Source: a virus. From it: a stretch of 36,620 bases of DNA. Position numbers and translations under genes: made by a program. The notes beneath the pieces were generated by a model. It was not told the origin of the DNA and did no database searches. It saw only the letters and a program-made list of their open reading frames with translations. Location: positions 1-36,620 of the IMG/VR virus record IMGVR_UViG_3300010370_000100, one strand, 5' to 3'. Positions 1-36,620 of this stretch are shown piece after piece (within the stretch, counting starts at the first letter, position 1; the number at the start of each line of letters is the position of its first letter).

Positions 1-866
1 ATTCCAGCAACACTAATGTCAATTAATGGCGATCCTTCATTTGAAGCAACTGCAAGACCACCATGATTTGCTGTATTATCAGTTTCTGATACTCCGTCAG
101 TATACGCAGTTACAATATCTTTATTATTGATTAAAAGATCATTGAAATATGTTGATGTAATAACACCAGCAACGTTTAAGTTTCCAGAAAACCAAGCATT
201 TCTCCATCTCTGAGAAGAAGTTCCTAAATCATAAGAATTTGTTGTGCTCGGATTTAAACTGGAGATGAACTCGCCACCGACTGTAATGTCATCCGAAGTA
301 TTATCGCCAAGAGTAATATTTCCGGCGAGAGTGGTAATGCCCGTTACATTTAAATTTGTAATATCAACGCTGCTATCAAGATTAATCGTGACAACATCAT
401 CAGTGATTGCAGTATTAACATTAGTTCCGCCAGTAAATGTTAATGTTCCGCCAGTTGTGAAAACATCAGTTCCAGTGTCACCATTAATTGTAAATGATCC
501 AGATGGAATTGCTGCCCACTCTAAATCATAGAAACCACCAGAGTTAGAAGTGAGTTTTAAATAATCTCCAGCGGTTCCGTCGTTAGTATTTGGAAGACGA
601 TAGGTTGCGACGCCAGCGAGAGTATCTGATGCCGCAATTGCAATAAAATTACTTCCGTCTTTATCAACTAATTTGAGTCGTGCTGCATTGGTTGCATCTT
701 CTCTCTGCCAATAGCGAGCACTACCAAAAAATTTATTCGTATTTACGTCCGAGGTAAGACCCACATAAAAATCATACTTATCTGTTGTAAAACCTGGTTC
801 ACCAGATCTCAATCCTGGCAGGTTGGTAAAGGCACCTCTTTTAAACTGAAGGACTGGCGCTGGCAT
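1..866 (-). CDS. Virion structural / fibre-like protein (3' end off the window)
   Basis: The frame is open from the ATG at 866 to the left edge, giving at least 288 residues with no stop. The N-terminus MPAPVLQFKRGAF followed by LPGLRSGEPGFTTD and KFFGSARYWQRE is the recognisable opening of a structural protein family common in T4-like cyanophages, probably an appendage or fibre-type protein. Residues about 110-220 are Gly/Thr/Asn/Asp-rich, with repeats such as LTFTGGTNVNT and ITTLAGNITLGDN, which suggests beta-helical fibre folds. The phrase SYDLGTSSQRWRNAWFSGNLNVAG (about 216-239) is typical of phage fibre proteins. A late-type promoter lies 29-35 nt upstream of the start. Family membership is fairly sure; the exact particle location is inferred. 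Confidence 0.85.
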   Translation of the reverse strand, partial: MPAPVLQFKRGAFTNLPGLRSGEPGFTTDKYDFYVGLTSDVNTNKFFGSARYWQREDATNAARLKLVDKDGSNFIAIAASDTLAGVATYRLPNTNDGTAGDYLKLTSNSGGFYDLEWAAIPSGSFTINGDTGTDVFTTGGTLTFTGGTNVNTAITDDVVTINLDSSVDITNLNVTGITTLAGNITLGDNTSDDITVGGEFISSLNPSTTNSYDLGTSSQRWRNAWFSGNLNVAGVITSTYFNDLLINNKDIVTAYTDGVSETDNTANHGGLAVASNEGSPLIDISVAG

Positions 867-894
867 TTCTTTACTTTTATTATACTAATACTAT

Positions 895-901
895 TATTTA
901 G
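895..901 (-). promoter_or_regulatory. Putative late promoter (CTAAATA)
   Basis: On the minus strand this reads CTAAATA followed by AT, a variant of the T4 late octamer TATAAATA. It lies about 29 nt before the ATG at 866, in the short gap after the gene ending at 904. A start site 10-12 nt downstream would give a leader of about 20 nt. It matches the consensus less well than the other late sites in this window. Confidence 0.5.
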
Positions 902-903
902 TA

Positions 904-1245
904 CTAAAATGTTCCAGCGTCTAAATCAATCTTATTGTCCAAATCCACATCAAGTTTATCTTCGAAAACTTGTGGTAAAGTATAAGTTGTTCTATTTGTA
1001 TCAGGAACTGTTGTGGCTGCAGAAAGAATGACATCTGGATTTACATCTTTCCATTTTCCTGATGCTGCATCATAAACTAAAACATATTGATCATAATTAT
1101 TACCACTTAATTGAACATCTGAAAGTTCGTTTAAATATTGTGGCATGATTTCGTAAGTAAAACTTAAATTTGCTTTGTAATTTTTTGGAGTAGTGTATTT
1201 TACATTGTAATTATTATCAGATGTAAAAGTTACTTTGTAAGTCAT
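904..1245 (-). CDS. Small virion-associated protein, 113 aa
   Basis: The function is not known. The central phrase ELSDVQLSGNNYDQYVLVYD followed by GKWKDVNPDVIL resembles a short structural or fibre-associated protein seen in cyanophage virion clusters. The N-terminal half is beta-strand-like, with alternating hydrophobic residues, and the C-terminus is acidic (DKLDVDLDNKIDLDAGTF). No signal peptide or membrane segment is visible. The start overlaps the stop of the upstream gene by 4 nt, so the two are probably translationally coupled and made together. The context between gp16 and a fibre-like gene supports a virion role. Confidence 0.75.
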   Translation of the reverse strand: MTYKVTFTSDNNYNVKYTTPKNYKANLSFTYEIMPQYLNELSDVQLSGNNYDQYVLVYDAASGKWKDVNPDVILSAATTVPDTNRTTYTLPQVFEDKLDVDLDNKIDLDAGTF

Positions 1246-1577
1246 ACTGACATACTCTCTGATACTAACATTGATCCTTTAATTACTTTTGTTTTTTTAC
1301 CACCTAAAGTTAAAACAACATCAAAATAATTTCTTCCGGGAGATAAATTATTAGTTTGATCTGCAGTTAGAGATAATGTGATTGTTCCAGTTCCTGCGGT
1401 AATTGTTTTTGAAAACTCTTGATAACTTGTAGAACTGGGATATTTACGAATTCTCGCATACGTTGTTGTGAGACCTGCGAGAGAAGATGCTGAAGCATCA
1501 CTATCAAACAGATTAAAGGTCACTTCAAAATTAGTTCCCTTTTCTATAACAATATTAGTAACCTCTGCAACAGCCAT
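1242..1577 (-). CDS. Small structural protein with BppU-N-like beta fold, 111 aa
   Basis: The pattern is a beta-sandwich: an N-terminal strand (VTNIVIEKGTNFEVTFNLFD), then a modified or small-residue loop (LAGLTTTYARIRKY), then GTITLSLTADQTNNL and GRNYFDVVLTLGGKKTKVIKGSMLV. This strand order is like the N-terminal domain of phage baseplate upper proteins (BppU_N) and like a common short cyanophage structural protein. It probably connects fibres or sits on the baseplate periphery. It is preceded by a late promoter at 1602-1609 that gives a leader of about 12-14 nt, and it overlaps the next gene by 4 nt. The fold is inferred from pattern only. Confidence 0.75.
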   Translation of the reverse strand: MAVAEVTNIVIEKGTNFEVTFNLFDSDASASSLAGLTTTYARIRKYPSSTSYQEFSKTITAGTGTITLSLTADQTNNLSPGRNYFDVVLTLGGKKTKVIKGSMLVSESMSV

Positions 1578-1600
1578 TGAATTGGGTCAAATATTTAAAA

Positions 1601-2035
1601 CTATTTATCTTCGATATTAAGTTCATTTTTTAATAGTTTTGACAATTCTGCTGTTGATCCAACAAACAAAGCATTTGTAACATTAGTAGGACCTTTAGAA
1701 CTTTTTGTTTCGTCAATATCTTTTAATTTTTTCTGAAGATCCATTAATTTATCCGTAGCATCAGCAACATTTTTAATTAATTGCCCAGCAACTTCGTATG
1801 CTCTTGGCATTTCGCTCTCTTGTGCCAATTCAAGAATTCCATTAATTGCTTCTTGGCCTTTTTCTATAATTGAATATAAATTACCTCTAGTATAATCATA
1901 ATCTTTTTTTATATCATCCGATACTTGAGATAATTTTTCAATTTTTTCTTCAACAATATCTACTTCTGAAGAAACAATTTCTCCAGGGACATTAAACGTT
2001 TCATTGAGTTTGTCGAATTTTTTTGTCATTTTCAT
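1601..2035 (-). CDS. gp16: Small terminase subunit, gp16-like
   Basis: This is the DNA-recognition subunit of the packaging motor; in T4 gp16 stimulates and guides the large terminase gp17. At 144 residues it is close to T4 gp16 (164). Landmarks shared with that family are DYDYTRGNLYSIIEKGQEAI (about 45-64), AQESEMPRAYEVAGQLIKN (72-90), LMDLQKKLKDID (97-108) and NALFVGSTAELSKLL (121-135). Most of it should be helical and coiled-coil, as in oligomeric small terminases. The start codon overlaps the gp15 stop by 4 nt (ATGA). In T4 the next gene is 17, but here three structural genes follow and gp17 is not seen. Confidence 0.88.
   Translation of the reverse strand: MKMTKKFDKLNETFNVPGEIVSSEVDIVEEKIEKLSQVSDDIKKDYDYTRGNLYSIIEKGQEAINGILELAQESEMPRAYEVAGQLIKNVADATDKLMDLQKKLKDIDETKSSKGPTNVTNALFVGSTAELSKLLKNELNIEDK
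1602..1609 (-). promoter_or_regulatory. T4-type late promoter (GATAAATA)
   Basis: GATAAATA on the minus strand matches the T4 late octamer TATAAATA at 7 of 8 positions. The last codons and TAG stop of gp16 (GAT AAA TAG) form the promoter itself. The ATG of the next gene is 25 nt downstream. Confidence 0.65.
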
Positions 2036-3018
2036 AGATTGCCATCAAATCCAAAGTCATCTCCAACAGCAATCAATGCATTGTCAGCAGCGGTTATGAG
2101 TCCAACATCAGTGCCAGCTACATGAGGAGTTGCAGTTGTATTATCTGCACCTCTTGTAACAACCAATGTATTTCCAGATTTACTTTCTACATACATTTCT
2201 TCCGAATTTAAAACAATATAAGATTTTTCTGAAATTGACGATGCATCATTAACAGTTATATTTTTAGTAGTGGCAGTAATATCTGAAGATAAATTGGTAG
2301 TGACATCTCCTGAGTAATTTTTGATTGCCTTTGGTTCAACGGAATATGTAACATCTCTTCCACCTTCTCCACTGGCAACAAAACCAATCGAAACTTTTTT
2401 GATAATATCTTTGGAAACATCTGAAACTGGTCCAAAGAGATATGTTTTGGCAGTAAATCTTAAAGTATAAATTAATGCTCTTCTTGTATCATAACCACCT
2501 TCATAATCATCCTGCATAGTAATTCCTTCAAGAATGATAGGAACGTCTCTTTTTTCTCCAATAGTATCTACTAAATCAATTGATAACGTATAGTTTGGTT
2601 GAAAATATGGAAGAATTTGTTCAATAATTTGAAGCATGTCATCATTTAATTTTGTGAAAATTGCCAATTCAAATTGCATATTATAGGGTACTGGCATGTA
2701 AACTTTTCTGATTTGTTTATTATCAGAAGTCAAACCTGCTAGAAATGTTTGAGTTGTAGTAACCTTTCTTGATGGATCATAATTTAACCCTGTAAATTCA
2801 AATGACATTCTGGGCAATGTAATTTGAACTGGTTTATTGAGATTTGGAACTTGTTCTAATCTGGCTAAAAACTTTTGAGTTGGTCCATAAGCTAAGGGAA
2901 CTTTAATTAAACTTTCTGTACCAACATCATGACTATGTTTAATTTGAATATCGTTAAACAACGATCCAAATCCTACGATCGTCTTTCTTAAAATTTCGTT
3001 ATAAAAATATTCAAACAT
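2032..3018 (-). CDS. gp15: Tail sheath stabiliser / proximal tail completion protein, gp15
   Basis: gp15 caps the finished tail and stabilises the sheath before head joining. The N-terminus MFEYFYNEILRK, then GSLFNDIQIKH, and the motif DDMLQIIEQILPYFQPNYTL (about 125-144) match T4 gp15 closely (EDDMFQIVEQILPYFQPHF there). Length is 328 against 272 in T4. The extra part is a C-terminal module from about residue 240: VNDASSISEKSYIVLNSEEM, then VESKSGNTLVVTRG. The same kind of E-x-RG beta module occurs in the DUF4815 protein and the giant protein in this window. A late promoter 36-44 nt upstream overlaps the end of gp14. Confidence 0.92.
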   Translation of the reverse strand: MFEYFYNEILRKTIVGFGSLFNDIQIKHSHDVGTESLIKVPLAYGPTQKFLARLEQVPNLNKPVQITLPRMSFEFTGLNYDPSRKVTTTQTFLAGLTSDNKQIRKVYMPVPYNMQFELAIFTKLNDDMLQIIEQILPYFQPNYTLSIDLVDTIGEKRDVPIILEGITMQDDYEGGYDTRRALIYTLRFTAKTYLFGPVSDVSKDIIKKVSIGFVASGEGGRDVTYSVEPKAIKNYSGDVTTNLSSDITATTKNITVNDASSISEKSYIVLNSEEMYVESKSGNTLVVTRGADNTTATPHVAGTDVGLITAADNALIAVGDDFGFDGNL

Positions 3019-3053
3019 ATTTAAAAACCTTATTCAGTTAGCCTTTTAATTGA

Positions 3054-3062
3054 CTATTTATG
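3054..3062 (-). promoter_or_regulatory. T4-type late promoter (CATAAATAG)
   Basis: The minus strand reads CATAAATAG, 7 of 8 matches to TATAAATA. The TAA in it is the gp14 stop codon. The gp15 ATG lies 36 nt downstream, so gp15-gp16 can be transcribed independently of gp14. Confidence 0.65.
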
Positions 3063-4437
3063 GATTTCCAAAAGGATTACTTTCGCTAAAATCTAAAATT
3101 AAATCTGATTCATTTTCAATATCTTCATTCTGTCCAAATTTATCATTTTGATTGTAAGTATTAATCACTCTAACTTTATAAGTTGCTGAAGAAGCTGTGC
3201 CAATAATATTTTCATTATTTACAAAAATTCCATGAACGTTGGCGAGTTTTAATTCGTTTGTTGTAGCATTCCAAGATCTAACTTTTGCAGTTGCTCCACT
3301 CACACTTCCAGTTACACCTTCATTATATGTGTATGTTCCGACTCCAACCATATAAGGAGATCCGATTGTAATCGTAGGTGCTACTGTGTATCCAAGGCCT
3401 GCATTTGTAATTCGAATTTGGGTAACAACACCCAATCCATCAATCACAGCCCTTCCTGTTGCCGTTGTTCCTGCACCAGGAGGAGAAGAAAATGTTACTG
3501 ATGGTGCAACTGAATAACCAGAACCTCCATTGGAAACGGTAATGATGCCAACGATTCCATCTCCAATAACACTTGTTGCAGCTGCACCTGATCCACCACC
3601 ACCCACAAAAACAATACCCGGCGCAACAGTATATCCATAACCAGGGTTGACGATTTCTACACCCTGAATTTTTTTGGAAATAGTTCCGTTACAATCAACA
3701 ATTCCTTCAATTAAAGTGGCAATTCCAACTGCAGTTAAACCTCCAGCTGGGGCCGAAGAAATTGCTACCGTTGGTGCAGATGTATATCCATTTCCTCTTT
3801 TTGTTACTGTGACATATCTAACGCCACCATTTACGATTCCAGTTGTTGCCAAGGCAGTAACACCAGAACCAACCATTGTCAATGTTTGAATGTAACCTTC
3901 ATTTTCAATATTGTCATCAATTTCGTCAATACTTGTGTCAATGATTTCATCTTCATATCTAAAGAGTTCGCATTTGAGTTGATAGACGTATGTTTTTTGA
4001 AGTTGATAAAAAGGTTGTTCGTGCTCTACAAATTTAATTTCAAATAACCTATCTCCAAGAGGGAAATAGATTAAATCGCCTTCTTTTGGTCTTGATGCAA
4101 GTTGAATATCTGGAATATTTTTGATTAAAGGTGTGATGTAAGTTTCATACCTTTCTTTTGAAATGGTCAAAGTTAAATCATTTAATGGTTGAACACCAAA
4201 CTTCGATAAAAGAGTCCCTTGACCCTCATACCCATCATATGTTTCGACATAGGCTTCAATAGGATATGCATTATTAAATTCTGATTCAATAACTTCTCTT
4301 ATTATAGTCTTAGTAGTTAAATATTGCCTTGGAATATAATAAACTTCAACGCCATACATGCGAAGTTGTTCATTGATCAAATCTTGGACCAATGATTGCT
4401 CAGATTTTGAACCTTGAAGGAAAAATGGATTGAGCAT
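3058..4437 (-). CDS. gp14: Neck protein gp14 with inserted beta repeats
   Basis: gp14 with gp13 forms the neck that closes the filled head. Residues 1-180 carry the family landmarks: LNPFFLQGSK, LINEQLRMYGVEVYYIPRQY, YVETYDGYEGQGTLLSKFG, PKEGDLIYFPLGDRLFEI and EHEQPFYQLQKTY. The protein ends in NPFGNP, like the SPFDND tail of T4 gp14. It has 459 residues against 256 in T4. The extra 200 residues are four repeats with GNGYTSAP, GYGYTVAP, GSGYSVAP and GLGYTVAP (about 200-350), then one SGATAKV-type module (about 370-425). It starts 1 nt after the gp13 stop. Confidence 0.92.
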   Translation of the reverse strand: MLNPFFLQGSKSEQSLVQDLINEQLRMYGVEVYYIPRQYLTTKTIIREVIESEFNNAYPIEAYVETYDGYEGQGTLLSKFGVQPLNDLTLTISKERYETYITPLIKNIPDIQLASRPKEGDLIYFPLGDRLFEIKFVEHEQPFYQLQKTYVYQLKCELFRYEDEIIDTSIDEIDDNIENEGYIQTLTMVGSGVTALATTGIVNGGVRYVTVTKRGNGYTSAPTVAISSAPAGGLTAVGIATLIEGIVDCNGTISKKIQGVEIVNPGYGYTVAPGIVFVGGGGSGAAATSVIGDGIVGIITVSNGGSGYSVAPSVTFSSPPGAGTTATGRAVIDGLGVVTQIRITNAGLGYTVAPTITIGSPYMVGVGTYTYNEGVTGSVSGATAKVRSWNATTNELKLANVHGIFVNNENIIGTASSATYKVRVINTYNQNDKFGQNEDIENESDLILDFSESNPFGNP

Positions 4438-4438
4438 A

Positions 4439-5284
4439 TTATCCGATCATGTCTAATGGAGGTAATTCGTAAGTATTCGACATCTTTTCCATAATAATAT
4501 CTATTTCTCTTTGTGCATCTTCATAAAACTGCCTTCCATTAAGTTCTACACCGCCAGGAAGTTTTACTCCTTGGAATTTAATTAAATTCTGTCCCCATTG
4601 TCTTTTGATGAGAGCAGTCAAATATGGTTTTAAGAAAGAATCGTTCCATACTCTTGAATAATCACTTGGATCGAGAGTTCTAAAACAATCTATAATTAAC
4701 CAATTTCCAACAGCCATGCTTCCCCAATCAATATCCAAATATAATCTGTCTTGCCTTTTATTAAATCTAATTTGTTTTTGTGTCGTAAGTAAAAACTCAA
4801 TATCTTCAAGATAGGTTTTCACCATTGCATATGTTAGTAATTCAGTAGATCCCCAATAGTAAATATCGTTCAAGAACAACTGATATTTGACACTAAACAT
4901 ATTATTAGTGATACTATTGGTTCCATCAAAATGAAAAACTTTATTTACTCCAATAACAGATGGATGAACTGGGAGAAAATTACTGTTTTCTTCATACTTA
5001 AATGAAGTGGTCAATCCAACAGTTTCATTCACTGTTGTTGTCACAATTCCTACAGATGTTTGATTTCCACCCCTCGATCTACCCCTATCAATATCATCTT
5101 GAGTAATTTGATACTTCATGTAAGTCTGATAGACTCCATCAAAATGTCTTTCTTGGAAAAATTGAATTGCATCATCCACAAGGTCTTCAATTTGTTCATC
5201 AGCAACATTAATTTCCAAAACTGGATATCCCAGTTTTCTTTTACAATAGTCTATTAGTTCTTGTCTTGTGGTTGGTTGTGCCAT
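4439..5284 (-). CDS. gp13: Neck protein gp13
   Basis: This is the partner of gp14 in the neck and is needed to stabilise packaged heads and join tails. The N-terminal helix-rich segment RQELIDYCKRKLGYPVLEIN, then DEQIEDLVDDAIQFFQERHFDGV, is the diagnostic opening of gp13 homologues. Later WGSTELLTYAMVKTYLEDIE, RLYLDIDW and a C-terminal LIKRQWGQNLIKF also fit. Length 281 against 309 in T4. Its ATG shares one base with the stop of the 54-residue gene upstream, and gp14 follows after 1 nt, so gp13 and gp14 are surely in one operon. Confidence 0.93.
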   Translation of the reverse strand: MAQPTTRQELIDYCKRKLGYPVLEINVADEQIEDLVDDAIQFFQERHFDGVYQTYMKYQITQDDIDRGRSRGGNQTSVGIVTTTVNETVGLTTSFKYEENSNFLPVHPSVIGVNKVFHFDGTNSITNNMFSVKYQLFLNDIYYWGSTELLTYAMVKTYLEDIEFLLTTQKQIRFNKRQDRLYLDIDWGSMAVGNWLIIDCFRTLDPSDYSRVWNDSFLKPYLTALIKRQWGQNLIKFQGVKLPGGVELNGRQFYEDAQREIDIIMEKMSNTYELPPLDMIG

Positions 5285-5448
5285 TAGAAATTAACCAAAA
5301 CTTCTTGTTGTCTTAAGTACAATTTAAAATAACATTTTGCAATGTCTCTTAAATTATTAATATCATCTATACTATCTAGGTCTCTTGAAAACTTTTCATA
5401 TTCGAAAAGTTTACTAACATTTTCCAACTTAATTGAATTAGGATCCAT
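5284..5448 (-). CDS. Small conserved phage protein, 54 aa
   Basis: This short frame begins MDPNSIKLENVSKLFEYEKF and ends LYLRQQEVLVNF. It looks helical, with charged/hydrophobic alternation, and resembles short proteins found just ahead of gp13 in T4-like cyanophages. The function is unknown. Its start lies 11 nt inside the upstream gene's end and its TAA overlaps the gp13 ATG by one base, so it fits the operon exactly. That tight packing, and a complete frame in a gap that would otherwise be 153 nt of nothing, are the main evidence that it is real. Confidence 0.75.
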   Translation of the reverse strand: MDPNSIKLENVSKLFEYEKFSRDLDSIDDINNLRDIAKCYFKLYLRQQEVLVNF

Positions 5449-5662
5449 TGATAAAACTCCTTAATAAATCTTTAATTTCATTCAAATCGCTTTTAATTTC
5501 GCTTACGTCATTTTCTAATGTTTGAATTTTGTGATTTTGATTGTAGATTCTTTTGTAATTATCAATGTATGAATTATAACCTTGCTCATCAATATTGACA
5601 ATTCCATTGGAATCCATATCTCTTACCAAGTCATTTTTATCTTTAACTCTAATGTAAGTCAT
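5438..5662 (-). CDS. Small coiled-coil protein, 74 aa
   Basis: The N-terminal half (MTYIRVKDKNDLVRDMDSNG, then IVNIDEQGYNSYIDNYKRI) reads as a small globular part. Residues 43-72 (KIQTLENDVSEIKSDLNEIKDLL) form clear heptads with hydrophobic a/d positions, so a coiled-coil oligomer is likely. Similar proteins occur at this position in cyanophages, but no function is established that I can name. The gene starts 3 nt after the DUF4815 gene's stop, with AAGG about 9 nt before the ATG as a ribosome site. Confidence 0.8.
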   Translation of the reverse strand: MTYIRVKDKNDLVRDMDSNGIVNIDEQGYNSYIDNYKRIYNQNHKIQTLENDVSEIKSDLNEIKDLLRSFINGS

Positions 5663-5665
5663 ATT

Positions 5666-8600
5666 TTATACCTTAGGTTTGGTTGTAGCAATTGCACTTA
5701 AAGATCCAATAATTGGTGGTAAAGCCTGATTCGTAGAAGCCATTACGACTTTAATTGAAAATGCATCAAAGTCTGGAAGATTTTCTACACTATAAGTGTA
5801 TGATTTAGGTGAAAGGTCATCAGAATTAATTGGTTTTAGATCAGGTGTTCCATCATTTAGTGATGGATCAATAACTACTTTATTTCCAATTCCATCAATG
5901 GTTGAATTTGAATAACCTGGGAATAATTCAAAGTTTTGTGAAAGTTCTGGAGCATCAACTCTAAACAACCTATAAAGAACTCTAAAATCACTACTTGTCG
6001 ATTTGCTTGCAGTTAATGTTACTGAAAGTGCATTTGCGGGAAGTTTCATTTTAACTGGCTTGGTCACAAGAACTGTTGAGTGCTTGTCTTTGGTCAAACT
6101 TCTAACACTGTCATTTAAAGCATAACTTACTGGATTACTGAATCCAATTGGATTATTAATCAAATTGGATGCTAGTTGGACATAAGTTATGTTTTCAGTA
6201 TCGATGAATGGAGATACATTTGAATCATCCGATGTCAATAGCATTTGTATTGCTAAAGATCTATTTCCTGGAACTGTAGTCAAATATCTGCTAGAATTTG
6301 TATCTGACGCAATTAACCTTGGTGTTTCAAAATAAGTAACATCATCTAAATCCAAGTCTATGAAACCTTGATCTTGGAAAGAAGTCTCATTTCCACCAAC
6401 ACTGGTTGCACTAAAAGTTCTAATTTGTGCGGATAGATCGGTGCTTGGGACAACAAATCCATTAATATTTGGTCTAATACTTTCAAATTGAATATTATTT
6501 GAAACTTCCACTCCAGTTGATCCAGTTTGGCCAGTTTTTGTGAAGTACAGATCATTTGTTCTGTTTGAACCAATGCCAACTCCATCAAAATCAGTTCCAT
6601 CAGCATCAACTTTAATGTAATAACTGTTAAGATCTATTGGGTGATTTGTAGTATCAACCTCACCAAAATTATGTACTTTGTTAAGTCTTCTTAAAGAGAA
6701 TCCATTGAACTGGTATCTATAGACTTTGGTGCTTACTGGATATGTATTCGCTTGTGTGCCATCAATTTCTCTTGTAAGACCTGTTAATGAATTTCCAGAA
6801 ACTGCCGTGTATTGAATAACTTCATTACCAATAATCACATAACCTGGGTTTGCTGCACTAACTGCAACTCCCTCAAATAAATCAAATCCGGCTCCAGAAG
6901 CAAGTTCAATCGTTGTAGTTTCTGTAGAAGTTAATTCTGTAGCAAGTGTGCTGTTCAAATCACTATTCAAAGGACGCATACCTTTAATTTCAACAAAGTT
7001 GGAAACGGAATGCATTCCATGATTTGGTTGAATAATCTTCATGTGAAGACCATCATAGAATGAATCATTTGTAATTGAAGAAATAGTAACTCCAGTACCA
7101 AGAGAAGTTACTGATCCTGAAGAGTCAACATAAGACAATGCAACTCCAGCAGAGAATTGACCTTGAACATTATCAATCACAAATGTATTATTGGATGCTA
7201 TTGACGTAACTGCTACTTGACCCCCAAATCCAACATTTTGGCCAATATCTGGTATTAATAAAGAATCGCCAACAGCATATCCAGTTCCTCCACTTGTAAT
7301 TGTAACTGTGTCAATTTTATTTGAAACAACTATAACTGTTGCTTGAGCACCTTGACCAACACCAGTTTCGGTTGTTAAATTAATACCAGTAAATGTTCCG
7401 TTAGTGTAACCAAATCCAGAATTACTGACAGTGGCACCAGTGCCAACAGTAATTGAACCACCAATTCCCGCAAGTGTTCCTCTTGCACTACCTTGTGCTA
7501 AAGTAACTCCAGTAACAATAGTTGTTGAATCATATCCCGTGGATCCAAGTCCAACAGCAATTTTCTTAGACAGTGGTATTAAAGAGTTAGCTGGTAAAAC
7601 TGGTTTGGTTTTACTTCCAATATTTAATTGTGGATTGAAGAATGTGCATGTTCCTTCAGTCACAAATTGTGCCTTGTAGAGCGTAAATTTAAGATCATCT
7701 AATTGTGAAGGAGTCCAGGTATATCCGTTCTGAGACTTGAACAGGCTTCCCAGCATGTTTTCATCTCCAGCCTTAACTGAGATTTTTGTATTTGTTTGTA
7801 GGTCGTTCTCTCCAAGTCTGGCAATAAAGACTTCATATTCTTTGCTATTTGAAAGAAGAACAATCGCATATTCTGCAAAAGATTCGCTTCCCTTTTCAGC
7901 ACCAGCAACTACTTTTTCTTTTGGACCATCAAGATAAACTGGAGAAGCAAATGTAAACTTAGTTGCTACTGATCCATCAGTTGACAAATTAATTTTGTCT
8001 GGAGAAAGTGTGACTTCGGAATATGGAAGTGTTGTGCTGGTTGGAGTGCCATTTTCAACTGTACGAATCTGTAAGGTAACAGTATCTGCAGTTTGTGATC
8101 CAAAATCTGGTTTAGTTTTGAAAAATACATCAAGTGAAGTTAAGAACAAACCAGTTTTTTCTGAAACAAAGAACGTTTGTGCAATTGGGTCATAAGGACA
8201 TTTTGCAATATTATCGGATGATGTAAGTCCAATTTTTGGAAGTTGTCCAGAAACTTTAAATTGATCAGTTTGAGTATATTTTTCGAGAAGTTGTTTTTGT
8301 ATTGTAGTTACATTAACATTCGTTTTTGTTGGTTGGAAAATAGTCTTTTTGTATGATGGCGTAATTGTCGGCGTAATTGTTGTAGTCGTGACTTTGGTTA
8401 TTGTTTTTTGAATTGATGCTCCAGTGTAGACCGCATCTGCAGTACTTTGATTTAAATATGTTCCACCAGCATTTAATGTGCCAGATGGAATACTTAATAA
8501 AGGAACATCTGTTAAGAAAAACTTGTTTTCGCCAGCAGAAAATGCTGGATTTTCAGGTTTTTCTGGATTTGGGATAAACAATGAACCTTGTAAAGTTCCA

Positions 8601-11600
8601 ACACTATCAGAAATCAATCTGACATCAGTAATAGTTGCTTTAGCGCCGGATGTTTTTCCAGTCAAAGTCATACCTTTTGCAACATATCCCTTGAACTCTG
8701 GGGTATTCTTTTGATCCTGTAAAGCAAAGGTATCAACATATAAAACAGTCGAAGCTGTAGAATAAGTTGTTTCTGGTGGTTGTTGCGTATATGGAACTAA
8801 ATTATAAGAATCTGTTGGAGCATCATAAGGACCATTTTTATGACCTGGAGTACATAATCTAAATTTAATATTTACATTTGTATTACCAAACACATCAGAT
8901 TCAACAGTTTCTCCAACTTGGAAAGCGGTATTACCGCTCATCTTAATTTCAAGCAGTTTAGGCACAACATACTTACTCATCTCAACGGTTGAGAGGAATG
9001 GATAATGTTGTGTAACTGGTTTTAAACCATTAGCATCAAACTCAACGTTTCTGCTTACCAAATACTTGTAATTGCCTTCCGTTATCTCATCATTGGTTGT
9101 TGTTGTTTTTTCTTCTCCAAGTTTTTCTGGGAATTCTTGAATACTTAAAATTTCTGTACCGGAAATTGGATCTCCAGCTGTTGTAGTTAGTTTAACAGTT
9201 TCATCATATGTTTTCTCAATTTCTCCAGGAGTAAAGATAAATTTACCACTTTGATTCTTCTTATTCTGAATAGAACCGACAAATTCTTCTACTTTATCTT
9301 GAGGTAAATATTCAGAAAGAACTTTCTTTGCATTATCAACTCCATATTTGTTTAAAGATTTTACAGTAAGTGTAATTTTTCCATTTTTCTGAGATCCGGA
9401 TATATAAGATCCATTTTTAATTACTTTTGTTATCGCACCTTTTTTAGTTTGTTTCGTTACTTCTTTTGTACCAAAACTTTTGAATGCCTTTTTCTTATAA
9501 TTATAGTCATCAACAAGATTTTGGACATAATTTTGTGGAGCATTTGCTGTAATAACTGGCGCTGGGTCATCAGAATAAACAACTTTATCTTGTGTATATT
9601 CTTTGACGGTACTAATAGTTTCTTCAATATCTTCGGGTTTACTTAATGTCTTAGTTGGATTATTGACAGTTACGGATTTATCTGTATTAACAATAGGAGC
9701 ATCTGATTTATCAACTGTTGGTTGAAGTTTAAGTGTTCCTTGCCAGAAAGAAATCAGGAATGCGGTGACGTTTTCAGATCTTGATGCAAACGATTGTTTT
9801 TTATATTCAACTTCAGTATAATCAAGAGTTACAAGGTTGCCAGTTTTCTTCATACCAGGCCCAACCTTGGTTGCAAATTTTGCATCAGCATTAGGTGAGA
9901 ATGTATCTGTAAATCCAGAAATTAACTCTGAACCAAGTTGAAGGTCAATTTTTGTCGTAAATTGTGGAGGTCTTATTGTATTTGTTGCAGAGTCATGAGA
10001 TATTTTGCTTCCTTCATCAATAGAATTCATGTTTGTAAAGTTATCCGCAAAAATACCACACTTGAATTGATCCAGTCCAGTAGCAGCATCTTTAATCGTC
10101 ATAGATGCCATTTTACTTTCAAGTGCAGAAAGAGTTGTGAATTCTTCTACTTTTTGAATTCTATCCTCAAGTAAAGCGATATCTTGCATTCGATATCTCT
10201 TATGTTTAATTAATTCAACATTTGCGTTGACTACATTATGCAAATAGCCAGGTATTCCGACAATAGCAACATCCAATGTTCCCGCTTTACTCAGAGGTGG
10301 TTCTGGAGTATCACTTGGAATTCCCTTAACAATTTGGAAATTTCCATCTGGATTTAGAATAATTCTATCAACTCTTGGCAAGTAATATGAGAACGATGCT
10401 ATAATATTTTCTCCTGGTGCCAAAATGTATTGCGAATATTGGCCAGGAGAAGTAAAGTTGCGAGAAGCAAACTCAAATGGCGAATTTGATGACAAAGTAT
10501 ATGCAGGAACTCTTGGTCTTATATCAACAAAGTCTGTCAATCTTGTGTTGTTAAAATATGGAATATTATATTTAAAGTCTTTGTCAGCATAACTTGTTGC
10601 TGTGATAAATTCTCCAGTATCAGAAGAATCAATTGTGTAATATTGATAGATAATTTTTAATTTTCCTTTTGGTTCTTCTGCATTTTTGTTTCTTATAAGT
10701 CGAGAATAATCATAGAAAGAATCTCTCTGTCCATCATCAAATCCGAATTTATTTGAAACATTTTGATCTGATAACGTAATAGACGTAATTGTCGCATTTA
10801 TGTTGGAATCTTTTCCAACAATTACTTCTCCAACGTCAAAAGTTGAAGCATTTAAATAAACGTATTCTAACTTATCAGTATCAACACGATTAACTACAAG
10901 AGCCATTGCTCCAGAGTTTTTTCCAAGAATATGTTCCCCCAACACAAAGTCTTGATTATTTGCAGTTGGCCCACTAAAAGAAGATAATGTTAATCTTGGT
11001 AACTGTGGATCCGCCGTGCTTTGAGATTCAAATACGCCAAGAACTTTGACAACATCCGGGAAATTCAAACAAATTTCTTCGTCTTGAACTCTAACACCAT
11101 AAACTTGACTATAAGTCAGTCCATCATTTAATGTTGTTGTTCCAATACCAGACGCAGTGTACTTTGAATAATTTACAACTAAGGAACCAACGCTATTAAA
11201 TTTTTTAATTTTTGAATTTGGTTTTGTATTCCTAACAGTTGCAATAACATCAGCATTTCCACTTGTTTTTGATAAACCGTTAAATGTCAAAATTTTACCA
11301 GTTGCATTCAAACTATATTGAGTTTCATCTAAGGGTTCAATACTACCGTCAGCATATGAAATTACGAATCTATCTTCATCAAATGCGTCGAAAATAATAT
11401 CCGCATCAGTAATTGTAAGAACAAGAGAATTTGCCGCAAATGCTTGATTTTGGAAAATTCTTCTTTGTGTAATCGCAGAATTTGCAATATTAAAAGTCTT
11501 TACGTTAGTTCTATTCAACTCAGTCAATAATGTAGAGTCTGGGGATCCTACTGATCCTCTTATAACCCTTAAATCATTGACAGAGATTTCAGATGTTGGT

Positions 11601-13543
11601 AATGAACCAACACAAACATTGGTGACATTTTGGACTGCAGAGACTGTAAAATTAGTTCCTCCAGCACTTACGGTTTCCACTTTATTAAATATAGCAAGTC
11701 CACCTTGGCTTGGGTTTCCATATTTAATGATATCTCCACTGGAAAGAACATTTATAAAGTTTGTTCCCAAACCAGCAGAAACTGTGCTAATTCCTGCAGA
11801 TTCTGCTGTAATTTTAAATGTTGTGCTTGGAGCAGCAATATTCAATTGCTTACTCAATAACATGTCAGCATTAAATGTTGAAACTCCAACTTTCGTTGCA
11901 TAAATTGATTTTACATCTGAGATATTATAGTCAGTAATAGTTTTAATTAATCTTCCATTTTCAATTCCATTGATAATAATCGGTTCATTTGGTATAAACT
12001 GCCCATACACATTATAGAGAGTCATGGTATGGAGACCACTTACACCATCCTTCAGATATGCGGCTGCCCCACTCTTTTTACCTTCAATATATGCAGGAGT
12101 GGATTGGGTTATTGTTGTTGTTAATCCGATTTTTGTAAAGGTTTGGACATCAAACAATCTCAAATTTAATTGACTGGAATCATCAACATAACCAACTGAT
12201 GGGATAAAGTCATATATTCTTGCGTATCCAATAGTCGTTCCAGCTGCAACACCTTTGTCGGATCCAAGACGAGAATCCATTAAACTTACAAATGCAGTTG
12301 TTCCTAAACCAACAGATGGAACACCAAAAACATTATTGACTAAAAATTGAGTTCCCGCATTAAAGGAAATTGATTGGTTTTCTAAAGTTTGTAATGTTCT
12401 TGGTTTTTCAACATCGACAAATTGTTGATTTACAGATTCTACTTCATATCCATTTACATATGCTTTTCCAGAACTAATTTCAAAGGTCATCAAATCATCA
12501 GATGGCGTATTACCATCAATTGTGATTTGGTCCTCGTAGTAAATACCAGTCGTATTTACTAATCTATCGTTGAGAGTGTCTCTTGGATTGACAGTAAATG
12601 GTTTGACATAAAAATCGCCAGATTGGTCAGCAGTTCTTCTTGCCAACTCATCACGAATTACATTATATTGTGTTTTTGTAACTTTAAATTGTGGAACACC
12701 ATCAAAAATCGAATATAAAGTGATAAAGTTTTCCAGATCAGTTTCATTAATTGATCTTTTATCTAATTTAAGTTCTAATTGAAATCTATCAGAACCTGGA
12801 GCTGAGTAATTAGAAAAACCTTGAGCATTATCAAATAAAGATTCGTCTTCATCTGCAGTGACAATTCTTTCAATAATAGTAAAACCAACTTTAAAAGATG
12901 GCGTGATTCCGTATTGATCTAAAATGATTCTTTGTTCTTGTGCCTTGGCAAAGATACCTCTAACAAAGAAAATTCCTTCTTTAATTGATATTGACGATCC
13001 AGCAGTTGATGCATTAGTAGCAATAGAATTGCAAATTCCTTGACCTTGAGGAATTGTAAATCCATTACCATAGGTTATTGTTTCTTCTGCAAGTAAAGTT
13101 TCCCCATCCAAGAAATTTTGGGAGTTGAAATTAGATTCGCCGTTGGAAATATACTGCAAATATAAAGTATGAACACCTCTTTCAGATTCTGTGTTGCTTA
13201 AAACATATCTGACAATTGCAACAATACCACTTGTTTGGCCTTTAATTTTCTTATCAATTAACTGATTAAAATATAAAGATATTGGTAGTCCATTATATTC
13301 GGATTCTACTTGAATGGCAGGAAAAACAATATCATTTCCAATTTGCCCATCTAAAACGGGAGACCCTTCTTTAAAAACGTGAGTTCCAAATCTTTCAATT
13401 TGATTTTGGAGAATTGACTGCAGCGTGGTTAATTCACGGGCTTGCAGGGGTACACCAGGTTTAAATAAAACCTTATGGTAACCTTTGTCCTCATCAAAAT
13501 CATCAAAATAAGGAGAAACGTTGAAGTTAGTCTGTTGAGGCAT
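5666..13543 (-). CDS. DUF4815 virion structural protein, 2625 aa
   Basis: This is a very large tail or baseplate-associated protein. Residues 1-40 (TNFNVSPYFDDFDEDKGYHK, then LFKPGVPLQARELTTLQ) are the typical DUF4815 opening, and IERFGTHVFKEGSPV continues it. DUF4815 features extend to about residue 1280 (SRSENVTAFLISFWQGTLKL). Residues about 1290-1480 look like an insert with Lys-rich segments. Residues 1770-1970 form a conserved cyanophage segment (CPYDPIAQTFFV to SLFKSQNGYTWTPSQLDDLK). Several SGA-type modules (GKTSGAKATI, GKNSGAMALV), GGTGY repeats and an E-x-RG module (about 2205-2265) are embedded. Its place between gp8 and gp13 is where T4 has gp9-gp12, so a baseplate-periphery role is inferred. 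Confidence 0.9.
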   Translation of the reverse strand: MPQQTNFNVSPYFDDFDEDKGYHKVLFKPGVPLQARELTTLQSILQNQIERFGTHVFKEGSPVLDGQIGNDIVFPAIQVESEYNGLPISLYFNQLIDKKIKGQTSGIVAIVRYVLSNTESERGVHTLYLQYISNGESNFNSQNFLDGETLLAEETITYGNGFTIPQGQGICNSIATNASTAGSSISIKEGIFFVRGIFAKAQEQRIILDQYGITPSFKVGFTIIERIVTADEDESLFDNAQGFSNYSAPGSDRFQLELKLDKRSINETDLENFITLYSIFDGVPQFKVTKTQYNVIRDELARRTADQSGDFYVKPFTVNPRDTLNDRLVNTTGIYYEDQITIDGNTPSDDLMTFEISSGKAYVNGYEVESVNQQFVDVEKPRTLQTLENQSISFNAGTQFLVNNVFGVPSVGLGTTAFVSLMDSRLGSDKGVAAGTTIGYARIYDFIPSVGYVDDSSQLNLRLFDVQTFTKIGLTTTITQSTPAYIEGKKSGAAAYLKDGVSGLHTMTLYNVYGQFIPNEPIIINGIENGRLIKTITDYNISDVKSIYATKVGVSTFNADMLLSKQLNIAAPSTTFKITAESAGISTVSAGLGTNFINVLSSGDIIKYGNPSQGGLAIFNKVETVSAGGTNFTVSAVQNVTNVCVGSLPTSEISVNDLRVIRGSVGSPDSTLLTELNRTNVKTFNIANSAITQRRIFQNQAFAANSLVLTITDADIIFDAFDEDRFVISYADGSIEPLDETQYSLNATGKILTFNGLSKTSGNADVIATVRNTKPNSKIKKFNSVGSLVVNYSKYTASGIGTTTLNDGLTYSQVYGVRVQDEEICLNFPDVVKVLGVFESQSTADPQLPRLTLSSFSGPTANNQDFVLGEHILGKNSGAMALVVNRVDTDKLEYVYLNASTFDVGEVIVGKDSNINATITSITLSDQNVSNKFGFDDGQRDSFYDYSRLIRNKNAEEPKGKLKIIYQYYTIDSSDTGEFITATSYADKDFKYNIPYFNNTRLTDFVDIRPRVPAYTLSSNSPFEFASRNFTSPGQYSQYILAPGENIIASFSYYLPRVDRIILNPDGNFQIVKGIPSDTPEPPLSKAGTLDVAIVGIPGYLHNVVNANVELIKHKRYRMQDIALLEDRIQKVEEFTTLSALESKMASMTIKDAATGLDQFKCGIFADNFTNMNSIDEGSKISHDSATNTIRPPQFTTKIDLQLGSELISGFTDTFSPNADAKFATKVGPGMKKTGNLVTLDYTEVEYKKQSFASRSENVTAFLISFWQGTLKLQPTVDKSDAPIVNTDKSVTVNNPTKTLSKPEDIEETISTVKEYTQDKVVYSDDPAPVITANAPQNYVQNLVDDYNYKKKAFKSFGTKEVTKQTKKGAITKVIKNGSYISGSQKNGKITLTVKSLNKYGVDNAKKVLSEYLPQDKVEEFVGSIQNKKNQSGKFIFTPGEIEKTYDETVKLTTTAGDPISGTEILSIQEFPEKLGEEKTTTTNDEITEGNYKYLVSRNVEFDANGLKPVTQHYPFLSTVEMSKYVVPKLLEIKMSGNTAFQVGETVESDVFGNTNVNIKFRLCTPGHKNGPYDAPTDSYNLVPYTQQPPETTYSTASTVLYVDTFALQDQKNTPEFKGYVAKGMTLTGKTSGAKATITDVRLISDSVGTLQGSLFIPNPEKPENPAFSAGENKFFLTDVPLLSIPSGTLNAGGTYLNQSTADAVYTGASIQKTITKVTTTTITPTITPSYKKTIFQPTKTNVNVTTIQKQLLEKYTQTDQFKVSGQLPKIGLTSSDNIAKCPYDPIAQTFFVSEKTGLFLTSLDVFFKTKPDFGSQTADTVTLQIRTVENGTPTSTTLPYSEVTLSPDKINLSTDGSVATKFTFASPVYLDGPKEKVVAGAEKGSESFAEYAIVLLSNSKEYEVFIARLGENDLQTNTKISVKAGDENMLGSLFKSQNGYTWTPSQLDDLKFTLYKAQFVTEGTCTFFNPQLNIGSKTKPVLPANSLIPLSKKIAVGLGSTGYDSTTIVTGVTLAQGSARGTLAGIGGSITVGTGATVSNSGFGYTNGTFTGINLTTETGVGQGAQATVIVVSNKIDTVTITSGGTGYAVGDSLLIPDIGQNVGFGGQVAVTSIASNNTFVIDNVQGQFSAGVALSYVDSSGSVTSLGTGVTISSITNDSFYDGLHMKIIQPNHGMHSVSNFVEIKGMRPLNSDLNSTLATELTSTETTTIELASGAGFDLFEGVAVSAANPGYVIIGNEVIQYTAVSGNSLTGLTREIDGTQANTYPVSTKVYRYQFNGFSLRRLNKVHNFGEVDTTNHPIDLNSYYIKVDADGTDFDGVGIGSNRTNDLYFTKTGQTGSTGVEVSNNIQFESIRPNINGFVVPSTDLSAQIRTFSATSVGGNETSFQDQGFIDLDLDDVTYFETPRLIASDTNSSRYLTTVPGNRSLAIQMLLTSDDSNVSPFIDTENITYVQLASNLINNPIGFSNPVSYALNDSVRSLTKDKHSTVLVTKPVKMKLPANALSVTLTASKSTSSDFRVLYRLFRVDAPELSQNFELFPGYSNSTIDGIGNKVVIDPSLNDGTPDLKPINSDDLSPKSYTYSVENLPDFDAFSIKVVMASTNQALPPIIGSLSAIATTKPKV

Positions 13544-13549
13544 GATTTT

Positions 13550-15103
13550 TTAGAATTGCAAAATTACTTTAATATCTTCTTTTTGATTTGCAGATCTTGT
13601 GATTGATGATCTGTTATCTACATAAATGATATTTCCAGAGTATTTTTTAACTTCTGGATTTCCAACGCCATTGGTTACTGACTGACCAAAATAATATGTC
13701 CTACTATTTATCACGGTACTGATACCTGTATATGTTGAGTGTATTCCTAAAGTAACACTACCACCAACAATGTTTAAACTGCCCCCAGTACCTGGACTAG
13801 AGGTAAACTCATGCAGTTCAAATCCATAAGTTGGAGATGCATTTTGTGTCCCATCAGTATTGAATCCGACAAGACTTTTATCTTGCCAATATTTTAAGAT
13901 ACCAGTTGTTTGGTCATATGAAACCACTCTTCCTACAGCTGTAGATCCAACACCTACAGTTTGAGTGATTCTACTATCAGCAGTGAATGTTGCAGTGCTG
14001 TATCCAGCACCAACTAATTTCAATGCGTATACGGCACTTGCTTTCGATTCAGTTAATAAGGTTGACGAATTATAAACCTGTGGATTTTCTACAATTCCAA
14101 TTCTTGCAATTTGATTTCCAGTGATGAAATCTGGATTTAAATCGTCATTTTCAATTCTAGAATATATTAAAACGTTGAATGCGCCAAGTTCACGATAAAT
14201 GTCTGCTCCATGACCACCTTTTGGTGGAATAATAACGTCAAAGGTTGGAGAAGTTGTTCCTGTTGGTACTCCACCTGCAAGTAAATCTACGGACCCATAA
14301 CTATAACCAGAACCGCCTTTAGATACTGTAATTGATTCTACTTTAGAATCGTTGTTTATCACGATTGTAGCTTCGGCACCATTTCCATCACCTTTGATTG
14401 GAACATTCGTATAAGTTTGATTTGCAGTTCCTAATCCAACTCCCCTGTTTGTAATGGTAATAATTTTAAGTTGACCGCTGGACGATGCATTATCTCTGAC
14501 TGCAGCATTATCTGTGCCAGTTTCCCAATCTGATGGAACTGGCATAAAATTAATAGAATCAAACTTGACAATATCTGCGGGATTAATCGTATACAAATAT
14601 TTCCAAATATATCCATCACCACTTGTTCCGGCAGACCTTGGTTCTAAGTCAGTAAAGTTTGGTTCATCTAATGATGGTCTACCATCAGGATAGTCTGGAC
14701 TAATGCCATTATGAAGACAAATATAAACTTTGTAATATTGATTTATTACATAATAATTTGATGCATACAAACTAGAAGATTGGGATGGTTTTGATGTATT
14801 AGTTCTACTAAAATCATGACGATACATGTCATAAGTAGTTCCAGATGTCCAAGTGTTTTTTCTAACAACTCTTTTTACATCTTGTGCCTGAATTTTTTTC
14901 AAGGCAATCATTGTATCCCAATAATCATTTTCCTCATTAAAATTATCTTTGGGAGCTAAAGGAGTTGTATTCCAAGTAGCACTATAGTCAGTTGCATTGG
15001 GAAGACCGACAAAAGCATAATATGAATTTGTAGTAGAAGTTGCTGCAGAGACAAAACTCTTAGCATTTAAAATTCTTAATTGGTCAGTTATAATAGCAGA
15101 CAT
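13550..15103 (-). CDS. gp8: Baseplate wedge protein gp8
   Basis: gp8 is a dimeric wedge subunit linking gp6/gp7/gp10 in T4. Recognisable features are the opening IITDQLRILNAKSF, SYYAFVGLPN (as ITFGRS in T4), the segment VRKNTWTSGTTYDMYRHD, YYKVYICLHN, GDGYIWKYLYTINP (as GDGYVWEYLFEIPP in T4) and the C-terminal tail NQKEDIKVILQF (as TEEINILFTF). Length is 517 against 334 in T4. The excess lies mainly in a GAEATIVIN-GGSGYSYG insert at about residues 230-285 and in loops near 340-470. A late promoter begins 17 nt upstream of the ATG. No good Shine-Dalgarno sequence is visible. Confidence 0.9.
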   Translation of the reverse strand: MSAIITDQLRILNAKSFVSAATSTTNSYYAFVGLPNATDYSATWNTTPLAPKDNFNEENDYWDTMIALKKIQAQDVKRVVRKNTWTSGTTYDMYRHDFSRTNTSKPSQSSSLYASNYYVINQYYKVYICLHNGISPDYPDGRPSLDEPNFTDLEPRSAGTSGDGYIWKYLYTINPADIVKFDSINFMPVPSDWETGTDNAAVRDNASSSGQLKIITITNRGVGLGTANQTYTNVPIKGDGNGAEATIVINNDSKVESITVSKGGSGYSYGSVDLLAGGVPTGTTSPTFDVIIPPKGGHGADIYRELGAFNVLIYSRIENDDLNPDFITGNQIARIGIVENPQVYNSSTLLTESKASAVYALKLVGAGYSTATFTADSRITQTVGVGSTAVGRVVSYDQTTGILKYWQDKSLVGFNTDGTQNASPTYGFELHEFTSSPGTGGSLNIVGGSVTLGIHSTYTGISTVINSRTYYFGQSVTNGVGNPEVKKYSGNIIYVDNRSSITRSANQKEDIKVILQF

Positions 15104-15119
15104 TTTGTCGTTTTTTTAT

Positions 15120-15128
15120 CTATTTATG
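15120..15128 (-). promoter_or_regulatory. T4-type late promoter (CATAAATAG)
   Basis: This is the same nonamer as the one before gp15, again built over the TAA stop of the upstream gene. It is followed by an A-rich leader, with the gp8 ATG 17 nt further on. The very short leader and weak ribosome site are unusual, but the octamer match is 7 of 8. Confidence 0.6.
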
Positions 15129-18100
15129 TGGAGTAATTCCGATATTTAAGTGGATTATATCTTTGAACAATTGGAGACGTAGAAATTCCAATCAACCCAT
15201 TATTGTAAGCAGTAAATGCCTTTGGATTCAATCTGGTTCCTCCAGAAATTCTTCCCCAACTATATTCACCATAGAAACTACTAAACCCGAATCCACTTAT
15301 ATCATCTGTGCTTTCAACACTTACAACAACCTTAGTCACATAAGTGAGAGCAATACCAGCAGCACTAGTTTGTGCTATTGAAACTTGTGCGACTCTATAA
15401 ACATTATCTATAAATGAAGTGCCAATTCCAATAACACCACTATTGCTAGAAGAAAGTGAAGTTACCCCATTTCCAACATTTGAATTGAATATTGTGAAAT
15501 AATCTCCAGTTTGAATTCCACTAACACCAGTTGTAGCAATTCCTACGCTATTAATACCAATATTTCTTAAGAATGAATTTTCTGGTATGAATAAATCAAG
15601 TATAAGTCCAGTGGTCGCTATTCCAACAATAGATGTTGTTGCAATACCAGTTATAATACCAAAGTCTCCATCATAACTAACGTCACTTATTACTTCATAT
15701 GTGGGATTTGGACTCTCTATCAATACTGTTGGTGGATTTGAAGTGGTGTAACCACTTCCAGGAGATGTTACGCTAATTGTAGAAACAGAACCCCCACTGA
15801 TTGTTGATGAGGCTTGTGCTCTATAAGTTGTTCCAAGACCAACTGGAGTTGCAATTGTAATAACTGGACTTGCAGTATATCCCATTCCACCATCGCTTAA
15901 AACAATTGACTGAATTGTTCCTGCTGCAGAAACAACGGCTGTCGCTGCAGCAGCAATTAAAGTGTCTTGAGAAATAATAGTAATCTTTCTTGGATTTGAA
16001 TCAATTTCAGGATATTCCGAATGATTATTGAAGAAAGTTTTTACATTCTCCACCCAAATAGTTGTACTTGCAATTCCAACACTTTGAATAATATTTGTGG
16101 ATGGGTGAATAAGAGGTTCATGAGAGATTCTATCTTTGGAAACATAACTTCCATCGATAACCATGTCATTTTTTTGTTTACACCAAATTACTGGTCTAGT
16201 TATAGTCGAATCTGTTGTCAATCCAGGACCATTGTAAACATTAGTGAGAACTTCATCGATCGAAAGAACTTCTTTGGTCAATCTTTTATTTTGAGATTCT
16301 TCAAAAGAAGATTCATACACTTGAAGAGTATCTCCTGCCTTAACAGTTTCTAAAATGTCAATGTTTTGAGTGTCAACATCACCATTTCCTTTGTAGAATA
16401 ATATCTTAGATGTATCTCCTTGTTTTGGAGCCTCTGTGAATTGAATTAAACTTCCACCATTGAAAACGTAACCATCGCCGGGAATTTGTAAGATGTCATT
16501 AATAAAAACAAGTAAATTCGCTTTTACATCAATAAGAGACCCAGATTTTGCTCTGACTGAAAATCTTTCTCTATCAATTTCTAATGGGAAAACTTTTTTA
16601 ACACCATCAAACAAAGAATCTATAGGATCTAGAACTTGCAGATCACCAATTGACCATCCAGAAAATCTATCAGTGAAAGTGTTGTCTATGGTAATTTGGA
16701 ATTCATTAAAAGTCAAAGAAGTATCTGTTGGAATTCCAGAAGTTCCTCCAATTTCTACAGTCAAAATTTCTCCAACTCTATATGAATAACCATAATTTTT
16801 AATTTCAAAAGATATTACACTAGATCCTTGGCCGACAACAATATCAACGGTCGCTTCAGTACCAACACCAGATTGAGAACTAGAACTGTAAATTAATGGA
16901 ATATTACTATATGATAGTGGATCGTCAAAAATCACTATTGGGGGATTTGTTGAAGTATAGCCCGATCCAGGATTTGTAATCGCAACACTTACAATATTAC
17001 CACCACTAATTGCAGCAGTTCCAATGAATTGGATGTTTGGCGTTCCTAAACTTGTTGTTGCTACACCAACATTAACAATAGTTTGAATACCTACACGATA
17101 ACCAGATCCACTATTACCAATACTAATTGATTGAATAGTTCCCAATCCAGAAACAACTGCAGTTCCTCCAGCAGCTACCAAAGATTGATAACCAAATCCT
17201 TCAGTAGATCCTACAGAAACAATTACTCCACCTCTAGGGAAAGGTGATGTGTTTACATCTTCATTTAAAGTTGATGTGCCATTACCAACAAAAGAGATTG
17301 TGGTAATTCCTACAGATTCAACCAAGTCATAATTACCCTCAATATTGACAAACGTGCCAGTTCTTGATGGCAACTGGAAAATATTGTTTATTAATACAAT
17401 TGCATTTGATGTTGAAAATCCGGAAATATTATTAGAATTACTGGTGAGAGTGAAATTATTGCTAACGCTATTAAATTCTGTTGATATAACCTCATCAAAA
17501 GTATAGTTGTTATGATATGGTTCTAAAATTCCATTTGGATCTCCGGATTTCATAAACAATCTTCCATTAAAAGTTGATGAAATTTCAAGTCCAGTATAAT
17601 CCTCTTCATCACCTCTAGTATTTGGATTTGGAAATGGAATTCGTCCAAACGGAGGTGTAATAAAATTAATTTTGTTATCTACTATATTGTAGTCCCCAAT
17701 AAGTTTTCTAACCAAACTTCCACTATTATGTGATGAAATTCCCGATCCCGCCCAACCTCTATTAACCAAAACCGAATTTGAAACAATAGAAGATGAATTT
17801 ACTAACATAATCTCATCATTTATTCGTATCAAAGATCCTGAAACAATAGACGAAATACCTGATAAAGTGACTGTACTATCATAAAATCCTAAAGAAGTTG
17901 TAAGTGATTCAGTGACTCCATTTCCGATCACTGGAGACATAATTTGATTATCGACCGCAACTAGAAGTTTTGAATTTTGATTTTTTGCTGTAAATTTATG
18001 TAAAGTTCCAATGCCAACACTTTCAAGACTTAACACTGTTGGAATTGCTTTTAATGCATCGGAGGCAGATGCTGCAACTCTAACATCCAATTCATCCAAT

Positions 18101-21100
18101 TTTACAATATAGAGAGTATTTGGAAGTTTATCGGTGCTTCCTATTCCAGAAATTGTTGTTGTTGCAATTCCTATAGCATTTTGAGTACTTAATGTAGATG
18201 TAGGATATGTATAGACAACTTCTTCTCCTGTTACAAAATAATTTGACGGTATTCTAATTGTATTTTCAGTAATACTTACAACTCCTGCATTTGAGCCATC
18301 AAAAGTTTTCTCAAAAATAGTGTTTCCATCGTGAGTTAAATCAAATTGCTTCCTGATGTCATTCTCAGTTCCTTCGTAAGATCCAAAAGAACTGACAATA
18401 TCAGTATTGCCTAAATCCAGTATAAAATCTAATGAATCGTCGTGGGTGTTACCTATAGTTTGTCTAAAGAGTCTAACCTGAACATCAATATTTGGATTTG
18501 GTGTATAACTTAAACTTGTAGTAGATGCCGTTCCAGAAATACTAAATGTTCCCAATGATGATCCAGTACGAACAATAGCAAATTCAGATAACCCTGCGTT
18601 TGTCCCATCAGTTATACAAACCAGTTCAGAAACTTCATATTGATTGTTTGTGGTGTCTTCAACGCTTGCAAAATAATAAGCACCAACATAATCGGTATTA
18701 AAGAAACTAGTTATCAAATTAGCAGTTGGAGTTGGTGATGATGATATTGAAACTATTTTAGAATCCAATAAAGTATCTCTTAAGATTATTGTTCCAATTC
18801 CACTTGAAGAAGTATCTCCGACTGAAACTCTTAGTGTGGTAATTGTGTGTCCAACACCTAAAGATGCATTTGGAACAAAATCAATATTGACTTCAGATCC
18901 AGAAATTGAAGGTACATATGTTCCAAGGCCAACAGATTCGAAAACAAGTGGAGAATCTGTTGCTAGTGGGAAGTATTCTAATAAATCAACATCAGATCCA
19001 TTATGAAGAACCGTTAACTCATTAAATTCATAATAAGAACCATCTGTTGCTCCAATTTGCACCAATACCTTGGATGCTCTATAAGTAGATGCTATACCAA
19101 CAATTGTTGTTGCCGTAGATGTTCCTGCACCCAAAGTTACTGTTGATGCTGCTATACTTACACAGTTTCCTAACTGAGTTGTTCCAATTCCAGTTACTGT
19201 ATCTTCAATATCAAATGAAACAAAAGTCAAATCGTAATCATTAATTTTATATTTGTATGGATAGAATCTTAAGTTACCTTCGGTTCCGGAAATACTAAAG
19301 TCAAAAGTCCCTAGATCATTCAGAGTATAAACCACTCCATAATGATTCATATAACCGATCTCATCATCATGAATAAAGGAGATTGAACCAACTTGCCTCT
19401 CTGCATTATAAAATGTATCCAATATGGAATAAAAATATTTTTTAGATCTAGTGGATGTCAATAGGAAAGTATCAACTGTAGTAAATGGATTAGATCTTGG
19501 ATTACTATTAAACAGAGGAGAAATATCATCAAGAATAACAACTCTATTTCCAACGGATTCTGTATAATCAGATAAAATTCGACTTGAAAATACTATTTTA
19601 TCGGACTTAATATTATTTCCAATTTCAAAGTTGCTTTCAGATACCAAATCAAAATCATAATAACAATCCAAATCAATCACACGCTGCAAATCTACTGTTA
19701 TATCAACACCGCTGTCGTCTTGGATTGTGGATAATCCAACTTGATTTGATGAAGATTCAATGATCAAATCGCCAAATTTTTTAAATCCTGCGGTATGTAC
19801 TAAATTATTTGTTACTTCATCCCAATCATCATAATCGACTTTAGATTTTAATGAATATGAAAAATACTGATAGTAATCATTATCTGAAATTCTTTGTAAA
19901 TTGTCATTTAAGAATCCAACATTATCTTGCCAATTTTTCTTAACGATTTCAGATTCTTTAACATCGTAAATACCCTCATTTGCAACAATACCTGTAATTT
20001 TTGCCTGAGAACCAGATGATGTTTTGACAACATCTCCTACTTCATACAAATCACTCGAAGATATCCTCAGAATATTATTTTCCAGGTCCCAACTTTCAAC
20101 CACTCCATTAGGAATAACTTTTTCATCTTTAAAAAACGTATTCTTTTCAAGTTGAACATTAAAAATTGGAAAATGTGCTTGTGAAATTATTCTTGCCGAT
20201 GTTGATGTGGCTAGTTGCCACACTCCAGGAAATTCGCCAGATGGTAAGTAATCGGCAAGACTATAAACAACAGTTGCTCCAATTCCACCAATGTTTGGCG
20301 TTGATGATTTTACTGTGAACAATTGATAATCATAATTTTCAGAATTATAACCATATCCAGTAGATCCAACGCCAACGCTAACGTTCTCAATTAAAAACTT
20401 ACTTCCAACTGTAAACGGAAAATCTGAAAGATTACTAAAACTTTTTGCTAATCCTACAGTTACTTCTTTTGTTGTACCATTGTACGATATGGTGCTTATA
20501 CCAGATCCATTTACATTATTGATCGGTATAATTGATACTACAGAATCAGTAATCGATTTTGTATTTTTAATAATTGAAACAAACGAATCGCCAAGACTAT
20601 AGTTTAAATCAACATCTTCAACTGGTTTATTTGTTAATCCATCAATTAATATCAGATTTGGCGCAACTGTATAATCCTTTCCAACTGAAGTTATTCCAAT
20701 TGATTTTAATGTTGATGAATTTGAAATTTTTAATATATGAGCAAGATTTGCCGATGGTCTTATTGATAAGTCAGAATAATAATCAAACCCAATATCATCC
20801 AATTTAGTCTTTTTGGCAGTTCCAACTTCAGTTCCAATTACATCTAAAATTGCATTAGTTCCTAAACCAGAATTGATTGAAACTACTCTTGGATATGATG
20901 AGTAATTTACTCCATTGGTTTTTACGTTTATTTGATGTATAGGTCCGAGAGCCGATAAAGATGACGTAGAATATTCAAATTTGCCATCAGATGATGAATA
21001 TGACAAACCTTCAGGAATGTCTACAGAATTAAAAGTAAAACTTGTAGTGTTGACTCCTACAGTAACCGAATATATTCCACTATACAAACTATCAACTTTG

Positions 21101-24100
21101 GTAATTTTATTGTGGTTTAAAGTTTGTTCGTCAACAACGATTTCAGTTTTAGTAATTGAATTATTTCCTAAATCAATTGGTTCCAACCTATAATATAAAA
21201 CATTTGGAATATAATCATTAATTTTTATAGTCGTATGAGCATTTGCATCTATTCCGGGTTTCCCAGATTTGGAAATTTCAAATGTTGAAGTATTTTTTGA
21301 TGTTTTAAATGGAATTTTGAATTTCGGATCTTCATAAAAATTCAATTCAAATGCTGGATAAGAATTTCCGGATTTAACAAATGCCAAAGATGGATCGGAC
21401 AAATCAAACTTAAATGTCACATCTCTAATACCTTTAAGAGGTGGATTTATTGGTAAAATTGATCCAAAAGATTTTGAAGTTATATTTACAATTTCTACGG
21501 GAATTGTTAATGTCGCGTCATAATATGAATTTGAAAGTTTAATCAAATTATCACTAATAACAACAACATAATACATTGCTTCATTAGTCAATCCTCCACA
21601 TGGAGATGATGAAGTATGAATTATTTTTTGTCCATTATAAAATCCATGATTTGTCAATTCAATGGTTTTATTTGTAACGTTTACATTTGATGCGGTAAAT
21701 GTTACTGGGTTTATAACCATTCTTCTATTGAAATCATCATATCTTACAGAAACTGTAGTTGTGATACCAGGTTTTGCGCTTAAAGTAATACTATCTCCAT
21801 TTGTTAATCCATGAGTCGCTGCGGTAGATACTGTTACGATATTTTGCTTAACTGTCGCAGTGAAAATACCGTCATAATCGGTTTTAAAACTATGCGTATT
21901 TCCAATACCTGATGCGTGGAAATACGCAGTGTCTCCAAAAATTGTGCCAAGGCCAACAAAAACTCCTGTAGAACCCAATCCAACTTTAACTGTAGAAATT
22001 CCTATAAGATCATCTGTTATTTTTGCTGCATATAAAATAGAGTCATTTGCCAATTGATAACTTGCAATTCCATCAGTAGATATTGAAATTGGTGTGCCAC
22101 CGTTTGCATTGTAAATTAATCTTGTTCCGGTATTGAGTTGATGATTTGGTAGATAAATGGTTTTTGTTGGAATTGAAATTTGAGTTATTCCAACTCCAGG
22201 ATTACTAAACAATAATGTAGAACTAATCCCAACTCCCGCAGTTGTTCCTAAACCTACAGATTCGGCCGGATCAAAGTACAATTCTTTATTTGGTTTTAAA
22301 TCATATGAAGTTGAAATTCCAAGAGATATTTGGAATTTTCTAGTGCTTTCTGTGAGAGCAATTCCTGACGAATATGAGGTTACGCCTGAAACATTATTAA
22401 TATTTCTAAGAACTCTAATTCTTGATGATTTTTTATCAATGTTGAGGACTTTTACTTTTTCATTATTAATCTGATATACATCGTTTTCTCTTATATTGGG
22501 GAAATTTAAATTTCCAGAAACTGAAAAATATGTTACAAGTCCAGTATTAGTTGTAGATGCAATACTTGTAATAGCAATGAGCGTATTATTAGTTACTACG
22601 ATCGGATTTGTCTTCTTATAATCATATTTTCCTGTGATGGTAATTATATCATTGTTAATAAAATTATGTGGAGAACTTGAAAATCCTATAAAATTAAACC
22701 CAATAGTACTTGCAGAAAATTCAATATAATCAATAGAAGAACTGGCTACACTAATTTGAGAAATAGTTTTGCCTTTAACCAAAGAGACATCGGCAGACAA
22801 ACCTTGTCCACCAGTTCCAGAATTATCAAATACAACTTTGTCTCCAACTTTATAATTTTCTCCTCCAGTTTTAATACCAATCGAATTTATATTACCAACA
22901 GAAACTAGGTTTATCGTTGAAACATTTTCTTTAATTTTGTTTGGAAGTGAAAGATAATCATATGAACTTCTTGATTTGGTTAAATTATATGGAGTAACAT
23001 TTCTTACCCACTTGGTACTATTAATATTAATTTCATCTTGATTAGATGTTTTTTCAAAATTAAAAGTAATTGGTTTTGAATAATATGAATTACCGATTAC
23101 GTATGGGAATTCGGGTTTGAAGTAATTTTTAAATGGTCCTTGATTTTGAATGGAAGTTGTATCTAATGTGCAAAAATAAGCATAAACTCCATTTGGATAT
23201 TCTGGCGTGATGCAAAATCTTCCATTATGCTCATCAAGATCTCCATTTTTAGTATATGTATAGTCTTCAACAAAAAATCCCAATGGATATAAACCAAGAT
23301 TTGGCCTATTACTTGTTGATAATAAACTATATCCACTCTTTAAAGCTTTGACAGCACCGCCTGTTGGTGTAGAATATCCATATGGACCATATATTGGATT
23401 TCCATCATAAGCCCATCCAATAATTGGAGAGTGATCTGTAGAAACAAGTTCTACACCATTAAATATTTTTAAATCTTCATTGTTGTTTTGAGAAACTACA
23501 GAAGTTCTTAATTTCCTTGGTGCATATGCGTGCCCATATTGCAATCCAAAATTTTCATAAAATGATTTTGATAAAAATCCATCATCATCAGTAATTTTAT
23601 CTGCAATTACTTCTCTTTCTACTAAATTAATTTGCCATGGTTTAATTAAAGATTCAAATTTTGAATTTTTTCCTGATGCAACAACAGATATCGTGATATT
23701 ATCTTCATACTCAGAACCACCATTAATAACACGAACTTCAGTTAAAGATCCGTTAGCGACCACTGGTGTTAAAATAGCACCAGATCCACTACTAGATACT
23801 TGATTTATTTTTAAATCTGGAATAGAGTTGTAACCAAAACCAGAATTATTGACAATAACTTTAACTATTTGGCCATTGTAAACCACAGGTGTTACCTGAG
23901 CTCCAGATCCAGTTGAAATAATGAATTGTGGTTGGCGATTATAATTTAAAATTTCTTGAGATCCGTATGAATTTCCGCCATCTTCCACAAAAATTGAATT
24001 AATACTACCTCTAAAAATTGGTTGAATTTTTGCGGTAAAGTCTTGACCAGCAAAAGTTGTTACTCCAACAATTCCTTCGACTGTAGCTATAATTTGTGGA

Positions 24101-27090
24101 TAATTGAAAGTATGCGTTCCACTTCCAGTGGAAGTTAAATTTACATACTGTTTTGTCTTGAAGTAAAAATCATCACCACCAGTAGCAAAACCAACATTTC
24201 CTGAAGAAATTATGGATAATTTAAAATTATCCTCATCGACTTTTGTTACATAATATGAGGATTGACTTAAACCACCAACTACAGTCCCCGTAGTTGTATA
24301 AGATATGATCTCTCCAGTATTATATCCATGATTTTTGATATTAATACTATCAGATGCAGTATTAATTCCAGAAGAAGTTGTGGTCGTTTTTTTATTTTGA
24401 TAATTTTGGCCAGAATTTTCAATAGTGATAGAACCTATTCTTTTCTTTTTCTGAACGGATTTGAGTAGATGAGTTCCTACTCCATATCCCGTCAAATTAA
24501 CTGTGTTAATGCCAGCAGAAACATCTTCAAATGTATTATGAAGTCTGATTGTAGTAGCACTTTGCACAGAAACAAAATACTGGGCGTTTGTTGTTAAACC
24601 ACCAACAGAAGAACCATTTTGAGTATCATATATTACCTTTTCGGCGTTTCTAAATTTATGATAGGTGGAAAATCCGATAGTATCAGTTGTTAAATCAATT
24701 AACCCACTTGCGGCGGATGGTAATACAACTACTGAGTGATCAAATTGAATCAGGTTAGCTTTTGCTAAAGCATTAGTCCCATTTCCTCCTGTTATTTTAA
24801 CAGTTGGATTGTCCAAATAATCAAAACCTGGATCTAAAATTTCAATTCTATCGAGTTGACCAATTACTGAGCAATAAACTGATGCTCCGGAACCAACTTG
24901 ATCGGTTATGGTTAATGTTGGTGGAGTAATAATATCATAATTAGATCCTCCATCAAGGATGTTGATTTTTTCAATGGGACCAAAATAAACAACGTCTTTT
25001 GATTTATAGTTTAAAATTTCAACGCCATTGATAAAAATACCAACGTTACCTGTAGTGGTGTTTGCTTTTACTAAAGTATTTTCTGGTTTTGAAATTTTTC
25101 TTATTATTTTTTGAGGTTCTAATGTTCTTGTTTGGAAATCTGCGTATGTATAATCACTAAAAACAAATTTATTATTTGATACTGTCGTCGAAGCAATACT
25201 TACAAATTTTCCAAAATCAATATTTGCTAAACTATTTGCAATTCTAATCGTAGTATCATTTACTTTTTTAACAAAATAAACACCTGTTGAGATGCCTAGA
25301 GTATTGCTTGAACCTGATGGGTTATATGCAATAGAATCTCCAGTGAAAAATTTATGATTACCAACTACCAAATCAGTTCCACTAAAAGAACCCGAAAAAG
25401 TTGCTGATTTATCGGAAACATTTAATGGTTGATTCAAATATGTTGGAATTGAAGGTGAAGATACATAAAATGCCCCATTCAAATCTGTATAAACATTTTG
25501 GATGTTTGATGTATAATTTGAAAGATTTGGATAATTTATAGAGTTTACTTTTAATAAATTTTTTCTCAAAGTATAAGTTTGAGATATATTTAATTCTCCT
25601 TGGCCACGAACTTTAAAACTTTTGTCTGTATCATAAGAAAGTATAAATCCAGTTGACTCTACGCCAGTTGAAGAAACAAAAGTTACAGAATCGCCCAATG
25701 ACAAAGAATGTGAATCATATAATGTAATGAGATATGTAAAGTCTACTGCATCAAGTAAAGATAATGATTTAACATCATATTTTACTGGTAAATTGAAAAA
25801 CCAATTATTCTCTTCAAACTTTTTAGATTCATATCCCAAAGTTTTAATGTGAATTTTATCTCCTTTTTCATAAGGACCAACCTGCTTTAAAACATTCAGA
25901 TTTGATAAGACACCAGTAACTCTAAACTTAACTTGTCCATTTGAAGTTGTTCCGTAAGCATATGCATTTGCCCTAACAGAACTATTTTCTGATAGGTTTG
26001 TTGCAATTCCAGAACAACCAAAGAATTGAGTTAGTGATTTTTCTGTATAAGTGATTACTTGGGCATCACCCACTACCAATTCGCCCGAACTGGGAAATCC
26101 TACAGTAGAATCTACAGTAAGAACATCTGCTCCAGATGATACTGGTTCAATAAGTTGAGTTTTGGGATGAATTGTAAAAGATCCTTTTATAACTCCGGGA
26201 GTTGTTAACCCATTGCTATCCTCAACACTCAATATATAATATTCCTTATCACCTCTTAAAATTTTTTCAACCTTTGAAATTATTGCACTTGCCGAATCGA
26301 TATAATCAGTTTCATCTTGATAAATTGTCGTATTGACTAAATCTTCAACATTTCCGGATATTTTTTCAACAACTAAATTTCTATTGACTTCAAATTTAGA
26401 ATCTGAAAGTTGAATAAGATAATCTCTTGGTCTAATAATTTGAACATCTTCACCATATAATGCTTTGAATAAAATTTTAATCGAAGAATCTGTACCTTTA
26501 GATGAATAAAAATCTTTCGATTGTTTAACGAATAGGGATTCATTTAATTTAGAATAAAACTGCTTATCTTCAAATCCTGGAACAATTTGTTTTTTGACCT
26601 TTTTATAAAATTCCTTTAAGAAAAGAACACTTAAATTTGTTACAATACCATCTACATCATGAGATGCAGCTTGAGATTGTGAAAATACTAACTTATCAGC
26701 AACCGTCGAATCTTGGTATGAACTGATGCCACTAAATCCTCTTACACAACCCGTAAATGACGTTGATGTTTTTCCAGTATATGTAATGATTTCAGAATCA
26801 ATTTGAAGCAATCCATAAGAGTCTGGAAATCCTGCAGTAGAATCTACGGAAATAGTTGTAGCAGTAGATGTAATATTTGCAGATAGAGTTGTAGAATCAA
26901 CTAAGTTAGTTAAACTGTCAATTTTAACGTAATTGTCAATATTTTGAATAATGTCAGATGGGCCGCTTTGACTTTCAATTGCCGTATAGTATTGAGATAA
27001 AAACTCTTCTACTAGTGGATACTCCTCTCTAACGAACGAGGGAAGTTGTCCTTGAACGATTAAACTAACGTCGATTCTTGTTTCTGACAT
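15124..27090 (-). CDS. Giant baseplate protein at the gp7 locus, 3988 aa, with YHYH-type domain
   Basis: It sits between gp6 and gp8, exactly where T4 has gp7. Residues 1-60 (LPSFVREEYPLVEEFLSQYY) and about 185-235 (SKDFYSSKGTDSSIKILFKA, then LYGED and RPRDYL) belong to an N-terminal domain common in cyanophage baseplate genes. At about 1222-1310 is a YHYH-type domain: IGWAYDGNPIYGPYGY, then GDLDEHNGRFCITPEYPNG. The namesake YHYH is replaced by YAYF. At least ten GGxGY-type repeats and many GIGT/GIST strings are scattered through it. The region near 3380-3470 carries VFINDILQIPG and ILFYKGNGDVD, and RPVIWCKQKND is near 3525. This should make long beta-rich rods; gp7 equivalence is inferred from position. 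Confidence 0.88.
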   Translation of the reverse strand: MSETRIDVSLIVQGQLPSFVREEYPLVEEFLSQYYTAIESQSGPSDIIQNIDNYVKIDSLTNLVDSTTLSANITSTATTISVDSTAGFPDSYGLLQIDSEIITYTGKTSTSFTGCVRGFSGISSYQDSTVADKLVFSQSQAASHDVDGIVTNLSVLFLKEFYKKVKKQIVPGFEDKQFYSKLNESLFVKQSKDFYSSKGTDSSIKILFKALYGEDVQIIRPRDYLIQLSDSKFEVNRNLVVEKISGNVEDLVNTTIYQDETDYIDSASAIISKVEKILRGDKEYYILSVEDSNGLTTPGVIKGSFTIHPKTQLIEPVSSGADVLTVDSTVGFPSSGELVVGDAQVITYTEKSLTQFFGCSGIATNLSENSSVRANAYAYGTTSNGQVKFRVTGVLSNLNVLKQVGPYEKGDKIHIKTLGYESKKFEENNWFFNLPVKYDVKSLSLLDAVDFTYLITLYDSHSLSLGDSVTFVSSTGVESTGFILSYDTDKSFKVRGQGELNISQTYTLRKNLLKVNSINYPNLSNYTSNIQNVYTDLNGAFYVSSPSIPTYLNQPLNVSDKSATFSGSFSGTDLVVGNHKFFTGDSIAYNPSGSSNTLGISTGVYFVKKVNDTTIRIANSLANIDFGKFVSIASTTVSNNKFVFSDYTYADFQTRTLEPQKIIRKISKPENTLVKANTTTGNVGIFINGVEILNYKSKDVVYFGPIEKINILDGGSNYDIITPPTLTITDQVGSGASVYCSVIGQLDRIEILDPGFDYLDNPTVKITGGNGTNALAKANLIQFDHSVVVLPSAASGLIDLTTDTIGFSTYHKFRNAEKVIYDTQNGSSVGGLTTNAQYFVSVQSATTIRLHNTFEDVSAGINTVNLTGYGVGTHLLKSVQKKKRIGSITIENSGQNYQNKKTTTTSSGINTASDSINIKNHGYNTGEIISYTTTGTVVGGLSQSSYYVTKVDEDNFKLSIISSGNVGFATGGDDFYFKTKQYVNLTSTGSGTHTFNYPQIIATVEGIVGVTTFAGQDFTAKIQPIFRGSINSIFVEDGGNSYGSQEILNYNRQPQFIISTGSGAQVTPVVYNGQIVKVIVNNSGFGYNSIPDLKINQVSSSGSGAILTPVVANGSLTEVRVINGGSEYEDNITISVVASGKNSKFESLIKPWQINLVEREVIADKITDDDGFLSKSFYENFGLQYGHAYAPRKLRTSVVSQNNNEDLKIFNGVELVSTDHSPIIGWAYDGNPIYGPYGYSTPTGGAVKALKSGYSLLSTSNRPNLGLYPLGFFVEDYTYTKNGDLDEHNGRFCITPEYPNGVYAYFCTLDTTSIQNQGPFKNYFKPEFPYVIGNSYYSKPITFNFEKTSNQDEININSTKWVRNVTPYNLTKSRSSYDYLSLPNKIKENVSTINLVSVGNINSIGIKTGGENYKVGDKVVFDNSGTGGQGLSADVSLVKGKTISQISVASSSIDYIEFSASTIGFNFIGFSSSPHNFINNDIITITGKYDYKKTNPIVVTNNTLIAITSIASTTNTGLVTYFSVSGNLNFPNIRENDVYQINNEKVKVLNIDKKSSRIRVLRNINNVSGVTSYSSGIALTESTRKFQISLGISTSYDLKPNKELYFDPAESVGLGTTAGVGISSTLLFSNPGVGITQISIPTKTIYLPNHQLNTGTRLIYNANGGTPISISTDGIASYQLANDSILYAAKITDDLIGISTVKVGLGSTGVFVGLGTIFGDTAYFHASGIGNTHSFKTDYDGIFTATVKQNIVTVSTAATHGLTNGDSITLSAKPGITTTVSVRYDDFNRRMVINPVTFTASNVNVTNKTIELTNHGFYNGQKIIHTSSSPCGGLTNEAMYYVVVISDNLIKLSNSYYDATLTIPVEIVNITSKSFGSILPINPPLKGIRDVTFKFDLSDPSLAFVKSGNSYPAFELNFYEDPKFKIPFKTSKNTSTFEISKSGKPGIDANAHTTIKINDYIPNVLYYRLEPIDLGNNSITKTEIVVDEQTLNHNKITKVDSLYSGIYSVTVGVNTTSFTFNSVDIPEGLSYSSSDGKFEYSTSSLSALGPIHQINVKTNGVNYSSYPRVVSINSGLGTNAILDVIGTEVGTAKKTKLDDIGFDYYSDLSIRPSANLAHILKISNSSTLKSIGITSVGKDYTVAPNLILIDGLTNKPVEDVDLNYSLGDSFVSIIKNTKSITDSVVSIIPINNVNGSGISTISYNGTTKEVTVGLAKSFSNLSDFPFTVGSKFLIENVSVGVGSTGYGYNSENYDYQLFTVKSSTPNIGGIGATVVYSLADYLPSGEFPGVWQLATSTSARIISQAHFPIFNVQLEKNTFFKDEKVIPNGVVESWDLENNILRISSSDLYEVGDVVKTSSGSQAKITGIVANEGIYDVKESEIVKKNWQDNVGFLNDNLQRISDNDYYQYFSYSLKSKVDYDDWDEVTNNLVHTAGFKKFGDLIIESSSNQVGLSTIQDDSGVDITVDLQRVIDLDCYYDFDLVSESNFEIGNNIKSDKIVFSSRILSDYTESVGNRVVILDDISPLFNSNPRSNPFTTVDTFLLTSTRSKKYFYSILDTFYNAERQVGSISFIHDDEIGYMNHYGVVYTLNDLGTFDFSISGTEGNLRFYPYKYKINDYDLTFVSFDIEDTVTGIGTTQLGNCVSIAASTVTLGAGTSTATTIVGIASTYRASKVLVQIGATDGSYYEFNELTVLHNGSDVDLLEYFPLATDSPLVFESVGLGTYVPSISGSEVNIDFVPNASLGVGHTITTLRVSVGDTSSSGIGTIILRDTLLDSKIVSISSSPTPTANLITSFFNTDYVGAYYFASVEDTTNNQYEVSELVCITDGTNAGLSEFAIVRTGSSLGTFSISGTASTTSLSYTPNPNIDVQVRLFRQTIGNTHDDSLDFILDLGNTDIVSSFGSYEGTENDIRKQFDLTHDGNTIFEKTFDGSNAGVVSITENTIRIPSNYFVTGEEVVYTYPTSTLSTQNAIGIATTTISGIGSTDKLPNTLYIVKLDELDVRVAASASDALKAIPTVLSLESVGIGTLHKFTAKNQNSKLLVAVDNQIMSPVIGNGVTESLTTSLGFYDSTVTLSGISSIVSGSLIRINDEIMLVNSSSIVSNSVLVNRGWAGSGISSHNSGSLVRKLIGDYNIVDNKINFITPPFGRIPFPNPNTRGDEEDYTGLEISSTFNGRLFMKSGDPNGILEPYHNNYTFDEVISTEFNSVSNNFTLTSNSNNISGFSTSNAIVLINNIFQLPSRTGTFVNIEGNYDLVESVGITTISFVGNGTSTLNEDVNTSPFPRGGVIVSVGSTEGFGYQSLVAAGGTAVVSGLGTIQSISIGNSGSGYRVGIQTIVNVGVATTSLGTPNIQFIGTAAISGGNIVSVAITNPGSGYTSTNPPIVIFDDPLSYSNIPLIYSSSSQSGVGTEATVDIVVGQGSSVISFEIKNYGYSYRVGEILTVEIGGTSGIPTDTSLTFNEFQITIDNTFTDRFSGWSIGDLQVLDPIDSLFDGVKKVFPLEIDRERFSVRAKSGSLIDVKANLLVFINDILQIPGDGYVFNGGSLIQFTEAPKQGDTSKILFYKGNGDVDTQNIDILETVKAGDTLQVYESSFEESQNKRLTKEVLSIDEVLTNVYNGPGLTTDSTITRPVIWCKQKNDMVIDGSYVSKDRISHEPLIHPSTNIIQSVGIASTTIWVENVKTFFNNHSEYPEIDSNPRKITIISQDTLIAAAATAVVSAAGTIQSIVLSDGGMGYTASPVITIATPVGLGTTYRAQASSTISGGSVSTISVTSPGSGYTTSNPPTVLIESPNPTYEVISDVSYDGDFGIITGIATTSIVGIATTGLILDLFIPENSFLRNIGINSVGIATTGVSGIQTGDYFTIFNSNVGNGVTSLSSSNSGVIGIGTSFIDNVYRVAQVSIAQTSAAGIALTYVTKVVVSVESTDDISGFGFSSFYGEYSWGRISGGTRLNPKAFTAYNNGLIGISTSPIVQRYNPLKYRNYST

Positions 27091-27094
27091 ATCT

Positions 27095-29005
27095 TTATGA
27101 AATTACGAGTGCTCCGTTTGAGTAACTTGATGTTACCGTATAAGTTGATCCCGATAAATTAGCACCTGATGAAATTTCATCAGATACCATATTTACGGAA
27201 CTATTACTACTATCTATCTGTAAATATAAATCCTGTAATCCAATTACATCATTGGAGTAAGGAATTGCAGAAACTTTAATAATCGGGACACCAGATGTAG
27301 ATTTTTCTGTGCTTATAATATTTACTGGATTTAATTTGATTTCTCCTTTTATATAATCAATCGTTCCAGCCTTAGATACAACGATAGATGGTTGTGTTGG
27401 GGATAATAATTTGAAGAAAAATACCGATCCTTTTTTACCATCCGAATCTGGCAAATCTCCAAGGTAAAGAGTATCGGCAAACCCAGATATATTAAATCCA
27501 GAAGATTTAATATTATATCCACTCATACTCTTCAAATGAAATTGATTACCAAAACATATTTCATATTCGGCAAATTGATTCAATGCAACCTGAATATCCC
27601 TACGCATATTAATTTTCGTGATGTTTGATGTCACAGAAATATCACTATCATCAATCAACTTTAAGAATTTGCTATATTTAAATCTTGCTCCATACTTATT
27701 CAATTCGGAAGACGATGAATAAGATTGGACATGTTCGAGTATTTTGGTTTTTAACGAATCTGCACTTTGATTTAAATTGCTGTTATAATAAACCTTTGTA
27801 TCATATTCAACATACAAGTACTTGAGGTCAATAATTTCAGTTACGATTCCTGCAACAGTATATTTTTTTAAATTATTTTTAATCTCGTCTTTAATTGTCT
27901 GTGAAAGAAGTTGGCCATTAATCGGTTTGATTGCAATATAAACCTTTCCATACTTTGGAGGATTCAACTGCTCTCCACCAAAAGCAGAAACTGATTCAGC
28001 ATCTGAATAGAGTGTTGGGATGATTGCTTCAAAATCAGAGGCAGTCACAGCGCGGTTTTGAGAAGAATAAATTTTTGTTGCGTATTTTTTAATCGAATTG
28101 ACAGACTCAATCTCAGAACCATTTTGTGCAGAAGATTCTGTAGTAAGGGTAGATATTCCAGTTACTACTGGAATGCCATTATTGTCAACGATTGTTCCGT
28201 TATATCTAAATGCAAATACGCCATTTGCAGATTCGCCACTACTAACAACATAAGAAATATTGAGATAGTTTAAATTATCAAGTTTTTTGCCAAATACATC
28301 GTCACCAAAGATAAGTTCATATCTTTGATCTTCAATCTCTTGAATAAAGAAGACTTTTGAGGATGATTTTACATCAATTAAATTATTTGCAAGAAGAAAC
28401 TTTCTTGTAACTGAACTTGCTTGTGTATTTTTTACAATTACGCGAATTGTTGATGTATCGATATTTGGATTTGGTAAAATAAACTTTTGATTTGGATTAT
28501 TTGCGTCTACCGTAAAGTTTTGAGTTAAATATGTTCCCTCATAAACAGTAATATTACTAAAAGATGCGATTCCATCAATAACAGGAACGGTAATATCATC
28601 TGGAATTGTAAAGGTATAACTTTCTGCACCAAATGTTTGTGTTGTAGTGCAGACAAGACCTTTTCTAAGGGTCAATGTAAGCGGATTGGTTCCAAAGTCA
28701 GTTGTATCTACAGTAAAAGAAATACTGGCCTTTGCGGATTTTCTTGATCTTGGAACATATCCAATTTGACGTGCTAATGAGACTACATTTTCTCTGAGTG
28801 TAGCACTATCAATGAATACCTCATTGCTAACCATGTTAGCATTATATGAAGTAATGTAAGTATTATATGCCAAGACATCAATTAACATCGAAAGATTAGA
28901 TCCTTCGAAATCATAGTCAGTAAACTCCGAATTCGATCTTAGATATTCCGTAATCGAAGTTTTAATTTGATCAAAATCTAGGTTTGTGAAGTTAACTAAT
29001 GCCAT
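27095..29005 (-). CDS. gp6: Baseplate wedge protein gp6
   Basis: gp6 forms the continuous inner ring of the baseplate and triggers sheath contraction. The N-terminal part contains YLRSNSEFTDYDFEGSNLSM and LIDVLAYNTYITSYN, matching the DYDFEGSRLNVLCDLLAYNT segment of T4 gp6. Further landmarks are RENVVSLARQIGYVPRSRKS, RAVTASDFEAIIPTLY (about 325-340), GKVYIAIKPINGQLLS and KTKILEHVQSY. Length 636 against 660 in T4. The ATG follows the gp25 TAG directly with no gap, so gp25 and gp6 are co-translated. Confidence 0.95.
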   Translation of the reverse strand: MALVNFTNLDFDQIKTSITEYLRSNSEFTDYDFEGSNLSMLIDVLAYNTYITSYNANMVSNEVFIDSATLRENVVSLARQIGYVPRSRKSAKASISFTVDTTDFGTNPLTLTLRKGLVCTTTQTFGAESYTFTIPDDITVPVIDGIASFSNITVYEGTYLTQNFTVDANNPNQKFILPNPNIDTSTIRVIVKNTQASSVTRKFLLANNLIDVKSSSKVFFIQEIEDQRYELIFGDDVFGKKLDNLNYLNISYVVSSGESANGVFAFRYNGTIVDNNGIPVVTGISTLTTESSAQNGSEIESVNSIKKYATKIYSSQNRAVTASDFEAIIPTLYSDAESVSAFGGEQLNPPKYGKVYIAIKPINGQLLSQTIKDEIKNNLKKYTVAGIVTEIIDLKYLYVEYDTKVYYNSNLNQSADSLKTKILEHVQSYSSSSELNKYGARFKYSKFLKLIDDSDISVTSNITKINMRRDIQVALNQFAEYEICFGNQFHLKSMSGYNIKSSGFNISGFADTLYLGDLPDSDGKKGSVFFFKLLSPTQPSIVVSKAGTIDYIKGEIKLNPVNIISTEKSTSGVPIIKVSAIPYSNDVIGLQDLYLQIDSSNSSVNMVSDEISSGANLSGSTYTVTSSYSNGALVIS

Positions 29006-29407
29006 CTATCGGGTTTGCTGTAGTGCAAATGATAATTGTTGCGGTAATACATCAATTCCTACAATTTCATATTCAATTGTAACGTTAAATTCAAGAGAAT
29101 CATAGTTTGGAGATACTTTAACATTCAATAAATTGACTCTTGGTTCATAAGTAGTGATTACATTTCGAATTTCATCACGAACTACAGATGCAGTAAACTC
29201 ATCTATGTTATCAAAAAGAACGCGACTGACTCGTGAACCAAGATTTTCATTAAAAAAACGCTCACCGGGAAGTGTAAGAACAAGATTTCTGATAGAACGG
29301 GCAATTGCGGTTTCATTTTTGATTGCCAGCAGGTCATAATTCAGGGGACTAACCTGAAATGACATACTAAGATCCTTAAAACCCTTACTTACCCGTTCTA
29401 CAGGCAT
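29006..29407 (-). CDS. gp25: Baseplate wedge protein gp25
   Basis: gp25 is the small wedge subunit (TssE family) that anchors the first sheath ring. At 133 residues it is almost the same length as T4 gp25 (132). It has the family motifs LVLTLPGERFFNENLGSRVS (about 42-61), LFDN, a central helix, and TYEPRVNLLNVKV with the conserved Glu-Pro-Arg. It is the first gene of the late virion block, with a late promoter 21 nt upstream, and gp6 follows immediately. Confidence 0.95.
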   Translation of the reverse strand: MPVERVSKGFKDLSMSFQVSPLNYDLLAIKNETAIARSIRNLVLTLPGERFFNENLGSRVSRVLFDNIDEFTASVVRDEIRNVITTYEPRVNLLNVKVSPNYDSLEFNVTIEYEIVGIDVLPQQLSFALQQTR

Positions 29408-29427
29408 AAAAAATAATAAATCTAACT

Positions 29428-29435
29428 TATTTATT
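29428..29435 (-). promoter_or_regulatory. T4-type late promoter (AATAAATA)
   Basis: AATAAATA on the minus strand, 7 of 8 matches to the T4 late octamer, lies 21 nt before the gp25 ATG. It is the natural head promoter of the gp25-gp6-giant series, since no other late octamer is seen before 15128. Confidence 0.6.
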
Positions 29436-29443
29436 AGGGTTTT

Positions 29444-29689
29444 TTACATTCCATAGATGGGTTCAGTTCCATATTCCCAGTCATCGTAGTCATCATCATT
29501 GCGAATTTTCTCATGAATCTCTTTTTGAGCGTGAAAATCATGTTTTTTGGGAGTTAAATCATCGTGATTGATCTCACGAAGCATCTTTTTCTCTAAAATT
29601 TGGTCCAGAACGCCATAATCTGATGTTAAATTTGTTGTTCCCCACAGCTCATACATGTAATTTTGGTCTCGATCTACTGATTTTCCCAT
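29444..29689 (-). CDS. Conserved small acidic protein, 81 aa
   Basis: The function is unknown. The protein is hydrophilic. Residues 1-28 (GKSVDRDQNYMYELWGTTNL and on) may form a short folded part, followed by a His/Lys-rich helix (KKHDFHAQKEIHEKI) and an acidic tail DDDYDDWEYGTEPIYGM. Cyanophages often carry such a protein just before gp25. It has a strong Shine-Dalgarno (AGGAGA) that directly follows a perfect 7-bp hairpin at 29698-29715. No catalytic motif is visible. Confidence 0.8.
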   Translation of the reverse strand: MGKSVDRDQNYMYELWGTTNLTSDYGVLDQILEKKMLREINHDDLTPKKHDFHAQKEIHEKIRNDDDYDDWEYGTEPIYGM

Positions 29690-29697
29690 TTTTTCTC

Positions 29698-29715
29698 CTG
29701 ATTTTTGTAAATCAG
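29698..29715 (-). promoter_or_regulatory. Perfect hairpin abutting a ribosome binding site
   Basis: On the minus strand CTGATTT, loop ACAA, AAATCAG forms a perfect 7-bp stem. Its last bases run into the AGGAGA ribosome site of the 81-residue gene at 29689, so folding could hide or present that site. No U-run follows it, so it is not a classic terminator. Confidence 0.5.
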
Positions 29716-29721
29716 AACTTT

Positions 29722-29940
29722 TTACGGGGTTTCTATCCCGAATTCTGCAATGGATGATCTTTCAAATGTAAGATTTTTTTGAATTCGAATGTCAGAGTTA
29801 CGAAAAGTCCAACAATATCCACCATTATCTAGGAACACAACCCACTCAAGATCATGTTCTTGCGATCGATCAATCAAAAAAAATGCCCAGCCTGATCCTT
29901 TCGGAGTCAGAACTGGGATTTGAGGATTGAGTTGAATCAT
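29722..29940 (-). CDS. Conserved small phage protein, 72 aa
   Basis: The function is unknown, but the type is familiar from many T4-like cyanophages: MIQLNPQIPVLTPKGSGWAF, then LEWVVFLDNGGYCWTFRNSDIR. It looks like a small beta-barrel-like domain with conserved Trp and Asp/Asn-Gly positions. The frame is open back to 29985, but that extension overlaps the 46-residue basic gene; the ATG at 29940 sits 7 nt after that gene's stop and leaves the family N-terminus MIQLNP. I therefore take 29940 as the start. Confidence 0.85.
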   Translation of the reverse strand: MIQLNPQIPVLTPKGSGWAFFLIDRSQEHDLEWVVFLDNGGYCWTFRNSDIRIQKNLTFERSSIAEFGIETP

Positions 29941-29947
29941 TTGCAGA

Positions 29948-30088
29948 TTATTTTCCTTGACCGCGATACTTCTTCTTACGACCATTACGAGATGTAGCCG
30001 AGAGAAGAGTGAGAGGTGAACGGCCCTGACGAGTCTTCTTAGGCGGCCCCGGAGACCAGAAGACTTTATTCATACTACCTTTTGCCAT
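29948..30088 (-). CDS. Small very basic protein, 46 aa
   Basis: The sequence MAKGSMNKVFWSPGPPKKTR continues with QGRSPLTLLSATSRNGRKKKYRGQGK. About 15 of 46 residues are Lys or Arg and there is no acidic residue, so binding to DNA, RNA or another polyanion is likely; nothing more specific can be said. A very strong ribosome site (GGAGGA, about 9 nt upstream) lies in the end of the preceding gene. Its stop is 7 nt before the next ATG. It resembles short basic proteins seen next to the 72-residue gene in other cyanophages. Confidence 0.8.
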   Translation of the reverse strand: MAKGSMNKVFWSPGPPKKTRQGRSPLTLLSATSRNGRKKKYRGQGK

Positions 30089-30089
30089 T

Positions 30090-30242
30090 TTAGATTTCCT
30101 CCATTTCAATTAAAGTTGGATCAATAACCTCTTCATTATAATAAGAGATTGAGAGTTCGTCAAGAACCTCAGAGCATTCTTCTACAGTGAGGTTCACATA
30201 AATTTTACGTCCTTTATAAAGAATATTATAAAGTTTGTCCAT
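30090..30242 (-). CDS. Small acidic protein, 50 aa
   Basis: It starts MDKLYNILYKGRKIYVNLTV and ends DPTLIEMEEI. The strand-helix pattern (a beta hairpin, then a Glu-rich helix EECSEVLDELSISYYNEEV) suggests a small folded domain. The function is unknown. Its ATG shares one base with the TGA of the glycosyltransferase-like gene and its end carries the ribosome site of the basic 46-residue gene, so it is firmly within this operon. Confidence 0.78.
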   Translation of the reverse strand: MDKLYNILYKGRKIYVNLTVEECSEVLDELSISYYNEEVIDPTLIEMEEI

Positions 30243-31012
30243 CAGATCACGCGAGTTTTTTCATGACCCACACGAATCCGAGGGTCACACCAGATGTCAA
30301 AACCTGCTTCCTTTGCATCCAGACAGAAGGAGACATCCTCTCCACACATATCTTGAACCGCACCGGACTCAAAGACTTGCATCTTCGGAGCAAACCAAGG
30401 ATACTCAAGATTCTCAAAGACTCCCTTTTTAATGAGAACCCAACCAAATCCCGTGTAATCCACTGTGAAGGGCTTACGACGCTTTGAGATGCTCTCCACA
30501 GTTTCGTGGTTCATCACACCACCATTGCGGCGGAAATCATCTTCTTCCAACCAGTGTGCCACTGAGGTCGTGTGACCATCTTCTGTGGCATACCAACCAG
30601 CGACAACTTCCTTATCTTCACCTTTTTCATTCAGAGCCAAATCACAGAGTTGCCAGAACTTTTCTGTGTTGAATACAATGTCACTATCAATCCAGAGTTG
30701 ATAGTCATAATTCAATTTACCATCCCAAGGAATCTGCTTAGGCCCACGAAGAACATTTGCACCTAAACATTTGCATCGTGCAAAGTTTACCATAGATGAG
30801 TAATCTTGAGAGATCTGAATGGCCATGTTATTCTGTACCATGTCAAAGCACAGTTGTACAAATGCCTTCAGAAAAGTAAATGAACAACCTCTTCCAGGAA
30901 GACAGAAGACAATTGACTTCCCTCGCATTCTTTCTTTAATCGCATCATAGTCCCATTCTTCTTTCTGGGATACTGATGGTGCTTTTGCTTTTACTGTAAA
31001 TCCTTTTGCCAT
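30242..31012 (-). CDS. GT-A fold glycosyltransferase-like protein
   Basis: The protein has 256 residues. A beta strand opening (GKSIVFCLPGRGCSFTFLKA, 31-50) is followed by a helix and SMVNFARCKCL, then DYQLWIDSDIVF with a D-x-D at 109-111. This is the metal and nucleotide-sugar site expected of GT-A transferases. The C-terminal half has DYTGFGWVLIKKGVFE (185-200) and GEDVSFCLDAKEAGFDIW (224-241), typical of the acceptor/catalytic side (Glu-Asp), and ends with VGHEK. Homologues occur widely in cyanophages next to gp25; the sugar and target are unknown. It may glycosylate a virion protein, the host surface or DNA. A sigma-70 promoter lies just upstream at 31035-31063. Confidence 0.75.
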   Translation of the reverse strand: MAKGFTVKAKAPSVSQKEEWDYDAIKERMRGKSIVFCLPGRGCSFTFLKAFVQLCFDMVQNNMAIQISQDYSSMVNFARCKCLGANVLRGPKQIPWDGKLNYDYQLWIDSDIVFNTEKFWQLCDLALNEKGEDKEVVAGWYATEDGHTTSVAHWLEEDDFRRNGGVMNHETVESISKRRKPFTVDYTGFGWVLIKKGVFENLEYPWFAPKMQVFESGAVQDMCGEDVSFCLDAKEAGFDIWCDPRIRVGHEKTRVI

Positions 31013-31034
31013 AAGAGAAATTAACTTCAGTTCA

Positions 31035-31063
31035 ATTTTATCAGATTATATATAAGTTGTCAA
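31035..31063 (-). promoter_or_regulatory. Sigma-70 type promoter, TTGACA-17-TAAAAT
   Basis: The minus strand has a perfect -35 TTGACA at 31063-31058, a 17-bp spacer and -10 TAAAAT at 31040-31035. A TATAAT lies within the spacer as well. It overlaps the last codon of the preceding gene and points at the glycosyltransferase-like gene, 23 nt further on. A host-polymerase early promoter is the simplest reading. Confidence 0.65.
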
Positions 31064-31245
31064 TAAGATGCTTCTAATTCCTTATTGACTAGGAGTTCTT
31101 CATAAGACAGATCCTCAACCTTATATTCCGTATTCATAATCGCAATCATATTTTGAACGGTTCTCCATGCAGGCAAAAAGTCTTGCTCTTTTAGAGAATG
31201 CATCAAACATATATTCCCTGCGTATATGTGATAAATTTTTTCCAT
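31060..31245 (-). CDS. Small conserved phage protein, 61 aa
   Basis: The sequence is MEKIYHIYAGNICLMHSLKE, then a helix around FLPAWRTVQNMIAIMN and a C-terminal VEDLSYEELLVNKE. The opening resembles short cyanophage proteins beginning with a similar M-x-x-IYHIYA strand. The function is unknown. The frame extends to 31371, but that part overlaps the separate basic 39-residue gene, which has its own strong ribosome site; the ATG at 31245 is the sensible start even though its own ribosome site is weak. Confidence 0.7.
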   Translation of the reverse strand: MEKIYHIYAGNICLMHSLKEQDFLPAWRTVQNMIAIMNTEYKVEDLSYEELLVNKELEASY

Positions 31246-31285
31246 AAAAAAATTTTGAGTTCCACTGTATATATGGAGTCGCTTT

Positions 31286-31405
31286 TTACTTTTTCTTCCT
31301 CTTATTTGACGCATTTTTTTGTGCTGTGGATCTGCATTGACCCGTTGCTTTTCTTCGATCTCCATTACCAAAGGTAGGGTTCTTTTTTGGTTTTTTGGGT
31401 GTCAT
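31286..31405 (-). CDS. Small lysine/arginine-rich protein, 39 aa
   Basis: This is MTPKKPKKNPTFGNGDRRKA followed by TGQCRSTAQKNASNKRKKK. Fourteen of 39 residues are Lys or Arg. GGAGA lies 4-5 nt before the ATG, a clear ribosome site, which is the main reason for choosing this frame over the overlapping one. It has no predicted fold and may bind nucleic acid. It is the first gene after the long GC-rich leader that begins near 31597, so it may be the gene whose expression that leader controls. Confidence 0.65.
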   Translation of the reverse strand: MTPKKPKKNPTFGNGDRRKATGQCRSTAQKNASNKRKKK

Positions 31406-31597
31406 TTTTCTCCGGGAATTTTTTTTATAGAGTGATATATCTAGGTCGATTTGTCACCTCTGTAGGTTAGGGACTTATAGCTTTTTATAACGCCGCTTCG
31501 CCGCCCGCCACCATAACCGTCAAGGGCCCATAACTGCCGAATCACGAATATCTGACGAACAAACATAAGGTGCCCCACGCATAACCGCAGAGCACCT
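31406..31597 (-). other. GC-rich untranslated leader / possible structured RNA
   Basis: This 192-nt stretch lies between a strong promoter and the ATG at 31405. It is clearly richer in G and C than its neighbours. From the 5' end it has an AGGTGC...GCACCT stem (31597-31592 with 31573-31568), three copies of GGTTATG or AGTTATG (31586-31580, 31535-31529, 31518-31512), a GGGCCC palindrome and the block GGCGGGCGGCGAAGCGGCG. No tRNA fold is seen. A 20-codon frame lies inside it. A structured regulatory leader or small RNA is possible but not shown. Confidence 0.4.
31520..31582 (-). CDS. Possible leader peptide, 20 aa
   Basis: The frame reads MRGAPYVCSSDIRDSAVMGP. Its ATG is 15 nt after the predicted transcript start, and an AGGTG at the very 5' end could serve as ribosome site. 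Its reality rests only on position and the lack of an earlier stop. It could equally be a chance frame in the leader. Confidence 0.2.
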   Translation of the reverse strand: MRGAPYVCSSDIRDSAVMGP

Positions 31598-31603
31598 CAG
31601 TAG

Positions 31604-31632
31604 ATTATACCATCAGAACTCAATCACGTCAA
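31604..31632 (-). promoter_or_regulatory. Strong sigma-70 promoter, TTGACG-17-TATAAT with extended -10
   Basis: On the minus strand TTGACG (31632-31627), 17 bp, TATAAT (31609-31604) preceded by TGG, so both a good -35 and an extended -10 are present. It lies across the 3' end of the 41-residue gene. The predicted start, near 31597, coincides with the first base of a 6-bp hairpin. Confidence 0.7.
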
Positions 31633-31738
31633 CAGTGGGTTGCTCAGCTTCTTCGGTAGCGATGACATCGAGAATCTGCAGAATCTCATTGCCAGTGTTA
31701 CCTTGAGAGAGCAGGGAAAGTGCAATCGAACGGGTCAT
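31613..31738 (-). CDS. Small conserved cyanophage-type protein, 41 aa
   Basis: The sequence is MTRSIALSLLSQGNTGNEIL, then QILDVIATEEAEQPTVDVIEF. The opening pattern MTRxxALSLLxxGxTGxxIL is one I recognise from many cyanophage and picocyanobacterial small proteins; the function is not known. Its first 30 residues should form two short helices joined by a Gly-Asn-Thr-Gly turn, and the tail is acidic. The sequence just before the ATG has no strong ribosome site. The extended -10 promoter at 31604-31632 is embedded in its last codons. Confidence 0.75.
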   Translation of the reverse strand: MTRSIALSLLSQGNTGNEILQILDVIATEEAEQPTVDVIEF

Positions 31739-31811
31739 GATAAAGTGTTAGAAACGTGTGTGTTCTGAGTGTCTATAAGGGCGCATCTCATTCCCGCTGA
31801 TCCTTATACTC

Positions 31812-31979
31812 TTACCAGTCTATATCCAGTTCCTCAACATACGCATCAACGGTCTCATCTCCATCAAGTGCGAATAACTTACGCCAGTCAATCTGTCGGG
31901 CATCAAAGTCACTATACACTGAAAGATCCAGTGTCACACGCACATTCTTTTTCTGGGCTTGAAGATAAGAAACTGACAT
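31812..31979 (-). CDS. Small conserved phage protein, 55 aa
   Basis: The sequence begins MSVSYLQAQKKNVRVTLDLS and ends DETVDAYVEELDIDW. A beta strand (NVRVTLDLSVY) is followed by FDARQIDWRKLFALDGDE, a pattern seen in small cyanophage proteins with a conserved QIDW-KLF. The function is unknown. The frame is open further upstream to 32039, but that extension would run through a near-consensus sigma-70 promoter, so 31979 is the better start. The predicted leader is only about 25 nt, and the ribosome site is weak. Confidence 0.72.
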   Translation of the reverse strand: MSVSYLQAQKKNVRVTLDLSVYSDFDARQIDWRKLFALDGDETVDAYVEELDIDW

Positions 31980-32010
31980 GACTTTAGGGGCAGAGGACTT
32001 AACTGTGGCC

Positions 32011-32039
32011 AGTATAAGATGTGAAAGGGAAACTGTCAA
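32011..32039 (-). promoter_or_regulatory. Sigma-70 type promoter, TTGACA-17-TATACT
   Basis: The minus strand has a perfect TTGACA at 32039-32034, a 17-bp spacer and TATACT at 32016-32011. The predicted start is near 32004, about 25 nt ahead of the 55-residue gene. This is one of the best host-type promoters in the window. Confidence 0.72.
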
Positions 32040-32050
32040 GACCTGTGGAG

Positions 32051-32058
32051 TATTTATC
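32051..32058 (-). promoter_or_regulatory. Possible late promoter (GATAAATA)
   Basis: GATAAATA on the minus strand is the same octamer as at 1602-1609. It stands upstream of a sigma-70 promoter, which would give the 55-residue gene both early and late transcription. The nearest start codon is about 70 nt away, farther than for the other late sites, so confidence is modest. Confidence 0.3.
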
Positions 32059-32112
32059 AGAGGTCCTTATAAGATTTCGAAGATCTGTGCGGTTTTACTG
32101 ATCTCGGGGGTC

Positions 32113-32141
32113 TTGACATTTCTGTGCGGTTGTGGTAGACT
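32113..32141 (+). promoter_or_regulatory. Possible plus-strand promoter, TTGACA-17-TAGACT
   Basis: A perfect -35 TTGACA is followed by 17 bp and TAGACT, which keeps 4 of 6 consensus positions. It is the only decent promoter on the plus strand and faces no protein gene. A terminator-like hairpin lies about 130 nt downstream. Confidence 0.35.
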
Positions 32142-32209
32142 GCGGGCTAAGATGACTATAAGATCAGTGGTTTCTAAGGTCATAAAGACTATAAGAAGTG
32201 ACGTTTATT

Positions 32210-32225
32210 GATACGAATTCATATC
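32210..32225. promoter_or_regulatory. Near-perfect 16-bp palindrome, operator-like
   Basis: GATACGAATTCATATC reads almost the same on both strands; only one symmetric pair (C/A) breaks the symmetry. It lies in the 255-bp non-coding gap 32040-32294 between the HicA-like gene and the 55-residue gene, as expected of a dimeric repressor site. No repressor candidate is obvious. Confidence 0.35.
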
Positions 32226-32271
32226 ATTAACTCACACAATACTAATACTTATCAAGAGAAACAAATCTATC

Positions 32272-32296
32272 AAGCTAATTTATAAATGGCTTTTTT
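32272..32296 (+). terminator. Terminator-like hairpin followed by T6
   Basis: On the plus strand AAGCTA pairs with TGGCTT (one G-T wobble) across a 9-nt AT-rich loop, and TTTTTT follows directly. The T-run is on the plus strand only. The hairpin also lies immediately after the stop of the HicA-like gene, so it might end that operon on the minus strand, but the downstream sequence there is less U-rich. Confidence 0.35.
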
Positions 32297-32492
32297 ATTG
32301 ATTTTTAACCATTTTTCGTCGAATATCACGCTTAATTTGATTCAAAGCATGACGACAAGAGGGTGTAGCACTGGTGACAATACTAACTCCAGAGATATGT
32401 TTCCAGACAAGATGTGTGCTCGAACGATCTAATTGAAACCCATAAGATTCCATCATCACTGTGAGATCCTTTTTGAATGTCTTGGTGCTCAT
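32295..32492 (-). CDS. HicA-like (YcfA) small protein, orphan
   Basis: This 65-residue protein matches the HicA mRNA-interferase/dsRBD-like fold: a helix (TFKKDLTVMMESYGFQLDR), then SSTHLVWKH with a His at 27 where HicA has its catalytic His, then a strand (GVSIVTS), and a C-terminal helix CRHALNQIKRDIRRKM. In toxin-antitoxin pairs HicA is followed by HicB. No HicB-like gene is next to it here, so it may be an RNA-binding protein used by the phage rather than a toxin. The gene overlaps the upstream membrane-peptide gene by ATGA and ends the operon of module A. Confidence 0.65.
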   Translation of the reverse strand: MSTKTFKKDLTVMMESYGFQLDRSSTHLVWKHISGVSIVTSATPSCRHALNQIKRDIRRKMVKNQ

Positions 32493-32614
32493 TGTTGTGT
32501 TGTGGATTGAAGAGTGTTACCAATGAGATGAAACAATTCCCCTGTGTTATACCTTAAAGATGGGGAGAGTATAAAGAAGATCAGGAAGATGATCGGGACG
32601 ATGTTCTTTCTCAT
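32489..32614 (-). CDS. Small single-pass membrane peptide, 41 aa
   Basis: MRKNIVPIIFLIFFILSPSL is a positively charged start followed by a hydrophobic stretch (residues 5-18), so a membrane anchor or uncleaved signal. The remainder has RYNTGELFHLIGNTLQS, a pattern (RY-x-TG-x-x-hydrophobic) that I recognise from small conserved membrane proteins of cyanophages and marine cyanobacteria. The function is unknown. It overlaps both neighbours by 4 nt (ATGA at each end), the best evidence that this very short gene is translated. Confidence 0.75.
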   Translation of the reverse strand: MRKNIVPIIFLIFFILSPSLRYNTGELFHLIGNTLQSTTQQ

Positions 32615-32808
32615 GGTGCGAGATGTGCTTTAGTTCCGCAGGAAAGATAGAACTCAACCATATTCATTGCCTCTTCATATGTCGTGAACCATTGTGATCT
32701 CCATTCACACTGATTATAAGGAGTTTGGTAGCGAACTTCGTAGCGAATCATGTGAAGATCTAGGAGAATTGAATCGAAGGAAAGTGCAATCGAGCAGGGA
32801 TCATTCAT
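32611..32808 (-). CDS. Small protein, 65 aa (or 46 aa from an internal start)
   Basis: Two starts compete. The ATG at 32808 overlaps the upstream stop in the same ATGA manner as the other genes of this operon and gives 65 residues. The internal ATG at 32751 gives 46 residues beginning MIRYEVRYQTPYNQCEWRSQ, which looks like the natural domain: a strand, then WFTTYEEAMNMVEFYL, a pattern seen in small phage proteins. The first 19 residues of the longer form (MNDPCSIALSFDSILLDLH) contain SIALS, also found near the N-terminus of the 41-residue protein at 31738. The function is unknown. Confidence 0.65.
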   Translation of the reverse strand: MNDPCSIALSFDSILLDLHMIRYEVRYQTPYNQCEWRSQWFTTYEEAMNMVEFYLSCGTKAHLAP

Positions 32809-33119
32809 GCCAGACGCATACCAGAGAAGAAAGGAATCGGTCCGCCTTCTTGTTGCAGAAACCACTGAAAATCTTTCTGAAACACACGCTCACCAGGGAT
32901 TCCATGCTCTTGAAGAATAGCATTGAGGCGAGACTTTGTGGTTGCAGTTTGATGTCCACCATCGAACAATTCGATCCAGGTTTCACCAATGCGAGCAATC
33001 AGATTGCCATACAGAAACACATCAGAGGAGTTAGTATAAGAAACCACTTCAGTGTTAGCAAGTTTCCAATCTTTGCCATTGGTGATAGCATTGTTCATCT
33101 TACGTTCGATGACTCGCAT
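32805..33119 (-). CDS. Conserved small phage protein (ATTKSRLNA family), 104 aa
   Basis: The core VFLYGNLIARIGETWIELFD followed by GGHQTATTKSRLNAI and GERVFQKDFQWFL is a pattern I recognise in many cyanophages and related phages; its function is unknown. It is a small alpha/beta protein without membrane segments. It is the first gene after promoter module A, with a leader of about 50 nt that can form a GGGG-ATCGA-CCCC hairpin (33164-33152). No good ribosome site precedes 33119, and an internal ATG at 33098 (MNNAITNGKDW) would match the usual N-terminus, so the start is uncertain. Confidence 0.8.
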   Translation of the reverse strand: MRVIERKMNNAITNGKDWKLANTEVVSYTNSSDVFLYGNLIARIGETWIELFDGGHQTATTKSRLNAILQEHGIPGERVFQKDFQWFLQQEGGPIPFFSGMRLA

Positions 33120-33174
33120 GATGTGAAGAGAGAGAAGAGTTGTGGTCGGTGGGGGTCGATCCCCTTCCGATGTG

Positions 33175-33236
33175 GCTAATATACCAAGAATCCGGGGGTC
33201 TGTGGGGAATCAGTGGACAGTCTGCTGACTGGCACA
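33175..33236 (-). promoter_or_regulatory. Repeated promoter module A
   Basis: Boxes in order on the minus strand are TGTGCCAGT (33236-33228), CTGTCCACTG, CCCC and GGTATATTAGC (33185-33175). The -10 is TATATT with TGG before it, i.e. extended. No -35 hexamer is present at 17 bp. The two end boxes are 42 bp apart, as in modules B and C. It heads the operon 33119-32295. Confidence 0.65.
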
Positions 33237-33241
33237 CTCAG

Positions 33242-33415
33242 TCATTCTTCTAACAATTCAGGATAGTATTCTTCTACCTCAGTCTTCAATTCATTCTCCG
33301 AATACTTATCATAACTCTCTTGCATCATATCATAAATCATCGCTGTCATTGTCTTCAAATCCATGTCATCAATGATCTGATGAATGAGGGCATCTTGGAG
33401 TTCAGAACGGTTCAT
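33242..33415 (-). CDS. Conserved small acidic protein, 57 aa
   Basis: The sequence MNRSELQDALIHQIIDDMDL continues KTMTAMIYDMMQESYDKYSE, then NELKTEVEEYYPELLEE. This is a helical, acidic protein of a kind common in cyanophages and picocyanobacteria; the function is unknown. The frame is open to 33487, but the ATG at 33415 follows the upstream stop by only 4 nt and gives the expected N-terminus. It is the last gene of operon B. Its stop lies 5 nt before the TGTGCCAGT box of module A. Confidence 0.8.
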   Translation of the reverse strand: MNRSELQDALIHQIIDDMDLKTMTAMIYDMMQESYDKYSENELKTEVEEYYPELLEE

Positions 33416-33419
33416 GATT

Positions 33420-33620
33420 TCAGTTGAGAATGATACGATAATCAATGGACTTGATGCACCAACCTGTAGCAGATGTGATCTCTTCAACTAGATCATCTTC
33501 ATCATCTGCTTCCCAGATCATACCAATCGTTTCATCGGTAATGTTAGAGAATTGATGCTCTGGAAACTCATCAACAGCATCATCAAAATCAAACTCAATG
33601 TCAGTAACTTGGAATTGCAT
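33420..33620 (-). CDS. Conserved small acidic protein, 66 aa
   Basis: The opening MQFQVTDIEFDFDDAVDEFP and the end EDDLVEEITSATGWCIKSID form a pattern (E-DE-DL-V-EI---TGW-I-SIDY) widely seen in small proteins of T4-like cyanophages. The function is unknown. A GTG at 33629 overlaps the upstream stop (GTGA) and would add three residues; I prefer the ATG at 33620. The high Asp/Glu content makes it one of several very acidic small proteins here, possibly nucleic-acid mimics or protein-binding inhibitors, but this is a guess. Confidence 0.8.
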   Translation of the reverse strand: MQFQVTDIEFDFDDAVDEFPEHQFSNITDETIGMIWEADDEDDLVEEITSATGWCIKSIDYRIILN

Positions 33621-33625
33621 TTGAT

Positions 33626-33844
33626 TCACTTAACAATGGTGACGGTTGTAGAATCAGGGTCAAAAGTAATCTCTTTGATGACATCGAAATCCTCTGTCAT
33701 CTTGACATAATTCCAATCACCTTGATCCTCACCCATTTGATACAAATGAATGAAACCTTCAGCATCTTGCTTTACATAACAACCATCGTAATCTTCCTCA
33801 TCAAAGACATAACCAGCAGCAATGAGTGATTGTGAAAAAAGCAT
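33626..33844 (-). CDS. Small acidic protein, 72 aa
   Basis: The function is not recognised. MLFSQSLIAAGYVFDEEDYD is followed by GCYVKQDAEGFIHLYQMG, QGDWNYVKMT and a C-terminal TTVTIVK strand, suggesting a small mixed alpha/beta domain. There is no membrane segment or catalytic motif. The gene lies 8 nt after the 54-residue gene and runs directly into the 66-residue gene, so it belongs to operon B, headed by module B. Confidence 0.78.
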   Translation of the reverse strand: MLFSQSLIAAGYVFDEEDYDGCYVKQDAEGFIHLYQMGEDQGDWNYVKMTEDFDVIKEITFDPDSTTVTIVK

Positions 33845-33852
33845 GATTTCAA

Positions 33853-34017
33853 TCAGTAGTTAGAAACAGTGGTGAAGATGATGCCAGTCTCATTATATCG
33901 AAGATCGACATCACACTGATACTCTTCAGACAAAGAATACGCGAGATCGTATGCTTTATCAAGATCGGTGGTAGTATTCTCCCAAGGAGCAGCGTTGCAC
34001 TTAACGTCGATCCGCAT
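33853..34017 (-). CDS. Small protein, 54 aa, first gene of operon B
   Basis: The frame reads MRIDVKCNAAPWENTTTDLD, then KAYDLAYSLSEEYQCDVDLR and YNETGIIFTTVSNY. A strand-helix-strand pattern with a central amphipathic helix is clear; the function is unknown. Its leader of about 20 nt, starting at module B, contains AGGAAA as ribosome site. That leader is almost identical to the one of the gene at 34825, which strengthens both calls. Confidence 0.8.
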   Translation of the reverse strand: MRIDVKCNAAPWENTTTDLDKAYDLAYSLSEEYQCDVDLRYNETGIIFTTVSNY

Positions 34018-34020
34018 TTG

Positions 34021-34057
34021 TGTCGTTTCCTGATTACTTAGCTAAGATACCACCGAT
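34021..34057. repeat. 37-bp perfect direct repeat, copy 1
   Basis: These 37 bases are identical to 34825-34861. The repeat spans, on the minus strand, the region from just before the extended -10 of module B to just before the start codon of the 54-residue gene, so it carries the -10, the start site and the ribosome site. Confidence 0.85.
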
Positions 34058-34102
34058 TTGACACGTTTGGGGGATTTGGTGGACACCTTTGCAACTGGCA
34101 CA
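34041..34102 (-). promoter_or_regulatory. Repeated promoter module B
   Basis: On the minus strand: TGTGCCAGT (34102-34094), TGTCCACC, CCCCC and GGTATCTTAGC (34051-34041), with 42 bp between the end boxes. -10 TATCTT has TGG before it. The module lies inside the 3' end of the membrane-protein gene, whose TAG stop is the TAG in the last box. It heads operon 34017-33242. Confidence 0.7.
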
Positions 34103-34302
34103 GGAGTCAGTTCATTGCGAACAAATATGACAAAATTATCAAGAACTCCCATCATCCATAGAATAGCATTGCGACTCTTTTCTGTCATGTTATTTGATAC
34201 CCATGAATCACGAGTAAAAGTAACAAATGCCACAATGATTGCAGACCAAAATGCTGCGATCAGAATGAACTTATCGACAACAGCATTAAGTGAAGTTTTC
34301 AT
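34042..34302 (-). CDS. Small membrane protein, 86 aa
   Basis: The protein begins MKTSLNAVVDKFILIAAFWS and residues 12-30 (FILIAAFWSAIIVAFVTF) form one membrane segment. A second hydrophobic stretch near residues 48-64 (ILWMMGVLDNFVIFV) may be another. The C-terminus is Lys-rich (VAKVSTKSPKRVKSVVS) and is encoded across promoter module B, so the last 20 residues may be dictated by the promoter sequence. The frame is open to 34365, but 34302 starts 8 nt after the upstream stop and gives a sensible N-terminus. The function is unknown. Confidence 0.75.
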   Translation of the reverse strand: MKTSLNAVVDKFILIAAFWSAIIVAFVTFTRDSWVSNNMTEKSRNAILWMMGVLDNFVIFVRNELTPVPVAKVSTKSPKRVKSVVS

Positions 34303-34310
34303 AAGATAAA

Positions 34311-34583
34311 TCAAACGAAAGAAAGTTGTGGTGCAGGTTGAATCGAAAACTTGTGATTGTGACAACTCAAAGAATAGTTTGGTGGTAACATTGACTCGCG
34401 TTCAATCAATTCCCACGAATCTTCATTCTCTTTGATAACAGCAAATCCTAGAACTCCTGCAGTTGGCATCATGTACTTTCCATGACGTTCTGCATCCTTT
34501 GCAGTGTAAAATCCTCTTGCGGCGATATTCCACCACTCGGAAGAGAATTGTTCTTGCTTACCGAAATAGAGACAAACAAACAT
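34311..34583 (-). CDS. Small hypothetical protein, 90 aa
   Basis: The function is not recognised. The N-terminus MFVCLYFGKQEQFSSEWWNI is followed by AARGFYTAKDAERHGKYMM and a strand-rich middle (GVLGFAVIKENEDSWELIER). It looks like a soluble small alpha/beta protein, perhaps with the pattern of stress- or host-interaction proteins, but no motif supports that. It starts 11 nt after the preceding gene within operon C and is followed by the membrane protein after 8 nt. Confidence 0.75.
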   Translation of the reverse strand: MFVCLYFGKQEQFSSEWWNIAARGFYTAKDAERHGKYMMPTAGVLGFAVIKENEDSWELIERESMLPPNYSLSCHNHKFSIQPAPQLSFV

Positions 34584-34594
34584 TGTTCTAAGAA

Positions 34595-34825
34595 TCAGAA
34601 GTGTGCTTCGGAGTAGTCAAGTTGTGCAGAGTATTCTGCAATTTTATTGTAGCATTTCACTCGCATTTCATCATCAGCACCTTCGATAAATGAGAAGCAA
34701 TACTTCATTCTTTGCTCAGGATGTGCATTGATGCGAGCAATCTCAGCTTGTTGCTTCTCACGATAGGAATTGTAAGCGAACATTTCCCGATCTTCAACAC
34801 TCATGTTGTGATACTGTCGTTGCAT
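34595..34825 (-). CDS. Small helical protein, 76 aa, first gene of operon C
   Basis: The sequence starts MQRQYHNMSVEDREMFAYNS and continues YREKQQAEIARINAHPEQRM. It is helix-rich, highly charged and lacks membrane segments; the function is unknown. The ribosome site AGGAAA lies about 7 nt before the ATG inside the 37-bp repeat that it shares with the gene at 34017. It is preceded by promoter module C, so the start is well supported. Confidence 0.82.
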   Translation of the reverse strand: MQRQYHNMSVEDREMFAYNSYREKQQAEIARINAHPEQRMKYCFSFIEGADDEMRVKCYNKIAEYSAQLDYSEAHF

Positions 34826-34861
34826 GTCGTTTCCTGATTACTTAGCTAAGATACCACCGAT
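34825..34861. repeat. 37-bp perfect direct repeat, copy 2
   Basis: This copy is identical to 34021-34057 and is placed the same way, between the extended -10 of module C and the start codon of the 76-residue gene. Confidence 0.85.
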
Positions 34862-34906
34862 CCGAGTGCTCGTGGGGAAATGGTGGACAGCCGTCCAACT
34901 GTCACA
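34845..34906 (-). promoter_or_regulatory. Repeated promoter module C
   Basis: On the minus strand: TGTGACAGT (34906-34898), CTGTCCACC, CCCC and GGTATCTTAGC (34855-34845), with 42 bp between end boxes. The first box contains the TGA stop of the 33-residue gene. It heads operon 34825-34042. Confidence 0.7.
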
Positions 34907-35003
34907 TGGGATCTTTGTCTTTGTTAAGATTGTTGAACATTGGTGAGAATAGTGCTAACAATGCCCACGCAATACTTGCAGAAATAATAAGAAAGTAAAT
35001 CAT
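34902..35003 (-). CDS. Tiny membrane peptide, 33 aa
   Basis: MIYFLIISASIAWALLALFS followed by PMFNNLNKDKDPM is almost entirely one membrane segment (residues 2-20) with a short polar tail. Very short hydrophobic peptides like this are common in cyanophages; the function is unknown. Its ATG shares one base with the TGA of the 87-residue gene, and its own stop falls in the first box of module C. Confidence 0.7.
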   Translation of the reverse strand: MIYFLIISASIAWALLALFSPMFNNLNKDKDPM

Positions 35004-35266
35004 CACCAAGTTCCACGCTGCACATGAATCTTGCGAATCTCAGCGTAAATAAACTTCTTCAGTTTATCATCGGTTGTATTATCAAATGCACAATGTAGAC
35101 GCGCAAGATATTCGTCTTGTGTCACACATTTGATAGATTCTTTGCTACTCATTCCAATGTCATTGAGTGTAGAACCTGCCTTAGCTTTGGGTCTTCCGAA
35201 GTTACCTGTGATGTTGCCCTGTGTTCTCAGTTTCGGGCGAATCTTTGAAAGATTAGAATACATCAT
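35003..35266 (-). CDS. Small basic protein with AT-hook-like segment, 87 aa
   Basis: The N-terminal third is basic: MMYSNLSKIRPKLRTQGNIT, then GNFGRPKAKAGSTL. The core GRPKAK at 24-29 resembles the GRP core of AT-hooks. The rest (QDEYLARLHCAFDNTTDDKL and a C-terminal helix) is helical. DNA binding is plausible but unproven. The ATG at 35266 overlaps the upstream stop (ATGA) and is preferred over the TTG at 35272. Confidence 0.72.
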   Translation of the reverse strand: MMYSNLSKIRPKLRTQGNITGNFGRPKAKAGSTLNDIGMSSKESIKCVTQDEYLARLHCAFDNTTDDKLKKFIYAEIRKIHVQRGTW

Positions 35267-35466
35267 GACCAAGTGTTTAAGTATTCTTCGAGAGTGAAAT
35301 CTTCACCAGTGCTTGTTTCCTCAATCAACTCATCATAAGACATTTCTCTCAACATCTCATGATATTCTTCAGGAGTTGCATCATTGTCTGGGTCGAAATC
35401 ATCGTGACACAGAAACACATATTCATTGTAAAGTGCGTCGATTAGTTGTTCTTTTGATAGAGTCAT
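35263..35466 (-). CDS. Conserved small acidic protein, 67 aa
   Basis: The pattern MTLSKEQLIDALYNEYVFLC then HDDFDPDNDATPEEYHEML and DELIEETSTGEDFTLEEYLN is a family I recognise from cyanophages; the function is unknown. It is strongly acidic and helical. The ATG at 35466 overlaps the upstream stop by 4 nt, which fixes the start against the longer open frame to 35502. It sits in the middle of operon D. Confidence 0.82.
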   Translation of the reverse strand: MTLSKEQLIDALYNEYVFLCHDDFDPDNDATPEEYHEMLREMSYDELIEETSTGEDFTLEEYLNTWS

Positions 35467-35669
35467 TCTTCTAAACGAATAAATTGATTCTTCAGATTCC
35501 AATAAGTGTAATAGTAATCTTTCTCCATATTGTTGCGAACAAGTCCAGAGAAAGAGTGTAGATTGTTTTTCTCAATCTTCACTCTATTCTCATCCCACCA
35601 CTTATCAAACTCTCTTGCTTTTTTATAGTGGATTTTGGAGATTGAGTCGCTATGATAATCAGCGAGCAT
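35463..35669 (-). CDS. Small charged helical protein, 68 aa
   Basis: The function is not recognised. The sequence begins MLADYHSDSISKIHYKKARE and has FDKWWDENRVKIEKNNLHSF and a Tyr/Trp-rich YYYTYWNLKNQFIRLEE end. The ATG at 35669 starts 11 nt inside the end of the preceding gene; the frame is open to 35714, but that start would overlap the upstream gene much further. It is overlapped by 4 nt by the next gene, in the middle of operon D. Confidence 0.72.
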   Translation of the reverse strand: MLADYHSDSISKIHYKKAREFDKWWDENRVKIEKNNLHSFSGLVRNNMEKDYYYTYWNLKNQFIRLEE

Positions 35670-36075
35670 ACAAGTAACCTCCAGACCAATCAGCATTTGC
35701 AAACAAATACTCACGATCTTTAATCAATCTCAGATCATAACGTACACCTTTCGCAGGAGACTTCCATGATGCTGATTTATACACTTCACCCGTCTTCTTG
35801 TCTACGAAAGCATGAACAGAGCGCGAAGATCCACCATCCATCATGATAATCTTGTGATACTTTTTACCAGTCTCAATTACATAATTGATGGGTGAAGTAC
35901 CTTGCTTCAGTTTCTCAATGCAGGCAAGATGATAGTCTACATTCTCACCTTTGTCAGCATAACGCTGATGACCACGAATAGCATAGTCATGATAGTTCTG
36001 AACCAGCGCATCACATAGCATGTACGAATACTTTAGAACATTGTTAGAAATGGTCTCGATTGCTTGTGCTTGCAT
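35659..36075 (-). CDS. Conserved phage protein, 138 aa, first gene of operon D
   Basis: The N-terminal half is helical (AIETISNNVLKYSYMLCDAL, with VQNYHDYAIR). The C-terminal half has RSVHAFVDKKTGEVYKSASW, then KSPAKGVRYDLR and DREYLFANADWSGGYLY, a pattern I recognise in many cyanophages and also in picocyanobacteria; the function is unknown. Three starts are possible. The ATG at 36075 has GGA about 6 nt upstream and the usual short N-terminus. The ATG at 36093 would be at or near the transcript start of module D. The frame is open to 36126, through the promoter. Confidence 0.8.
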   Translation of the reverse strand: MQAQAIETISNNVLKYSYMLCDALVQNYHDYAIRGHQRYADKGENVDYHLACIEKLKQGTSPINYVIETGKKYHKIIMMDGGSSRSVHAFVDKKTGEVYKSASWKSPAKGVRYDLRLIKDREYLFANADWSGGYLYAR

Positions 36076-36096
36076 TGCGGTTCCGTTGTTCATATG

Positions 36097-36159
36097 GCTA
36101 AGATACCAAGAAACGAAACCACGCACAAGGGGCTGTGTGCAACTTAATCAACTGGCACA
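36097..36159 (-). promoter_or_regulatory. Repeated promoter module D
   Basis: On the minus strand: TGTGCCAGT (36159-36151), GTTGCACAC in place of TGTCCACC, CCCC and GGTATCTTAGC (36107-36097), with 43 bp between end boxes. The -10 is TATCTT with TTGG before it. The predicted start falls on the ATG at 36093, so the transcript may be leaderless, or serve the ATG at 36075. It heads operon 36075-34902. Confidence 0.6.
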
Positions 36160-36164
36160 AGGTA

Positions 36165-36620
36165 TCACCAACTTTTTTTAGGAAGAGTGAAGTTATAGTG
36201 AGAAAAGACTTCACGATTAACAAACTTAAATGAACCATATTGATTGGAATGAACATAACCTTCGTGACCAGGAATATAATCATAATAGAAGTCAATCTTT
36301 GCATCAACCTGATCACCAGTGATGACAATTCCTTCCATAATCAACATTTTAGCATATGACAGCAGATTAAACAACAGCAACAAATTACCACTCAGAACAT
36401 CAGAAACATCACGACTCTCTCGGATACACTTATTGACTGCAATCTTCAGAGCATCTACTTCTTTCGCATCAGGGTACTTAACAAAATTGCTAACCACACT
36501 TGCAAGACCAAGAATATAATCAACTCTACGACGACGGGAGGTAAATTGGGCATTGCAATCTACAAAATAAACAGAAGAATCGGAATCAAAAATGCTGCCA
36601 TGGGCATAGTTAATAAAGTG
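36165..36620 (-). CDS. Hypothetical protein (5' end off the window)
   Basis: The frame is open from the right edge to the TGA at 36165, at least 151 residues; the GTG at 36497 is not needed as a start. Visible segments include SIFDSDSSVYFVDCNAQFTS, then RRRRVDYILGLASVVSNFVK, DALKIAVNKCIRESRDVSDV and a hydrophobic helix LLLLFNLLSYAKMLIM. The C-terminal third is Tyr-rich (KIDFYYDYIPGHEGYVHS). No family is recognised. Its stop lies 6 nt before the first box of module D. Confidence 0.75.
   Translation of the reverse strand, partial: HFINYAHGSIFDSDSSVYFVDCNAQFTSRRRRVDYILGLASVVSNFVKYPDAKEVDALKIAVNKCIRESRDVSDVLSGNLLLLFNLLSYAKMLIMEGIVITGDQVDAKIDFYYDYIPGHEGYVHSNQYGSFKFVNREVFSHYNFTLPKKSW

Follow-up and report, generated by a model that had tools for sequence, protein, structure and literature searches.

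A 24-bp Inverted Repeat at a Fixed Distance from a −10 Element Probably Marks Early-Type Promoters of T4-like Cyanophages

The window analysed here (36,620 nt, positions 1 to 36,620 of the IMG/VR virus record IMGVR_UViG_3300010370_000100) raises the question of what the similar sets of short boxes at the heads of four small-gene operons on its minus strand are, and what could read them. Direct reading of the minus strand at positions 33236–33175 (copy D), 34102–34041 (copy C) and 34906–34845 (copy B) gave the boxes TGTGCCAGT or TGTGACAGT, TGTCCAC, CCCC and GGTAT[C/A]TTAGC. At 36159–36097 (copy A), TGTCCAC is missing between the first and last boxes, and the sequence in its place, AAGTTGCACA, is the better mirror image of TGTGCCAGTT. 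Thus, the four-copy multi-box module described in the sequence-only reading is complete in copies B, C and D, whereas the copy at 36159 is a variant. The distances between the first and last boxes were the same as previously given, namely 42 bp in copies B, C and D and 43 bp in copy A.

The first two boxes were found at their fixed spacing three times, with 0.34 occurrences expected, and GGTATMTTAGC had four exact sites and one with a single mismatch, with 0.64 expected. A sequence model made from 59 modules of other contigs, with the window left out, recovered exactly copies B, C and D (E = 5.7e-14, 9.5e-13 and 5.2e-12), and no match beyond these three was found in the whole window up to E = 10. 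Such values (about 1e-12 to 1e-14), obtained with a model from other phages, indicate that the repetition of the module is real. The fourth copy scored more weakly (14.1 bits). Scans for Rfam families and tRNAs in the window were both empty.

The first two boxes had been listed as separate elements; they are instead the half-sites of one 24-bp imperfect inverted repeat, TGTGMCAST-N6-ASTGKCACA. Its promoter-side half is often TGTCCAC, and the half-sites fall into two subclasses, palindromic and TGTCCAC. The half-site of copy A, with one mismatch to the palindromic form and five to the TGTCCAC form, belongs to the former. The putative dyad operators, all on the minus strand, are TGTGCCAGTT GATT AAGTTGCACA in copy A (36136–36159; subclass assigned from the sequence and mismatch count), TGTGACAGT TGGACG GCTGTCCAC in copy B (34883–34906), TGTGCCAGT TGCAAA GGTGTCCAC in copy C (34079–34102) and TGTGCCAGT CAGCAG ACTGTCCAC in copy D (33213–33236).

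Each copy in the window precedes 3–5 tightly packed small ORFs on the same strand, as had been noted before. Operon A starts with a gene for an uncharacterised 138-aa protein (DUF7717 / phrog_818; 35659–36075), followed by genes at 35463–35669, 35263–35466 (phrog_734) and 35003–35266, which together occupy 35003–35669; next comes a 33-aa ORF whose TGA stop (in CATGTGACAGT) lies inside module B. Operon B (34311–34825) contains genes at 34595–34825 (phrog_15469) and 34311–34583, and its third ORF (34042–34302) crosses module C, with its TAG in the −10 region of that module. The genes of operon C (33242–34017) are located at 33853–34017, 33626–33844, 33420–33620 (phrog_2460) and 33242–33415. The first gene of operon D (32805–33119) encodes an uncharacterised 104-aa protein of Kyano_Gp96 (PF23790) / phrog_554 and is followed by small ORFs at 32611–32751 and 32489–32614 (32489–32751 overall). 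Copies B and C have a leader sequence in common.

Homologues of the 138-aa and 104-aa first genes on other contigs were also found to be headed by the dyad. The regions searched were selected solely for encoding homologues of the proteins at the start of operons D and A. A dyad with no more than 4 mismatches out of 18 was present within 240 nt upstream of 24 of the 41 homologues of the operon D gene (15/205 for shuffled sequences) and 25 of the 51 homologues of the operon A gene (23/255 for shuffled sequences). In about half of the homologues of both genes, no recognisable dyad was found within 240 nt upstream, and the same search upstream of late gp25-like control genes gave 0/21.

The sequence-only reading had named boxes at random positions in other phage genomes as an outcome that would speak against it. 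A reading frame on the same strand terminates at 258 of 349 modules, compared with 90 of 349 random positions, and an ATG is located 20–29 nt past the −10 in 234 of 317 modules. This check did not refute the reading. A co-regulated set of operons, each with a regulatory module close to the promoter at its head, is supported. Elsewhere, module-headed operons contain anti-restriction, methyltransferase and helicase genes and many families of unknown function. In the genome of phage Syn9, seven of the nine copies are within the small-gene block gp55–gp93 and the other two precede a peptidase gene and cobS; no copy was found before gp43, gp32, uvsX, nrdA, psbA or gp23.

In most copies (258/349), the repeat coincides with the 3′ end of the preceding gene; this location, and the 9-bp stem that perfect copies could make, would also suit an element acting as RNA, namely a terminator or 3′-end hairpin of the upstream operon, with the nearby promoter being a by-product of gene packing. 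However, mirrored positions of the dyad vary independently (position 5, p 0.41) or avoid pairing (position 8, odds ratio 0.32, p 2e-10), which is the opposite of what is expected of a selected stem. Because positions 5 and 8 lack pairing covariation, the dyad is better explained as a protein site than as an RNA stem. In addition, no U-tract follows the repeat, and its distance to the −10 is fixed. A hairpin or terminator was rejected on the absent covariation and U-tract, and we consider it very improbable.

The last box is a −10 element located 28–30 bp from the dyad. The −10 starts 51–53 nt past the first G of the dyad in 234 of the 243 non-redundant modules. Around perfect dyads, TATNNT peaks at 28, 29 and 30 nt (20, 90 and 55 of 420 sides, compared with about 2 per position elsewhere), in a search that itself demanded TANNNT at 28–30 nt. 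A bidirectional promoter was rejected, since TATNNT was present on both sides of 14 of 210 dyads and on one side of 139; the element is mostly one-directional. Note that a looser TANNNT scan listed many sites on both strands.

The CCCC box shares the register of the −35 hexamer, and in other copies TTGnnn is found there, 17 bp from the −10. TTG peaks at the 17-bp spacer (16.3%; about 1% for most of the other spacings), and in the TGTCCAC subclass CCCC peaks at 17–18 bp (24.5% and 23.1%). The frequency of TTG differs between the subclasses (28% versus 15%, p 7e-5). The earlier statement that the module has no −35 was incorrect for copy A, where TTGTGC (36123–36128, preceded by CCCC) is 17 bp from the −10 TATCTT (36100–36105); in the other three copies, CCCC fills the −35 position. 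On the minus strand, this position is occupied by the C-tracts CCCACG in copy B (34871–34876), CCCCAA in copy C (34067–34072) and CCCACA in copy D (33201–33206), and the −10 sequences are TATCTT (34848–34853), TATCTT (34044–34049) and TATATT (33178–33183), respectively. TGG precedes the −10 of copy A (extended −10), but this is not a general trait, as TG precedes the −10 in only about 27–30% of copies. The module resembles promoters of the sigma-70 (SigA) type, in which the −10 is close to TATAAT and a TTGACA-like −35 is located at 16–18 bp: nearly all copies have a −10 of the form TA(T)NNT, and a minority have TTG at 17 bp, whereas many of the remaining copies have a C-tract at that position.

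The module was found in at least 119 cyanophage-like contigs. Thirteen records contained 3–19 matches each, namely Syn9, DSL-LC02, P-TIM40, S-PM2, P-HM2, P-SSM2, S-CRM01, S-TIM5, Bellamy and four large viral contigs. The module was present in each of the eight records of T4-like cyanophages tested, which, together with S-TIM5, bears out the suggested recurrence in cyanophages; no module matches were found in T4, Ma-LMM01, PSS2, P-SSP7 or Syn5. A scan of 84,980 species genomes revealed no cyanobacterial contig with the full module, and a host regulon headed by the full module was rejected. Only five MAG contigs matched, labelled as Burkholderiales, Gammaproteobacteria and Microbacteriaceae, and we suspect that they are mis-binned phage DNA. 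Several near-identical copies per genome, along with the leader that copies B and C have in common, could also be produced by a sequence without a regulatory role, such as a mobile element, a recombination site or an origin, that was duplicated from one operon to another. Against this, flanks and spacers differ between copies, but the half-sites, their spacing and the −10 are conserved in widely differing contigs, the copies are strand-specific relative to genes and the promoter geometry is fixed, so that such a repeat is extremely unlikely.

The element had been proposed as previously undescribed, and this is probably wrong. Doron et al. in 2016, working on Syn9 and P-TIM40 and on the Syn9 transcriptome, reportedly described a novel element that controls early-gene transcription, unlike T4, and that is said to be abundant and conserved among T4-like cyanophages. 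The present module is probably that element: both phages of that study carry it (9 matches in Syn9 and 10 in P-TIM40), and it is also found in S-PM2, P-HM2, P-SSM2, S-CRM01, Bellamy and DSL-LC02. Among the papers searched, none quoted the motif letters, and no named binding protein for the element was found.

Among known systems, T4 middle promoters (MotA box with AsiA) likewise combine a phage-specific site with a host-type −10 and a poor −35 and depend on an activator. However, the MotA box takes the place of the −35 at around −30 and is not a 24-bp dyad, so the position and symmetry of the module differ; cyanomyoviruses lack motA and asiA homologues (PMC2984593). For these reasons, and with no match in T4, a middle promoter was rejected. 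A T4-like late promoter (TATAAATA at −10, before virion genes) was rejected as well, the −10 sequences of the window being TATCTT and TATATT and the gp25-like genes lacking the dyad (0/21). The module is unlike the early, middle and late promoters of T4, as was stated earlier. Class I/II activator sites of bacterial promoters, such as those of CRP (TGTGA-N6-TCACA), are also dyads that precede a weak −35 and have TGTGA and TCACA as their outer arms, but these arms are 6 bp apart, compared with 14 bp in the module, where the half-site is TGTGMCAST and the dyad centre is near −52 rather than at −41.5 or −61.5; an operator of the CRP/FNR family was rejected on the spacing of the arms. The use of a host transcription factor by phage promoters has precedents in PhoB (Pho boxes) and NtcA (GTA-N8-TAC) (PMC10976474; PMC3037559). 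The sequence and symmetry of these sites differ from those of the module, and the full module was absent from all cyanobacterial contigs of the scan.

All these characteristics allow us to assume, with good though not full confidence, that the module is an early-type promoter of T4-like cyanophages (Kyanoviridae, S-TIM5) combined with a site for a protein that would bind as a dimer and probably act as an activator. The sequences show the dyad, its fixed spacing, the −35 register, the position at operon heads, the taxonomic range and the association with orthologous genes, whereas the transcription start, the early timing, the binding of a protein and its activating role are predicted. Host RNA polymerase with the main sigma factor would read the −10, and also the TTGnnn −35 when it is present. 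The dyad, at about −64 to −41 from the predicted start and just upstream of the −35 position, would be bound by a dimeric DNA-binding protein. The −35 tends to be poor, many copies having a C-tract there, and the dyad keeps a distance of 28–30 bp to the −10; a protein bound at the dyad would therefore most likely activate by contacting the polymerase rather than act by blocking. In marine picocyanobacteria, however, promoters frequently have no −35 in any case, so that its poor quality here carries little weight in favour of an activator. No correlation was found between operator quality and −35 quality; apart from the difference between the subclasses, better operators did not accompany worse −35 elements, as compensation would predict.

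Dimeric repressors typically bind dyads and phages commonly shut off early genes, so the dyad could instead be a repressor operator, for example for a phage-encoded protein that turns early genes off once middle genes start. Winged-helix matches (MarR_2, HTH_IclR) in a few module-headed first genes (L081:11774-12064) would suit this reading, but the gene concerned was found in just one cluster, comprising one or a few contigs, and not in all genomes, and it was rejected as a candidate regulator. Moreover, the dyad is located upstream of the −35 and −10 and not over them, at a fixed 28–30 bp from the −10, and a promoter that needs only blocking is not expected to have a weak −35 in most copies. 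We therefore regard a repressor operator as rather unlikely. In the favoured early-promoter reading with an activator, each copy would launch a short transcript over small, mostly uncharacterised genes that serve the first phase of infection. Since such genes have to be transcribed immediately, the binding protein would have to come from the host or enter the cell with the virion.

Marine Synechococcus and Prochlorococcus lose a large part of their cells to T4-like cyanophages. The module bears on how these phages begin their programme without the RNA-polymerase-modifying proteins of T4 (PMC2984593). The existence of such an element is reportedly already in the literature. With its half-sites, fixed spacing and −35 register described, it becomes a promoter that can be tested and whose 24-bp dyad can serve as a defined bait, and early genes, probably for host takeover or anti-defence, can be listed in any cyanophage contig from the sequence alone. 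Tentatively, all T4-like cyanophages might share one immediate-early switch, in which a dimeric activator, made by the host or delivered with the virion, acts on TGTGMCAST-N6-ASTGKCACA, whose dyad symmetry would not have been described before, and makes a promoter nearly devoid of a −35 strong from the first minutes. If this is true, such a single switch would be a route of early takeover distinct from the Alt/MotA strategy of T4.

The minus strand of the window (36,620 bases, IMG/VR record) contains four copies of a promoter-like module, each heading one of four runs of small genes; the copies begin at 36159, 34906, 34102 and 33236 and head operons A, B, C and D, respectively. The boxes listed in the sequence-only reading were complete in three copies, but the copy at 36159 lacks TGTCCAC and has TTGTGC in the -35 position with a 17-bp spacer. 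Using a sequence model trained on 59 modules, all from other contigs, these three complete copies were found in the window (E-values from 5.7e-14 to 5.2e-12), with no further match up to E = 10. The best DNA matches of the second half of the window were all Synechococcus phages and, judging from its sequence, the window is related to T4-like cyanophages. As in the window, baseplate genes are followed by a series of small genes in the freshwater phage DSL-LC02. A 256-aa ORF (30242–31065, minus strand), labelled glycosyltransferase in one record, shows 75–80% DNA identity to many cyanophages, its conservation being far above that of the remainder of the window.

A strict-pattern scan of 2.9 million viral contigs yielded at least 119 stretches; the contig samples are non-random and counts from them are lower bounds. 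Among the matches listed, every copy was followed by a -10-like hexamer, usually with a gene start close downstream. Of 243 non-redundant modules drawn from these stretches and aligned, 234 had a -10 that began 51–53 nt past the leading G of the dyad. Perfect inverted repeats, such as TGTGCCACT AATCAA AGTGGCACA and TGTGACAGT CCCCGA AGTGTCACA, were present in loci retrieved solely through protein homology. Thus, the two upstream boxes, previously described as separate, are half-sites of a single dyad, TGTGMCAST-N6-ASTGKCACA. The TGTCCAC form, seen in three window copies, is a subclass whose half nearer the promoter ends in CCAC rather than CACA. Among 869 non-redundant modules, 640 were palindromic and 212 were of the TGTCCAC form, a ratio shaped by locus collection. 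In the palindromic class, TTG had its peak at a spacing of exactly 17 bp to the -10 (16.3% of copies vs. about 1% at most other spacings). Since the CCCC of the TGTCCAC class peaked at nearly the same spacing (24.5% at 17 bp and 23.1% at 18 bp), this C-tract occupies the would-be -35 hexamer position.

An inverted repeat acting as an RNA stem would need mirrored positions to keep pairing, and positions 5 and 8 do not. In the palindromic class, position 5 and its mirror varied without association (p = 0.41) and pairing was avoided at position 8 (odds ratio 0.32, p = 2e-10, with kinship among sequences only reduced), a pattern more consistent with a protein that recognises the half-sites as DNA. 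Position 8 is anti-symmetric in the dyads of the examined sequences L414–L533, where TGTGMCAGT has TGTGMCACT as its partner more frequently than a second TGTGMCAGT; this might reflect unequal half-site contacts.

In 258 of 349 cases, the module coincided with the end of a same-strand frame of 50 or more codons, vs. 90 of 349 random positions, and the ATG opening the ORF was located 20–29 nt past the -10 in 234 of 317. Within the window, modules overlap the 3' ends of preceding genes: in operon B, the third ORF (34042–34302, minus strand) spans all of module C, with TAG directly past the -10 (TATCTTAG), and the last ORF of operon A has its stop codon inside the left half-site of module B (34906–34898). 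In a motif-independent test, homologues of the operon D and A first genes and of a late gp25-like gene were fetched by protein similarity, and non-redundant regions were searched for a dyad (at most 4 mismatches of 18, within 240 nt upstream). It was found for 24/41 operon D homologues (15/205 shuffles) and 25/51 operon A homologues (23/255 shuffles), and in 0/21 regions of the gp25-like control. Roughly half of the operon D and A homologues lacked a dyad over this distance; these may be located within longer operons. In the Kyano_Gp96 family, some of the module-headed genes carry a long leader of 50–60 nt that has a 5' stem-loop, whereas 20–29 nt without structure is usual; examples lie at 33120–33174 of the window (minus strand; fold -12.2 kcal/mol, z -1.75) and about 53000–53110 of Syn9. 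Both leader types occur inside this family. Syn9 gp61 (region 44804–44860) probably begins later than annotated, because its annotated start, 44804, precedes the module -10 and no ATG follows the promoter before about 44855.

Operons A and D open with genes of the DUF7717/phrog_818 and Kyano_Gp96/phrog_554 families, respectively, both of unknown function. Among 65 first-gene representatives elsewhere, named matches included an anti-restriction protein, a DNA methyltransferase, a helicase and a few nucleases, and the remainder were unknown. Of the nine copies in Syn9, seven fall within the block gp55–gp93 and two precede gp150 (peptidase) and gp153 (cobS), with no copy at replication, photosynthesis or virion genes; DSL-LC02 also has one copy directly upstream of a peptidase gene. 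One module-headed first gene (L081, another sequence examined, 11774–12064) encodes a 97-aa winged-helix protein with MarR_2/IclR matches, possibly a regulator under the module's own control.

Whole-record searches (E ≤ 0.05, partial and opposite-strand matches at one dyad included) gave 9 matches in Syn9, 10 each in DSL-LC02, P-TIM40 and S-PM2, 3 in P-HM2, 12 in P-SSM2, 18 in S-CRM01, 4 in S-TIM5, 11 in a 204,930-base record taken as Bellamy, 11–19 in each of four other large viral contigs, and none in T4, Ma-LMM01, PSS2, P-SSP7 or Syn5. In an 84,980-species genome collection, the full module with a -10 was found in only five contigs, none labelled cyanobacterial. These MAG contigs were labelled Burkholderiales, Gammaproteobacteria and Microbacteriaceae; three came from one Microbacteriaceae bin, which suggests that cyanophage DNA was binned there.

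Doron et al. 2016 reportedly described a novel regulatory element that governs the transcription of early genes in Syn9 and P-TIM40 and that is conserved in T4-like cyanophages. Since both phages carry the module, it is very probably this element, in which case the earlier proposal of a previously undescribed regulon is wrong. The motif letters were not found quoted in the literature searched; the finer anatomy of the module may be new. According to an older review, sigma-70-like motifs have been detected ahead of the early-gene homologues of S-PM2 and Syn9 and not of S-RSM4, and alt, modA, modB, motA and asiA are absent from cyanomyoviruses (PMC2984593).

The dyad, its fixed geometry, the -35 register, the position at operon heads and the range are all read from sequence. 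Given a -35 that is mostly poor and a dyad (about -64 to -41) that flanks the core promoter instead of covering it, a dimer bound to the dyad would assist the host polymerase, which would start 6–8 nt past the -10. Such activation is moderately probable, and repression by the dyad-bound protein is unlikely; better dyads did not accompany worse -35s. PhoB is a precedent for cyanophage promoters using a host regulator (PMC10976474). If the genes behind the module are immediate-early, the binder would be needed at once, and it would then be a host protein or a protein injected with the DNA.
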